A DNA stretch of 64,000 nucleotides from an uncultured Caulobacterales bacterium. GTDB lineage: Bacteria; Pseudomonadota; Alphaproteobacteria; Caulobacterales; Maricaulaceae. Positions 1 to 64,000 of this stretch are shown here, one piece after another (position 1 is the first letter of the stretch; every line of letters starts with the position of its first letter). The stretch covers positions 40,969 to 104,968 of the forward strand of contig CALLBD010000003.1 of the NCBI GenBank assembly GCA_938001915.1. The letters run 5' to 3'. The position numbers and the translations under genes are program-made. The notes below the pieces were generated by a model. The model had not been told where the DNA came from. It saw only the letters and a program-made list of their open reading frames with translations, and searched no databases.

Positions 1-789
1 AGCTTAGATATATCTCAAAAAAGCGCGCTAGACACCGCCCTCGAAGACTCTCGGATAACCCATATCCTGCATCTCGCAGCGCAGGCCGGCGTGAGATATA
101 GCCTGGAGAACCCACACAGCTATATTCAATCAAACGTCGTTGGACACTTAAATGTCTTAGAGTTTGCCCGTCATAGGAAGGCTATCGAACATCTTGTCTA
201 TGCCAGCAGCTCCTCTGTATATGGTGAGCGCGCGGCCGTCAAAGGATTCACGGAAACTGACCGTGTTCGGCAGCCTGCCTCTCTTTATGCCGCCACGAAA
301 CTAAGCGGCGAGCTATTGTCTGAGAGCTATGCGCGGCTGTATGATATCCCGCAAACAGGGTTGCGGTTTTTCACCGTCTATGGCCCGTGGGGCCGGCCGG
401 ATATGGCCTATTGGATATTCACGCAAAAGATTTTGTCAGGAGATCCTATCACGCTCTTCGCGCCAAACCTTATGCAGCGAGATTTTACCTTTATTGATGA
501 CATTGTTGATGTCCTGCCCAAAATCATAAGCCAGCCCGCGAGTCATCACGACATTTACAATTTGGGAAATTCGGCGCCAAATAAATTGCATGATTTGGTG
601 ACAGCCGTTGAGATGGCCTGCGGAGGAAAAGCTGAGATAATCCTCAAACCGCAACAAGCGGGCGATGTTCAGAAAACATTTGCAGATATTTCTGCCGCGC
701 AAAGTGCCTTTGGGTTTGCGCCCAAAACGGACCTGCAAACCGGTATTGCCAACTTCGTCAAATGGTATCGGGACTGGCATCAGGCTTAA
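1..789 (+). CDS. NAD-dependent epimerase/dehydratase, UDP-glucuronate 4-epimerase-like (5' truncated by window edge)
   Basis: Frame 1 is open from base 1 (…THILHLAAQAGVRYSLENPHSYIQSNVVGHLNVLE…), with SSSVYG, YAATK and GLRFFTVYGPWGRPDMA motifs of extended SDR epimerases. The GTG at 91 is internal. Confidence 0.93.
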   Translation, partial: SLDISQKSALDTALEDSRITHILHLAAQAGVRYSLENPHSYIQSNVVGHLNVLEFARHRKAIEHLVYASSSSVYGERAAVKGFTETDRVRQPASLYAATKLSGELLSESYARLYDIPQTGLRFFTVYGPWGRPDMAYWIFTQKILSGDPITLFAPNLMQRDFTFIDDIVDVLPKIISQPASHHDIYNLGNSAPNKLHDLVTAVEMACGGKAEIILKPQQAGDVQKTFADISAAQSAFGFAPKTDLQTGIANFVKWYRDWHQA

Positions 790-858
790 GGCTCAATCAT
801 GAAATGATTGAACCTAAGCTAAGCCACATAGTCCCGATAAGTTACTATTTAAATCAAC

Positions 859-2076
859 TTAAAAATCGTACTGCAGGCGGACAGTGAAGCCATCGACTGT
901 ATCTTCAGTCAATGTGGGGTCTGTAATCGCAGCCGCATAGACATCTTGCAGACCAACGCTTGATCCAACATTTGGCCCAGAAAGCGTCGCGTCTGAATTA
1001 AAATAGTTAAGCTGAATACGTGTTTGCTTGTGCAGCCACCAGTTTACGCCAACTGCGAACGTATCCAAATCACCGCCTTGAATACCTTCATCTGTTAGGT
1101 CGAGCGTGTCATAGCGGGCATTAATGGACAATGCACCCCAGCCGCCTTTTGTGACGGGGTTGTCCACGGTGACCCGTTTGAACTTACCTGTTGAGTAATT
1201 TCTCTTTCCGCCAAAGACATAACCGCCGCCGATTGACCACCCTGAGAAACTCGGATCTTCACTGCACACAGTTGACCCTTCGGCGCAATTTGCATTCACA
1301 ACTGTATATTCACCAATGGCCCAAGCAGAGCCGAATAGGCCGGCTAGCTCACCGCCGAAAAATGTATCGCTGTCTGCGACACGGCCTGTTGAAATGATAC
1401 GGCCTGTACTTGCGACGTAAGGACGTTGGCGATAGCGCAGGTCAGCCGCATCATTTTGCTCGCGATAACGGAAAGACGCGCCCGTGTGAATGATACCACC
1501 AGAGACATCAAATTTGTAAACGGCTCGGCCCGCAACAGCAATGCCTTCATTCCCGTCATTATTTTCAATCTCTTCTAAGTTCTCACCAAATACGCCAAGT
1601 TGAATTTGGTAATTATCGGCTTTTGTGGAGACTTCGAAACCAAGGCGGCGGTCCAGTTGGAACGCGTCTGTAAAAGCGGCACGTTCAATCAAATCTTCAT
1701 CCAATGACGAATTTAATTCTTGAAGGGAATTTTGTGTCTTAAATTGACCTGCTTTGAATGTGATAGGGCTACCCTGTGGTTTCCAAGACAAATAGGCGTC
1801 TTCTAGATTCACATCTCCATCCTGACCGAAAGTCGTTTCGAGTTTATATTTGAGGTTTTTCCCAAATTGACCACTGCCTTTCAGGCGCGCACGTCGAAGC
1901 GACGTCGCACTGACGTCAAAATCTGTGTTCTCCGAGCTAGCCGAAGCGTAATCAATGTTCAAACGCCCACCAAGTTTCACTGTAAAATCATCCTGCGCGA
2001 ATGCGGATGGTGTTGCCAGCATAGAAAATGCCAAGGCCGAACTCGCTAAAGTGGCTTTTTTGAAAAACGTCATCAC
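859..2076 (-). CDS. OprO/OprP-family phosphate-selective-like porin
   Basis: Signal peptide (…SAFAQ/DD), VKLGGRLNIDYA, RRARLKGSGQFGKNLKYKLETTFG, C-terminal aromatic VRLQYDF. Confidence 0.88.
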   Translation of the reverse strand: MMTFFKKATLASSALAFSMLATPSAFAQDDFTVKLGGRLNIDYASASSENTDFDVSATSLRRARLKGSGQFGKNLKYKLETTFGQDGDVNLEDAYLSWKPQGSPITFKAGQFKTQNSLQELNSSLDEDLIERAAFTDAFQLDRRLGFEVSTKADNYQIQLGVFGENLEEIENNDGNEGIAVAGRAVYKFDVSGGIIHTGASFRYREQNDAADLRYRQRPYVASTGRIISTGRVADSDTFFGGELAGLFGSAWAIGEYTVVNANCAEGSTVCSEDPSFSGWSIGGGYVFGGKRNYSTGKFKRVTVDNPVTKGGWGALSINARYDTLDLTDEGIQGGDLDTFAVGVNWWLHKQTRIQLNYFNSDATLSGPNVGSSVGLQDVYAAAITDPTLTEDTVDGFTVRLQYDF

Positions 2077-2236
2077 TTACCTCATTATTTGACGTTGCGT
2101 ATATGAGCAGTGATTCCACCGCCCCCCTAATCTGGCGCGGCTATGCCCACGAGAGATGACAAACACATATAATTTTTGTGACGGTTCAGTATATTTTTTA
2201 TGACGCTTTTACGACGCCTGGGCAGCGTTAAAAGAA

Positions 2237-2263
2237 AAAGCCCCCGACCAAGTCGAGGGCTTT
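2237..2263 (-). terminator. Rho-independent terminator of the 5726-aa gene
   Basis: Minus strand AAAGCCCTCGAC-TTG-GTCGGGGGCTTT followed by a TTTTTCTTTT-like tract, just after the stop at 2274. Confidence 0.8.
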
Positions 2264-2273
2264 AGAGTTTGGC

Positions 2274-5200
2274 CTAGAATTTCCCAACAAGGTTGAGATA
2301 CCACCCAATGTCATCTTCTTCTTCGAGCGCGCTGAGATATTCTTCTTCAATGCCGCCCCATGTAACGCCGAAGCCAAGCTTCGCATTATCATTCATATGA
2401 CGATAGATACCTGCCTGACCGCCCAATCGCGTGATGGTCCCTTCACCGATGTCCAAATAGCGGCCCTCGATATGGGCATCCCATTGATGTGTGACATGAT
2501 AGTCAAGGCGCAAAATACCCAAATCAGCATTTGATTTCGTGAAATCTAAGCTCTCACGGTTAGAGGTCACTGAGCCAGAGCGATGAGCATATTTACCGCC
2601 CAACGTCCACTTCGGTGAAATATCATAAGCCGTATCTACAGACAGAATTTCTGACTTCTGACGATAGTTCAGCGTTTCGCCGCCAAATCTCTGGCTCGTC
2701 GGAGACAAGTCTTCGAGATAGGTATATTTCGCGAGCAAGTTGAAACGATCATCCCAGATTGGACGGTAAGCCGCCGCAATAGACCCTTCGGTGAATTCCG
2801 CTTCATTGAAGTCGAGCGGACCTAAGTCGCCATTTTCAGTTTGGCTTGAAACGGCGCGGTTAAACTTACCTTGCAAGCGCAGCTCCTCGCTCGCCTGATA
2901 TTGAGACGTCCAGCGCAATAGCCAAGTTTGGCGCGTATCATTAGTGTCAACATTTTCGTCCTGGCGCCATTCAGCGGCAAAACCAGCCTTGAAGCGCTCG
3001 TCACCAAATCCCGCCGCTAGCGCAATGGCTTCCCGGTCAAGATTATCAATTTTTCCAAGCTCACCCGAGAAACCAAAGTTCCAATTTCCAGGGTTCCAAT
3101 CCACACCATAGGCATGTGTCAGACCATTCAAGCCTCGGTCATTGAACTGCAAGCGTTCTTCACCAAAGACGGATAGCGCATCTGTGTAACGCTTACGCGC
3201 ACCGACGTTGAGCGACCCGAAATTACCCGTGGGTTGCGCCCGAAGCGGCAGATCATAGGCGAGATAATACTCGTCACCATCTTCCTCTTGTCGGCGCAAG
3301 CTTGCCCGAACGCCTAAACCGTCTTCGCCGGTTGAGACTTCGCCGCCGCCAAAGAATGTCTTTGACAATCGCACTTCCGCACCCGCGCCAATTCGGTCCG
3401 TTGTTCGGCTATTATCACCGACGATACCCACTTGGCCAAAGGCATATAATTCGCCGTCTTTGCCCAATTTATGCGATGCACGAACCGCCAAGGCAGCCCC
3501 TTCATTTCCGCGCGCATCATCATTGTAAGACAATCCAGCACTTACATCGATATCTTCATTGACAGCATAGTCGACGCTGGCTTCAGCAAAACTATTTGTG
3601 CCAATCAATTCACTGTCGGAAATATCCGCCCGTGCATTGAGTGTCAGATCTTTGCCAATCGCGAGTTGTAACCCACCGCCAATTTGTTCAACGGATTGAT
3701 TGGTCGCTTCGGAATATCCTGCGAATCCAGCTTCGCGTTTACGCCAATAAAGATAGGCATTGCCGTCATGTTTCGAAACTTCTGCAAAGTTCACAGCCGC
3801 TTCGATAGCATAGGCCGTTGCCGCAACATCATCGACATTGGTCAGTCCACCTCTATCCGCTGCCGCGAAGCTAAAGCCGCCATCAAGTGAGGTAAAGGTT
3901 TCGACACCGACGCCTTCGCTGCGGGCGACTTCACCTTTAATATATGTTCCAGCCGCATATTGTAGCGTCAGGTCCATTTCATACAGGTCAGACTCCAATC
4001 CACCATCATCAGCGTGATTATAAGTCGCGCCAAGTTTGACATGATCACCGAACCAACGTTTGGCACGAACACCATATATGGCACCATTATCATTTGCGCC
4101 AAAGACCGGCGTGAACTCATAATCTGCGACGAGGACTTGGGCATTACCAGACTGACTTCCGTCTCTGAATAGACGTCCGTCATCACCTGTGCTTCCAAGT
4201 GGGCGCGTTAAGATGACACGACCTTGGATAAAGTCGAGATCATAATCCGTCCCATATTGTAAGCGGCGGCTTTCGATTACCAGACCCGACACGCTATCAC
4301 GCGTTTCAACACGCAGCTGTTCGGAGCCAATCGAAATATCGCCGTGGCGGAGATAATAGACAGAGCCGCCCGTACCGCGCAGTTCATCGCGCGCCTGACG
4401 TGATCCGCCTTCGGCTACAAATGCTGTCACTTCCGTGCGGGCATCCCCAAGCGTCGTGAAGGCATTTTCATCCCAATGAAGTTTGGCACCATATAATGTG
4501 CGGTTCACCCGCGCGAATTCCGTGTCATTGAAATTCGTCTGGTAATTCCCCCAAAGCGCATAGTCATCGTCACGCTGAATACGGGCATAGATACGGCCAG
4601 ATGTCGGCGCATCTTGTTCAATGACCGAATTATCACCGTATGTCGGGTAATAGCGATCAGGGTCCAAACGGCGGAGCAATTGATTCAGATCCTTATCATC
4701 CAATGTTGAGACGAGATCGCCTAAGCCCGCTTCGCCCGTATCGGCGGTAGCCGTAACGGTCCAACGGTCATTTAAACGCGAGCGAACATAGAAGGCGACG
4801 CGGCCTTCTTCAAAAGTCTCATCAGATCCAATCCGCTCACCGATAGTGGCTTCAACCTGAGCCACATAGAATGTGTCTTTGGATTTAACCTCAACCGAGC
4901 GAACCAACTTCTGAGACCCTGCTTCTATAGTAATAGATTGCTGACCCGCTGGCAGAAGCTGCTCGGCGACAAAGCGTCCATCCGCGTCCACGCGAACACG
5001 TTCACCCATAACCACGGCGGCTTCGCCCGGTACATTTCGGCCATAAACCTTCACCGATCCACCGCGCACACGCACATTGGATGTCTCAAGCGTATTCTGA
5101 CCAAAGGTACCAGATGCGCGCTCTAGCCATTCGGCGCGCGTGAGATCAAAATCAGCGTCACCAATATATAGGACTTTGGGCGCGGTTTGATCAAAAGCGC

Positions 5201-8200
5201 CATCAGCCGCATTTGCCCGCAGCACATATTGTAGCTCGTAAGGCAGTCCCTCTGGGAGCGTCATGGTGGCCACATTACCCGTCACTGGCATAGTGAATAG
5301 GGGCTCACCGCGCGCTGAGCGCCTTGCATCAAAGACTCGAATTTCAAGCTTATCGGCAAAGGCGACATAATTAGAGTAGGTCGCAGCCTTGAGCACACGT
5401 TGTCCCTCTTCAGAGACAATATCCATATGCGCATTCAGACGTTTCACAGGATCAAGATTATCCCCCTGCGTTTCAATCTCCATCGCATCGACATAGGCGG
5501 AGGTAGAGTTCCCCCAGCCTAACCAGCGCTGCAAACGGCCTGGCGCAGGACTTTGGTCAACCTCATTTTTGCGATCACGACGGCCTAAAATAGAGGCGCT
5601 ATTGTGACGTGTATCAGACTCCAAAGCTTCATCCGCATGTTCCCCGTCATTGTTCAGACCATTGCGTAGGCCGGCATTGCGGTTCCATCTGCGGTCTTCA
5701 GCGCGATCAGGAATTTCATCGCGTGTAATTGGCAAGACATCACCGGTTGCATTGACACCAAAGACTTGTCGGTCTGTTCCATTGCGGCGACCATTATCTT
5801 TAATGTCTTCATCCGAGATAATCGATCCAAACATCTCACCGGCGATACCGCCCTCGTGAGAATAGGTCCCATAAGGCCTTTTATGATGGTCTGAAACCTG
5901 ACCGCAGTCGCTACAGTCTGTTCCCGTCCACAGCGCTTCCATTGCAATATCATCAAGCGTGTCAGGGCTAAGCTCGCGGACAACATCTAATGCGATTTGC
6001 AGACGTGCCTGCGCGGCGTCAACGCTCATGCCATCATCTGCATGAAAGACTAACACAGCCCGTTCGGCAGATTGATTCTGCGCCAAGAAACTTTGCAGTT
6101 CTGCGACTTTTGTCACAGCAATACCCGTACCATCGAGATTAAAGTCACTCATTCTGAAATCGACACGTAATTTTGTCCGGAAACCTGCACCGAAGTTTAG
6201 TTTCACAAATTTACCGCGCGTCGCACGAACAACCCGAGGGTTTTCCGTTGTAGGGGCATATCCCAAAGGTAACGTCCGCGTATCTGCCTTCAGTAAGAAG
6301 TTCGATCCATTCTCGGAGTCCGCAATGACGGCACAGGGAATGTGATAGCGGCCATATTCATCCGTTGTGATAATATCGCCGTTGACGCTCACGAGACGCA
6401 CGCCAGGCAAGCCCGGTTCACCATCGTCAGGATAGCCATTTACATTCACATCATCATAGACGCGGCCAATGACAGGCGTACAATCGAAACTTGGTTCTGG
6501 GATATAATCCACGGTTGCCGTCGCGATATCTGAGCGTGAGCCATCTTCCGTATTTTCAGCAAAAGCTTGGTTCTCATGTGCGCCAAATGTCACATTAGGA
6601 CCTGCGAGCAAGTTCAATGTCACCGTTACGGTTTCATTTGGCTGCAACGCATCCAGAGGCGCAGTTTCGCCTTGATTAAGTGACCAGCTGAGAACGCCGC
6701 GGCTGCGAACATTTGGTTCAAGCTCGACGGTCTCCGCACCGTTAGTGACGGCACTGGAACCAGGCACATAAGCAAACCCTTCTGGCAGGCGGTCCACAAT
6801 ATCAACGCCGCTCAAGGTCGTGGCGCTCTCATTTGTTACAGAGATTGTATAGAGAACGGGGTCGCCGATTTGCACGGTGCGCGGGTTCGCTGTTTTTGTA
6901 ACCCGCAGGAAGCTGGCATCAGAAATTGGTGCTAGGCTTACCACAGCGGAGTCGGTTGCATCTACAGCACCCGTATTCAGCGGTCCAACCGCAGATACGA
7001 CAGCCGTATTGGTAAATTCGCCTGCACTATCCGTAATAACGGCCACGTCTAATCTCATGGTGAAGGCTTCACCTGGCTCTAGCGTACCCTCACCATCACT
7101 CAGGCTCAGGCTATTAAAGCCATCAAAATTTAGAGCCGGCAGACCCGTGAAGGCCTCTGGAGCGGAGACAAGTTCGATGTTCTGAACCGAGACGCTCTGG
7201 TCGCCAAAGGCTGTCGACAAATCATCAGACAGAATAATGTCTGTAATCGAAGTTTGTCCTGTATTCTCAACCGTGAACTCATAGGTCACGAGCTCGCGCC
7301 CATCGTCCAAGCGCTCAACCTCGCCAATAGCTCTTTTCGTAAGACCCACATTTGGAACGCCGCAAGATTGCAGAGGAATATTATTCAGGAAAACAGAAGG
7401 GTCACCGGCCTCAATGTCAAAGGACAGATAGAAAGGTGAGTTTGTCTCTTCAGTGAAGTCAGCGATGACGCCGCTACTGCCAACCTCGGAGGCCCCAAGT
7501 ATGGCAGGGTTATCCGTGCGCGTTGACACATCCAATGGGTCAGTTGCAGCCAAGCGGGTTGTCGAGGGCTCAGCCCCGTCAGGGTATGTTGGCGTTACAG
7601 TGTAGAGACCCGGTTCCGTTACATAGAACTGGAAGAACCCATCTGTTCCGTCATGAACAATATTAATATTATTCGTCAGACCGGTGGCGCTATTCGTCCC
7701 GGCTGGACCTGTAACGCTAATACTGCCGCCCGGAATTATCGCGCCGTTCTCTTCACAATAGAAATAACCGGTTGGGTCATAATCCTCAGAGTCAGGGATA
7801 CCATCGCCGTCACGATCTTCCGCTGCGCTTTCGAAATTATCAGGCGCGCCATCCCCATCTGTATCAATGAGTGAGAGCGGAGCTGGGTTTACATCACCAG
7901 GTGTGTCAGGCGTGACAACCGGATCATTCGATGGAAGCGGTGTCGATAGTTGATTGGTTTGTCCGTAAGCTGTGTTCCCTTGCGCAGGGCCGCCATTTGT
8001 AATGTCGAGACGCGCTGTAAGTTGCACAGTGCCATTTTCGCCAACAGCAAGGCTATCTGTTCCGCTTAACAGTTCAATCAAGCTCACGCCGTCATATTCT
8101 GTGTCTACGGTCAGGTCAGCCGACTCGGCCACAGGCGTTCCAAATAGGGACGCAGGGGCAAAAGCTTCGGCCAAGTCATCTTCGAGCGTGACATTGGTCA

Positions 8201-11200
8201 GTGTGACATTACCGATATTTTCCAAACCTATTTCATATTGGACCTCATAAATTGGACCAAAGAGCTGGCGACTGGATACGGTGGTTTTTGTGATCTCTAA
8301 GCGCGGTTCAACATTGGCTTCAACCGTCTCAGAGACTTCTGGAGATGTGAAGGAGCTGCCGTCAAAGCTAGTCGACGCAGTGGCCAAGTTCGTGACTTGT
8401 CCGGCATCCACATCCGCCTGCGTAACCGCATATTCGGCTGTACAGGTCACGCTCGCGCCCGGTTGGATCCCGCCCGCTGGAAGCGCAGGACAGGTGACAG
8501 AGGCAATCTTATCATCGGAAATCGCGATAGGCTCAGTCAACGTTACATTACCCGCGTTGGTAACAACATAATCATATGTCAAAATATCACCGGGAATCAT
8601 GAAGCTTGCCGTTGTTGCAGTTTTCACAACCGTAAGCGCAGGGGCAGATTCGGCAGGTAAGGTAACCGTATCACTCGGCGAGCTTACAGTTTCACCGTTC
8701 AATTCAGCGCTGGCACTTGCAATATTTGTGACCCCACCCGCATCAATGTCGGCTTGAAGCACGATATATTGCGCAGAACATGTCAGGCTCGCTCCGGGGA
8801 TCAATCCCTGCGCAGGTATGGCCGGACAAATGACATCTGCAATTTTATCATCACTTACGCTTACGGGTGCGGTGAACGTTACATTCCCCGTATTGGTAAT
8901 GAGGTAGCTGTAAACCACCGTCTCACCCGCTGTCGCGATAGACGTATTGTCTGACGATTTTTCTATTGAAAGAGCAGGCAACTGGCTTCCCGAAATCTCA
9001 ACGCTATCTGTATCAGACGTGATGTCTCCACTGGTCGCGGAGGCGATATTTGTCACCCCACCCGCATCAATATCAGCTTGCGTCACCGTGTAAGTCGCTG
9101 AACAGGTCAAAGTTGCACCTGGAACCAGTCCTGGGTTGGCAGGACAGATCACATTGGCAATCTTATCATCAGACACTGTGATTGGGTCTGTCAGCGTAAA
9201 GTTACTCGTGTTGCGCAAGATATAATCGTAGGACAGGACATCACCCACGGCAGTGAAGCCGCTGGACTGTGCCACTTTATCAATCTCGATACCCTCTGAA
9301 CGATCCGCGTCGACTGTGACTGTCTCGTCAGGAGACGTGGTTGTGCCGTCTGTCGCAAAGGCAGTATTGGTCACAGTTCCCGCATCAATATCAGCTTGGG
9401 TAATTGTATCTGTCCCCGTACAAGTTAGGCTCGCAGCTGGACGTAATCCACCAGTCGGAAGCGGCGGGCACATCACATTCGGGATACGAGAATCTGTTAC
9501 AGATACAGGGTTTGTTACTGTCGTATTGCCAGAGTTTGTAACAACAAATTCATAATCGAGCGTATCACCAACAGCCGCGTAGCTTGCCGTCAGCGCTGTC
9601 TTCAGCAGCGTTAATTCTGGCGCCTGGCCGGCATTGATTGTCACCGCATCTGGCGGAGATGTTGTTGTAGGGTTTTCTGCAAAAGCGTTATTCGTAACCT
9701 CGCCTGCATCAATGTCTGCCTGGGTGACCACATAGGTCTCCGTGCACGTTTCGACTTGGCCAGGCGCTAGGTTTCCAGAGAAACAGAGGAAAGTCCCGAT
9801 CTTGTCATCAATGATATTTGTATCACCGGTCAGCGTCAGGTTCCCCGTATTCTCTAGCTCAAATGTATAGCTCAAAACATCACCAACGGCGTCATAGCTC
9901 GTGTCCGCAGATGATTTACGCATCGTCAGAGCTGGCAAGCCATTTGCAGGTATTGTTTCAGAGTCTGGCGTCGAGGTGGTCGTCCCATCAGAGGCAGAAG
10001 CCACATTGGTAACACTGCCGATATCCAAATCAGACTGCGTCACGACATAGGTCGCGGTACACGTCAGCACACCGCCCGGTAGCAGGCCACCACTTGGCAG
10101 AGCTGGGCAATTCACAGACGGAATTAGGTTATCCGTAACAGTGATTGGCGCTGTAATTGTGGTGTTACCATCATTGGTCACAACATATTCATAGGTCGTG
10201 ATGTCGCCCGGACTTTCAAAATTGATATCCGTGGCCGTTTTGACAAATCCAAAAGAAGGCATCTGGTCGGCATTAACCGTCGCGTCATCTTGCGGCGAGC
10301 TAATCGTACCATCGGTTGCGCGCGCGATATTGGTGACGCTACCCGCGTCAATATCGGCTTGGGTCACGGCATAAGTTCCCGTACAGGTCAAGCTCGCAGC
10401 CGGTGGCAAACCACCAGCGGGCAAAGCTGGACAGGTAACAGACGGGATTAGGTCATCTGTGACCGTTATCGCGGTTGTAATTGTTATGTTTCCTGAGTTG
10501 ATGACATCATATGTGTAGCTCAACAAATCACCGGGAGACGCATAAGTGAAATCTGTCGCCGTTTTGACCAGCGTCATTTCTGGCATCTGACTAGCGTTGA
10601 CGGTTTCATCTACCTCTGGCGAAGTAGTCGTTCCATCTGTCGCACTCGCAATGTTGGTTACGGATCCGGCATCGATATCGGCTTGTGTCACGACATATGT
10701 CGCTGCACAGGTCAAGCTCGCACCAGGGACCAATCCGCCCGATGGCGCGACAGGGCACGCAACAGACGCGATTTTGTTATCACTGACAGAAATTGTACCT
10801 GTTAGCGTAACGTTACCGCTATTTGTGACCTCATAGCTGTAATCAATCGTATCGCCGACACTATCGAAATCAGGCGTTGTCGCCGTCTTCACAAGCGTAA
10901 GCTCTGGATTTAGATCGGCAGTCACGCTGCGCACAGCACTGACGGGATCTAATGATCCGACGCTTGGCGTTCCGTCGGCAGAGGCGACATTATCGACCTG
11001 GCCCGCATCAATATCGGCCTGCGTGACCGTGTAAGAACCCGTACACACAAAGCTAGCATTGGGCGCCAAAACATCCGTTGGACAAGACAATGACGGGATA
11101 AGCGGATCATCGACCACAACATTAGAGATGGTAACATTCCCAATATTTGAGACCGTAATTTCATACGCGAGAATATCGCCCGCAGTATCGAAGCTGGTGC

Positions 11201-14200
11201 GCAACGCGGATTTGAAAATATCCAATTCCGGATTCGCTACACCTGTCACCACGGCGGTATCTGACACTGTCGGCACAGGATCACCATTAGGTAAATTCGC
11301 ACCCACGGAAGCCGTATTCATAACGTCGCCTGCATCAATATCAGCTTGCGTCACGACATAGCTGGCTGAACAGACCATAGAGGCAGCAGGGGCCAGCGTT
11401 GCGGTCGGGCAAGTGACAGACGGTACTAAAGCATCGCTGACCACGACATTAGACAGGGTAATCATGCCGGTATTTTCGACGTCAAATTCATAGGTAAGAA
11501 TATCGCCGGGTTCAGAGAAATCGGTGCTAATAGCCCGCTTTTCAAAGCTAAGACCAGGAGCCGCTGAACTGTCGACAACGGCGCTATCCGCTGTTGTAAC
11601 AGACGGAAGTCCGGGCGGCGGCGTAGCCCCTACAGAGGCATTATTGACAACTTCGCCAGCATCAACATCGGCTTGGGAAACAGTATAGCTTGCGGAACAC
11701 ACCATGGTTGCGGCAGGTGCAAGGCTTGTCTGAGGACAGCTAACAGCGGCGATGATATCATCCGTGATAGAGAGATTTGTGAGTGTCACATTCCCTGTAT
11801 TCTCAACATCAAACTCATAGGTGATGACGTCGCCCGCTGAGTTAAAGTCAGCCGTTGTAGCGCGTTTTTCAAATCCTACTGAGGGCGTACGCGTCCCGCC
11901 GACTGTGACGTCGACTGGCGCAGAAACTAATGTGCCGGATTGCGCAAAGGCTTGGTTCATGATTTCGCCTGCATCCATATCGGCCTGCGTAATCGTGTAA
12001 GTTGCGCGGCAAGTTTGAGTCGCGCCTGGAACTAAATTAGCTGTACCACACGTAATTGTGCCGATTTTATCGTCAACAACTTCAATATCGTTCGTAAGGG
12101 TTAGGTTGCCGTCATTCGTCACGGCAAATTCATATTCCACAATATCGCCCGTCGCCGTAAAGTCAGAAAACAGAGCCGTTTTCACGATGGAAAGCGCAGG
12201 ATTTTGGTCAGCCGGAATCGTCTCCGTTGTTTGCGGTGAGGAAATCGGTCCACTTGCCGCAGACGCAATATTTGTTACCTGCCCAGCGTCCAAATCAGCT
12301 TGGGTCACGGTATAATCTGCCGTACAAGTCAGCGCAGCATTTGGCGCAAGGCCGCCAGCCGGAAGTGCGGGGCAATTGACTGGTGAAATCAAATTATCCG
12401 TCACAACAATAGGATCCGTCAAGGTGACATTACCCGTATTGGTGACAACATACTCATAGGTCGTGATATCGCCTGGTAGCTCAAAGTTCACATTTGTCGC
12501 CGTTTTGACGGTTTCCATGGCGGGCTGCTGATCAGCCGCAATGGTTACGCTATCGGTTGGCGGTGTGAACGTGCCACCAGCTGGGGATGCCGTGGCGGTC
12601 GCATTATTGAGAACATTACCCGCATCCAAATCGGCCTGCGTGACAGCGTAATCTGCGGTACAGACAACCGTCTCACCGGGATCGAGATTGGCGTCGCCAT
12701 TTCCAACAGCCGCGACATCGCAAAGAACCGTAGCGATTTTATCATCAGACACAGCCACATCGCTGACAAGAACATTACCCGTATTTACGATGGTATATGT
12801 GTAGCTCAATACATCTCCGACCGCAGCAAAACGTGTATCGGCGGACGCTTTATCCAGCGTTAGTAATGGCATTTGATCGGCTGCAACGGTTTCCGTCGCC
12901 TCGGGCGCAGTCAAAGTGCCGCCCGCTGGCGTACCATCGGCAGACGCAATATTCGTCACAGACCCCGCGTCGAGGTCTGCCTGCGTAACAGCATATTGAC
13001 CCGTACAAACAACTGTCTCACCTGGATCAAGATTTGCATCACCGTTCCCAACGGCCGCGACATTACATGTCACCGCAGGGATTTTATCATCCGAAACAAC
13101 TAGATCTGAAATCAGAACATTGCCCGTGTTTACGACGGTATAGTCATAGGTCAGCATATCACCGACAGCTGTAAAATCGGTCTCATTTGCGGTTTTGACC
13201 AGCGTCATGGACGGTGTTTGCGTCGCCGCAACAATCGCCTCATCCGTTGGAGATGTCGTGGTGCCGTCCGTGGCGGAAGCGATATTTGTAACTTCACCTG
13301 CATCCAAATCAGCTTGGGTGACGCTATAGCTGCCCGTACATGTCAAAGTCGCAGAAGGAGCCAAGCCGCCAGCCGGGAGGGCTGGACAATTTACAGACGC
13401 AATTTTGTCATCCGATACGCTTATCGGATCAAGCAGCGTAACATTACCTGTATTGGTGACGTCATATTCATAGGTCAGCACATCGCCCACGGAGGCGAAA
13501 TCTGTGTCTAATGCGCGTTTCACCATTTCAAGCGCAGGGCTTTGCGTGCCGTCAACCGTGGCGGTATCGCCAGCGGGGGCGAGCGTGCCGCCAGCGGGCG
13601 TACCAGACGCCTGCGCAATATTTGTGATTGAGCCAGCATCTAAATCAGCCTGGGTTACGACATAAGTCGCGGTACAGACCATCGTCTGCGTCGGCATTAA
13701 ACTTGTCACCGGACAGCTGACGGAGGCAATTTTATCATCTGTGACGACGATATTTGTAATTTCAACATTGCCCGTATTTGTAACCAAATATTCGTAATCA
13801 AGCGTATCGCCAAGGGCAGCAAAATCCGTATCGAGCGCAGTTTTAACAAGCGTCATCATAGGGCTTTGCGTGCCGTCCACAGTCGCTGTATCGGTCGGCG
13901 CAGTCAAAGTGCCGCCCGCTGGCGTACCATCGGCAGACGCAATATTCGTCACAGAACCCGCGTTCAAATCGGCTTGGGAAACCGTATAGCTCGCTGAGCA
14001 TGTGGTGGCCGCGCCAGGTGCCAATGTCGTAACGGGGCAGCTGACCGTCGCAATTTTATCATCCGAGACGCTAAGCGCACTAATCGTAACATTGCCGATA
14101 TTTTCTACATCGAATTCATAGGCCAAGACGTCACCGACGGCTGCGAAACCTGTGTCTAGCGCGCGTTTAGCAAGAGACAGCTCAGGCGCTGGCGCATCTG

Positions 14201-17200
14201 GCGACACGGATTCATCCGCCGTAATGGACGCAAGCGTACCGCCCGCTGGCGTGGCGCTAATCGTCGCTGTATTTGTAATCGCAGCGCCCGCATCAATATC
14301 AGCCTGCGTCACTTGATAAGTCGCCGTGAAATCAACGCTCGCCCCAACCGCAAGCGCGGGAACAACGGCAGGCGTGATGGCGGAGAGCGTTCCCGCCCCA
14401 GAATGAACATCAGAAACCGAAATATCGGATAAGCTAACATTGCCTGTATTGGTGACGCTATAGGTATAGGTCACAATATCGCCAACGCTAAGGTCGCTCG
14501 TGACATCAGCGGTTTTTGTCAGCTCGGCATTTGGCGCAGGGGCCTCAAGGGAAACGGACTCACTATCCGTGGCTGGATTAAGCGTGCCGCCAGCAGGCGT
14601 TGCGTCCGCCGTGGCTATATTCGTAATGGGCGTGCCCGCATCAATATCAGCCTGCGTGATCACATAGGTCGCGGTGAAACTTGTGCTTCCGCCAACCGCT
14701 AGGCTGGCAACATTAGCCGGCGAAATTGCGCTCAATGTTCCCGTACCTGAATGGACATCAGAGATGGTGACATTATTGACAGTGACATTGCCTGTGTTCG
14801 TCACAGCATAGGTATAAGTTACGACATCACCTTCTGACAGATCCGTCGAGATGTCTGCTGTTTTGACGAGCTCTAATTCTGGGTCAAAAGCTTCTGGGGA
14901 GACGCGTTCATCCGCTGTTGCGGGAACATAAGTTCCGCTCGGCGGCGTGGCGCTGGCCGCTGCTGTATTGGTAATATCTCCGCCTGCATCAATATCGGCT
15001 TGCGTGACAACATAGGTAGCGGTGAAAGTCGCGCTCTGGCCAATCGGCAAGCTGGCAACAGAGGCGGGGGTGATGGTAGAGAGCGTGCCGCTCCCCGAAT
15101 GCAAATCGGAAATACTGACATCCGCCAATGTAACATTGCCAGTGTTTTCAGCCGTATAGGTATAGGTGATGACATCGCCAGCCGCGATATCGGTCGTTTG
15201 ATCTGCAACTTTCGTTAATGAAATCTCGGGAGCTGCAGTAATGGGTGTGACGGATTCTGTATCTGAAACGGGCGCAAAATTACCCGCTGAAGGCGCAGCA
15301 TCAGCTGTCGCTTCATTCGTGATCGGAAGGCCCGCATCCACATCTGCTTGGGTCACGACATAGGTCGCCGTGAAATCCTGCGTTGCGCCGGGCGCAAGTG
15401 TCACACTTGCTGGCGTAATGGCGGATAAGGCACCTGTTCCATTATGGACATCCGTGACCGTCACATCATTCATCGTAACATTGCCTGGATTTCGAACCGT
15501 ATAAGTATAGGTTACGGTTTGACCTACCGTCAGGCCAGAGGTGACATCAGCTGTTTTCTCTATCTCAAGCGCAGGGGCCGGATCTGCAAGTGCAACGACT
15601 GCTGTGCCTTGAACAGGACCGAGTGTTCCGCGGCGCGGCGTACTGGCGAGCGAAGCCGTATTGGTAATATCATTAGACGCATCAATATCTGCCTGCGTCA
15701 CCTCATAGGTTGACGTAAAGGTAACAGAAGCGCCTGGCGCAAGCGTCGCAACCGAAGCCGGCGTAATGGCAGATAGCGTACCTGAGCCCGCGTGATTATC
15801 TGAAATTGAGAGCGTATCTAAAGTGACGTTACCCGTGTTAGTGACAAGATAGCTATAGGTGACAATATCGCCTAATTCGAGGTTTGCCGTTACATCCGCC
15901 GTTTTCTCCAGAGTTGCGGCAGGTGTTGGCGCTTCGATTGTTACGGTCTCACTATCCGTTGCAGGTGTGAGGCTCCCGCCAGCAGGCACGCCATCGACTG
16001 TGGCCGTATTGGTAATATCTGTTCCCGCATCAATATCGGCTAGGGTTACCGTATATGTCGCCGTGAATGTCTGAGACGCGCCCGGTGCCAGGGTTACACT
16101 GGCAGGCGTAATAGCAGAGAGCGTGCCTGAGCCGCTGTGAACATCCGAAACGGCCACATTATCGATGCTGACATTGCCTGTATTTTCAACGAGGTAAGTA
16201 TAGGTAATCACATCGCCCACAGCGACATCCGCCGTGTCGGACGCCGTTTTTGCCACTGTGAGGGACGGCGCGGGCGCTTCCAGCGCCACCGTCTCATCAT
16301 CCGTAACAGGTGCATAGGTACCGCTGGCTGGCGTCGCATTGAGCGTTGCTGTGTTTGTAATATCTGTGCCGGCGTCAATGTCAGCCTGCGTAACCGTATA
16401 GGTCGCTGTGAAGGTTTGCGTATCACCTGGCGCAAGGGCCACGCTAGTTGGCGTAATGGCAGACAATGTACCTGAACCGCTATGCACATCGGAAACAGAG
16501 ACGGCGCTCATCGACACATTGCCGGTATTTTCAACCGCATAGCTATAGGTAATGACATCACCGACTTGAACATCCGTTGTGTCGGAGGCTGTTTTTGCCA
16601 TGGTCATGGCAGGGTCGGCAGCCTCTAGCGCTACCGTCTCATCATCCGTGACAGGCGTATAAGTACCGCTGGCTGGCGTCGCGTTGAGCGTTGCTGTGTT
16701 TGTAATATCTGTGCCGGCGTCAATGTCAGCCTGCGTAACCGTATAGGTCGCTGTGAAGGTTTGCGTATCACCTGGCGCAAGATCCACGCTAGCTGGCGTA
16801 ATGGCAGACAATGTGCCTGCGCCGCTATGCACATCGGAAACAGAGACGGCGCTCATCGACACATTGCCGGTATTTTCAACCGCATAGCTATAGGTAATGA
16901 CATCACCGACTTGAACACCCGTCGTGTCGGAGGCTGTTTTTGCCATGGTCAACGCGGGATTAGCGGCTGCAAGGCTGACAGACTCATAAGCCGTAGCAGG
17001 CGTATAGGTTCCGCCGGCGGGCGCCGCATTGGCCGTCGCCGTATTCGTAATAGCTGTCCCCGCATCTATATCGGCTTGGGTGATGGTATAAGTTGCCGTG
17101 AATGTCTGGTCGTCACCGGGGTCAAGACTGACAGTGGCGGGCGTAATGGGAGAAAGCGTTCCCGATCCATTATGTACGTCAAATATGGAGACATTGTTGA

Positions 17201-19454
17201 GCGTAACATTACCCGTATTGGTGAACAGGTAGCTATATGTGATAACGTCACCTGCAACAGCATCGCTCGTTTTAGAGGCTGTCTTCGTCAAGGAAGAATT
17301 CGGGGCGGGGGCAATAACCGCAACCGACTCATCGGCGGTTACAGCTGGCAGGCTGCCGCGGACAGGCGTGGCTGAAAGCGTTGCGGTATTGGTAATCGGT
17401 GTACCCGCGTTCACATCATCTTGGGTGATTGTATATGTGGCAGTAAAGGTCTCACTCGCGCCTGGAACAAGGTCGACGCTCGCGGGCGAGATGGCGGATA
17501 GTGTGCCTGTTCCGAGGTGTACATCCGCTACGGAGACAGAGGTCAGCGCTACGTCGCCCGTATTTGTGACTAAATAACTATAGGTCACGACTTGGCCTGC
17601 AGTCAGGTCAGCGTCGTCGCTGGCTGTCTTTGTTAGGGTTGCGGCCGGTGTAGGCGCGGCGAGGCTGACCGTTTCATCAGCTGTTAGCGGCGCGAGCGTC
17701 CCGCGCGCCGGCGTCGTGCTCAATGTGGCGGTATTATCAATATCCGTGCCCGCATTGAAGTCATCTTGCGTGATAACATAGGTCGCGGTGAAATTTTGTG
17801 TGGCACCCGGAGGGATATCAACATTTGCTGGGGTTATAGCGGAAAGTGTGCCTGTGCCGCCGTGAACATCGGTGACGGATGTATCTGTCAGGGTGACATT
17901 GCCTGTGTTTTGAACACTATATGTATAGGTGACGGTATCGCCTTCAGCTAACGCTGCATCAGGACTCGCAATTTTGGAAAAGACCGCTTCAGGCGTAGGC
18001 ACGCCCATGGCAATCGACTCATCGGCTGTTGGATCCGTAATGGTTCCGCGCATCGGCGTCGAAGTGGCGGTCGCCGTGTTCAAAATGTTCCCGCCGGCAT
18101 CAAAGTCATCTTGGGTAACCACATATGTCGCCGTGAAACTTTGGCTGGCGCCCGGCGCGAGGCTGACAGAAGCCGGCGTCACTGCGGACAAAGTGCCAGA
18201 GCCCCCATGCACGTCATTAATCGCAACATCATCAAGGGTAATATTACCCGTGTTGGTCGCGACATAGGTATATGTGATTGTGTCGCCTTCTTGAACATCA
18301 GTTGTCTTATCGGCTGTCTTTGTCAGCGTCATAGAGTTATCTGCGGTAGGGCCAGGGATAGATAGTGTTCCAGAAACACTCCCTAAAGTGCCTTCACTCG
18401 GCGTCCCCGTAACACTGGCCGTATTCACAAAGATAACATCATCATCGATATTTTGCTGACTGACAATATGCTGCCCCGAACAAATCATAGACTCACCTGG
18501 CGGCGTACCATTTATATTCCCGGGTGAGAGGGTGGTTTGCGGACAGGTGACAGCCCCTGTGATGAATGAGTCATCTACGACGATATTGGTCAGTTGAACC
18601 GACCCAATATTCGTCACTTCAAATTCGTAATTAATGACATCGCCAACGCCCGTGTAGCTGGTCCTGTCAGCTGTTTTGATGATTTCTATCCCTGGCGCGA
18701 CTTCAGGCGTGCCTGTGGCGTCGTCTCCGTCGGTAAAGAACCAGAAATTATCGCCACGAGTCGTACTAGCCCCTGTATCCGTATCCGTGATGAAGGGCGT
18801 TGTCCCCCCGGTAGACAAAATATTGCTAAGCACGTTTCCAGGAAGATCAAACCAGCCCGTACTCGTTTCCGTACTCCCTTGGTTTCGGAAGCAATCTTCC
18901 GTTCCAATCGTGGATGTACCCGCGAAATTGGTCCGCTCAACCGAACCCGGAGCCAAGTCAGAAAGACTTGAAACAGGGAGTCCGTTTACTTCAAATGAGA
19001 CGTCTTGGTAGTCAAAGTTACCCGGACAAGCATCGGCGTCTCGCACGGTTAAGCGCGCATAGCCCTCTGCAATGGAGCCGCCAAAATAAGCGTTACAGCT
19101 CACGCTGCCGCAATTTAGCGTTTGGGTCGGCCCAAGCTGAAAAGTCGGAATACCCTGAAACGCCGTCGGGGTGCCTGTACCGGCGAATCCTCTGAACTGC
19201 GTGGAGGGATTGACGAATTGATAATATATATTGCCGTTCGCACCAACGAGTACAAACATGGTTCCGCCCACAGGGGGATAGGTATTAGGAATAGGACCAT
19301 TGCCGTTTGGCACGGTTTCCGTGAACGTCGTTGCCCAGGCCGTTGGGGCTGCAGCCACGCCCATTAATAACAGGCCTATAGCTGCCGAAACTTTCGCAGT
19401 CCTCTTAAAGAGGCGCTGTGATTTCTTGATAATATTCGCAAATAATCCGGACAT
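2274..19454 (-). CDS. Giant secreted multi-module DUF11/Ig-like repeat protein with SdrD_B-like, TSP3-like, OmpA-like and C-terminal beta-barrel-like regions (5726 aa)
   Basis: Single uninterrupted ORF; N-terminal signal-like segment (…LLLMGVAAAPTAWA/TT); tandem modules with the pattern xxKTAxx…GDxxTYxYxVxNTGNVxxxxxxVxD…VTQADIDAGxxTNxA; DTDGDGAPDN…DRDGDGIPDSEDYD; VYDDVNVNGYPDDGEPGLPGVRL; C-terminal strand-rich region ending …YLNLVGKF. Confidence 0.9.
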   Translation of the reverse strand: MSGLFANIIKKSQRLFKRTAKVSAAIGLLLMGVAAAPTAWATTFTETVPNGNGPIPNTYPPVGGTMFVLVGANGNIYYQFVNPSTQFRGFAGTGTPTAFQGIPTFQLGPTQTLNCGSVSCNAYFGGSIAEGYARLTVRDADACPGNFDYQDVSFEVNGLPVSSLSDLAPGSVERTNFAGTSTIGTEDCFRNQGSTETSTGWFDLPGNVLSNILSTGGTTPFITDTDTGASTTRGDNFWFFTDGDDATGTPEVAPGIEIIKTADRTSYTGVGDVINYEFEVTNIGSVQLTNIVVDDSFITGAVTCPQTTLSPGNINGTPPGESMICSGQHIVSQQNIDDDVIFVNTASVTGTPSEGTLGSVSGTLSIPGPTADNSMTLTKTADKTTDVQEGDTITYTYVATNTGNITLDDVAINDVHGGSGTLSAVTPASVSLAPGASQSFTATYVVTQDDFDAGGNILNTATATSTPMRGTITDPTADESIAMGVPTPEAVFSKIASPDAALAEGDTVTYTYSVQNTGNVTLTDTSVTDVHGGTGTLSAITPANVDIPPGATQNFTATYVITQDDFNAGTDIDNTATLSTTPARGTLAPLTADETVSLAAPTPAATLTKTASDDADLTAGQVVTYSYLVTNTGDVALTSVSVADVHLGTGTLSAISPASVDLVPGASETFTATYTITQDDVNAGTPITNTATLSATPVRGSLPAVTADESVAVIAPAPNSSLTKTASKTSDAVAGDVITYSYLFTNTGNVTLNNVSIFDVHNGSGTLSPITPATVSLDPGDDQTFTATYTITQADIDAGTAITNTATANAAPAGGTYTPATAYESVSLAAANPALTMAKTASDTTGVQVGDVITYSYAVENTGNVSMSAVSVSDVHSGAGTLSAITPASVDLAPGDTQTFTATYTVTQADIDAGTDITNTATLNATPASGTYTPVTDDETVALEAADPAMTMAKTASDTTDVQVGDVITYSYAVENTGNVSMSAVSVSDVHSGSGTLSAITPTSVALAPGDTQTFTATYTVTQADIDAGTDITNTATLNATPASGTYAPVTDDETVALEAPAPSLTVAKTASDTADVAVGDVITYTYLVENTGNVSIDNVAVSDVHSGSGTLSAITPASVTLAPGASQTFTATYTVTLADIDAGTDITNTATVDGVPAGGSLTPATDSETVTIEAPTPAATLEKTADVTANLELGDIVTYSYLVTNTGNVTLDTLSISDNHAGSGTLSAITPASVATLAPGASVTFTSTYEVTQADIDASNDITNTASLASTPRRGTLGPVQGTAVVALADPAPALEIEKTADVTSGLTVGQTVTYTYTVRNPGNVTMNDVTVTDVHNGTGALSAITPASVTLAPGATQDFTATYVVTQADVDAGLPITNEATADAAPSAGNFAPVSDTESVTPITAAPEISLTKVADQTTDIAAGDVITYTYTAENTGNVTLADVSISDLHSGSGTLSTITPASVASLPIGQSATFTATYVVTQADIDAGGDITNTAAASATPPSGTYVPATADERVSPEAFDPELELVKTADISTDLSEGDVVTYTYAVTNTGNVTVNNVTISDVHSGTGTLSAISPANVASLAVGGSTSFTATYVITQADIDAGTPITNIATADATPAGGTLNPATDSESVSLEAPAPNAELTKTADVTSDLSVGDIVTYTYSVTNTGNVSLSDISVSDVHSGAGTLSAITPAVVPALAVGASVDFTATYQVTQADIDAGAAITNTATISATPAGGTLASITADESVSPDAPAPELSLAKRALDTGFAAVGDVLAYEFDVENIGNVTISALSVSDDKIATVSCPVTTLAPGAATTCSASYTVSQADLNAGSVTNIASADGTPAGGTLTAPTDTATVDGTQSPMMTLVKTALDTDFAALGDTLDYEYLVTNTGNVEITNIVVTDDKIASVSCPVTSLMPTQTMVCTATYVVTQADLDAGSITNIAQASGTPAGGTLAPAGDTATVDGTQSPALEMVKRALDTDFASVGDVLTYEYDVTNTGNVTLLDPISVSDDKIASVNCPALPAGGLAPSATLTCTGSYSVTQADLDAGEVTNIASATDGTTTSPTDEAIVAATQTPSMTLVKTANETDFTAVGDMLTYDYTVVNTGNVLISDLVVSDDKIPAVTCNVAAVGNGDANLDPGETVVCTGQYAVTQADLDAGSVTNIASADGTPAGGTLTAPEATETVAADQMPLLTLDKASADTRFAAVGDVLSYTYTIVNTGNVLVSDVAVSDDKIATVLCDVAAVGNGDANLDPGETVVCTADYAVTQADLDAGNVLNNATATASPAGGTFTPPTDSVTIAADQQPAMETVKTATNVNFELPGDITTYEYVVTNTGNVTLTDPIVVTDNLISPVNCPALPAGGLAPNAALTCTADYTVTQADLDAGQVTNIASAASGPISSPQTTETIPADQNPALSIVKTALFSDFTATGDIVEYEFAVTNDGNLTLTNDIEVVDDKIGTITCGTANLVPGATQTCRATYTITQADMDAGEIMNQAFAQSGTLVSAPVDVTVGGTRTPSVGFEKRATTADFNSAGDVITYEFDVENTGNVTLTNLSITDDIIAAVSCPQTSLAPAATMVCSASYTVSQADVDAGEVVNNASVGATPPPGLPSVTTADSAVVDSSAAPGLSFEKRAISTDFSEPGDILTYEFDVENTGMITLSNVVVSDALVPSVTCPTATLAPAASMVCSASYVVTQADIDAGDVMNTASVGANLPNGDPVPTVSDTAVVTGVANPELDIFKSALRTSFDTAGDILAYEITVSNIGNVTISNVVVDDPLIPSLSCPTDVLAPNASFVCTGSYTVTQADIDAGQVDNVASADGTPSVGSLDPVSAVRSVTADLNPELTLVKTATTPDFDSVGDTIDYSYEVTNSGNVTLTGTISVSDNKIASVACPVAPSGGLVPGASLTCAATYVVTQADIDAGSVTNIASATDGTTTSPEVDETVNASQMPEMTLVKTATDFTYASPGDLLSYTYDVINSGNITITTAITVTDDLIPSVTCPALPAGGLPPAASLTCTGTYAVTQADIDAGSVTNIARATDGTISSPQDDATVNADQMPSFGFVKTATDINFESPGDITTYEYVVTNDGNTTITAPITVTDNLIPSVNCPALPSGGLLPGGVLTCTATYVVTQSDLDIGSVTNVASASDGTTTSTPDSETIPANGLPALTMRKSSADTSYDAVGDVLSYTFELENTGNLTLTGDTNIIDDKIGTFLCFSGNLAPGQVETCTETYVVTQADIDAGEVTNNAFAENPTTTSPPDAVTINAGQAPELTLLKTALTASYAAVGDTLDYEFVVTNSGNTTVTNPVSVTDSRIPNVMCPPLPTGGLRPAASLTCTGTDTITQADIDAGTVTNTAFATDGTTTSPDETVTVDADRSEGIEIDKVAQSSGFTAVGDVLSYDYILRNTSNFTLTDPITVSDDKIANVICPANPGLVPGATLTCSATYTVTQADIDAGGVTNIASATSGDITSDTDSVEISGSQLPALSIEKSSDNTSIATAGETVVYSYLITNTGNVTFTAPVSVSDDKIADVICPAIPAQGLIPGASLTCSAQYIVLQADIDAGGVTNIASASAELNGETVSSPSDTVTLPAESAPALTVVKTATTASFMIPGDILTYDYVVTNAGNVTLTEPIAISDDKIASVTCPALPAGGIQPGASVTCTAEYAVTQADVDAGQVTNLATASTSFDGSSFTSPEVSETVEANVEPRLEITKTTVSSRQLFGPIYEVQYEIGLENIGNVTLTNVTLEDDLAEAFAPASLFGTPVAESADLTVDTEYDGVSLIELLSGTDSLAVGENGTVQLTARLDITNGGPAQGNTAYGQTNQLSTPLPSNDPVVTPDTPGDVNPAPLSLIDTDGDGAPDNFESAAEDRDGDGIPDSEDYDPTGYFYCEENGAIIPGGSISVTGPAGTNSATGLTNNINIVHDGTDGFFQFYVTEPGLYTVTPTYPDGAEPSTTRLAATDPLDVSTRTDNPAILGASEVGSSGVIADFTEETNSPFYLSFDIEAGDPSVFLNNIPLQSCGVPNVGLTKRAIGEVERLDDGRELVTYEFTVENTGQTSITDIILSDDLSTAFGDQSVSVQNIELVSAPEAFTGLPALNFDGFNSLSLSDGEGTLEPGEAFTMRLDVAVITDSAGEFTNTAVVSAVGPLNTGAVDATDSAVVSLAPISDASFLRVTKTANPRTVQIGDPVLYTISVTNESATTLSGVDIVDRLPEGFAYVPGSSAVTNGAETVELEPNVRSRGVLSWSLNQGETAPLDALQPNETVTVTLNLLAGPNVTFGAHENQAFAENTEDGSRSDIATATVDYIPEPSFDCTPVIGRVYDDVNVNGYPDDGEPGLPGVRLVSVNGDIITTDEYGRYHIPCAVIADSENGSNFLLKADTRTLPLGYAPTTENPRVVRATRGKFVKLNFGAGFRTKLRVDFRMSDFNLDGTGIAVTKVAELQSFLAQNQSAERAVLVFHADDGMSVDAAQARLQIALDVVRELSPDTLDDIAMEALWTGTDCSDCGQVSDHHKRPYGTYSHEGGIAGEMFGSIISDEDIKDNGRRNGTDRQVFGVNATGDVLPITRDEIPDRAEDRRWNRNAGLRNGLNNDGEHADEALESDTRHNSASILGRRDRKNEVDQSPAPGRLQRWLGWGNSTSAYVDAMEIETQGDNLDPVKRLNAHMDIVSEEGQRVLKAATYSNYVAFADKLEIRVFDARRSARGEPLFTMPVTGNVATMTLPEGLPYELQYVLRANAADGAFDQTAPKVLYIGDADFDLTRAEWLERASGTFGQNTLETSNVRVRGGSVKVYGRNVPGEAAVVMGERVRVDADGRFVAEQLLPAGQQSITIEAGSQKLVRSVEVKSKDTFYVAQVEATIGERIGSDETFEEGRVAFYVRSRLNDRWTVTATADTGEAGLGDLVSTLDDKDLNQLLRRLDPDRYYPTYGDNSVIEQDAPTSGRIYARIQRDDDYALWGNYQTNFNDTEFARVNRTLYGAKLHWDENAFTTLGDARTEVTAFVAEGGSRQARDELRGTGGSVYYLRHGDISIGSEQLRVETRDSVSGLVIESRRLQYGTDYDLDFIQGRVILTRPLGSTGDDGRLFRDGSQSGNAQVLVADYEFTPVFGANDNGAIYGVRAKRWFGDHVKLGATYNHADDGGLESDLYEMDLTLQYAAGTYIKGEVARSEGVGVETFTSLDGGFSFAAADRGGLTNVDDVAATAYAIEAAVNFAEVSKHDGNAYLYWRKREAGFAGYSEATNQSVEQIGGGLQLAIGKDLTLNARADISDSELIGTNSFAEASVDYAVNEDIDVSAGLSYNDDARGNEGAALAVRASHKLGKDGELYAFGQVGIVGDNSRTTDRIGAGAEVRLSKTFFGGGEVSTGEDGLGVRASLRRQEEDGDEYYLAYDLPLRAQPTGNFGSLNVGARKRYTDALSVFGEERLQFNDRGLNGLTHAYGVDWNPGNWNFGFSGELGKIDNLDREAIALAAGFGDERFKAGFAAEWRQDENVDTNDTRQTWLLRWTSQYQASEELRLQGKFNRAVSSQTENGDLGPLDFNEAEFTEGSIAAAYRPIWDDRFNLLAKYTYLEDLSPTSQRFGGETLNYRQKSEILSVDTAYDISPKWTLGGKYAHRSGSVTSNRESLDFTKSNADLGILRLDYHVTHQWDAHIEGRYLDIGEGTITRLGGQAGIYRHMNDNAKLGFGVTWGGIEEEYLSALEEEDDIGWYLNLVGKF
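8290..14190 (-). repeat. Class B module block (about 18 modules, about 109 aa each) within the giant ORF
   Basis: Recurring DDKIxxVxCP…LxPGxxxxCTxxYxVTQADxDAGxVTNIAxA signature in the translation. Confidence 0.85.
14190..18340 (-). repeat. Class A module block (12 modules, about 115 aa/345 bp each) within the giant ORF
   Basis: Recurring DVHxGxGTLSAITPASVxLAPGxxxTFTATYxVTQADIDAG signature in the translation. Confidence 0.87.
16266..16955 (-). repeat. Near-identical 345-bp tandem duplication (two adjacent class A modules)
   Basis: Modules 16611..16955 (ALTMAKTASDTTGVQVGD…) and 16266..16610 (AMTMAKTASDTTDVQVGD…) are nearly identical in DNA. Alternate-frame ORFs ending at 16489 and 16834 are also near-identical and offset by exactly 345 bp. 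Confidence 0.9.
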
Positions 19455-19896
19455 CGGACACGATCCTATTTCTACTAGAACGAGAAACCTTTAGGTAAAT
19501 TGTGAAGCAGGTCTTAAGGGAGGTTGTGTTTTGTGGTTATGAAACAGTTAATCGTTCAGGATGGGTTCAGAAGGATTAAATTAAGCGCGAAGACAGCCTT
19601 TAAATTACTGAAAAATAACGTTTTATATTTTTATTAAGGTTAAGATTTGCCATTTCAAAAGGGTAAGTTTTTAATGAATTTGTCTTGGTGACTTTTAATA
19701 ACCAATCCGTTTCTTTGGTCTCTTCTGGGGTGCTACATAGGTATATTTTTAACACCTGATTTTTGCCTTTTGGCCCGCAGGCGCGAAAACCGTCTATATC
19801 GGATTACACTCACTTTAACGCATTAGTTACGCATCGGCACTTATAAGCAGTCAGGGGTAAGAGGCTGCGGACATCCGCAAAACTTTTGGAATTCTA

Positions 19897-20301
19897 ATGA
19901 AAACCTATCCACCACCCGGCAAAGCCCCTGACATTTTTTACAATGAAGATATCTGTCCTATTAGAAATTTGTTGGGGCAGTTAGGCCGGAAATGGCCGAG
20001 CCTGATTATGAGCCATCTCTCATTTGGCGCACATCGGTTCTCGGAGCTTCGAGGCGCCATTCCGGATATCTCTCAACGTATGTTATCTCAAACATTGAGA
20101 GAATTAGAGCGTGACGGACTTATAGAGCGCCACGTCCAACCCAGCGTTCCGCCGCGGGTTGATTACAGCCTCACCCCGCTCGGTGAGTCATATATCGAGC
20201 CGCTGCAAGCCCTGCTCAGTTGGGGAGCCAAACATCAAGATCGCATCGCGGTTATAAGACGCGCCTATGATGCCGAACAGGATATCAAAGCCGCGGGTTA
20301 G
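19897..20301 (+). CDS. HxlR-family winged-helix transcriptional regulator
   Basis: CPIRNLLGQLGRKWPSLIMSHLSFGAHRFSELRGAIPDISQRMLSQTLRELERDGLIERHVQPSVPPRVDYSLTPLGESY. Confidence 0.95.
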   Translation: MKTYPPPGKAPDIFYNEDICPIRNLLGQLGRKWPSLIMSHLSFGAHRFSELRGAIPDISQRMLSQTLRELERDGLIERHVQPSVPPRVDYSLTPLGESYIEPLQALLSWGAKHQDRIAVIRRAYDAEQDIKAAG

Positions 20302-20360
20302 GCCGCGCCTAAAAAATGACGGGTCTTGACTTGTCAGAATAATCGTGGGAAATATCCCAC

Positions 20361-21461
20361 ATGAGCCAAGAGATCATCGCACGTATCGAAAACTTTGCCT
20401 CCCGCTATGGGAAGTCCGAGTCGACGATTGCGCGCAAAGTCTTCAACGATGGCAAAACCTTAACCCGCCTCCGCGACGGCGGACAGTTAACCCCGCGAAC
20501 ACAGGAAAAGGCTATGGCCGCATTAGACACGCTTGAACGCGACGCCGCAGGACCGTTGGGTCAGCGCTTGACCCATTTGGACAGATTAGAGGCCGAGAGT
20601 ATTCACATCATGCGCGAAGTCGTCGCGCAATGTGAGAACCCCGTCATGCTATATTCCGTCGGGAAAGATAGCTCGGTTATGCTAGAATTGGCGATTAAAG
20701 CCTTTTACCCCTCACCGCCGCCTTTCCCGCTTTTACACGTCGATACGCAGTGGAAATTTCAAGAAATGTATAGCTTTCGGGACCGCCGCGCCAAAGAAGC
20801 GGGCATGGAGCTGATTACCCATATCAACCCTGAAGCGATTGAGAAAAATGTTGGGCCCTTCACCCATGGCTCTGCTGTCCATACCGACATCACCAAAACC
20901 CAAGGCCTGAAACAGGCCTTAGACGCCGGTAAATTTGACGCAGCCTTTGGTGGGGCGCGCCGTGATGAAGAAAAATCTCGCGCCAAAGAACGCATTTTCT
21001 CCTTCCGCAATGAACATCACCGTTGGGACGCGAAAAACCAGCGCCCTGAACTCTGGGACATTTATAATGCGCGGGTCCAAAAAGGCGAAAGCATGCGGGT
21101 CTTCCCCATCTCTAATTGGACGGAGCTGGACATCTGGCAATATATCTACCGCGAAAATATCCAAATTCCAGGGCTTTATCTGTCCGCTGAGCGCCCTGTT
21201 GTCGAACGCGACGGCACGCTCATCATGGTAGATGACGACCGTATGCCGCTAGAGCCTGGCGAAACGCCCATGATGAAATCTGTGCGCTTCCGCACGCTGG
21301 GCTGTTACCCGTTGACGGGCGCGGTCGAGTCAGAGGCCGTTACCCTGCAGGACGTTATTCAAGAAACCTTGCTGGCCACATCTTCTGAGCGTCAGGGCCG
21401 CGTCATCGATTCTGATGCAGGTCAGTCAATGGAGAAGAAAAAAGAAGAGGGATATTTCTAA
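20361..21461 (+). CDS. cysD: Sulfate adenylyltransferase subunit 2 (CysD) with HTH-like N-terminal extension
   Basis: [61 protein letters not shown]. About 65 extra N-terminal residues; an alternative ATG at 20514 has an AGGAAAAG SD. Confidence 0.95.
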
Positions 21462-23371
21462 TGGCGCATCACGACCCCCTCATTGCCCAAGACATTAAAG
21501 CCTATCTTGAAGTTCAGGAACGCAAGAGCTTCCTGCGCGTCTTCACATGCGGTTCCGTGGATGACGGAAAATCAACGCTGATTGGCCGCCTCCTCTATGA
21601 TTCAAAACTTATCTATGAAGATCAGATGGCCGCGATTGAACGCGATAGTAAAGCCTCAGGCACGACGGGCGAAAAACCGGATCTCGCGCTCCTTGTTGAC
21701 GGCCTAGCCGCAGAGCGTGAGCAAGGCATCACAATTGATGTCGCCTACCGCTTCTTCTCGACGGATAAGCGCAAGTTTATCATCGCCGATACGCCGGGCC
21801 ATGTTCAATACACACGCAATATGGCGACAGGCGCCTCCACGGCTGATGTTGCGATCTTACTGATTGATGCCCGGTACGGCGTTATGGAACAGACGCGCAG
21901 ACATGCCTTTATCGCAAGCCTTTTGGGTATTCCTCAAGTCGTTGTGGCTGTGAACAAAATGGACCTCGTTGGTTTTGACCAAAGCAAATTTAACGAAATC
22001 GACGTGGCCTTCCGTGATTTCGCAAAGAATTTGAATTTCACGGACATCATGACAATACCCGTCAGCGCGCTGGACGGCGATAACGTCACGACAAAATCGG
22101 ACGTGGCACCGTGGTATAAGGGACCCAGTCTTTTGGAATTTTTGGAAGAGGTTGAAGTCGACCGCCAAAGCTTAGAGACGCCGTTCCGCCTCCCCGTGCA
22201 ATGGGTCAACCGTCCAAATCTGGATTTCCGCGGATTCTCTGGCACAATCGCGTCGGGCACAATTTCCAAAGGCGATGAGATTATGGCGATGCCCTCTGGC
22301 AAACGCTCACGGGTCAAAGACATCGTGCTCTATAAAGAGAGCTTAGATCACGCCCGTATGGATCAAGCCGTGACAATCACGCTCGAAGACGAAATTGATA
22401 TTTCGCGCGGCGATATGATTTGCACGCCCGATCATCCGAATGAGGTGGCAGATCAATTCCAAGCCCATTTGATTTGGATGGATGACACCCGGCTCTTCCC
22501 GGGGCGTCAATATATTATTCGTACGGCCAATATGTCCGTTGCAGGTTCGGTCACAGCCCTCAAACACCGTATTGATGTGGCGGACTTCTCCGAAGCGGCC
22601 GCAAAGACCTTGGAGCTCAATGAAATCGGTGTTGTTACCCTGTCCTTGACCAAGCCTATCCCCTTTGATTCCTATTTGAACAATCGAACGACAGGGGCCT
22701 TTGTGGTCGTTGACCGCATGAGCAACCGGACTGTCGGCGCGGGTACAATTGATTTCGCATTGCGCCGGTCAAAGAATATTGTCCGTCAGGACTTCACCGT
22801 CGACCACACCGCCCGCGCAGAGCAAAAAGGTCAAAAGCCCGCAACGCTATGGTTCACGGGACTTTCTGGCTCTGGCAAAAGCACAATTGCCAATCACGTC
22901 GATCAGATTTTGTTCGAACGGGGTCATCACACCTATACGCTAGACGGCGATAATATTCGCCACGGATTAAACCGTGACCTTGGGTTTACAAAAGAAGACC
23001 GCGTCGAAAATATTCGCCGCATAGGTGAAGTCTCTCGCCTGATGAATAATGCGGGCTTGATTGTCATGTGTTCCTTCATCAGCCCCTACCGCGCCGAGCG
23101 TCAAATGGTTCGCAGCAAAGCGGGTGATGGGGTTTTCGTTGAAGTCTTTGTCGATACACCCTTATCTGTTGCAGAAGAGCGTGACGTTAAAGGCCTCTAC
23201 AAGCGCGCACGTTCGGGTGAAATCAAGAATTTCACGGGTATTGATTCCGAATACCAACCACCGAGAAATCCTGAAATCCATATTAAAACTGTCGAAACCT
23301 CTGCCGAGGCGGCAGCCGCTCAGATTGTTGACTATCTGGAAGCCAAGGGTTTCTTGACGATTGACCTTTAA
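21461..23371 (+). CDS. cysNC: Bifunctional sulfate adenylyltransferase subunit 1/adenylylsulfate kinase (CysN-CysC fusion)
   Basis: CGSVDDGKSTLIGRLLYD, DTPGHVQYTRNMATGAS, NKMDL; C-terminal GLSGSGKSTIANHVDQ APS kinase. Confidence 0.96.
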   Translation: MAHHDPLIAQDIKAYLEVQERKSFLRVFTCGSVDDGKSTLIGRLLYDSKLIYEDQMAAIERDSKASGTTGEKPDLALLVDGLAAEREQGITIDVAYRFFSTDKRKFIIADTPGHVQYTRNMATGASTADVAILLIDARYGVMEQTRRHAFIASLLGIPQVVVAVNKMDLVGFDQSKFNEIDVAFRDFAKNLNFTDIMTIPVSALDGDNVTTKSDVAPWYKGPSLLEFLEEVEVDRQSLETPFRLPVQWVNRPNLDFRGFSGTIASGTISKGDEIMAMPSGKRSRVKDIVLYKESLDHARMDQAVTITLEDEIDISRGDMICTPDHPNEVADQFQAHLIWMDDTRLFPGRQYIIRTANMSVAGSVTALKHRIDVADFSEAAAKTLELNEIGVVTLSLTKPIPFDSYLNNRTTGAFVVVDRMSNRTVGAGTIDFALRRSKNIVRQDFTVDHTARAEQKGQKPATLWFTGLSGSGKSTIANHVDQILFERGHHTYTLDGDNIRHGLNRDLGFTKEDRVENIRRIGEVSRLMNNAGLIVMCSFISPYRAERQMVRSKAGDGVFVEVFVDTPLSVAEERDVKGLYKRARSGEIKNFTGIDSEYQPPRNPEIHIKTVETSAEAAAAQIVDYLEAKGFLTIDL

Positions 23372-24356
23372 CGCACGGCGCAGTGTGTCTGATTTTGATC
23401 TCTTTAATGGAGATGCCGACGGCATCTTCTCACTGTTGCAATTGCGGCAAACTGATCCGCGGCCAGAGGCGGCGCTCATTACAGGTGTCAAACGCGATAC
23501 GCAATTATTTGCCCGTATCGCCAATGAGGTCAAAGCGGGAGACCGTATTTGCGCCCTCGACATAGGCATGAACCGCAACAGGCCTGAGTTACGACAGGTC
23601 CTCGAAACGGAAGCCGAGGTGTTTTTCTGTGACCATCACGCGGCGGGAGAAATACCGCATAGCCCGCATTTAAAGCTTATAGCTGATGATTCCCCAGACA
23701 CTTGTACGGCCTCTTTAATTGATAGTTATCTTGAAGGCGCGAAAGCCGCCTGGGCGGTTTGCGGCGCATATGGCGATAATTTCCAAGCGCTCGCGGGGCG
23801 AATTGCCCGCGACAGACAGATTACATTTCCGCTCAATCAATTAAGAGAACTCGGCGAATTGGTGAATTATAATGCCTATGGGTCGACCGTAGAAGATTTA
23901 CATTTTCACCCCGCTGAGCTGTATAAAATTCTGCTCGCCTATCCAGACCCGATGGGTTTTTTGGAAGACGCTCCAGAGGCGCTCGAAACCTTGCGCAACG
24001 GATATCGGTCCGATTGGGACATTACCGAGCAAGCCCGAGAAATAGATATTTCTCGTGAAGGACAAATTCTGTCTTTGCCCGCCTGCCCCGCGTCCAATCG
24101 AATCAGCGGCCTTTTCGCAAATGCGCTTGTTGATGAAGATCCCGATGTGGCCTTTGCAATATTGACACATTTAGACCCAGATATCGGGGGATACCGCATC
24201 TCCATTCGCGCCCCGATTGCGCGTCAAACCCAAGGCGCGGATGAGTTTGCGAAACTATATGGCGGCGGAGGCCGGGCCGAAGCGGCGGGGATAGACCACT
24301 TGCGTGAAAACCAAATGGATAGCTTTATCGCAGCCTTTCAGGCGACCTTCAGATAG
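23361..24356 (+). CDS. DHH-family phosphoesterase
   Basis: FNGDADGIFSLLQL, CALDIGMN, FFCDHHAAGE, C-terminal YGGGGRAEAAGID (DHHA1-like). Overlaps the cysNC stop (TTG 23361, or GTG 23385). Confidence 0.85.
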   Translation: MTFNARRSVSDFDLFNGDADGIFSLLQLRQTDPRPEAALITGVKRDTQLFARIANEVKAGDRICALDIGMNRNRPELRQVLETEAEVFFCDHHAAGEIPHSPHLKLIADDSPDTCTASLIDSYLEGAKAAWAVCGAYGDNFQALAGRIARDRQITFPLNQLRELGELVNYNAYGSTVEDLHFHPAELYKILLAYPDPMGFLEDAPEALETLRNGYRSDWDITEQAREIDISREGQILSLPACPASNRISGLFANALVDEDPDVAFAILTHLDPDIGGYRISIRAPIARQTQGADEFAKLYGGGGRAEAAGIDHLRENQMDSFIAAFQATFR

Positions 24357-24463
24357 AGCCTATAGCTCTGCACAGCGGCTTTAATTTACCTCAGGGAGGT
24401 TCATCCACGAGACCTACAAAGAGAGGCTTGACCCCGCCTAGGTAGCGGGGCCACATCGGGGCA

Positions 24464-25597
24464 ATGGGTTTTACCTTTATTCATACCGCCGATTGGCAAC
24501 TCGGAAAGAGTTTCGGGCAATTTCCTGCCGACGCAGGCGCGGCCCTGCGGCGCGCGCGGCAGAATGTTATTGCGCGCATTGCGGAGGCCGCACGCGGAGC
24601 GGGCGCCGAACATGTGCTTGTCGCAGGGGATGTTTGGGACAGCGCTATTCCCTCGCACGCAACACTGCGGCAACCACTTACCATCATGGGCGAAGCGGGC
24701 GATATTCAATGGTGGCTCCTACCTGGAAATCATGACCCTGATGGGGCCGATGGCCTTTGGGACCGCATTGACGACGTAAAGCCGAAAAATGTCCATACAT
24801 TGCGGCGCGCGGAAGCCTTTGAAATCTGCAGCGATGTCTTCCTCCTGCCCGCGCCTTGGGCGCGCATACAGCACGGGCAAGATTTGACCGATTGGATGAG
24901 TGGCTGCGAGACGCCCGAAGGCGCTTTGCGTATTGGGATAGCGCATGGCGGGGTACGCGGGTTTGGCTCCGAGGATAATGGCGCGCGGGAAATCATTCCG
25001 CCGAACCGGGCAGAGACCGCGAAACTAGACTATCTCGCCTTGGGCGATTGGCATGGCTTTAAAACAATCTCACCCCGAATGGCCTATTCAGGTACGCCCG
25101 AGCCGGACCGCCATAAATCTGGTGCGCGCGGGCAAGTTCTAGCGGTGACTTTAAAGACGGGTCATCTCCCAAAAATTGAGAGCCTTCCTACAGCCAGTTA
25201 TGATTGGCCGCTCGTTGATCTCGCGCTGCAGCCGGGAGCGGTAAAAACGCTCACGCAAGAGCTGAGACGGTCTCTGGAGACGGGCCATCCGCTGCGGCAA
25301 ACCCATGCGCGGGTGAACCTATCGGGCGAGATGACGGTTGAAGACTGGGCAGAATTCGAAGCCTTTTTGGAAGAGATGACAGGCGAATGCGCCTCTTTTG
25401 ATGTGCGCGGCATGAGCGATGTGCGCTTAGTTGTCGTGGCCGAAGATATCGATTCGCTGGATGCGCAGGGCTCCGTGCGCGAAACGGCAGAGCGTCTCGC
25501 GGCCCGTTCCGAAAATTCCGATCTCTCGCGCGGCGACCGCCAAATAGCGTCAGACGCCTTAAGGCTCCTCTTTAGCTATGCGAGCCAAACCGCGTGA
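24464..25597 (+). CDS. SbcD/YhaO-like DNA repair metallophosphoesterase
   Basis: FIHTADWQLGKSF, VLVAGDVWDS, LLPGNHDPDG, IGIAHGG, LDYLALGDWHG. Confidence 0.9.
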   Translation: MGFTFIHTADWQLGKSFGQFPADAGAALRRARQNVIARIAEAARGAGAEHVLVAGDVWDSAIPSHATLRQPLTIMGEAGDIQWWLLPGNHDPDGADGLWDRIDDVKPKNVHTLRRAEAFEICSDVFLLPAPWARIQHGQDLTDWMSGCETPEGALRIGIAHGGVRGFGSEDNGAREIIPPNRAETAKLDYLALGDWHGFKTISPRMAYSGTPEPDRHKSGARGQVLAVTLKTGHLPKIESLPTASYDWPLVDLALQPGAVKTLTQELRRSLETGHPLRQTHARVNLSGEMTVEDWAEFEAFLEEMTGECASFDVRGMSDVRLVVVAEDIDSLDAQGSVRETAERLAARSENSDLSRGDRQIASDALRLLFSYASQTA

Positions 25598-28233
25598 GGC
25601 TTACGTCCATATGTCTACGCAATGTCGGGCCTTTCGGCTCGGAAGGTGTTCGTTTGGCGGGCATAAGCCCGGGATTGAATGTTGTGTGCGAAACCAATGA
25701 ATTTGGCAAATCCTCTATCTTGGACGCGCTGCAACTCATCTTATACCAGCCCTTTTCTTCGACAAAAGCTGACGTCAAATCCCGCATGCATGCCGCGTCG
25801 ACGGACGGGTTTGAGGGCGAGATTTATTTCGAAGTTGACGGGCGTCAATATTGTTTCTGGAAACGATTTTTGAAACGCAAAGGCGCGCGCCTGTTAGATG
25901 TAAGTTCGGGCGATATCTTGGCTGTCGACCGAACCGCAGAAGAAAAACTGGCCAGCCTATTACGCGCGGATGTTTCGCAGAAAGGCCCCTCTGGATTACT
26001 ATGGGTCAAGCAAGGCTACTCTATGGAGGCGGTTAAAGATGACGGGCAAATCGCCTCGCGACTGGAAGGCGAGTTAGGAACTTTAATTGGCGGCGACCGG
26101 GCGCGGACTTATCTGACCCGCGTCAATGCGGAGCTGGCTGAGTACCTAACGCCCAGCGGACAGGAGAAAAAGGGCGGACCCTTGCGCCGTGCACGAGAGG
26201 CCGTGGCCGCCACGCAAAGTGAATTGGACGAGGCCCTGCGGCGGCGCGATATGACCGCCTCCATTGGTGCCGAATTAAGCCGGGTCACGGCTGACATCAC
26301 GCGGCTGACCCAAGACGCAGATATGGAGACTGCCGCCCAGCAAATTGAGCAGGCGCGGGCAGATATGACGGCGGCGCGGCGCTTCGCAGATAGCCTCGAG
26401 TTACGGCAGGCGAAAAGCACAGAAGCCGCGGCGGCAGCCCAGCGCGCGGCCACCCGGCAAGCTGAATATATTTCTGCCTGCGTAAGTTTTGATAAGACCC
26501 GCGAGCAGCTCGGCCTATTGGACGCTCAACATGAGCAATCACTTGAAGACTTGAAGACATTAAAGACGCAGCGGACGGAATTGCGGCGCTCTCTGTCTGA
26601 AAATGAAACCCGGCGCGATGAGCTAGACCGTGTGCGTAAACGCCGCGATGAGATTCAGAGACAAACGCAGCGCCTAGAAACCCTGCAAAAAGATCAACAA
26701 CGGCTCGGAGCGTGTCTGGAGCATTATGCGGCCCTGAAATCTAAGCAAGCCCGTCTGACGGAGCACCTTTCTGATTTGCCTGCCCTCACCCGCGCCGATG
26801 TGGAAAGTCTGCGCCGCGCAGCCGATGAGGTCCAGCAATATGACATTGAACTTACCGCCCTCTCGACACCGCTTTATCTGGAGCTAACAGAGGCGGGGGC
26901 AGGCAAAGTCACATTGGGCGAAAATATCTTAAGCTCTGGCCCCGTGGAATTAACGGGGGGCAGCGCGCTAAAAATTGCCGGAATTGGCGAAATACGCAGC
27001 GATGAGCGTCAGCTACGCGAAACACGCCGAAATCTGGACCGCGCCCGCCAAACACAGGCGGATTTGCTGGCCCAATTTTCCGTATCAGACGCCGCCGAGG
27101 CCGCGACAATCGCAGATCAAAGGCATGAGCTAGAAGAAAGCCGCAAACATATCACCGCAGAAATGGCGCGACTTGCGCCTGAAGGGCTGAGCGCGATTGA
27201 AACGGCTTTCCATTCGGCGGAAAGTGAAATCCGCGATTTAGCGGACCATCTTGAAGACACTCAAGCGGAGGCCAGCGAAGCCGAAGACAGAGATGAAGAC
27301 ATAGATATCGGGGAACGGCTCCGCACGGAGCGCGCAAAATTAGAGGTCCTTGACGATGCGCTTGCGGCGGCCCGCCAGACCCTAGCGAAAACGCAAGCCG
27401 AGCAAGCCCGTCTGAAAGAGAAACTGACAGGATTAAACCTTCCCCGCGACCTCACCGCCCGCACGGCAGGCGCTGAGAAGCTGGCGGGTGAAACATTAGA
27501 CGCGGAAGCCAAGGCCCGCGCGCTGAGGGCAGACACCGAGGCTTTAAAGGCCAGCGCGCCAGAACATTCCCTAGATTTATTGCAGGCCCGCTTAACCCGA
27601 TTAGAAGCCGCCGCGGAGACGGCGCGCCAAGAATTAGAAACTTTAAAAACAAATGCGGCGAGACTACAGGCCCGCCGCGAGGCGGCCTTTGAAGGCGGGG
27701 ACGCGGAAGGCGTTGTCGCTTTGCTCGAAGCGCGTCTAGAGACAGAGCAAGACGAACTTGCGCGCCGCAATAGAGAAAAAGATGTGCGCGTGCTTTTACG
27801 GGACACCTTAGTGGAGACGCAGACCCGCTTGCGCGAAGCCTATACCGCGCCAGTAATGGCAGAGCTAGCGCCGCTCCTATCTCGCGTTTTTCCCGGCGCG
27901 AGAGCGGAGCTAGGTGACGCGCTGGGCGTGGACAGCGTGTTAAGACAAGGCAAATTAGAGAAAATCGCCCAGCTTTCTGGGGGGACCCAAGAACAATTCG
28001 CCATTTTGACGCGCTTAGCCTATGCGCGGCTTTTGGCGCGGAGCGGCGCCAGCGCGCCGGTCATTTTAGATGATGCTTTGGTCTATGCGGATGATGCGCG
28101 GCGCGATGCCATGTTTGATGTTTTGGGATTGGTTAGTTCTGGCGAAACGCCCATTCAAATTCTCTATCTCTCCTGTCATTCGGGAGCGACCCGGCACCTC
28201 GGCGGGAACCGCATTACCCCTCAACCCTGGTAA
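25594..28233 (+). CDS. SbcC/YhaN-like AAA ATPase (coiled-coil)
   Basis: N-terminal LRNVGPFG…CETNEFGKSSILDALQLILY, long coiled coil, C-terminal QLSGGTQEQFAILTRLAYARLLARS…VILDDALVYADDARRDAM. GTGA overlap with the preceding gene. Confidence 0.9.
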   Translation: MRLTSICLRNVGPFGSEGVRLAGISPGLNVVCETNEFGKSSILDALQLILYQPFSSTKADVKSRMHAASTDGFEGEIYFEVDGRQYCFWKRFLKRKGARLLDVSSGDILAVDRTAEEKLASLLRADVSQKGPSGLLWVKQGYSMEAVKDDGQIASRLEGELGTLIGGDRARTYLTRVNAELAEYLTPSGQEKKGGPLRRAREAVAATQSELDEALRRRDMTASIGAELSRVTADITRLTQDADMETAAQQIEQARADMTAARRFADSLELRQAKSTEAAAAAQRAATRQAEYISACVSFDKTREQLGLLDAQHEQSLEDLKTLKTQRTELRRSLSENETRRDELDRVRKRRDEIQRQTQRLETLQKDQQRLGACLEHYAALKSKQARLTEHLSDLPALTRADVESLRRAADEVQQYDIELTALSTPLYLELTEAGAGKVTLGENILSSGPVELTGGSALKIAGIGEIRSDERQLRETRRNLDRARQTQADLLAQFSVSDAAEAATIADQRHELEESRKHITAEMARLAPEGLSAIETAFHSAESEIRDLADHLEDTQAEASEAEDRDEDIDIGERLRTERAKLEVLDDALAAARQTLAKTQAEQARLKEKLTGLNLPRDLTARTAGAEKLAGETLDAEAKARALRADTEALKASAPEHSLDLLQARLTRLEAAAETARQELETLKTNAARLQARREAAFEGGDAEGVVALLEARLETEQDELARRNREKDVRVLLRDTLVETQTRLREAYTAPVMAELAPLLSRVFPGARAELGDALGVDSVLRQGKLEKIAQLSGGTQEQFAILTRLAYARLLARSGASAPVILDDALVYADDARRDAMFDVLGLVSSGETPIQILYLSCHSGATRHLGGNRITPQPW

Positions 28234-28281
28234 AAATTGCGTTGGGAGGTGACGCGTTAGGGGGTTTGCAAAACCGAGTTT

Positions 28282-29256
28282 TCAGCACAAAAATGTCAGA
28301 CTAATATCCCGAGAACTTGCAATCCTGTTTTCTAAAAATAGCCCGCCATCCACAGCGCTAATGCCGATATTTCCCGCTAGGCTGTTTGTCCCCGTGAGAT
28401 CTGCCGTCCGCAAATTTTCGACACGGTTCGTCTTTGCAAGCGTCACGAGGTTCGGCGACCTGCCGCTATCATAGGCGAAGATACCCGAGTGCCCGACTTG
28501 CGGGAAACCCGCATCGCTTACAACCGTGAGCGCAACGAGGCCGCCCGTTGCGGGTGTGGGGATGCGCTGCGCCGTATCATTTGCGAGCGTTACCCGCACC
28601 GACCCAAAGGCTGGCGACCGAATACCTGCGTAAGTTTCAGGGGTCGTTAGGCGGGTCGAAAAATTCGAGCCATCGGAACTTGTTTTTATCGAAAACCCGT
28701 CGCCGCCCGTAAGCCCCAATTCGGCCTCGCTGGAAAAATTTGTTTGAAACAAAAGGCTCGCCGTATCGGGCACCGCGGCGCGGTTCAAGGACAGACGATG
28801 ACTATCTCCATCATGGGTGAAGAGGCTGGTGTCACTGGCCACAGAAAGCCGCTGATTTGGGCCCGCCGAGGCATTTAGCCCTAAAAAGGGCCGTGTTTCA
28901 TTATCCGCATCAGAATTTGGGAACCGCCAGTCCTGCCCATCAAAAACACGCAGGGCGTCTGCTGTCTTATCCCAAACAACCCAACCCGGTTTGGGCGTGA
29001 ACCAAATCCATCCGCCCGATAAAAACACGCCAATGTGCCCCGCGCGCGCGCTCAGGGCCGCATCGGGGGAACCGGATATAATCTGGGCTTCGCCCTCAAT
29101 AGGCGCGCTTGGCAATCTATCTGCCGCCATATCTGAACAGAAAAGATAAAGGCCCGCATCCACTCTCTGAAGCGCTTCATTATGGGTTATATTTTTCAGC
29201 GCTTGTCCCGCCTGAAGGAAAGGGAGGTTTAAGCGCGAGGTTGCAGTTTCCGTCAT
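28282..29256 (-). CDS. DUF2793 domain-containing protein (phage/GTA-tail-associated family)
   Basis: TSRLNLPFLQAGQALKNITHNEALQRVDAGLYLFCSD…GHIGVFLSGGWIWFTPKPGWVVWDKTADALRVFDGQDW. Confidence 0.85.
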   Translation of the reverse strand: MTETATSRLNLPFLQAGQALKNITHNEALQRVDAGLYLFCSDMAADRLPSAPIEGEAQIISGSPDAALSARAGHIGVFLSGGWIWFTPKPGWVVWDKTADALRVFDGQDWRFPNSDADNETRPFLGLNASAGPNQRLSVASDTSLFTHDGDSHRLSLNRAAVPDTASLLFQTNFSSEAELGLTGGDGFSIKTSSDGSNFSTRLTTPETYAGIRSPAFGSVRVTLANDTAQRIPTPATGGLVALTVVSDAGFPQVGHSGIFAYDSGRSPNLVTLAKTNRVENLRTADLTGTNSLAGNIGISAVDGGLFLENRIASSRDISLTFLC

Positions 29257-29818
29257 ATTATTCTCCTTAACTTGAAACTCGCTGAAAAGCGTAAGTGCAA
29301 AATTTAATGCGAGGAGAGACTTTCGAAATATGTCGGATTAAAGGGGCTATCTCTTTGTTAGCGCGCAGGAATTTTGAGGATAGGCCTAAGACGAGCCGAG
29401 GACGAAAAAGACCCCGCGTAAAACACCGCGCCTTATCTAATGCTGTTCTGAACTTCCGTAAGTCTATCAGTACTGACGAGTCACAGGCGCGCGAATTTCA
29501 ATTAATCCTCACTTTATATAGGCCTATTGAAATAAAGTTTTCCGCCATTTCAACCGCTTATAATTTTTTCAAAAAATTGCGTCCTCACTTTGCAATTTGG
29601 GCTGCATATTAATGGGGTTCTCTCAAGCACTGGACAGGTAAGATATCGACTTGCTGGTTTGAGAGGCTGTGTGTGAAACGGGTCAGTTATGATACGCTCT
29701 CTCGTTAACTTGAAGTTCGGAGCCTGCCCTCAAACTACTGTATTCGCTTAGTGAAAGCTGATGTCGGTACAAGTGGTGGATAGGTGAGGTAATGAGGCCG
29801 TTCTTCAAAACGTCACAG

Positions 29819-29886
29819 CCGTAAGGTCAGCCTTGCGTAAAATATTTTTCTATTCTGGTACTCCATCGTGAGTGCTGACCTTACGG
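29819..29886. repeat. Perfect 13-bp inverted repeat in an about 450-bp non-coding stretch
   Basis: CCGTAAGGTCAGC (29819-29831) … 42 nt … GCTGACCTTACGG (29874-29886). Confidence 0.9.
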
Positions 29887-30062
29887 GCAGTCCTAACTTC
29901 CCGATGACGATGTTTCGGCAAATCCCAAGATGGTTTGCGAGCGCACCCGCTTGCCCAATACGCAGGGGTTACAGACCCTAACATCTACAGACGGAAATCG
30001 GATTAGAGACCTCTTGAATTTCACTCCTCTCCCCCTATCCTACCCAAAACTGGGGAAACATA

Positions 30063-30341
30063 ATGCCGGATAAAAACGAAACAGGACCGAGCGTGGCCAA
30101 TCAGGCGGCCTATTGGAAATCCACCTTACGCTTGACGCTCGGCCTTTTGTCGATTTGGTTTCTCGCCTCATTTGGCGCAGGTATATTGTTTCGTGAAGCG
30201 CTTGATAATTTCAGCATTGGCGGCGCGCCGCTTGGGTTTTGGATGGCGCAAAATGGCGCGATTTATATCTTCCTCATTCTCATTGTCATCTATTGTATTC
30301 GCATGACGCAGCTTGAGAAAAAATACGGAATTAAGGGTTAG
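30063..30341 (+). CDS. DUF4212 protein, putative small subunit of a sodium/substrate symporter
   Basis: AYWKSTLRLTLGLLSIWFLASFGAGILF…GAPLGFWMAQNGAIYIFLILIVIYCIRM; directly upstream of the symporter. Confidence 0.92.
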   Translation: MPDKNETGPSVANQAAYWKSTLRLTLGLLSIWFLASFGAGILFREALDNFSIGGAPLGFWMAQNGAIYIFLILIVIYCIRMTQLEKKYGIKG

Positions 30342-30344
30342 CCC

Positions 30345-32090
30345 GTGGTCGATCCTTGGACAATATTCTGGGTTGTTACGACTTTTGGCCTTTATATATT
30401 TATCGCCATTCGCGCCCGTGCGGGTTCGACAGAAGATTTTTACGTTGCGGGACATGATGTCCACCCCGTCATAAATGGCATGGCAACGGGCGCAGATTGG
30501 ATGAGCGCCGCAAGCTTCCTGTCTATGGCCGGACTGATTGCCTTTTTGGGATATGGCGGGTCGGTCTATCTCATGGGCTGGACGGGCGGCTATGTTTTAC
30601 TCGCGCTCCTGCTCGCCCCTTATTTACGCGAATTCGGAAAATTCACCGTGCCGGATTTCGTTGGCGATCGTTATTATTCGAAACTCGCGCGCGTCATCGC
30701 GGTTGTCTGCGCGCTCTTTGTGAGCTTCACCTATATTGCAGGACAGATGAAAGGCGTCGGCGTGGCCTTTTCAGGCTTCCTCGGCGTATCGTTTAATACA
30801 GGCATTTTAATCGGCATGGCGATTGTCTTTTTCTATGCGGTCTTAGGCGGCATGAAAGGCATCACCTATACGCAAGTCGCGCAATATGTCGTGCTGATTT
30901 TCGCTTATACGGTCCCCGCGATATTTATCAGTCTCACCATTACGGGCAATCCAATCCCGCAGCTCGGCTTTATCGGTAATGCGGCGGGCACCGATGTCGG
31001 CATGCTGGAAAAGCTCAATAAGGTTGTCACAGATTTAGGATTTTTAGAATATACCTCAACGGATAAATCTAAATTAGACGTGCTATGTATTACCGCGGCG
31101 CTTATGTTTGGCACGGCAGGCCTGCCCCATGTCATCATCCGGTTTTTCACCGTAGGTAGCGCGCGCGCGGCGCGGAAATCTGCGGGATGGGCGCTCCTCT
31201 TTATCGCCTTGCTTTACACGGTTGCGCCTGCCGTAGGCGCCTTTGCGCGGATGAATTTCGTCGATACCGTCAATGAGGCCACGTATATTGCGGATGCTGA
31301 AAATTACGAGGAACGCGCCGCAGAAATCCTGTTGGACGGCGGCAAGCCCGTGCCCGAATGGTATAAGTCTTGGGAGAAAACGGGCCTACTAGCCTATGAG
31401 GATTTGAATGGTGATGGCATCATGCAATATCGCGGACCCAATGCGCCCGATGGGCTTGCCAATGAAGTTACGCCAAGCCGCGATATTTTCGTGCTGGCCA
31501 ATCCGCAAATTGCGAACTTGCCCAATTGGGTCATTGGTCTGGTGGTCGCGGGCGGGCTCGCGGCCGCGCTCTCGACAGCGGCGGGGCTTTTAATGGTTAT
31601 TAGCTCGGCCGTGTCTCATGATTTACTTAAACGCACCTTCAGGCCAGATATGAGCGAGAAATCAGAAATGCTCGCCGCGCGCATTGCGGCCGCCTTTGCT
31701 GTATTCCTCGCGGGATTGCTTGGGATATTCGCCACCCAATTGCCTTTCGTAGCGCAGGTGGTCGCCTTTGCCTTTGGCCTCGCGGCGGCCTCGCTTTTCC
31801 CCATCATATTCCTTGGTATTTTCTGGAAACGTATGAACAAAGAAGGCGCAATCGCGGCCATGCTGACGGGATTGATTACGACCTTTAGCTATATTTATTA
31901 TTTCAAATTTGGCGGCGGCGCTGCAGATAGCTGGCTTTTCGGCGTCTCCCCCGAAGGCATAGGTTTTGTGTTTATGTGGCTCGCCATCGGGGTCGGTATC
32001 GCCGTGTCTCTGGTCACGCCGCCGCCGCCAAAAGCCATTCAAGATTTGGTGCAGGATATCCGCATCCCAGGAAATCGGGGGGCACTATGA
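30345..32090 (+). CDS. Sodium:solute symporter (ActP/VC_2705-like cation acetate symporter family)
   Basis: Multi-TM; EDFYVAGHDVHPVINGMATGADWMSAASFLSMAGLI; ALSTAAGLLMVISSAVSHDL. Confidence 0.93.
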   Translation: MVDPWTIFWVVTTFGLYIFIAIRARAGSTEDFYVAGHDVHPVINGMATGADWMSAASFLSMAGLIAFLGYGGSVYLMGWTGGYVLLALLLAPYLREFGKFTVPDFVGDRYYSKLARVIAVVCALFVSFTYIAGQMKGVGVAFSGFLGVSFNTGILIGMAIVFFYAVLGGMKGITYTQVAQYVVLIFAYTVPAIFISLTITGNPIPQLGFIGNAAGTDVGMLEKLNKVVTDLGFLEYTSTDKSKLDVLCITAALMFGTAGLPHVIIRFFTVGSARAARKSAGWALLFIALLYTVAPAVGAFARMNFVDTVNEATYIADAENYEERAAEILLDGGKPVPEWYKSWEKTGLLAYEDLNGDGIMQYRGPNAPDGLANEVTPSRDIFVLANPQIANLPNWVIGLVVAGGLAAALSTAAGLLMVISSAVSHDLLKRTFRPDMSEKSEMLAARIAAAFAVFLAGLLGIFATQLPFVAQVVAFAFGLAAASLFPIIFLGIFWKRMNKEGAIAAMLTGLITTFSYIYYFKFGGGAADSWLFGVSPEGIGFVFMWLAIGVGIAVSLVTPPPPKAIQDLVQDIRIPGNRGAL

Positions 32091-32179
32091 CATCGCTCGG
32101 GTTACTACGGGAGGTCTTCATTGAACGCTTGACGCGGACGGCCGAACGGGCAAACACGGCGAGTGCCGAAGATGTCTAA
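32087..32179 (+). CDS. Possible 30-aa micro-ORF coupled to the symporter (MTSLGLLREVFIERLTRTAERANTASAEDV)
   Basis: ATG overlaps the symporter TGA (ATGA at 32087-32090); ends just before kdsA. Confidence 0.35.
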   Translation: MTSLGLLREVFIERLTRTAERANTASAEDV

Positions 32180-33059
32180 GAGGACAGCAGGAATGCAAAA
32201 GCTTTCACTTCACAACACGCGCTGGTCTATCGGGGGCAAAGCGCCCTTAGCCGTTATTGCGGGCTTAAATGTGCTCGAAGATATCGGTCTCGCGCTCGAA
32301 ATCGGGACCGAGTTAAAACGCATATGCAAAGACCTTGGCCTGCCTTACGCCTTTAAGGCCAGCTTTGACAAAGCCAATCGCTCCTCCATAAAATCCTATC
32401 GCGGTCCTGGAATGGCGGCAGGGCTTGAGATGTTGGCGCGGGTAAAGTCGGAACTCAACGTGCCCATTTGCACAGATGTTCACACGCCCGAACAATCCGA
32501 GCCCGTCGCAGAAATTGCAGAGCTGGTGCAGCTTCCCGCCTTCCTCTGTCGGCAAACGGATTTGGTTGTGGCTATGGCTGAAGCCACGCAAGCGGCGGGC
32601 GGTATTTTACACGTCAAAAAGGCGCAATTCCTTGCACCGTGGGATGTGAAAAATATTGTCTCAAAAATCGGCGAAGTCGCGCCAGATTTAGGGGTCATCC
32701 TCTGTGAGCGCGGCACGAGTTTCGGCTATAATAATCTTGTCGTCGATATGCTCGGCGTTCAGGCCATGCAGGCTTTGGGCGTACCCGTCACCATTGACGC
32801 CACCCATGCCGCACAGCTCCCCGGCGCGGACCCGCGCACCTCAGGCGCGTCGACGGGGGGGCGCAGAGAGGGCGTGCCAATTATTGCGAAATCTGCCGTT
32901 GCTGCGGGCGCAAATGGTGTCTTTCTTGAGTTTCATACGGACCCGGATGCCGCGCTGTGCGACGCGCCAAGCTGTCTGCCGATTGACGGGGCCGCGGCAT
33001 TAATGAAAACGCTGAAACAGATTCACGAAACGGTCACGGCGGAAGGAGAATATTTATAG
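32163..33059 (+). CDS. kdsA: 3-deoxy-8-phosphooctulonate synthase (true start possibly 32172 or 32193)
   Basis: FKASFDKANRSSIKSYRGPG, PICTDVHTPEQ, LQLPAFLCRQTDLV, KKAQFLAPWDVKNI, CERGTSFGYNNLVVDM. Confidence 0.96.
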   Translation: MPKMSKRTAGMQKLSLHNTRWSIGGKAPLAVIAGLNVLEDIGLALEIGTELKRICKDLGLPYAFKASFDKANRSSIKSYRGPGMAAGLEMLARVKSELNVPICTDVHTPEQSEPVAEIAELVQLPAFLCRQTDLVVAMAEATQAAGGILHVKKAQFLAPWDVKNIVSKIGEVAPDLGVILCERGTSFGYNNLVVDMLGVQAMQALGVPVTIDATHAAQLPGADPRTSGASTGGRREGVPIIAKSAVAAGANGVFLEFHTDPDAALCDAPSCLPIDGAAALMKTLKQIHETVTAEGEYL

Positions 33060-34169
33060 GGTGTCGAGAGCGGCTTGAATGATCTTATCTTGGTCAGATT
33101 CTGGCAGATAGGGATGCATCGGCAGGCTAACAACGTGATTACGGCAGGCCAGCGTATTGGGCAGACCCTGACCCGATATCGGAAAATCCTGATAGGCGGC
33201 GTGCAAATGAATAGGGAGCGGATAATAGCGCGCTGTTGGAATATCCCGCGCTTTCATCTCCGCTGAAAATGCCTCAGCATTGGGCACTTCGATTGTATAT
33301 TGCGCCCAGGTTGAAATCACATCAGCATCAATTTTTGGAACGCGCATTACAAAAGGCTTCAAACCCTCAGAATAGCGCGCCGCGATGATATTTCGCCGGG
33401 CTATTTCATCCTCAAACACGGCCAATTTCGGGAGTAAGATAGCGGCTTGCAGCGTATCAAGCCGCGAATTTATACCAATATAATCGCTATCAAAGGGCGT
33501 CTCACTCCGCCCATGAAATCGGAGCGAGCGTAGGATCTCATTTAACGCGTCATCATTCGTCAGCACCGCGCCGCCATCCCCGTAACAGCCCAAAGGTTTA
33601 GCGGGGAAAAAGCTCGTGGTTTGCACGTCCGCCCATGCCAAAGGATGCAAGCCCCCCCGCGCGGAACCAAAGCCTTGCGCGCTATCAGAAATGACTTTCA
33701 AACCCGCGGCGCGGGCTATCGGTGCTAAAGCTGGGTAATCTGCACATTGGCCAAAAAGATCGACTATAATTACAGCGCGCGGCGTCAGCTGAGTTTGTTT
33801 CTGCACTTGCGAAATAGCCCTCCGCAAGCTCTCCGCATCCATATTATATGTCTCGCGATCTATATCGACAAAGACAGGCGTGGCGCCGCGCAATGCAATG
33901 ACTTCCGCCGTGGCACAATATGAAAAGGACGGGCAAAACACCGCGTCGCCCGGGCCGATGTCCCACGCCATCAAAGGCAAGCTAATTGCATCAGTACCAT
34001 TCGCGCAGCTGATGGCATGTTTGGCCGTCACAAATGCCGCTAGCTTGTCTTCAAACTCAGCGACCTGCGGGCCAAGAATATAGCGGCCATGGCGGAGCAC
34101 ATCCGCGATGCCAGCGTCAATCTCAGCTTTGAGGCGCCGTTGTTGGGCATGGAGGTCGATAAATTGCAT
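33054..34169 (-). CDS. DegT/DnrJ/EryC1/StrS-family PLP aminotransferase
   Basis: FIDLHAQQRRLKAEIDAGIADVLRHGRYILGPQVAEFE…ISDSAQGFGS…TTSFFPAKPLGCYGDGGAV. Confidence 0.94.
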   Translation of the reverse strand: MQFIDLHAQQRRLKAEIDAGIADVLRHGRYILGPQVAEFEDKLAAFVTAKHAISCANGTDAISLPLMAWDIGPGDAVFCPSFSYCATAEVIALRGATPVFVDIDRETYNMDAESLRRAISQVQKQTQLTPRAVIIVDLFGQCADYPALAPIARAAGLKVISDSAQGFGSARGGLHPLAWADVQTTSFFPAKPLGCYGDGGAVLTNDDALNEILRSLRFHGRSETPFDSDYIGINSRLDTLQAAILLPKLAVFEDEIARRNIIAARYSEGLKPFVMRVPKIDADVISTWAQYTIEVPNAEAFSAEMKARDIPTARYYPLPIHLHAAYQDFPISGQGLPNTLACRNHVVSLPMHPYLPESDQDKIIQAALDTL

Positions 34170-34286
34170 GAACTCGAATCTCTAAATTATCTTACCTTGA
34201 TATAGGCCGCACACGACAAAGATCACCAACACTTATGATTTCATTATTAAACATCTAAGGGACCCAATCTCGGAAATGAAATTCTA

Positions 34287-35582
34287 TCAGCGCGTATCAT
34301 TTCGGGTTTGCGCCAAGACTAAGGCGCGGAAATCATCGTGAATTTGCGGGTCAGCGGCACTGAAAAATTGCAACATGATTATGCCAATCGCCTTATTTTT
34401 AGGGTCCACCCAAAAATTTGTTCGCGCCGCTCCACCCCATCCAAATTGCCCTGGATATCGTCCCTGCGCAGCCTCCAATTCTGGCGTCGTTGTAATTTGG
34501 ACCGAGCCGCCATACCCAAAACCCGTGCCTGTATCGCCCCCAATCCAAGGCAAAAGAGCAGGTACATCCCCGAGATGATCCGTCATCATCAATCTTACCG
34601 TTTCGGCCTTCAAAATACGCCCCCCCTCGTAGGTTCCCTCATTGAGCAACATGCGTGCAAATTTCAGCCAATCATCGGTGGTAGATACTAATCCGCCGCC
34701 GCCTGATTCAAATTTCCCAGGCTCGGTGAAGGGCGAAATCTGACCATCTTCCGCGAGGGTAAAGCTTCCATCAGCTCGCAAGAGGTAATTTGAGGCAAAG
34801 CGCGGTTTAAGTTCTGCGGAAACTTGGAAGCTTGTCTCTGTCATCCCCAAGGGGCCAAAAAAACGCGCTTGCATTGCCTCGCCCAAAGTTTGGCCGGTGA
34901 CCACTTCGGCAATACGGCCTAAAATATCGATGGAATAGGAATAAAACCACTGCTCCCCCGGCTGACCCAGTAGCGGCAAAGCTGGCATTTTTTCCATATT
35001 ATCGGCCATGCCCGTTTGCGGGTTAAAGAGATCCGCTTGCGCCCAAGCGTCTTCAATCGGATTGCCACCGAAAATCCCATAGGCCATTCCAGCGCGGTGA
35101 AGCAGGAGGTCTTCTATCGTCATGGGGCGAGTTTGATCTTCAAATATGGATTGGCCGTCAGGTCCGCGGCTCACAACTTTCATCGCGGCCAGCTGCGGGA
35201 TATATTTTGCCGCGGGGTCAGTGAGGGCGAGTTTGCCTTCCTCCATCAAGTCCATAATCAGAGCGGAGGTCACTGGCTTGGTCATAGAATAAACGCGGTA
35301 GAGCGTATCGGATGTCACGGGCGTCTCTCGTTCACGGTCAGCGAGGCCAAAACTATTGCGGTAGACCGTTTGCCCTTCATCGAACACTAAGGCTTGAACG
35401 CCAATAACGTCGCCGCGCGCAACTGCGCTAGAGAGCAAATCATCCATAGCGGCTACATCGAACCTAACCGAAGCAGCGGTGCTAGACGGCGCGATAAGTT
35501 TTGACGAAGCGTCTATGTCTGGCGTGCAGGCTGCGCCTGTCAGAATGAACAGCGGGAGACACAAAGGTTTGAAATTTATCAT
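34287..35582 (-). CDS. Serine hydrolase, class C beta-lactamase-fold lipoprotein-like
   Basis: Lipobox-like LTGAAC; YRVYSMTKPVTS (SxxK), WFYSYSIDILG (YxN-like), GFGYGGSV. Confidence 0.9.
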   Translation of the reverse strand: MINFKPLCLPLFILTGAACTPDIDASSKLIAPSSTAASVRFDVAAMDDLLSSAVARGDVIGVQALVFDEGQTVYRNSFGLADRERETPVTSDTLYRVYSMTKPVTSALIMDLMEEGKLALTDPAAKYIPQLAAMKVVSRGPDGQSIFEDQTRPMTIEDLLLHRAGMAYGIFGGNPIEDAWAQADLFNPQTGMADNMEKMPALPLLGQPGEQWFYSYSIDILGRIAEVVTGQTLGEAMQARFFGPLGMTETSFQVSAELKPRFASNYLLRADGSFTLAEDGQISPFTEPGKFESGGGGLVSTTDDWLKFARMLLNEGTYEGGRILKAETVRLMMTDHLGDVPALLPWIGGDTGTGFGYGGSVQITTTPELEAAQGRYPGQFGWGGAARTNFWVDPKNKAIGIIMLQFFSAADPQIHDDFRALVLAQTRNDTR

Positions 35583-35646
35583 ATGCTGACTGTGCGGCTT
35601 TTCACGCTCTGGTCAAGTCTAGCGAACTCATGCAAACACGCAGACT

Positions 35647-36417
35647 ATGAAATGGGTCCACCGCATAATTTTTCTCGGCATCACGCTTTATTCTATGTTG
35701 GCCGCAACCGCTTACGGCGTACAACGCAAGCTGCTCTATCTTCCGCCCAATATCATATATTCCGCGCCGACAGATATGATGGAGGTGAAAACAAAGGACA
35801 ATCATTTGGGATGGTATAGTCCCGCCCAAAATGACCTTCCCACTGTCATGGTTTTTCATGGAAATGCCTCTGCTATTGACAGCAATCTCCATATTTTTCG
35901 CGATTTACGGAGCGCGGGTTATGGGGTCTGGTCGGTTGGATACCCCGGATATCCTGGTATAGAAGGAACGCCTAGTCAGAGACATATCGTTGCTGCAGCC
36001 ATAGACCAATACAAGCATTTAACCCGCTTAGGCGTGAAGCGCATCGTATTTTATGGCACATCTTTAGGCAGCGGCGCGGCGGCGCAACTCGCGGCGCATC
36101 ATCCGCCGGACCTCTTAATTTTGGATGCGCCGTTCAATTCAATCTCAGACATGGCACGGAAAAATATAGGAATATTGCCGGTAGATATTTTACTGAAAGA
36201 TCAGTGGCGGTCGGACAAAGCCCTGAGCGGTTTAACAGTTCCGCTCATATGGATTCATGGTACGGAGGACAAAGTCGTGCCCCTTACGCAAGGCCAAAAA
36301 CTTTATGACGGATATAGAGGTCCAAAATCGGCCCATATTATTCCTGGGGCAAACCATATTAATACCTGGCTAAAGGGCGGGCGGGAAACCGTCTTGGACG
36401 CCTTAGAAAGCCGCTAA
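35647..36417 (+). CDS. Alpha/beta hydrolase (BEM46-like)
   Basis: MVFHGNAS, GYPGYPGIEGTPSQ, FYGTSLGSGAA, IHGTEDKVVP, GANHIN. Confidence 0.9.
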   Translation: MKWVHRIIFLGITLYSMLAATAYGVQRKLLYLPPNIIYSAPTDMMEVKTKDNHLGWYSPAQNDLPTVMVFHGNASAIDSNLHIFRDLRSAGYGVWSVGYPGYPGIEGTPSQRHIVAAAIDQYKHLTRLGVKRIVFYGTSLGSGAAAQLAAHHPPDLLILDAPFNSISDMARKNIGILPVDILLKDQWRSDKALSGLTVPLIWIHGTEDKVVPLTQGQKLYDGYRGPKSAHIIPGANHINTWLKGGRETVLDALESR

Positions 36418-36458
36418 AATCTTGGCCGCATTAACCTATTGGTTTTACTCTCTGTGCC

Positions 36459-37415
36459 ATGTATTTTTTCAACATGACCCCACCTCTCGCGCTCGACTCA
36501 ATTTCTAAATCCTTTGGCGGTAAGGCGGCGGTGCAAGACGTCTCTTTCACGGTTGAGCCTGGGCAAATTGTCGGGTTTCTAGGACCGAATGGAGCAGGAA
36601 AAACCACAACACTCCGCATGGCACTTGGGCTTATCAAACCTGACACCGGATCTGTTAAACTTTTTGGCGAAACACCTGGAGAAAATGCCTTTGGACGGGT
36701 GGGTTTTCTCCCCGAAGAACGCGGTCTATATAAAAAACAAACCGCGCGTGAGGCGATTGCCCATATGGCGCGCCTAAATGGGATAAAAAAGAGAGCCGCC
36801 GTTACGCTCGCGGATGAGCTTTTAGATCGCTACGGCCTCGGCGAGGCGAAACGTAAGAAGAATAAAGATATGTCCAAAGGGATGGCGCAGAAAGTCCAGC
36901 TCTTGGCCGCCATTGCTCATGACCCCGAATTTCATATTCTTGACGAGCCTTTTTCAGGGCTCGATCCCGTCAATCAACAGGTCTTAGAAGATATGGTCAG
37001 AGAAATTGCGCGGCGTGATCGCACCATAATTTTTTCAACCCATGTCATGGAACATGCGGAGCGGCTCTGTGACCGCATTATCCTGATGGCGTCTGGGCGT
37101 AAAGTTTTTGACGGCACGACCAAAGAGGTCTTAGCCCATGCCCCAAGACGCGTAAATTTAGCATCCGATATGGCGGGATTAAAAGACCTTGTTGAACCTT
37201 TTGCGAGCACCGTAGATGAGCACGAAGATGGGTCCTTATCCTTGATATTAAAACCAACTGCTCAGGCACATGATATTTTGGAACGGTCCGTCGCCCAAGG
37301 TCTGCCCCTTACCCAATATGAACCGATCCGTCCCACGCTACACGAAGCTTTTGTCACCTTGGTTGGCGAGGACGTTCGGCAAGATATGGATATCACTGAG
37401 GGGGCCACAACATGA
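36459..37415 (+). CDS. ABC transporter ATP-binding protein (NatA-like)
   Basis: GFLGPNGAGKTTTLRM, SKGMAQKVQLLAAIAHDPEFHILDEPFSGLDP, STHVMEHAERLCDRI. Confidence 0.95.
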   Translation: MYFFNMTPPLALDSISKSFGGKAAVQDVSFTVEPGQIVGFLGPNGAGKTTTLRMALGLIKPDTGSVKLFGETPGENAFGRVGFLPEERGLYKKQTAREAIAHMARLNGIKKRAAVTLADELLDRYGLGEAKRKKNKDMSKGMAQKVQLLAAIAHDPEFHILDEPFSGLDPVNQQVLEDMVREIARRDRTIIFSTHVMEHAERLCDRIILMASGRKVFDGTTKEVLAHAPRRVNLASDMAGLKDLVEPFASTVDEHEDGSLSLILKPTAQAHDILERSVAQGLPLTQYEPIRPTLHEAFVTLVGEDVRQDMDITEGATT

Positions 37416-38893
37416 GTTTCTTGCCTCGCATTAGCCTTCGCCGCACCTTCCTCATCGCGCGGCGAGATTATCTGGGATATGTCAAGACATGGGGCTTTTG
37501 GCTGTCTTTCCTCTTGCCCTTTATTTTTGGAGGATTTGCCTTCATCGCGGCGACCTCTGATATTGATTTGACGCCCACGCAATATGTGACCGTCATTGAT
37601 GAAACGGGGCTCCATGCCGAGCGCTTTTATGACCTCTATGATGAAGAGCTAGAAGAACAGGCACAGGCCGCTTTATCAACCAAAGCGTTCTTCATCCAGG
37701 ACAAAAACAAACGCCAGACATTTCAACGTATTTTGCGCGCCGATGGCACGAAAGCGGCGCAAAACTATATTTCCGAAAACATCCCGGGAGTCTCAACCAA
37801 GTATGAGGAACCCGTCCCAGCTTTTAAGTTCACGGACCCGCCCGCCGATAATTTGAAGGATTTACTCCCCTATCTCCGCGGTGAGATACAAATGACGATA
37901 GATGACAAACCAGCTAACTTAGGCGGGCTAATTATTTTCAAATCTAGCGACAATCCTAGTGAGCCAGACACGCAATATTGGTCGACAAATGTGAATAAGT
38001 TGGACGCGCCAAATCTAACAAATCGATATCTACGCCGTCTCGCCAGAACGAATTACCTCGAGCCAAAAGGACTAAGCGTTAAGGAGATCGATCGTAGGAT
38101 TGCCCTAGCGGCAGAAACCTCGACATTTAACCCTGTGAAAACTGAAGCGGCAGACCAAGGCGTCAACAAAAGCGACACCGTGCCGTTTTTGGTTGCTACG
38201 GTACTGGCTTTTATGTTGTGGCTTACGGTCTTCTCAGGCGCCTATATGTTATTGACCTCTATGCTAGAAGAGAAGCTCAATAAACTCTTGGAGATGATGC
38301 TCGCGACAACACGGTTTTCAGAGATAATTTTGGGGAAATTAGTGGGCGTGGCTGCCCTCACGCTATCGATGATGGCGCCTTATATTGTGCTGGGGATTGG
38401 CGGCGTACTGGGCTATGTATTTTACGGGGCCGACCAAGATGTCGTCAAAGGGCTGATATCTGCGTTTAACGCAAAGATGATAATATTCCTGATTATAAAT
38501 TTGCTTCTCGGTTATATTCTCTATGGCGCATTTTTCATTGCGCTGGGGTCCTTATCCTCCTCAATGCAGGACGCCCAAACATTGACAACGCCGATTTTAT
38601 TTATCCTCATGGCCTGCGTACCTGTTATCTTCTTGGGGATGACGGCCCCCGATAGTCCTCTCCTCAAAATCGCGACTTTCATTCCTTTCTCAGCCCCCTT
38701 CGCAATCATTGTGCGCCTGCCTTCCGACCCGCCGCTTTGGGAGCTTTTACTCTCCACAGGATTTTTGACACTCCTTTGTATCGGCACGATAGCTTTGGCG
38801 GGGCGTATCTTCAGATATGGTGTTTTATCTGGCGCAGGCGCAGGTGTTGTCATCGCTTGGTTCAAACGCGTCATATTGCGCCGTAAAGCCTAG
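37412..38893 (+). CDS. ABC transporter permease (NatB/ABC-2 type)
   Basis: ATGA overlap with the ATPase gene; multi-TM; EEKLNKLLEMMLATTRFSEIILGKLVGV. Confidence 0.93.
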   Translation: MSFLPRISLRRTFLIARRDYLGYVKTWGFWLSFLLPFIFGGFAFIAATSDIDLTPTQYVTVIDETGLHAERFYDLYDEELEEQAQAALSTKAFFIQDKNKRQTFQRILRADGTKAAQNYISENIPGVSTKYEEPVPAFKFTDPPADNLKDLLPYLRGEIQMTIDDKPANLGGLIIFKSSDNPSEPDTQYWSTNVNKLDAPNLTNRYLRRLARTNYLEPKGLSVKEIDRRIALAAETSTFNPVKTEAADQGVNKSDTVPFLVATVLAFMLWLTVFSGAYMLLTSMLEEKLNKLLEMMLATTRFSEIILGKLVGVAALTLSMMAPYIVLGIGGVLGYVFYGADQDVVKGLISAFNAKMIIFLIINLLLGYILYGAFFIALGSLSSSMQDAQTLTTPILFILMACVPVIFLGMTAPDSPLLKIATFIPFSAPFAIIVRLPSDPPLWELLLSTGFLTLLCIGTIALAGRIFRYGVLSGAGAGVVIAWFKRVILRRKA

Positions 38894-38928
38894 GTGACTT
38901 TTCCGCTCCGCTTTCCTATGTATGCCGC

Positions 38929-39627
38929 ATGAGCCGACCCGACGAAATCCGAGATGCTATATTAAAAGCCGCATTGAAAATTGCGCCATTCGAAGGCTGG
39001 AGTCATTTAACCCTGAAGCGGGCCGTCCGAGATGCGGGCTTTCCAGAGGGGTCTGAAGAGCTCTATTTTGAAAATGGTTTATCAGATTTACTGAACCATT
39101 GGTCCGACGCTTTAAATGCGCAAGCCGAGCAGGAAATTCAGGCGCTAGACTTAGGGGCATTAAAAATCCGAGACCGGATAACACAAGCGGTGCTTTTGCG
39201 GTTGGAGGCAATTGGACCGCATGAGGAAGCGGCCAGGCGCGCCTCTGCCCGTCTGGTCCTACCCGACCTAGCACCAACGGGCCTAAAGCAAATTTGGAAT
39301 GCGGCAGATATGATCTGGCGCGCGATAGGCGACACATCAACAGATGGGAATTACTATTCGAAACGCACAATTCTTTCTTCTGTAATTTGGTCAACGCTGC
39401 CTATTTGGCTCTCTGATCAATCTGATGATAAATCCGCGGCCCGCACTTTTCTGGACGCACGGATAGAAAATGTCATGGCGTTTGAAAAGCTAAAATGGCG
39501 CGTGAAAGGCTTCACTAAAGATATGCCTGACCCCGCTGAAATCTTAGGGCAGCTCAGATATGGTGGGTCAGAGATTTTCTCGCGCCGTAGAAAAGGCCGC
39601 GCGCGAAGACGACGTTATTCGCGTTGA
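38929..39627 (+). CDS. COQ9-family protein
   Basis: RDAILKAALKIAPFEGWSHLTLKRAVRDAGFPEG…DMIWRAIGDTSTDGNYYSKRTILSSVIWSTLPIWL. Confidence 0.93.
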   Translation: MSRPDEIRDAILKAALKIAPFEGWSHLTLKRAVRDAGFPEGSEELYFENGLSDLLNHWSDALNAQAEQEIQALDLGALKIRDRITQAVLLRLEAIGPHEEAARRASARLVLPDLAPTGLKQIWNAADMIWRAIGDTSTDGNYYSKRTILSSVIWSTLPIWLSDQSDDKSAARTFLDARIENVMAFEKLKWRVKGFTKDMPDPAEILGQLRYGGSEIFSRRRKGRARRRRYSR

Positions 39628-40712
39628 GGCGTTGTTTGGGCCTGCTGCCAAAGCTGGGTCGCTATATCTTTAAAATTCTCCGATATGTCGGTATTTGCCG
39701 CTGCAACGGGCTGCCCTGCGTCACCGCTTTCTCGAATAGATAACGCTAATGGCGCAGCACCGAGATAATTTATATTAGACGCCTCTGCCTCAGTTTTAGC
39801 GCCGTCCTTGCCAAAAATATGATGCGACGTGCCGCACTCACTACAGGTGAAAACCGCCATATTTTCAATAAGGCCCAAGACGGGAATATCGACTTTTTCG
39901 AACATAGCGACGCCTTTGCGCGCGTCTAGCAAGGCTAGGTCTTGCGGCGTGGAAACAATAACGGCTCCATTCGGTTTTACATCCTGCGCGAGCCCAAGCT
40001 GCGCATCCCCTGTGCCAGGCGGCATATCAATCAGCAAAGCATCTAATTCACCCCAATCCACATCCCATAACATCCGCGCAATCGCCCCTTGAACGAGCGG
40101 GCCGCGCCAAACAATGGGACTGTCATCGGGCGTCAAATACCCAATCGACATTGTCTGAATGCCGTATGCTTCGATAGGGACAATAATATTCCGAGCGCCC
40201 GCCTTAATTGTGCGAGCTTGTTGCCCGGTTGTGCCAAATAACATTGGCAGGCTAGGCCCATGAATATCCGCATCTAATAGACCAATTTTCAAGCCTGAAC
40301 GACTTAAGGCTACGGCCAAATTCGCAGCCATGGTGGATTTGCCGACACCTCCTTTCGCGGATGAAATAGCCAAAATACGCTTGACGTCACCATCACCTTG
40401 TACGCCTTCGGGTCGGCGGGCTTGATGGGGGTTTGGGCGCGGTCGGCTTGCCATTTGAGGTCCCGCCTTATGCGCCGATAAAATAACTTGGGCTTTGGTC
40501 ACGCCCTCTAGAGCCTCGAGAACCGATTGCGCCGTTTCTCGTATGGGGAAGAAGTTTTCGGCCTGAGGCGGCGGAATTTGGAGAACGGCCTGCAATGTTC
40601 CGTCCACAAATTCTAGGCTAGCCAACCGTCCGCTTGAAATGATATCGCCGTCCTTAATGGGGTCTGCGATGTTAGAGAGCGCTTTGAGAGCAAGGTCTTC
40701 GGAATAAGTCAT
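39615..40712 (-). CDS. apbC: Mrp/NBP35-family iron-sulfur cluster carrier ATPase (ApbC)
   Basis: ISSAKGGVGKSTMAANLAVALSRSGLKIGLLDADIHGPSLPMLFG. ORF extends to 40757 but the ATG at 40712 is coupled (TAATG) to the upstream gene. Confidence 0.95.
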   Translation of the reverse strand: MTYSEDLALKALSNIADPIKDGDIISSGRLASLEFVDGTLQAVLQIPPPQAENFFPIRETAQSVLEALEGVTKAQVILSAHKAGPQMASRPRPNPHQARRPEGVQGDGDVKRILAISSAKGGVGKSTMAANLAVALSRSGLKIGLLDADIHGPSLPMLFGTTGQQARTIKAGARNIIVPIEAYGIQTMSIGYLTPDDSPIVWRGPLVQGAIARMLWDVDWGELDALLIDMPPGTGDAQLGLAQDVKPNGAVIVSTPQDLALLDARKGVAMFEKVDIPVLGLIENMAVFTCSECGTSHHIFGKDGAKTEAEASNINYLGAAPLALSIRESGDAGQPVAAANTDISENFKDIATQLWQQAQTTPQRE

Positions 40713-42556
40713 TACTTGGGCGCGCGAGGTGGAAAACCAGCTGTTTTGTTCGAGCAAAAAAATGTCATAGCGCCCGACTTTGACAGTTGAATGGGCATTT
40801 GATCTTTATCCGCAGAGCCGATGATAAGGTCTCCATTTGTATTTACGGCAAAGCCTCGCGCCGAACGCGGCAAGACCCCAATATGATTTATCTGCGGCGT
40901 GGGTCCTGAAAGATTTAGCGTAAACGCAGAGATATCTGCCCCCGCCGGTCCCCATCTATCTATAATCCAAAATATTGGCGTTGATTGCCCAAGCTTTAGG
41001 GGTCGCCCTGGGAGTATAGCCATGGGATTTGAAAACTCGCCAATGGGCTCGAACTGCCCTGACTTATTGTCGTAATGCAAGAGGGTTCCGCCCTTAAGCG
41101 TGACCCGCGATTTAGCCGCAGCTAAATCATATCCCGCAAGCCAGCCCGTCGCGGTAGGATGTGCTGTTGTTAAGTGCTCTCGCGATAAGGCAACGCGGGC
41201 AGAGGTATCAGAAATCATCCAACCCGATTCAAAAAACGGCATTTGTGCCTGCATATCACCCAAATCAAATGGACGCACAGGGCATGGCTGATTGCGCTGC
41301 GGACCCGCACGAAGCTTCAGATAATGCTTCGCCGCCAGCGCGATCGGGGTCACAGGATGATTAGTCTGTTCTTGGATGAGCGCGCGATGGGAAGGTTTTG
41401 CCTTTTTAAGACCCGCTGAAACGGCCCGAATATCATTTGAGCGGATAAGGTCAGACACAACCTGCTGCTGCGCAGGGTGAGCGCCGTAATACTCTGCTAT
41501 GAGATCGCGGTTAATCCATTTTTCCGACTGAGCCACTTTCCAAATATGCGTCAAAGCGGGCTGCGCCTTCGTATTTTGCAAATAACTCAGATATTGATTT
41601 TGGGCGACAAAAGGCTGCCCTTCAACAAGCGCGGAAAAAGCCGCTAGCCGGCTAGGCGTGAGGTCAGGAAAAGGTCCGTCAGCGATGGTCAGGACAGCGT
41701 GCAAGCCGCTCGCCCGCGCGAGCACGGGTAGCTTGTCATCATCAGACATTTTGCGGGCAAATTGAAGATAAAACCCATCTGGCCGCGATTTATGCCGAGA
41801 CGCGAGCATATCACCAATCGCTCTGGCTTGTGCAGGCGTGTCAAGTCCTGCCATCTCCGCTAGTAATCCATTGAACGCTTTTGCCGGACTAGAGCGGTAG
41901 AGAGTCGTATAGGCCGCCGTCACAATCTCTCGCTGCCCACTCCCCAAAAGCGCAATAAACGCGTCTTCGCTCCCCGCCGCGTCTAGCCGATATAAATAGG
42001 GAGCCGCTTCGCGGATAGGGTCCTGGCTTAACGCCTGAAGCAAAACCTTCTGCACCCCACTGGATATCGGCGCGCGCTGCGCGGTGATGGGTAAACGGGT
42101 CAAAGCCTGACGTGCCTGTTCCCGCGTAGCAGGATTTGAATGCGCAAGGCTTTGCAACAATAAATCTCTCGACATGGGATGGCCGTCTTGCAGAAGCGGC
42201 ATGAGGGCTTCCGCCTTCTTTGGGCTCCATTTCTGAGCCACGCGTTGTCGCTCTATAGGCGTCAAAGGCCCTAAGGCTAAAATTAATTTGGCTATATCAG
42301 CATGGCCGTCTTTACTTTCCAAAAGCGAAAACAGTGCATGCCTTCCTATTGGGCCAAAGCGCCTAAATTCGGTCTCGAGAACATCAAAGTCAAATTCAGA
42401 CGCCGTATGACGGCTCACAATGTCTACGCAGGCGCGCAATGCGCTGCAAACAGTTTGCTCTTCGGGGGTTAATGTGCGGGCCTCAGTCACGGAGGCGCTT
42501 AGCCCCCAAAGGCCAACAGACACCACAACGGCTTGTATAAAGTTCAGGCGAGACAC
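40712..42556 (-). CDS. Secreted HEAT-like repeat protein of unknown function
   Basis: Probable GTG start at 42556 preceding signal peptide RLNFIQAVVVSVGLWGLSASVTEA; alpha-helical repeats. ORF track start is 42670. Confidence 0.6.
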   Translation of the reverse strand: MSRLNFIQAVVVSVGLWGLSASVTEARTLTPEEQTVCSALRACVDIVSRHTASEFDFDVLETEFRRFGPIGRHALFSLLESKDGHADIAKLILALGPLTPIERQRVAQKWSPKKAEALMPLLQDGHPMSRDLLLQSLAHSNPATREQARQALTRLPITAQRAPISSGVQKVLLQALSQDPIREAAPYLYRLDAAGSEDAFIALLGSGQREIVTAAYTTLYRSSPAKAFNGLLAEMAGLDTPAQARAIGDMLASRHKSRPDGFYLQFARKMSDDDKLPVLARASGLHAVLTIADGPFPDLTPSRLAAFSALVEGQPFVAQNQYLSYLQNTKAQPALTHIWKVAQSEKWINRDLIAEYYGAHPAQQQVVSDLIRSNDIRAVSAGLKKAKPSHRALIQEQTNHPVTPIALAAKHYLKLRAGPQRNQPCPVRPFDLGDMQAQMPFFESGWMISDTSARVALSREHLTTAHPTATGWLAGYDLAAAKSRVTLKGGTLLHYDNKSGQFEPIGEFSNPMAILPGRPLKLGQSTPIFWIIDRWGPAGADISAFTLNLSGPTPQINHIGVLPRSARGFAVNTNGDLIIGSADKDQMPIQLSKSGAMTFFCSNKTAGFPPRAPK

Positions 42557-42643
42557 CCCAAAGGCATAGGTGATGAAAGACCTGGCAACAAGCCATGGAA
42601 ACCGCTTTGTGCAGAGCGAGCAAATTAGAATCTCAGAAAATAC

Positions 42644-42687
42644 GGGCCCTGACGACGGGAAGATACTCACCCCGCTCGTCAGAGCCC
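42644..42687. repeat. Long imperfect palindrome/hairpin in intergenic region
   Basis: GGGC-c-CTGACGA-CGGG-aagatactcac-CCCG-c-TCGTCAG-a-GCCC (15 paired positions, two symmetrical single mismatches). Confidence 0.85.
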
Positions 42688-43045
42688 TAATTTATACTCG
42701 CCACAACACGCAAATTTGGCCTACCTCATGTCTCCACAAGGAGCGGTTTAGGTTTAACAATCCGTCGAAACGAGATGGTATCGTTTCATGAGTGGGACTA
42801 CCGGATTCCAAATCATGTCACACGAAGAACACTCCCACTGTTTCACAGTTGGATATATACAAAACTCAAACCATCGTATTGAAAACCCTAAGGTATTTCA
42901 AAATTTTTGCTGTCTTGAACCTGCATTTCATTCTCCGCTAGGAGTATGCCCAAGAGTTAGGTTATCGTCGCCATCCAAACACCAGACGATAGAGGGGTGA
43001 TTTGAATTTTTGTTGTGTAATCAAAGATTCTATCCAGAGATGTAA

Positions 43046-45658
43046 ATGAGACCCACAAAGATAATAATTCCCCCGCCCAGAAATTTTGAGACCTATGGGC
43101 CTTCCGAGCTCTTTCGGTTTTTCTTCCAAATTGGTCACTGGACAGAAGACAGTTTTAGCGAGGAGTTTCAAAACTATACTCGCGGGACACTTATTAGCAC
43201 GGTGACAATCAATAAGTGGAAAAATAAGAACGTCATCCCGACGCGTTACTCTGGGCAATTATTCAAAATGATTGAGACCATGTCGGAGCCGCCCATCGGC
43301 AAAGCGTGGATTAAAGCCTTCGAAACGGTTTGGGCCCTTCACGCCGCCGGCCGGTACGCCGATATAGAGTCAACCAGCGAGCGCGCGCCTTCGGACACAG
43401 TATGCAGGCAACATAGAAAGTGGATTCAACACCTCTACACGCAACCTATGGAAGGGCAGAGCTTTTCGACCGCAGATATTTATGTGCCGCTGCAATGTCT
43501 TAACGCATCAGAAGATAGTGGGGAAATTCTTGATGTGGAGGATGCTGCTCAGGCCCGTTCTAAAATGTGGACCTTCATTAGTGGGGGACCTGGATCGGGG
43601 AAATCTATCAGCGCCTTACGTTTGGCAAGATCATTTTGTGAAGGTGATGTTTTCCCAATTTACATCAGAGGCAAGCACGTCTCAGATATTGACATTGATG
43701 TCACGAATAGCACGCAATTTATCTTCGACTCCTTTTCTATCAAATCATTTTTAAAACAGTTTAGGGCCTCTTCCTTTGACAGCGCTTGTTTGATTTTGGA
43801 CGGGCTCGACGAAATAAATCAAATGTCAGGTGGTAGACACAATCGAGTCGCCCAGATTCTATCTAATTTGAAGCTTGAGCAAGCCGCCTGCGCCGCGCAT
43901 GGTAAATCTTTGCAATTCGTTGTATTCGGCCGTGAGCCCCATATTGAATATGCAGCGAGCCTTGTTCAGGATAGTCAGTCTCAGCATTTGACCTTACTAT
44001 CCCTTGATGGCTCACACCCCAGCAAAGAGAAGCTCAATGATTCCAAAACAGGGTCAGATTTACGGCCAATTTGGTGGGAAAAATATCTTGAGGCTACACA
44101 ACGAAATATAGACCCAACTCTACCCGATTTTTTATGTTTAGAATATGATGATTTTTCAAGCTTTGGACTTAACCCCCTCCTTAGCTTTCTGATGTGTCAA
44201 ACGGCATTTGAGCACGCCCAAGATAGCGCGTTCGTAAAATCACCACATGTCAAATTACAACATGAATACATCAACGCCTTCACATATAGATCCAATAAAA
44301 ATGAAATTTACAACTCCATTGTCCAACACATGGCGGGGTCTTTAAGCCATATACTTACGCCCTCTAAGTTCCGCGCGGTCCTTCAACATATTGCGGTATC
44401 AATATGGCAGGCTGGTGACAATTTATCTGTGCCGATTAATCACATATACGACTCCCTTGAAGACGCTGACCAAAAAAGGAGTTTCAAGGCCTTAGGTCTG
44501 GACTCACGCACCCCAACACCACCGGATATTTTTGTCACCTCATTTTATTATCGCGTGACGCCACATGAAAACCAGCCGGAAAATATGAGGGTAGAATTCA
44601 CGGATGAAACATTTTCCGACTATTTAGTGAGTACATTTCTTTTCGATCGGTTTGTCGACTTACTGTCTGCTTTTAAGACAAATGAGAAAACCGAAGAGGC
44701 TTTGAGCGCCTGGGCTAGGGCGTCCAGTTCTGGAGCCCATACACCAAGCCTTGCGGGCTTCTGCCAAAAAGAGGCGATCTTACGCTACGATGACTTCGCG
44801 GACTTGAATTGGGATTTTGCACTAAAGATTATTCAGAGTCACTTATCCCCCCATCATTTTGGGGAAGGCAGCCTTAAGTCTCTCACCCAATTACAACACT
44901 CAAATAGCGTCTTATTTTTTATCTGGTCATGTTTGAATTTGGAGCGATACAAACGGCGCGATACGCATTTTGATATCATCGGAAATACTCAGGATTTCGA
45001 TATAAATACCCTTAGGGTGTTTCAACCCCCTCACTCGGCGTCTCACCAATCGAGCCCTTTCAATAAACACGCCGCAAACCACCACAGCTTTTTATCCTTT
45101 TCGCTATCGGGGCAAAAAGTCTCCGCGGGCGACTTGCGCCAGTTTAACTTCCGCCAGGGGCATATGGAGCATGCAATCTACATAGATACGAACTTTGCTA
45201 TGACCTATTGGAGCCATGTTAAGGTAAGTGACAGTCAATTTAGTCGAGCCACTTTCCAACAAGCCATTATCCATAAATTGCGTGTTTTAAAATCAGACTT
45301 CAAAAATTGCTTATTTCAGGGCTCGCGATTTGAAGGGGCCCTGTTTAACACTTGTCAAATGCGCGACGTTTTCTTTTCTCAATGCCATTTCTCGGAGGTC
45401 GAATTTATGGCCCCTCAATTCGAAAACGTAATTTTCGACCGATGTGTGTTTTCAGATGTTAGTTTTTCTCAGCTTGACGATAGAATCGGTCTTACCGGCG
45501 CGAAGTTTCGATATTGCACATTTCTAGATATGGAAGCTAACATTGAAAAAATCCCTATAGATAATCTGATTGGGACAATTCAGAAAAACCCAGATGGAAC
45601 CACGCCTATTGCCCTGAAAACATCGAAAATTGGGACAGGGTTACAGAAATTTTTATAA
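43046..45658 (+). CDS. NACHT/STAND-like P-loop NTPase with C-terminal pentapeptide-repeat domain
   Basis: Walker A FISGGPGSGKSISALRLA, Walker B ACLILDGLDEIN, FVVFGREP, LNPLLSFLMC; C-terminal FKNCLFQGSRFEGALFNTCQMRDVFFSQCHFSEVEFMAPQFENVIFDRCVFSDVSF. Confidence 0.8.
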   Translation: MRPTKIIIPPPRNFETYGPSELFRFFFQIGHWTEDSFSEEFQNYTRGTLISTVTINKWKNKNVIPTRYSGQLFKMIETMSEPPIGKAWIKAFETVWALHAAGRYADIESTSERAPSDTVCRQHRKWIQHLYTQPMEGQSFSTADIYVPLQCLNASEDSGEILDVEDAAQARSKMWTFISGGPGSGKSISALRLARSFCEGDVFPIYIRGKHVSDIDIDVTNSTQFIFDSFSIKSFLKQFRASSFDSACLILDGLDEINQMSGGRHNRVAQILSNLKLEQAACAAHGKSLQFVVFGREPHIEYAASLVQDSQSQHLTLLSLDGSHPSKEKLNDSKTGSDLRPIWWEKYLEATQRNIDPTLPDFLCLEYDDFSSFGLNPLLSFLMCQTAFEHAQDSAFVKSPHVKLQHEYINAFTYRSNKNEIYNSIVQHMAGSLSHILTPSKFRAVLQHIAVSIWQAGDNLSVPINHIYDSLEDADQKRSFKALGLDSRTPTPPDIFVTSFYYRVTPHENQPENMRVEFTDETFSDYLVSTFLFDRFVDLLSAFKTNEKTEEALSAWARASSSGAHTPSLAGFCQKEAILRYDDFADLNWDFALKIIQSHLSPHHFGEGSLKSLTQLQHSNSVLFFIWSCLNLERYKRRDTHFDIIGNTQDFDINTLRVFQPPHSASHQSSPFNKHAANHHSFLSFSLSGQKVSAGDLRQFNFRQGHMEHAIYIDTNFAMTYWSHVKVSDSQFSRATFQQAIIHKLRVLKSDFKNCLFQGSRFEGALFNTCQMRDVFFSQCHFSEVEFMAPQFENVIFDRCVFSDVSFSQLDDRIGLTGAKFRYCTFLDMEANIEKIPIDNLIGTIQKNPDGTTPIALKTSKIGTGLQKFL

Positions 45659-45746
45659 TATTTTCAGAACCCTAATACGCAAACACATCTATTAGTTTAT
45701 AGTGAGTTAATGGCGTCTTTTCCGCTTCCGCGTGTAAGCGGAGTTC

Positions 45747-45878
45747 ATGAAAACATCCCAGAAACCCAATTTTAAATCAAAATCCCCTTCCTTAAAACGC
45801 CTGATCTTTCATGCGCTATTTGGTAGAAAACGCGTGTCTTTCTGCACGCCTATTGCTCTTGCGTCACGCCGCAAATGA
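45747..45878 (+). CDS. Small basic ORF (43 aa) MKTSQKPNFKSKSPSLKRLIFHALFGRKRVSFCTPIALASRRK, translationally coupled to the PLP gene
   Basis: Manually translated; TGA 45876-45878 overlaps the ATG 45875-45877 of the next gene; below the track's ORF length cutoff. Confidence 0.55.
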   Translation: MKTSQKPNFKSKSPSLKRLIFHALFGRKRVSFCTPIALASRRK

Positions 45879-47116
45879 CCCGCCTTCATTCAAGCCAGAA
45901 GATTAGGCGACGGGATGTTTTTGCGTTTGCCAGATTAGCTATACGCCCGCTTTTAAGCTTGACGGCTATCGCCCTCTTCACACCGAAACGCACGCGGCAA
46001 ATGGCAGACCTTTTTGCGGAACTTTACTCTCGGCTCTGGGATTGTGCCGAGCATTCAATTTCTCACCAAGGGTTTACCTTGCCATCTGCCCTTGGCGATG
46101 ATCCAGTCCACCGAGTCAATGAACACCTTAAACAACTTTATGGAAGTCAATTTGCAAGTCTTTCAATGGGGGGGTCTTCCGGCGCAATGTTAGCTTTATT
46201 GACCGCCGTCCTACCCAAATTAAATCCTAACCGAGAGTTTATCCTTTTCGACGACGCTTGCCACCAAAGCACAATTGGCGGTCTGATATTTGGGCGATGG
46301 AAAGCCATTCGTTTGCCAAGAGAAAATTGTGAGAGCCGCCAAACTATATATCCGGTTAAATTTGAAGCCCTAAAAGCGCGTATTGAAAAATACGGTCCTG
46401 AAAATTTTGCGGCAATAATATTGGTCCTTCCGTCTTACGATGGGTTTCGGTCTCCCTCGGAGGATCAAAGAATTTACCAATATGCGCGGAACTTAGGTAT
46501 TCCTGTGATTGTTGATGGCGCCTGGGATGCATTGAGGTTTCACGGGCCTAAAGCCCAAACCCCGCCACTTTCCTCTATCTGCGACGTTTGGATTACGAGC
46601 CCCCATAAGCGCGGGCTAACCCCTTCAAGTCTTGGCTGCGTTCTCACAGATAATGAGAGCATAATCCGCCTCTGGGATGAGGCTATGGATTTAGGTTTTC
46701 GGTCCTCTAGTGTGTCTTTTGTAGAGATTATGATTGCAGAATATAGGCTGTCGCAAATTCTAGCTGGCCGTTGGAAGAAAAATTTTGACGACGCCGACAG
46801 AGCCGCGAAAATATTGCGCGCCCGTATTAAAGACATTCATCCAGATCTGGAAATTACAACGGCCCCTCAGGTTCAGGCTGAAATCCATGACCCCACACAT
46901 TTATTGATTGGTACACAAAATATTCCAGATCTAGACGCGCGGGCTTGGGCCAATATTCTAGCAAATGATTTTGCGATCGATATCGAAAAAGCGACAAGGT
47001 CCTCTCTGCTACTTCTATGCGGTGACCCTATACATTTGAGGCATATCGACCAGATTATTGAAAGCTTTGGGGCCGCTCTAAAAATAGCTCTAGAGAGAAC
47101 AGCGAAGTACACATGA
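45875..47116 (+). CDS. PLP-dependent fold-type I enzyme, Orn/Lys/Arg decarboxylase/aminotransferase-like
   Basis: FDDACHQSTIGGL, IPVIVDGAWDALRFHG, SICDVWITSPHKRGLTPSSLGCVL (PLP Lys in SPHKR, cf. STHK of the OrnDC family). Confidence 0.8.
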   Translation: MTRLHSSQKIRRRDVFAFARLAIRPLLSLTAIALFTPKRTRQMADLFAELYSRLWDCAEHSISHQGFTLPSALGDDPVHRVNEHLKQLYGSQFASLSMGGSSGAMLALLTAVLPKLNPNREFILFDDACHQSTIGGLIFGRWKAIRLPRENCESRQTIYPVKFEALKARIEKYGPENFAAIILVLPSYDGFRSPSEDQRIYQYARNLGIPVIVDGAWDALRFHGPKAQTPPLSSICDVWITSPHKRGLTPSSLGCVLTDNESIIRLWDEAMDLGFRSSSVSFVEIMIAEYRLSQILAGRWKKNFDDADRAAKILRARIKDIHPDLEITTAPQVQAEIHDPTHLLIGTQNIPDLDARAWANILANDFAIDIEKATRSSLLLLCGDPIHLRHIDQIIESFGAALKIALERTAKYT

Positions 47117-48777
47117 CACGCAAAACAGATGAATGCCTGCGGCCCTGGGACGCCTTTATCGCCCCAACTGAACGGATAGATTTAGCAAGAGCCTCTGGCC
47201 GAATTGCAGCCTCAACTATTCGGCAATATCCGCCGGGAATACCAGAAATCATACCAGGCACCCAATATTCTCCAGACGTCATCAAGTCTCTTGAGAGCGC
47301 CCATGCCGCTCAAGCTAAAATTATTGGCATCAACATGGCGGCGGATCGCAAGGTAGATGTTCTTAAAGACTTAGGGCGGCAGGCAGAAAAATTGGATATC
47401 CAAGTCTTTGAGTCTCGAAGTATAGACGGTTCAACATCGGATGAGATAGCCGATTTTTTTAGAACCTCTTTCAGCGCGGCGCCTTATTATCACTTCGCCT
47501 TTCATGAAAGTGAGCCCTTAGACTCTCTGCCCCCCACGCTCGATTTCGAAGCCTATGCGGTCAGCATCGCCCTCACCGACCCAGAAAAGCGAAAAACCTG
47601 CCAAGACGCTTTGCGAAGTGTGGCTTATGAAAAAGCGGTGCATGCCAATGCATCCGCTGATTTAAGTAGCATCATTCTGCCAAAAGGATTTCACCTTTGG
47701 ACCGATAAAGCCCTGTGCCGAAAACATATAAAGGACCGTCTTTCTGATCCCGGATATGTCACCCTTGTTCGGCATAAGGATACTGGAAAACTCTTGGGTT
47801 TGCTGCACTCAAGAATGGGAACGGTCAGAAGAATTTTTCAATCTGAGGAGTGGTCCGATCCCTTACTTTTCAGCACCTATAGTGATGCCAAGAAATTAGC
47901 GGATGCCAAACAGTTTTTCGAAAAAGTCGACTATCATTTTGGCCTAAAGCCAAACGACCCCATAATGACAATTTCGGCACAAGTTCTCGCTCCCGAAATT
48001 CAGGGCGGTGATGTATTTTATCAAATGATTAAACCTATGGCAGAGCTTATCAGTCCGCAGCACGCAGCCCTGCCCTTACTCAGCGAAATTTCTCTTCATG
48101 GCACTGCGCATGTATTGAACACGTCCTTTACGGATCGTATTGTTTTTGGCGTTCTCAAAAACACACACCCCCTGGTGTATTGTTCACAAATGAACCAAGC
48201 ACTTTTCCTTTTCACGAGCGAGAAAAAACATTGGCATCACGCCCTGAGAAAAGCTGCCCGCGAAAACCTAGAGTATCGCAAACAATATTTTATTTCCCAT
48301 CATACCGACAATAAGCATGTAAAAGTGCGGCCTAATGGTCCGCTAGGATTAGCTGTTTTTGCGATTAAGGACATCCCCGCAAAAACGCGTATTGCCGTTT
48401 TTAGAGGAGAAACCTATCGCTCAACCTCTGCTGTCAATTTACCCGAAATTATGCGAGACCACGCCATTCAAGTCGGACCGGAAGAATTTGTTTTTGGGTA
48501 TAAAGGCTTGGCACATTGCCTGTGTCATTCTTGTGACCCCAATTGCGGGATCAGAAATCTCACGGAGATTTTTACCATAAGAGACATTGCCGCAGGGGAG
48601 CAGCTATCATGGGACTACAGATGTTCAGAGAACTCAGACTGGGTTTTGGAAACCTGCCTTTGCGGTAGCGAAAGATGCACGGGTACAGTCAAGAATTTCG
48701 ACAGTCTTCCACGTGAAATAAAAGCAGAGTATCTCGCTAAATCCATGGTTTCCGAATGGATTAGAGAAAATATTTAG
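47113..48777 (+). CDS. SET-domain protein with GNAT-like upstream region
   Basis: C-terminal SET motifs GLAVFAIKDIPAKTRIAVFRGE…HCLCHSCDPNCGIR…IAAGEQLSWDYR plus post-SET CLCGSERCTG; upstream YVTLVRHKDTGKLLGLLHSRMGTVRR resembles GNAT. ATGA overlap with the PLP gene. Confidence 0.78.
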   Translation: MTRKTDECLRPWDAFIAPTERIDLARASGRIAASTIRQYPPGIPEIIPGTQYSPDVIKSLESAHAAQAKIIGINMAADRKVDVLKDLGRQAEKLDIQVFESRSIDGSTSDEIADFFRTSFSAAPYYHFAFHESEPLDSLPPTLDFEAYAVSIALTDPEKRKTCQDALRSVAYEKAVHANASADLSSIILPKGFHLWTDKALCRKHIKDRLSDPGYVTLVRHKDTGKLLGLLHSRMGTVRRIFQSEEWSDPLLFSTYSDAKKLADAKQFFEKVDYHFGLKPNDPIMTISAQVLAPEIQGGDVFYQMIKPMAELISPQHAALPLLSEISLHGTAHVLNTSFTDRIVFGVLKNTHPLVYCSQMNQALFLFTSEKKHWHHALRKAARENLEYRKQYFISHHTDNKHVKVRPNGPLGLAVFAIKDIPAKTRIAVFRGETYRSTSAVNLPEIMRDHAIQVGPEEFVFGYKGLAHCLCHSCDPNCGIRNLTEIFTIRDIAAGEQLSWDYRCSENSDWVLETCLCGSERCTGTVKNFDSLPREIKAEYLAKSMVSEWIRENI

Positions 48778-48778
48778 A

Positions 48779-49669
48779 TCAAGAGGGCATGCCAACCAGT
48801 TCTGCCGTGTGATCTCCTAAGAGGCTCAGAAAACTATAATGTTGGTCTAATAAACGCGTGGGTGTATTGCGCGTTGGGTCAGTTTTCACACCGAGTTTAA
48901 GAATTGTTTTATCGCGGACCATGGCTAAATCCTCTTTTAGCGTGCTAGCTGTGATGCCCAAATCCTTGGCCTGTTGTTCAAAGCTCTGCAAAGGCGAGTT
49001 TATATATTTTCGGAGATTTAGCAGACGGCTCTCGGTTAGCCCTGATAACAAGAAAAACAACTTCTTCAATCTCAACTCATCAAAAACACCCGAACGATAG
49101 AACCACGCCAAAGCAAAGGGGAAGGAGGCTAATTCAATTTTTATATGATCAAATGAAACCCAATTCACATTGTTTTTGTCCCCCATATAGTCGAAGGATA
49201 AAAATGTGCTTTCATGGCCCGGGTTTAGAAACCCAACTGACATCGAGTGATAAATTCCAAATTTCAGACAGTGATTAATGAAAAAAGGAAAGTCTTCTAC
49301 CCGCTCGGCTCGACAAATATGCGTATAATTCAAAGCGCGTCCTGGGTTCGCATAAACCACGGGCGAGAGCGTATCCAAATGGGCATTGTGCATATAGCTG
49401 ATCAAACATTCCTCTGGTAAATTCCAAAGAACAGTTTGAATATCAGGGGCCAGGCCTTTTTCGCTCAGCTTAATCTGACTTGTTGTGCAAAACTCATAGG
49501 TAAAATCTGGAAAAATATCTTCAAATACGCGGTTTTGAAATGCCGAAAACGCCAAATCGCCCTCTTTAGATACAGGCGTGACTTTCGCCATATGGAAAAT
49601 TTCTTCAAGGGAGTCAGATGCCAGAAGCCTCTTTATCGAATTTTTATACTGACGCGAAATCCCAGCCAT
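48779..49669 (-). CDS. LuxR-type regulator (divergent autoinducer-binding-like domain plus HTH)
   Basis: C-terminal LTESRLLNLRKYINSPLQSFEQQAKDLGITASTLKEDLAMVRDKTILKLGVK matches the LuxR HTH spacing; about 170-aa N-terminal domain like the autoinducer-binding fold. Confidence 0.65.
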   Translation of the reverse strand: MAGISRQYKNSIKRLLASDSLEEIFHMAKVTPVSKEGDLAFSAFQNRVFEDIFPDFTYEFCTTSQIKLSEKGLAPDIQTVLWNLPEECLISYMHNAHLDTLSPVVYANPGRALNYTHICRAERVEDFPFFINHCLKFGIYHSMSVGFLNPGHESTFLSFDYMGDKNNVNWVSFDHIKIELASFPFALAWFYRSGVFDELRLKKLFFLLSGLTESRLLNLRKYINSPLQSFEQQAKDLGITASTLKEDLAMVRDKTILKLGVKTDPTRNTPTRLLDQHYSFLSLLGDHTAELVGMPS

Positions 49670-49685
49670 TTCATTCCTAAGGTCG

Positions 49686-49698
49686 ACACATAATGTGT
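49686..49698. promoter_or_regulatory. Palindrome ACACATAATGTGT upstream of the LuxR-type gene
   Basis: Perfect 6-1-6 inverted repeat 17 bp upstream of the ATG at 49669; direct repeats TATCACACA at 49715 and 49741 lie further upstream. Confidence 0.6.
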
Positions 49699-49802
49699 TG
49701 TTTTATTGAGCTAATATCACACAATAGCCGTGGGGTTCAGTATCACACAGCCGCAAGACAATAGGAAGTCAGTAAAGTCAGTTTCGAAGAAATTCACCGT
49801 TC

Positions 49803-49877
49803 TGGTGGGCGATACTGGGATTGAACCAGTGACCCCTACAATGTCAATGTAGTGCTCTCCCGCTGAGCTAATCGCCC
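49803..49877 (-). tRNA. tRNA-Val (anticodon GAC)
   Basis: GGGCGATTAGCTCAGCGGGAGAGCACTACATTGACATTGTAGGGGTCACTGGTTCAATCCCAGTATCGCCCACCA: cloverleaf arms pair, CCA encoded. Confidence 0.97.
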
Positions 49878-50015
49878 GTCCAGACCTGAACGTTGAAGCG
49901 TTTAGCCTAAGCTATCCGCGTTCGGGAAACGGCGATATACGCAAGGTCTCCGAGAGTGGCAAGCCCTAATCCCCCCGCAATCGCAGCGCATTTTCAATCC
50001 TACGCTTGTCCCGTT

Positions 50016-50375
50016 TTACGCCGCGATAAGGCGATCTACCTCTTCAACGAGCTGCCGCAGATGGACGGGCTTTGATAAAACCGTTTGGCTATTTATATCC
50101 TGATCGCTCATGGCAACGGCCGCAAAACCAGTGATGAACATGATTTTAATTCCAGGAGACAATGTTTCCGCCTGTTTGGCGAGTTCAATACCATCAATAC
50201 CGGGCATCATTATATCGGTCAGGAGTAAGTCAAAAGCCCCATCTGCGAACTTCAAGGCTCTCAGAGCCCGTTCTCCGTCAGCGCAGGCAATCACATGATG
50301 ACCCGCTTTTTCGAGAGCCTTCTCAAAAAACCGGCGCATTCCATCGTCATCTTCAGCATATAGGATTGTCGCCAT
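50016..50375 (-). CDS. Single-domain response regulator (CheY-like receiver)
   Basis: ILYAEDDDGMRRFFEKALE, LLLTDIMMPGIDGIEL, MFITGF, VLSKPVHLRQL. Confidence 0.93.
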   Translation of the reverse strand: MATILYAEDDDGMRRFFEKALEKAGHHVIACADGERALRALKFADGAFDLLLTDIMMPGIDGIELAKQAETLSPGIKIMFITGFAAVAMSDQDINSQTVLSKPVHLRQLVEEVDRLIAA

Positions 50376-50508
50376 AACTGCACGTCCTGATTATGTTTCA
50401 TTCTGGGTCTGGCAGCTTACAATGCAATGAGCTGGCCAACATGCACTCTCGTAGCCGCGCAAAATTAAAAATGTCTGAGGACGCAGAGCATTTTTAAGAC
50501 TATAAGTC

Positions 50509-51405
50509 ATGAATATGCGATTCAGACCCAAAAAGATAGGAGAAGATCTAAGTGCCTTTGGCAAGGGCCATGACATTAAAACACCACGAGACTGGCAGGC
50601 GGGCGTGATTTTTGCCTCACCTCACTCCGGGTCGATATACCCGTCCCCCCTTTTTGAAGGATCAAACGTGTCCGCGCATCAATTGCGGCGCAATGAGGAT
50701 GTCTTTATCAATCAGTTATTTGACAGCGCCGTCGAGGCTGGGGCGCCTCTCTTGAGCGCGCGATTTCCTCGGGTCGTGGTGGACGTTAATAGGGGCGTAA
50801 ATGAATTGCCACAGCATTGGGAAAGCCTAAATAACCCCGCCGATTGCAATCCCGCCACGCCAAGAGCTGCAGCTGGTCTGGGGGTTGTGCCGACCTACTT
50901 ATCCGAAAATCTCGCTATCTATACCCGCTTGCCGACCATCGCTGACGTCAAACAAAGGTTGATAAAATTATATTATCCCTATCATAGTGCTCTCAAAACT
51001 CTGCTGGACACATCAATAGAAAGATTTGGCCGAGCTTTACTGGTGGATTGTCATTCTATGCCAGGGTTTGCACCCATGGGGTCCCGCCGGCCCGACATCA
51101 TCCTAGGCGACAGATTTGGAAGCTCATGCCATTCTGATACGCTCGCGCTGTTCCAGAAATTATTTACACAAGCGGGATATAGTGTTGGCGTAAATTATCC
51201 TTATGCAGGCGGATATACGACATCTCATTACGGCAAACCTCATGAGGGTATTGAGACTATCCAAATTGAAGTGAACCGAGATCTATATGTGAACCCCGTA
51301 ACTTTTTTACCTAAATCGGGTTTTGATAAGCTCTCGGAAGATTTGCGCTTTATCACGCGAGAAATTGTAATCTCAGCCAAGCCTCAAGATTTAGCGGCAC
51401 AATAA
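50509..51405 (+). CDS. N-formylglutamate amidohydrolase family
   Basis: GVIFASPHSGSIYP, RRNEDVFINQLFDSA, FPRVVVDVNRGVNEL, LVDCHSMPG, GGYTTSHYGKPHEGIETIQIEVNRDLY. Confidence 0.93.
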   Translation: MNMRFRPKKIGEDLSAFGKGHDIKTPRDWQAGVIFASPHSGSIYPSPLFEGSNVSAHQLRRNEDVFINQLFDSAVEAGAPLLSARFPRVVVDVNRGVNELPQHWESLNNPADCNPATPRAAAGLGVVPTYLSENLAIYTRLPTIADVKQRLIKLYYPYHSALKTLLDTSIERFGRALLVDCHSMPGFAPMGSRRPDIILGDRFGSSCHSDTLALFQKLFTQAGYSVGVNYPYAGGYTTSHYGKPHEGIETIQIEVNRDLYVNPVTFLPKSGFDKLSEDLRFITREIVISAKPQDLAAQ

Positions 51406-51434
51406 AGCAGCGTTTTCCCGCGGGGCGCGAAAGT

Positions 51435-51451
51435 TTGGCACGTAACTTGCT
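51435..51451 (+). promoter_or_regulatory. Sigma-54 (-24/-12) promoter TTGGCACGTAACTTGCT
   Basis: Matches the YTGGCACG-N4-TTGCW consensus at every defined position; 45 bp upstream of the ATG at 51496. Confidence 0.8.
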
Positions 51452-51495
51452 CTCCTCTTAAGCGAACAGACCATTAACTTTCGGGGAATTCCGTT

Positions 51496-51900
51496 ATGAC
51501 CAGTGATATTGACCTGCATGTTGGCAAACGCTTACGCCGCCGCCGCCGTCTTTTAGGACTTACCCAGCAATCGCTTGCTGAAGAAGTTGGCATTCGCTTC
51601 CAACAAATTCAAAAATATGAATGTGGCGCCAATCGCGTATCTGCCGCGCGCTTGTTTGAATTATCTGAGGCTTTGTCTGTGCCTATCCAGTATTTCTACG
51701 AAGGTCTCGGGTCCCATGATCCCCTAACCGGCGAGGTAGACTCAGATGTGATTGCGCCCGATGTTTTATCACGCAAAGAAACGATGGATCTTGTGAGAGC
51801 TTATTATGCGATGGATGACGCGCCGCGGAAGCACTTATTGGATCTGGCCAAGTCACTGGAACAGGCCAATAAACCAAAATTACGCCTCGTTGCACAATAG
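51496..51900 (+). CDS. XRE/Cro-CI family HTH regulator
   Basis: VGKRLRRRRRLLGLTQQSLAEEVGIRFQQIQKYECGANRVSAARLFELSEALSVPIQYFYEG. Confidence 0.95.
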   Translation: MTSDIDLHVGKRLRRRRRLLGLTQQSLAEEVGIRFQQIQKYECGANRVSAARLFELSEALSVPIQYFYEGLGSHDPLTGEVDSDVIAPDVLSRKETMDLVRAYYAMDDAPRKHLLDLAKSLEQANKPKLRLVAQ

Positions 51901-51933
51901 ACAGCAGGGCGCCTGACTGTTAGCTGAGCCAAT

Positions 51934-52758
51934 ATGGCTCTATCAGATGAAATCGGGAAGCGGCTCGACCACTTCGAAACTTTATCCCGCTTAGCACGGC
52001 GCATAACCCTGCCCTTGTTCGCTGACCCCCAAGGCGTCGAGAATAAGGCCGCAGGCAGTGACTATGATCCCGTCACGCAAGCGGATATTGATGCCGAGGA
52101 CGCTCTGCGGACCGCTATACATACAGCCTTCCCCGAGGATTCTATTGAAGGTGAAGAGCGGCCTGATTATGTCGGATCAAATGGTTTTTCTTGGACGTTA
52201 GATCCTATAGACGGCACTCGCGCATTTGTGGCGGGCGTTCCCGTTTGGAGTACCCTCATTGCTTTATCTCATGACGGTGAAGCAAAATTGGGCATGATTG
52301 ATCTGCCCGCGCTTGATACTCGATATCTAGGCCGAACGGATGGGACCATAAGGCGGGCTTGGGTTGAAAGACCTCTTCATGCAATTGACGCTTTGGAAAC
52401 GAAGCCCTGCCTCGAAATTCGGGACGGGATTCTCGGCTGCACAGCGCCCTTTGGCATGTTCCGCCCCGGAGAATTAGCGGCCTTTAAAATTATTGGAGCG
52501 GGGACGAAATTTATGAGACTGGGGTTGGACGCACTTGGATACGGGCTTTTGGCAGAAGGCCGCATGGATATTATCGTCGAGGCCGGTATGAAACCCTGTG
52601 ACGTTCGGGCGCTTATTCCAATCGTGGAAGGCGCAGGGGGACGGCTGACAAATTGGGAAGGCGGGAGCGCCGCTGATGGAGGGCGAGTGGTTGCCGTTGG
52701 CGACCCCATTTTATTACCAGAGCTCTACACATATCTTGGCCGTGCCTTAGACGAGTAA
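51934..52758 (+). CDS. hisN: Inositol monophosphatase-family histidinol-phosphatase
   Basis: YDPVTQADIDAEDALRTAI, EDSIEGEE, WTLDPIDGTRAFVAGVPVWSTLIAL, VEAGMKPCDVRALIPIVEGAGG. Confidence 0.9.
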   Translation: MALSDEIGKRLDHFETLSRLARRITLPLFADPQGVENKAAGSDYDPVTQADIDAEDALRTAIHTAFPEDSIEGEERPDYVGSNGFSWTLDPIDGTRAFVAGVPVWSTLIALSHDGEAKLGMIDLPALDTRYLGRTDGTIRRAWVERPLHAIDALETKPCLEIRDGILGCTAPFGMFRPGELAAFKIIGAGTKFMRLGLDALGYGLLAEGRMDIIVEAGMKPCDVRALIPIVEGAGGRLTNWEGGSAADGGRVVAVGDPILLPELYTYLGRALDE

Positions 52759-52780
52759 AAAAGCCAGCCCCTTTCGGCGC

Positions 52781-55700
52781 TTAGCGTTGATTCAAATTCT
52801 TGGTGGCTTCTACGGGACCTAAACTCGTGGCAGTGGGGCTAAGGCGGCGCAATAATCCACTGGCCGTATTCTGGTCAAATTTCACACGAAGCTGAAGATA
52901 CGCCCCTTCCCGTGAATATTCGGCCGCCTCAAAATCATCATCCTTATAACCTTCGACATTGTACCCAGCGCTAATCCAAACATTATCAACCGGGGAGACC
53001 CCAATGCTAGGCCCCCAAGAATAGGAGGTTCCAACGTCTTTATTGGTTAAAACAGACCCACGAAGACCGAGATCAATTTTCTCTGTCACATCAAATCGTG
53101 TTTCGCCGCCAACAAGATGTGTCCAATTCGAAACTGTTTCATCCCCAATATCGGTTTTTACATATTTGTTTCCGACATTCGTCGAAAGCTGCCAGCGATC
53201 GCCAATCATGGTATTCATCGCCGCATTATTCACCAATTTCGTTGTATTGATTCCAGACAGCGGCTGCGAATTCAGAACGTCAAATCGGTTGAAGAAGACT
53301 GTGTCTTCATTTCGCGGACGCCAAGACGCCCCGACGCGGGCTTCAAAGAGCTTATCTGTTTCGGGGTTTCCTCGAGGTTCAGAAATCCTTCCTCGTCCTG
53401 TGGCCGCGAGCGAAAATTTCTCAGAAAGTTCGCGCGCGGCTGACCCAGAGAAGACCCACGTTTTATCGCTATCATTATCCCGAACTTCGACCCGCGCAGA
53501 TGAGCTCATCTTATCATCGCGGTAGGCGATACCGGCATAAATAGATTGAAAATTTTCATTGACTTCAAAGGGTGATATTACAGCATCAGGGGCAACTTCG
53601 AGGAAGTCTGCTTCCTGCCGCAATAATCGACGGGCTCTCACCCCAACCTGCCCTGAGATATTTTCAGTGAAACGAACGGACTGATCCAGGCCAACTGTTG
53701 CGCCCACTCTCCGTCCGCTTTCATTTGACAAATTGTCCGTCGCAACGGTTGCTGTGCCGCCCGACCACGGCGTCGCAGACACGCCCAATGTTGTATTGCC
53801 AGATCTCTGGCCGCCGCCATTAAGAATTTCATGACGTAAGTTAATCGTTGCAAAATTACCGACGCGTTTATCGACACCAAACATCAGTTTCTGCGGTTGA
53901 TTAGAGACGCCGTCTTCGCCGTCAATTGGCGTTTCAGCCGAAGCCTGAACCGTCAGGCCATGCTCGCTAATATCATATGATGCGCGGGCAACGGCCAAAA
54001 GGGACGTGCGATCATCCCCGCTTACAAGATTATCCTCGGTAAGCCGAAGTCCAGCAGAGACATCTAATTTTGTCCCATCTTGCGTCGCAAGAATTTCACC
54101 GCTTGTTCGTGTATTCCCAGTAGATAGATTTTCCTCTCTATAGGCTTCCACCTCAAAGTGGCGTGTGGAACGGCGACCCGTTTCGGCATCATTTTTCTCG
54201 CTCACTTTCACGGCCCCACGCGCACCATATCTGCGAATATTATTCGTATTTGAATTGCGTTGCCCGAGGCCAAACCCGCCCTCTTCTTCTCGGAAATAAG
54301 CTTCGGCCAGAACAGATTCGGAGGTATGCACAATCTCTAAAAGCTTGGCATCTGCGACGCCTTCGCCGTCATTAGCCTGATCCGTGATGGCATATTCCGC
54401 CCGAATTTCCGTCGAGTCCGTAACTTGAGCGATGACATCAATACCGATTTGATTAGACTTCACACCCGCCGCTAAAGCGCTGCCATTCTCATGGGTAAAG
54501 GTTGAGCCAATTAGCACGCGATCATTTAGAATTTGTCCCTGAACGCGCCCCCCCGCCGTAATATTGCGTTCGGCATCTTCGGAGGTTTCATAATCAACAA
54601 TAATAACATTCGGATTGAAATTTGCATCCGTCGCATCGACAGGTAAGCGGAAGATAAGCTCGCCCGTAAAATAATCCAATGTGTAGTCAAGAAAACGCAC
54701 AAGCGTTTTGGTTTCCAATACGATATCTGGACGCACGCGGTCGCGTGTTTCTACCGTAATTTCTTCCGACTGCGGCAAAATAAGATCGTTAGACAAACGA
54801 TAGGGCCCAGAAAGGCCTTCAGCCGCAATTTCATCTTTTACGAACCCTTGATTTGTCTCCGCGGCAAACCCGAGAACCTGGAAATTATCGCCAATATATT
54901 CTGCCTTAAGGCCCGTTAGCTTTCGGTTATAGCTGGTCAAGCGGCCTTCGGTGACATTGGTGTCAAAGTCACCAAACAAGGCGTAGGCCTGACGTTTTTC
55001 AAGCTTTACAAAAAGAGGGTAGCGAGAGACGCCTTCGAACTCTTGATAAGTTTGATCCCCATAAAGTGTGTAATAGGCATTAGGATCAATTTCACCTTCA
55101 AACCCTGTATCTCGGTTGCCGCGGCGTTTATCCGTATCAACGGCCAAGGTCATAAGCCAATTACCTTTAACCATGCCTTTTGCAAAAAAGGCGACGCGGC
55201 CATCCGTTACCACATCATCCGCATCTCCCGAAAATGCACTCACATTTCCTTTGACATTCTGCAAAGCCGCGCTGCCTTCTGCGAGACCAACCAAAATCCA
55301 ATCTCGTTTTTCAGGTTCTAAATACATGTAAATCGGAACTTCACGGCCCGTATCTAATGTGACAGTCACTGTGACTTTGCCCGTTTTCAACGTTGGCTCC
55401 AACGGTACACGTAGAATACCATCTCGCCCCACGCTAAATTCGCGTCGGTTGGACAAGGGTGAAATTAAAGTCTCTGTCTGTTCGCGCAAGCGATTATCGC
55501 CGCTAGCATCCAGAAGGCTGTAGGGTTCTTCCAAACTCACCCGCGCAATACGGCCCGCGTGAACAGGACGTCCAGATTGATCTTCGAGACGAACAGCAAT
55601 TTCTGGCGACGTTCGGCCATCTGCAACCAAGACGGATCGATCAGGCACAGGTGTTGCGCGCGCAATATTTTTTACAAACCAAATCTCTTGGCGAATTGTC

Positions 55701-57913
55701 TTAGCTAAAGTTCCATCTGCATTATGCACATCCGCTAAAAAGACGTTTCGCCCATCTTGCAAGGGCAATCCTCGCCAACGCGAAATTTGAACATCCCCGC
55801 TCGCACTCGTGTCTGCACCTTGAAAATAATATCCCGCGAGGTCCCGGTCATTTAGACGGATTTTCACGCGTTGGCCGAAGCCATGTTTAATGCCCACATG
55901 GGTAGAGGGAATAGACGGCGTACGCTCGGGCGAAGGATATGCCCATTCTGGCGTGGCATCCTGTTTGTTCAACCAATTACCGTTAAAATCTAAATGTTCT
56001 GTCGTGTCTTTAAAGGCTTTCTCTTCAACGACCTCTTCGATTTCACCCGTTTGCTTTAGATAAAAATTCGCACGCCATATTCCACCGCCTTGAACATCAA
56101 TGAATTTGGAATTATTGACACCCGCATATTGTGTGTTTTCTTCACATGTCATCAGTTCGAAGCCTTTGGGCAAGGTTTCCTCGTCGACTTGGACCACATG
56201 TGTGCCTTCGCTCACGCCTTCAAAATGAAACAACCCATCGGAGTCAGAGACAACATAGGCACCTGTCTCCATATAAATACGAACGCCATCTACACCGATG
56301 CCTTTGTAAATGGGACGCGCCCAATCCGCATCTCCGTCACAGCTTTGCTCCGTGACGCGGCCAATAATTGTGCTAGTGGATCGCAGTAAATCTTCGCGCA
56401 GCGTAACGCCCGCGCGGGCTACATTTGAAAGTGGCTGCATAAGCGGATCAAGGACGACGGCTTCGTTCACCGCATCACCCAAATGCGCCCCAGGACCCAC
56501 CAATAGAGCGTAATTTAAAGTTATCGTCTCGCCTGGCGCCAAGGCATCCATATCGAAGGTCAGCAAGGTCGCATCTTCCGAGATTTCTGGGTCAACCGAC
56601 GGGCTAGCTTCTATTCGCGTTGTGCCCGGAACATAGCGAAAACCAATAGGCAAGGTATCATACAAATCCACGGCAGCCGCAGAGTCGCCAGAATTTTGTA
56701 CTGTCACCGTGTAAGACACATAATCCCCAACGTCGACCGCGTCGCGGTCAGCCGTCTTCGTCAGGACAATATTACTTTCGGGGTCAAGCGGAATATCAAA
56801 TCTTAGAGGACCGCGCTCGGCTACCGTAAAGGTCTCGCCCAAAGAAGCCGGTGTAATCACGAAGCCTTCTTGCGCGCCAAATTCGAGCAAGTCGCTCTCT
56901 GGGACAATAGACGCAAAATTATAACCTTCGGGCGGCTCGACCTCAATGCGGTAGGTGCCCGGTCCAACAACGGGATAGCTGAATTCACCCAGGTTGTTGA
57001 TATAGGCGAGGCCCGCCTCATCGACCACGTCATCCCCTGATACGACATCAGCTGGAAAAGTAGAGAATCCATCGACACCGAAAACAGTTGCGCGCGTTCC
57101 TGTTTCAACATTTATCAATGTGACAACAGCTTCGTCCAACCGCGCGCCATCGGCGGTAGAAAATACGCTATTGGACGGGTTCAAAAAGGCCGTATCAACG
57201 GTTACATCCGTACTGTCAAAAATATCGACATAGGTTGCCGTCAGCTGGGTGTTTTCCCCCGCGCTGATAATACCATCGCCCGCAGTGGGCGCTTCGGGGG
57301 TCGAGGGTAAAAAGGCGAAAAACTCGCCTGTATCTGGTCCAGATTCATACAGGCGAAGCGTAATTACGTCCCCATTACTCGCCTCAATAGTTACAACAAC
57401 GGTTTCAATTTCATTGCTGTTTAGATTTTGACCTGTGTCGACAACCCGAACGAATATCAGCTCGCCCGCGAGAAAGGTGGTAGCTGGGATGAGCGGAACT
57501 TCCGACGATAGATCAACCCGTGTGTCTCCACCCAAAGAGCTCAAAGGGGCAGTTTGTGAACCAGGAGGATTCACAAATGGGCCGCTTAACGCTCCTGAAG
57601 GAGAAAAGTCAGTACCGTTAATTTGTCTAAAAATAGGATTGTCTGCCGTCGGCGCGTATCGAAAAAACTCAATAACGGCGGGAGAATCTTCGGGACGAAT
57701 GACAAATACAGCAGCGCCCGTTCCAATCGTGCGGCGCTCTTCTCCGACCGTGTAGGCCATGCTCGCCACATTCACGACTTCCGTGCCATAGTTCCGCACA
57801 GTGAGGTCCTCTTGCGCATGGGCAAGTGATGCCGAACCAATCCAGGCCGTTGCGGCTAAGGCTAGAAGCCCAGGAATATGTGGATGAGACTGTTTCATAT
57901 ATTGCAAATGCAA
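52781..57913 (-). CDS. Large secreted DUF11/SdrD_B-like protein with C-terminal outer-membrane barrel-like region (1710 aa)
   Basis: Signal peptide; DUF11-like NIVLTKTADRDAVDVGDYVSYTVTVQNSGDSAAAVDLYDTLPIGFRYVPGT; shared motifs with the giant ORF C-terminus (YYTLYGDQ/YYPTYGDN, VETRDRV/VETRDSV). Confidence 0.85.
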   Translation of the reverse strand: MHLQYMKQSHPHIPGLLALAATAWIGSASLAHAQEDLTVRNYGTEVVNVASMAYTVGEERRTIGTGAAVFVIRPEDSPAVIEFFRYAPTADNPIFRQINGTDFSPSGALSGPFVNPPGSQTAPLSSLGGDTRVDLSSEVPLIPATTFLAGELIFVRVVDTGQNLNSNEIETVVVTIEASNGDVITLRLYESGPDTGEFFAFLPSTPEAPTAGDGIISAGENTQLTATYVDIFDSTDVTVDTAFLNPSNSVFSTADGARLDEAVVTLINVETGTRATVFGVDGFSTFPADVVSGDDVVDEAGLAYINNLGEFSYPVVGPGTYRIEVEPPEGYNFASIVPESDLLEFGAQEGFVITPASLGETFTVAERGPLRFDIPLDPESNIVLTKTADRDAVDVGDYVSYTVTVQNSGDSAAAVDLYDTLPIGFRYVPGTTRIEASPSVDPEISEDATLLTFDMDALAPGETITLNYALLVGPGAHLGDAVNEAVVLDPLMQPLSNVARAGVTLREDLLRSTSTIIGRVTEQSCDGDADWARPIYKGIGVDGVRIYMETGAYVVSDSDGLFHFEGVSEGTHVVQVDEETLPKGFELMTCEENTQYAGVNNSKFIDVQGGGIWRANFYLKQTGEIEEVVEEKAFKDTTEHLDFNGNWLNKQDATPEWAYPSPERTPSIPSTHVGIKHGFGQRVKIRLNDRDLAGYYFQGADTSASGDVQISRWRGLPLQDGRNVFLADVHNADGTLAKTIRQEIWFVKNIARATPVPDRSVLVADGRTSPEIAVRLEDQSGRPVHAGRIARVSLEEPYSLLDASGDNRLREQTETLISPLSNRREFSVGRDGILRVPLEPTLKTGKVTVTVTLDTGREVPIYMYLEPEKRDWILVGLAEGSAALQNVKGNVSAFSGDADDVVTDGRVAFFAKGMVKGNWLMTLAVDTDKRRGNRDTGFEGEIDPNAYYTLYGDQTYQEFEGVSRYPLFVKLEKRQAYALFGDFDTNVTEGRLTSYNRKLTGLKAEYIGDNFQVLGFAAETNQGFVKDEIAAEGLSGPYRLSNDLILPQSEEITVETRDRVRPDIVLETKTLVRFLDYTLDYFTGELIFRLPVDATDANFNPNVIIVDYETSEDAERNITAGGRVQGQILNDRVLIGSTFTHENGSALAAGVKSNQIGIDVIAQVTDSTEIRAEYAITDQANDGEGVADAKLLEIVHTSESVLAEAYFREEEGGFGLGQRNSNTNNIRRYGARGAVKVSEKNDAETGRRSTRHFEVEAYREENLSTGNTRTSGEILATQDGTKLDVSAGLRLTEDNLVSGDDRTSLLAVARASYDISEHGLTVQASAETPIDGEDGVSNQPQKLMFGVDKRVGNFATINLRHEILNGGGQRSGNTTLGVSATPWSGGTATVATDNLSNESGRRVGATVGLDQSVRFTENISGQVGVRARRLLRQEADFLEVAPDAVISPFEVNENFQSIYAGIAYRDDKMSSSARVEVRDNDSDKTWVFSGSAARELSEKFSLAATGRGRISEPRGNPETDKLFEARVGASWRPRNEDTVFFNRFDVLNSQPLSGINTTKLVNNAAMNTMIGDRWQLSTNVGNKYVKTDIGDETVSNWTHLVGGETRFDVTEKIDLGLRGSVLTNKDVGTSYSWGPSIGVSPVDNVWISAGYNVEGYKDDDFEAAEYSREGAYLQLRVKFDQNTASGLLRRLSPTATSLGPVEATKNLNQR

Positions 57914-58053
57914 TCCGACACATGTGTCAGGTTATCAGAGGGCATGTTTGGAGAGCCCACCGCAAATACGGCAGAGGTCAAACTAAAGTCCCGCGATGTG
58001 GTCGCCGTTCGAATATAGAACGACGACCCTATCAAATAACCAGAGCTAGAGAC

Positions 58054-59277
58054 CTAGTTGATTGTTGCTCGGATAACGAGGTAACCAACTGTAGGCGTCG
58101 CGGCCGAACCAGATGCCAATGTGGCATTCGTCAGCGCAACGTTACAGGTCGTGGCTGTTCCATCACAAACCGAACCTGCGGCGGGGGCTGATAGATTACC
58201 AGCTGGCGCAGCAGTAGGTAGGACGAGAGATCCCCGAACTTCAGCTTCGCGGAATGTCAGATTTGGCGGCAAAATATCTGTAAGGTCGATATTTGTGGCA
58301 TTCGTCGAACCTGAGTTATTCACCTCAATGACATATTCTACACAGCTATTTGGCGTGAAATATTCCGTGTTCGCAGTTGGCTTCGTGTAGCTTCCTGCGG
58401 CTGGAATGGCATCACATGTTCCGTCAGTTGCAGCCGCGACACCAAAGACTTCTTTGCTTGCCGTTACATTTGGATTTTCGATGATGTAATTACCGCGAGC
58501 TGAATGCGCGCCATCCGTAGCGCCGTCATTCGCAGCTGAGGCTGGGCCATCTTCGTCAGCTAACACATTCTCAACGGTGAGAGGGTTCGCGTCATTGCCG
58601 TTCGTATCACCCAAAGTTTCTGTGAAAACCAAAGACGTACCCGTGCCGCCCGTGATGGATTGCGTGTCGGCATAAAGCAAAACTCCGCCAGTATCAGTAT
58701 CAACGCGGCCCGCGGGAATATTTTGACGTACAAAAACAAATGCGCGCTCATCGGCACTCAACACAGGTACGTTAACAGCGCCTGTTGTCGTATTATAGCT
58801 TTGCGGTGTACCCGCTGCACGTTCGGCGGCGCTCAGGACGCCATCGTTATCGGTGTCATCGCTCTCATCATAGAAAATGATGTCCGGCGCAGTCGTTGCT
58901 GCATCCGTGTTAAAGTCATCATCTGTCGCTTGCTCAAAATCAAGAAGATAGGCATGCTCATCATTACCATTGTTAACAACAACGAAGGGTAGGAGCACGT
59001 CGTCTTGATCTGCGACGGCAAATGTATCTCCCAAACTACTCACTGTAACATTGACAAGACGGTCAACGTTGAAATCAGTCGGTGTCGCTGTGTTATCAAT
59101 TTGAGCTTGTGGTGTGTCATTCACCTCATAGTTCAAGGTGAAGGTGTTAGAAACAGTTGTGCCCGCAGTCGTAAAATCATTCTGCGCCCAAGCCGTTTCG
59201 GCCACTAAGGCTGAGAGAGCTGTCGCTCCCAACATGCCTTTTATAAATTTACTATTTGTCATTTCTCTTTGTCCCAA
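58054..59277 (-). CDS. Secreted DUF11-like protein (407 aa)
   Basis: Signal peptide …LVAETAWAQ/NDF; TTVSNTFTLNYEVNDTPQ; CVEYVIEVNNSGSTNATNIDLTDILPPNLTFREAEV. Confidence 0.75.
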   Translation of the reverse strand: MGQREMTNSKFIKGMLGATALSALVAETAWAQNDFTTAGTTVSNTFTLNYEVNDTPQAQIDNTATPTDFNVDRLVNVTVSSLGDTFAVADQDDVLLPFVVVNNGNDEHAYLLDFEQATDDDFNTDAATTAPDIIFYDESDDTDNDGVLSAAERAAGTPQSYNTTTGAVNVPVLSADERAFVFVRQNIPAGRVDTDTGGVLLYADTQSITGGTGTSLVFTETLGDTNGNDANPLTVENVLADEDGPASAANDGATDGAHSARGNYIIENPNVTASKEVFGVAAATDGTCDAIPAAGSYTKPTANTEYFTPNSCVEYVIEVNNSGSTNATNIDLTDILPPNLTFREAEVRGSLVLPTAAPAGNLSAPAAGSVCDGTATTCNVALTNATLASGSAATPTVGYLVIRATIN

Positions 59278-59547
59278 AGGTTAGTTGATGGGAAAATTAT
59301 AGGAAATGATAGTTAAATGCTTGCCAATTAGCGTAGTTAATAAACTAATAAAAAATGAATGTTTATTTTAAATTCATCGTCAAAAAGAATGATTTATCAA
59401 TTAGATGCGAGATTATGAGTTAAAAAATTCATATATCGTTAAATAAAAACAATTTTTTCGCTTTCTCCTCTTAACGCCAAAAATGAGTTATTATTCCAGA
59501 AAAAATCGCTTTGAAGACCCTTGTCCTGAAAATATTATTTAACAAAG

Positions 59548-59575
59548 AAAGACCGCGATAAAGCATCGCGGCTTT
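59548..59575 (-). terminator. Stem-loop terminator of the 160-aa gene
   Basis: AAAGaCCGCGAT-aaagc-ATCGCGGcTTT; minus-strand read-out runs into T-rich CTTTCTTTGTT. Confidence 0.65.
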
Positions 59576-59598
59576 AGAAAATATGCAAGTTTTAAAAC

Positions 59599-60081
59599 CT
59601 ATCGTAAACGAGCTTTAAAGCTCACTTTATCGCTGGCCCCAACTGGAATAGGGCCGGAAATTCGCCATTGAATATGCGTAATGTCATCCACATTTGCCGC
59701 ACGCGTCCCGCCGCCAACAGCTGGTAATACAAGCGCATCACGGCCCACAAAAGATGATCCCCCATCCGTGGAAAATCGTACAACCGCGCCGGGTCGATTC
59801 GCCGTGCCGTCCAGGTATCGAACATCTGACGGGACAGGCATTGCAAGGACGATATCTGTCGCGGCTTCTGAAGAGTCATTCGTGAAAGCGACCGTATATA
59901 CAACCTTTTCTCCTGGTGTGACTTCTGCAGCGCTGACAAGGCGTGTTTGGGTGGTGCCATCCTCTAATTGAACAGAGATTTCTTTCTCAACCTTTTGCGT
60001 CGCCGTAAGAGCGTGCGCGGGCAAGGTCGATGCAGCGACTGCGGCGGATAAAACTAGTATGGCAAAATGTCGGTTTAGCAT
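59599..60081 (-). CDS. Small secreted DUF11-like protein (160 aa)
   Basis: Signal peptide …AASTLPAHA/LTATQ; EVTPGEKVVYTVAFTNDSSEAATDIVLAMPVPSDVRYLDGTA. Confidence 0.78.
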   Translation of the reverse strand: MLNRHFAILVLSAAVAASTLPAHALTATQKVEKEISVQLEDGTTQTRLVSAAEVTPGEKVVYTVAFTNDSSEAATDIVLAMPVPSDVRYLDGTANRPGAVVRFSTDGGSSFVGRDALVLPAVGGGTRAANVDDITHIQWRISGPIPVGASDKVSFKARLR

Positions 60082-60364
60082 GTGGCACCCATTAAGTTGA
60101 ATTTCGATAACGGACCACGATTAGTCTCATAGGCTTAACGGAGACTTAAATTCCTTGGCGCGCACATAGAACGTTTATCGCGCATTCATTTATTTCCGCG
60201 TCAAGTTTTAGGTCAAACTTTACCGAAACCTTGGCCGATTTCATTCCAACACATCTCCAGGCAAACTCTCGAGAAAGTCGATTTGACCCTTGGGGCAAGC
60301 CTTAGCAGAAAACTCTAAACCTTGGACTGCATTTGACTCTCAGATGTCGGAAGGGCGGGCAGGC

Positions 60365-60964
60365 CTAAAACAATAAAAACCCAACACCGATAAATACGCC
60401 TAAACTGAGGGATAACCCCAAAAGCGTCAAAACACCATCTCGGGCTGTGATCCCCAAACCGAATAAGAGTATTATGGACGCAGGCGCGACGACGGCAAAA
60501 GGTATCACGCCTAATGGGAAAAACGTGGCGGATAAGATAATGGCAAAGATAGAGACCAGGGCTTGCATTGGGCCTGTCGCCGCCCATTGAAGTCTGGGTC
60601 GAATTACCCCGTCAACTTTTGCCAAAACGGGTCGTACTTTTTGTTGAACTTTCAGGAGCTTTTCTGCGGGAATTTTAACCTTGCGGAGAAATTCGGGCAT
60701 CCAAGGTGTCTTACGTCGAAAGAGAAGCTGTAAGGCAAACACAATAACGATAACACCAAACGCAACAGGTATGCCAGGCAAAGCCCCCAAAGGGGTCATC
60801 ATACAGAGACCGCATAATACCATAATCGGGCCGAAGGACCGATTGCCAAACGCTTCTACAACCGTTTTCAAATCAACAGAGTCGGCGCCGTCAAGTGTGG
60901 CAGCGACCTGTTCTAATACAGCTTGTAGAGGCGTTTCAGCCTGCGTATTCGTGTTTTCATCCAT
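60365..60964 (-). CDS. ExoD-like exopolysaccharide biosynthesis membrane protein
   Basis: SFGPIMVLCGLCMMTPLGALPGIPVAFGVIVIVFALQLLFRRKTPWMPEFLRK; start set to MDENTN (60964). Confidence 0.88.
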   Translation of the reverse strand: MDENTNTQAETPLQAVLEQVAATLDGADSVDLKTVVEAFGNRSFGPIMVLCGLCMMTPLGALPGIPVAFGVIVIVFALQLLFRRKTPWMPEFLRKVKIPAEKLLKVQQKVRPVLAKVDGVIRPRLQWAATGPMQALVSIFAIILSATFFPLGVIPFAVVAPASIILLFGLGITARDGVLTLLGLSLSLGVFIGVGFLLF

Positions 60965-61043
60965 AACGTGACAAATGTGGCCTACGCCGCTAGGGCGCAA
61001 GCGAGTTTTCAGTGAAATACGGTTTTTTTTAGGATTGGCGGAA

Positions 61044-61661
61044 ATGGAATTTGAGTTATGGCTCAGCCTCGTGGCTCTGTTTTTCACAGGTGGCCTAACG
61101 CCAGGTCCTGCCGTCATGCTCGTCCTCGCCTCTTCATTTCGATATGGGTTTAAACCAGCGCTCCTCCCCGCTTTGGGCGTTGCCTCGGCGAATGTGCTTT
61201 GGTTGATTGTGGCCGCCAGCGGAACCGCCGCACTTTTTGAAATTTACCCGCGCGCGACACTGGCCTTGAAAATTTTGGGTATTTTGGTCCTGGGCTGGAT
61301 GGCCCTTTCCGTCATGTTTGGGCCATTGCCTCGTTTGGAACCTGATCCAGACGATGCGCCAAAGCGCGGCAGATTATATGCAAAGGGATTTTTACTCCAA
61401 ATTACCTCACCCATGCCATTGGTCTATTTTGGTATGTTGCTACCCATGTTTTTTCAAACGGACGTCCCGCTCGCGCCGCAATTTTTGACGATGCTGATTA
61501 CCGTCACAATTTTGGAGTTATTTGGATTATCTGTCTACGCCTACGCAGCGCAATCCATCAGGCGGTTCTTACAGAATCCAAAAACGGGACGTATATTCAA
61601 CATTCTAATCGCAGTTATAATGATTTTATCTGGGGTTTTTGCAGTTCTTTCCACGGCATAG
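61044..61661 (+). CDS. LysE/RhtB-family translocator
   Basis: FFTGGLTPGPAVMLVLASSFRYGFKPALLPALGVASANVLW; start set to MEFELW (61044). Confidence 0.9.
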   Translation: MEFELWLSLVALFFTGGLTPGPAVMLVLASSFRYGFKPALLPALGVASANVLWLIVAASGTAALFEIYPRATLALKILGILVLGWMALSVMFGPLPRLEPDPDDAPKRGRLYAKGFLLQITSPMPLVYFGMLLPMFFQTDVPLAPQFLTMLITVTILELFGLSVYAYAAQSIRRFLQNPKTGRIFNILIAVIMILSGVFAVLSTA

Positions 61662-61719
61662 CCTTGTAAAGATGCGCTGCCTCGCTATCAGGCGAGCGAA
61701 CAAAAAGGATGTATTCCCA

Positions 61720-62247
61720 ATGGATATGAGCAAAATTGTGACGGGCGAAAATCCGCCATTTGACGTCAATGCAATCATTGAAGTCCCTCTTGGTGGTCAA
61801 CCCATAAAATATGAATTAGACAAAGCCTCCGGCGCCATGTTTGTTGACCGCTTCCTTTATACGTCAATGCGCTATCCTTGTAATTACGGATTTCTACCGC
61901 ACACACTCTCTCAGGACGGTGACCCAACCGATATTATGGTTGTGGGCCAACGTGCCGTCGTTCCGGGCTGCGTTGTCCGCGCCCGCCCCGTTGGCGTTTT
62001 GATGATGGAAGACGAAGCGGGAATGGATGAAAAAATCGTAGCCGTACCGCATGGCGCATTGACCCGCTACTACGACAACATCAAAACCTACACAGATTTA
62101 CCGCAGGTCCTGCAAGACCGTATTCCGCATTTTTTTGAGCATTACAAAGACCTTGAACCCAATAAATGGGTCAAAGTTTTAGGGTGGGAAGGCCGCGAAA
62201 AAGCGGGTGAAATGATTTTAGAGGGCATCAAAAATTACAAAGGTTGA
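61720..62247 (+). CDS. ppa: Inorganic pyrophosphatase (family I)
   Basis: NAIIEVPLGGQPIKYELDKASGAMFVDRFLYTSMRYPCNYGFLPHTLSQDGDPTDIMVV; start set to 61720. Confidence 0.96.
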   Translation: MDMSKIVTGENPPFDVNAIIEVPLGGQPIKYELDKASGAMFVDRFLYTSMRYPCNYGFLPHTLSQDGDPTDIMVVGQRAVVPGCVVRARPVGVLMMEDEAGMDEKIVAVPHGALTRYYDNIKTYTDLPQVLQDRIPHFFEHYKDLEPNKWVKVLGWEGREKAGEMILEGIKNYKG

Positions 62248-62252
62248 GGGAT

Positions 62253-62280
62253 AAAGGCGGGGTCAAACCCCGCCTTTTTA
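62253..62280 (+). terminator. Rho-independent terminator after ppa
   Basis: AAAGGCGGGGT-CAA-ACCCCGCCTTTTTA. Confidence 0.92.
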
Positions 62281-63423
62281 TTTTGGCGTGATGCGCAGTA
62301 AGCGTCCGTCATTATCTTCCAAGACGTAAATCGCACCGTCAGGACCTGTTTCGACTTCGCGAATACGCCGGCCCCACTCAAACCGTTCTGCCTCTTTTGC
62401 TTTAGGGCCGCGACGTGCCTCTTCGAACTCAACGCGCACGAGGGCTTGAGACGACATACCACCGATAAATCCATGCCCCTGCCACTCTGTAAAGAGTGTA
62501 CCATCATAAATGGTAAGGCCAGCGGGGCTTATGGCTGGGACCCAATAAGCAGCAGGGGCTTTAAAGACAGGATTTGTATCATGGTCAGGAATATCCACGC
62601 CCGAATAATGCGTTCCGTTTGAAACGACAGGATATCCATAATTTGCGGCTCGGGTAATGTGGTTGAGTTCATCGCCGTCACGAGGCCCCATTTCATGCAC
62701 CCAGAGCCTACCTTCGGCGTCAAAGTCAATGCCAAGCGGATTTCGGTGCCCCAGAGTCCAAATTTGTTTGGTCACGCCGTCCTGTGCTGCAAAAGGATTG
62801 TCTTCGGGGACCGTACCGTCGGCATTAATCCTCACGACTTTTCCTAAGTTCATCTCCATATTCTGAGACGGCGTAAACTTCTGCCGTTCGCCTGAAGTGA
62901 TATAAAGATACCCACCGCCGTCTTTCGCGGTTTCGGGGCTGAAGGCCATGCGGTGACCATAATGCCCGTTCCCCGTCATTTTGGGCAATTGCGTCCAGAT
63001 ACGTTCTCGCTTCACCAAGGCCCCGCCGCGTGTCGAAGTTGTCAAAGTCGCACGGTCTACGACAGCGCCGGAAAGGCTGTCATCGTTTTCGTCTCGCTCA
63101 ACATAGGAAATATAGACCCGCTTATTATTCTGGAAATCGGGATCAAGAATAATGTCACCCATACCGCCTTGGTTTCTCTCGGTCACATCAGGCACATTCC
63201 CGATTTTACCTAGCTTCTTGCCATTGCGGCCCACGAGCCATAGATTGCCGCTCTGTTCCGTCACCAAAAGACGTCCATCGGGAAGGAAGGTCATTGCCCA
63301 GGCCCCGTCAAAAGACTCAAGTTCAGTGATTTCAATTTTAGAGCCAGAGGTTCCTGTTATCGTTTCAGCGTAAGCTATCGGTGCGATTGCCAAAATCGCG
63401 GCGGACAGAAAAAATGCGCGCAT
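62278..63423 (-). CDS. PQQ-dependent (soluble aldose) sugar dehydrogenase, YliI-like
   Basis: FDGAWAMTFLPDGRLLVTEQSGNLWLV, GHRNPLGIDFDAEGRLWVHEMGPRDGDELN; signal peptide. Confidence 0.93.
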   Translation of the reverse strand: MRAFFLSAAILAIAPIAYAETITGTSGSKIEITELESFDGAWAMTFLPDGRLLVTEQSGNLWLVGRNGKKLGKIGNVPDVTERNQGGMGDIILDPDFQNNKRVYISYVERDENDDSLSGAVVDRATLTTSTRGGALVKRERIWTQLPKMTGNGHYGHRMAFSPETAKDGGGYLYITSGERQKFTPSQNMEMNLGKVVRINADGTVPEDNPFAAQDGVTKQIWTLGHRNPLGIDFDAEGRLWVHEMGPRDGDELNHITRAANYGYPVVSNGTHYSGVDIPDHDTNPVFKAPAAYWVPAISPAGLTIYDGTLFTEWQGHGFIGGMSSQALVRVEFEEARRGPKAKEAERFEWGRRIREVETGPDGAIYVLEDNDGRLLRITPK

Positions 63424-63608
63424 TGTGATTACCTTTAAAATTTATCTTCGAGCTTTATACGGATTAACCCCGCCATAAGGGTTTATTGCGTTATTTTAAA
63501 GCGAAGTTTCTCCATCCGAACGTGGCTTGAAGCTGGAAGTTCCGATATTTACCTTTTCTTAATAGCCCCTTGACGTCACGTTACGGCTTTGTCACATAAT
63601 AGCTCTAC

Positions 63609-63718
63609 GCGAAGGGAAGCGCCCGCACCGTTAGAAAACGGGCGGCGGCCAACTTCATACTCGCGAGGGGAAGCGTGCCACTGTCGGGGAGACAAAGAAC
63701 AGCACGGCCAACTTCATA
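63609..63718 (+). ncRNA. Tandem structured leader motif (two copies) upstream of hppA, candidate cis-regulatory RNA
   Basis: Copy 1 GCGAAGGGAAGC-[GCCCG…CGGGC]-GGCGGCCAACTTCATA; copy 2 GCGAGGGGAAGC-[GTGC…GCAC]-GGCCAACTTCATA. Ends conserved; inner stem differs in sequence but still pairs. Confidence 0.55.
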
Positions 63719-63782
63719 ACATCTGTGCGCGCATGGCTCCGTCAAAGAAGAGCTTCGCCCACATACGCAAGGAGGGCATGTT

Positions 63783-64000
63783 ATGGCTCCAATTTATCTT
63801 ATCATCTTAGCGGGGCTCATCGCTGTCGCATATGGAGTTTTTACCCGTGCGGGGCTGATGAAAGCCTCAACGGGCAATGAACGTATGAATGAAATCGCAG
63901 GTGCGATTCAGGAAGGCGCGAAAGCCTATTTAAACAAGCAATATAAAACGATCGCCATTGTCGGTGTCTTCGTCACGATTTTACTCTTTATATTTTTCCG
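63783..64000 (+). CDS. hppA: Membrane-bound proton/sodium-translocating pyrophosphatase (3' truncated by window edge)
   Basis: MAPIYLIILAGLIAVAYGVFTRAGLMKASTGNERMNEIAGAIQEGAKAYLNKQYKTIAIVGVFVTILLFIFF, preceded by an AAGGAGG SD. Confidence 0.93.
   Translation, partial: MAPIYLIILAGLIAVAYGVFTRAGLMKASTGNERMNEIAGAIQEGAKAYLNKQYKTIAIVGVFVTILLFIFF

Follow-up and report, generated by a model that had tools for sequence, protein, structure and literature searches.

Regulatory leader ORFs have been described for decarboxylases of the OKR type. In Gammaproteobacteria, the short conserved ORF orf34/speFL is located 5´ of speF, where it serves as the sensing leader of this ornithine decarboxylase, and its translation is needed for decarboxylase expression (PMC6386406; PMC8429421). 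In the bur cluster of Burkholderia, BurB, a bacterial SET enzyme that acts on free methionine, is encoded beside the decarboxylase BurI, and both belong to one small-molecule pathway (PMC7496086, PMC12542666). Compact single-chain OKR-like decarboxylases (Mesorhizobium WP_258600169) and the LuxR-type AHL receptors SdiA, TraR and QscR provide two further points of comparison.

Here we describe a locus in a 64,000-nt stretch of DNA from an uncultured Caulobacterales bacterium (the window) that resembles these systems in part. As in speFL-speF, a short conserved ORF is located 5´ of an OKR-type decarboxylase gene. However, speF starts hundreds of nucleotides past its leader, whereas the ORF in the window overlaps the decarboxylase start by 4 nt, and the decarboxylase here is split and linked to GNAT-like and SET domains. 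As in the bur cluster, a SET enzyme is encoded beside a decarboxylase, but an OKR-GNAT-SET fusion and an overlapping peptide are not described in that cluster, and the block in the window has no transaminase or dehydrogenase. Each part is of a known kind; for their combination, for the split and for a peptide coupled by overlap, there appears to be no earlier description. The first-pass annotation stated that no system with this gene order was known to it, and the open-access literature gave no matching system, which is weak evidence of absence.

The operon and its micropeptide

Three ORFs on the forward strand form the operon. The first encodes a 43-aa peptide (45747..45878), the second a 413-aa PLP fold-type I protein that corresponds to an OKR catalytic domain without its C-terminal domain (45875..47116), and the third a 554-aa fusion protein (47113..48777). 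These positions and the ATGA overlap at both junctions, which the first-pass annotation had reported, were confirmed on the sequence. The peptide stop overlaps the PLP start in 8/8 loci of the genus. The junction between the PLP gene and the SET gene is overlapping or nearly abutting in all loci, with ATGA in some of them.

The first-pass annotation made its proposal depend on conservation of the small ORF beside other PLP-SET pairs. All seven other same-genus genomes with such a pair carry this ORF, and it overlaps the PLP start in the same way, so that it is conserved as a protein sequence in each of the eight loci. These loci belong to Litorimonas/Hellea (named records: Litorimonas cladophorae and a Hellea sp. 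MAG), and because the eight carrier genomes are mutually related, the conservation counts do not represent independent events. The peptide comprises 37–41 aa in the relatives. In the alignment of the eight loci, the N-terminus is variable and the end is conserved as SLFxKPRxSFCTPVKIASxxK; besides the start Met, the invariant residues are I20, L24, F25, R29, C33, T34, P35, S40 and K43. Of the basic residues, only R29 and K43 never change, so the K/R-richness noted by the first-pass annotation is not what is conserved. In each of the last 29 codons, the third position varies among the loci (29/29 columns; pS = 0.76, pN = 0.28), and this codon-position pattern is lost in the two other reading frames of the region. 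Over the whole peptide, pN is 0.34, close to the values for the PLP protein (0.31) and the SET protein (0.30). A chance ORF is ruled out by the codon-position pattern together with the conservation in 8/8 loci. A peptide profile searched against 137 genomes of the family matched only eight places at E < 1e-17, with the next match at 6e-4, and gave no convincing distant copy. The peptide family is in neither Pfam nor NCBIfam. At the level of sequence, the operon is headed by a real, conserved peptide.

The translation signals differ between the two overlapping genes. The mean predicted anti-Shine-Dalgarno pairing is -5.9 kcal/mol for the peptide and -0.9 kcal/mol for the PLP gene, compared with -2.5 kcal/mol at random positions, and the PLP start has no Shine-Dalgarno sequence in 6/8 loci. 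The good Shine-Dalgarno sequence of the peptide and the near absence of one at the overlapping PLP start suggest that translation of the PLP gene probably depends on translation of the peptide. The ORF has the sequence features of a leader or arrest peptide: it is short, has a good ribosome-binding site, is located directly 5´ of the PLP gene and overlaps it, and is conserved near its C-terminus. In contrast to speFL-speF, no conserved RNA structure was found, as the region around the peptide end has no conserved pairs. Attenuation by a hairpin switch is therefore unsupported, and an RNA-structure attenuator was rejected as a candidate.

A 24-bp element upstream of the peptide (45690..45713, forward strand) is conserved in the alignment of the eight loci, approximately as GTTT-N7-GTTNATGG. 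A matrix derived from this element finds one strong site per locus, with self scores of 22.6–29.3 and next-best scores of at most 16.3. It may function as a promoter, or as an operator that contains 11-bp direct repeats.

The split decarboxylase and the fused GNAT-like and SET domains

Pfam OKR_DC_1 (PF01276) is detected in 7/8 PLP homologues, with a best value of 1.1e-7 and with the window copy below threshold. OKR_DC_1_C is not on the PLP chain; it is on the next gene in 8/8 homologues, where it occupies aa 19–69 of the window protein. When the first 95 aa of the fusion are appended to the PLP protein, the joined sequence aligns over its whole length with single-chain OKR-type proteins encoded on a Mesorhizobium plasmid and in genome G018, which belongs to another genus. 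The domains, their order and the active-site motifs are shared with these compact decarboxylases, whereas the window locus splits them over two genes and fuses the C-terminal domain to GNAT-like and SET domains. The PLP motifs G100-S-S-G, H130, D214-x-A-W and S-P-H-K245 are kept, and K245, D214 and H130 are invariant in the genus and aligned with the single-chain relatives. By analogy with known OKR enzymes, we take GSSG to bind the phosphate, K245 to be the PLP lysine, D214 to be the pyridine-nitrogen aspartate and H130 to stack on the ring. The PLP gene and the N-terminus of the SET protein are thus predicted to form a split OKR decarboxylase.

The Mesorhizobium plasmid protein (L161:5650-7191) is annotated as hypothetical and is encoded close to lysine 2,3-aminomutase and ATP-grasp genes; this locus may represent a further amine pathway that has not been described. 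The matches on Mesorhizobium and Variovorax plasmids were set aside as counterparts of the window locus, their gene contexts being different.

The remainder of the fusion comprises a GNAT-like domain (~aa 105–385) and a SET domain with post-SET cysteines (~aa 400–528). Pfam detects SET (PF00856) in 8/8 fusion homologues and gives no match for GNAT in them. AlphaFold modelled the fusion with low confidence (pTM 0.39). A Foldseek search with the middle domain of this model returned almost exclusively GNATs (best E 3.1e-3 at prob 0.99), with insect arylalkylamine/polyamine and agmatine N-acetyltransferases ranking first. The PLP, GNAT-like and SET assignments of the first-pass annotation hold on these grounds, that of the GNAT-like domain tentatively, through a low-confidence model. 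The domain boundaries of the fusion are supported by two other genera, in which GNAT and SET are encoded by separate, adjacent genes. Outside the family, no relative of the GNAT fusion was found in 347 genomes of the order, and the other matches to the fusion across the class span SET alone or the OKR C-terminal domain alone.

In the SET domain, the motifs HSCxPNC and WDY and the post-SET cysteines are present and invariant. Within 48304-48774, the Asn of the canonical NHSC is replaced by Cys (CHSC) in 8/8 genus members, and Asn is found in the separate SET genes of loci L053 and L054. SET enzymes classically methylate lysine, and few of those in bacteria are known to have small-molecule roles. 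MLL-type histone methyltransferases (2e-13) score slightly better against the SET profile than BurB does (1.1e-11). As histone-type enzymes and BurB are both matched, the substrate is not readable from the profile.

Neighbouring genes and distribution of the block

A convergent gene (48779..49669, reverse strand) follows the fusion. Its first Foldseek matches are SdiA, TraR, QscR and RhlR (best E 0.019, prob 0.91, from a model with pTM 0.51). Pfam Autoind_bind is detected in 2/8 homologues at a best E of 0.025, below Pfam thresholds; a sequence profile search with the gene gave no LuxR chain, and profile comparison with true LuxR proteins is weak, with the HTH in register. The gene is possibly a distant LuxR-type regulator with autoinducer-binding and HTH domains, as judged from a low-confidence model. 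Unlike AHL-receptor systems, the window block has no recognised LuxI. Within the family, the gene is present in nine of 137 genomes, and all nine carry GNAT and SET.

On the other side, 5´ of the peptide, a STAND/NACHT-like ATPase with C-terminal pentapeptide repeats is encoded on the forward strand (43046..45658; Pfam pentapeptide 1e-12; NACHT weak, 0.006). Its N-terminus is HTH-like by eye. Within the genus, this gene is restricted to the eight genomes that carry the locus. In genome G016, its homologue (L013:6525-8795) matches in two pieces separated by a gap of ~96 query residues, possibly an internal deletion.

The surroundings are the same in the seven other genus genomes: TetR, mrp, HEAT-like, NACHT/pentapeptide, peptide, PLP, fusion and the convergent LuxR-like gene, with one contig (L014) stopping short of mrp. 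A response regulator and the genes downstream of it are also kept in 6/7 stretches. In genome G009, HEAT adjoins the response regulator and the block genes between them are all missing. All carriers fall in one clade, in which the block occupies a single site, and G009 is their sister in the mrp tree (support 83/82), so that the block was either gained once or lost in G009. A mobile or phage origin was rejected: no PLP relative was found in viral contigs and no LuxR-like match on plasmids, and the carriers are a clade with a single site. A known defence system was also rejected, as the window genes have no PADLOC match.

Two loci outside the genus bear on which gene the peptide accompanies. 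Genome G123, from another genus, has PLP, OKR_C-GNAT and SET genes (locus L054), and the 510 bases remaining on its contig contain no LuxR-like gene. A divergent 72-aa ORF, preceded by a Shine-Dalgarno-like GGAG, overlaps its PLP start. This ORF contains RRIQACTP, in which the spacing from R to CTP is that of R29 and CTP in the genus (R-x-x-x-CTP); residue shuffling gives a chance of 1.75e-4 for this motif. A different NACHT protein (L054:3606-6824; Pfam NACHT 2e-11), encoded divergently, adjoins the PLP-GNAT-SET genes, and Fic-like and integrase-like ORFs were seen by eye on the same contig. G018 keeps the GNAT, SET and LuxR-like genes (locus L053) without an adjacent PLP gene; the YPPG motif of its OKR C-domain is lost, and no such peptide was seen upstream of the GNAT/SET locus. 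With one locus against nine, this is an indication that the peptide goes with the PLP gene and not with GNAT and SET.

Possible roles of the peptide

The explanation that we favour, although tentatively, is an amine-tailoring operon that would decarboxylate, acylate and methylate, with the peptide as a cis-acting leader that gates the decarboxylase. The two-chain OKR-type decarboxylase, composed of the PLP protein and the C-terminal domain heading the fusion, would decarboxylate an amino acid. The GNAT domain, located on the polypeptide that carries the OKR C-domain, would acylate the amine, and the SET domain with SAM would methylate the amino acid, the amine or the product, which is perhaps sensed by the convergent LuxR-like protein. 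We infer these activities, their order and the substrate; the low-confidence models behind the GNAT and LuxR-like assignments (pTM 0.39 and 0.51), the weak sequence matches of the LuxR-like gene and the slightly better match of SET to histone-type enzymes than to BurB count against this explanation. The micropeptide would act in cis as the ribosome entry point of the operon. Since the PLP gene has no ribosome-binding site of its own and starts on the peptide stop, only ribosomes that have completed the peptide would go on to synthesize the PLP protein. Depending on a metabolite, the ~28 conserved residues at the end of the peptide may slow the ribosome or trigger its release, and thereby set the decarboxylase dose; ~28 residues is approximately the content of the exit tunnel at termination.

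A leader role would account for the overlap, for the missing Shine-Dalgarno sequence, for the association with the PLP gene and for conservation of the C-terminal ~28 residues. On the other hand, plain translational coupling needs no conserved residues, and the distance from CTP to the stop varies (one residue more in L017 and six more in L054), which is unexpected under strict arrest at termination. The segment FCTPVKI is similar to the first residues of the arrest sequence of SecM, FSTPVWISQAQGIRAGP (PMC10192921), although the peptide lacks the GIRAGP end; this likeness was noticed post hoc, is suggestive only and counts little.

The first rival explanation, which we consider unlikely but worth weighing, is a RiPP-like system, in which the peptide is a precursor, the GNAT-SET protein, with participation of the PLP protein, acylates and/or lysine-methylates its conserved C-terminal part (C33, S40, K43), and the LuxR-like protein senses the product. 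The conservation of the peptide is comparable to that of the enzymes, Cys, Ser and Lys residues near its C-terminus are invariant, lysine is the classic SET target, the gene order runs from peptide to enzymes, and a substrate would tolerate the length changes after CTP. However, the block contains no recognised protease, transporter or known peptide-recognition domain, and a conserved C-terminus with a variable N-terminus is the reverse of the usual conserved leader and variable core. The absence of the peptide from G018 despite its GNAT, SET and LuxR-like genes also makes a substrate of SET or GNAT less probable. In addition, the identifiable enzyme relatives, namely OKR decarboxylases, polyamine/agmatine N-acetyltransferases (by fold) and BurB, use free small molecules. 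Together with the G018 locus and the mostly unconserved basic residues, this makes the peptide fit better as a regulator, the second option of the first-pass annotation, than as a modified substrate.

Somewhat less probable is a role as a small protein partner, either a subunit or an inhibitor, kept in fixed proportion to the split decarboxylase by translational coupling. The peptide follows the PLP gene and not GNAT/SET, its conserved segment is amphipathic-looking, the overlap would yield proportionate synthesis, and the division of the OKR domains between two chains, one of them a fusion, points to an unusual assembly. This role would not specifically explain conservation up to the last codons, and we know of no peptide partner for the single-chain decarboxylase relatives, which speaks against it.

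A more far-reaching proposal, to which we give a low probability, combines modification with sensing: the split decarboxylase-GNAT-SET assembly would acylate and/or lysine-methylate a genus-specific micropeptide, for which the LuxR-like protein would be the receptor. This would be a new signalling module, in which a ribosomal peptide signal is sensed by a protein family known for acyl-homoserine lactones. Least probable is a cassette for defence or conflict that genomes carry whole or not at all, with the NACHT/pentapeptide protein as sensor and the enzymes as effector: within the genus, the cluster is flanked by a NACHT gene, and one of another type, in divergent orientation, lies beside it in G123, whose contig has the Fic-like and integrase-like ORFs, and the whole unit is missing in G009, but the window genes have no PADLOC match, the block is at one site in a clade rather than scattered, and no NACHT gene lies beside the G018 locus.

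If the peptide is a leader of the decarboxylase, the locus would be a further, separately assembled example of an OKR-type decarboxylase gated by a peptide ORF. This example would come from marine Alphaproteobacteria, and the gating would rely on direct overlap of start and stop codons instead of a long structured leader. Whether or not the peptide is a leader, the locus adds a new peptide family outside Pfam and NCBIfam and a predicted split OKR decarboxylase whose C-terminal domain carries acyltransferase-like and SET methyltransferase domains. It offers a testable route to an acylated, methylated amine that the LuxR-like protein may sense.
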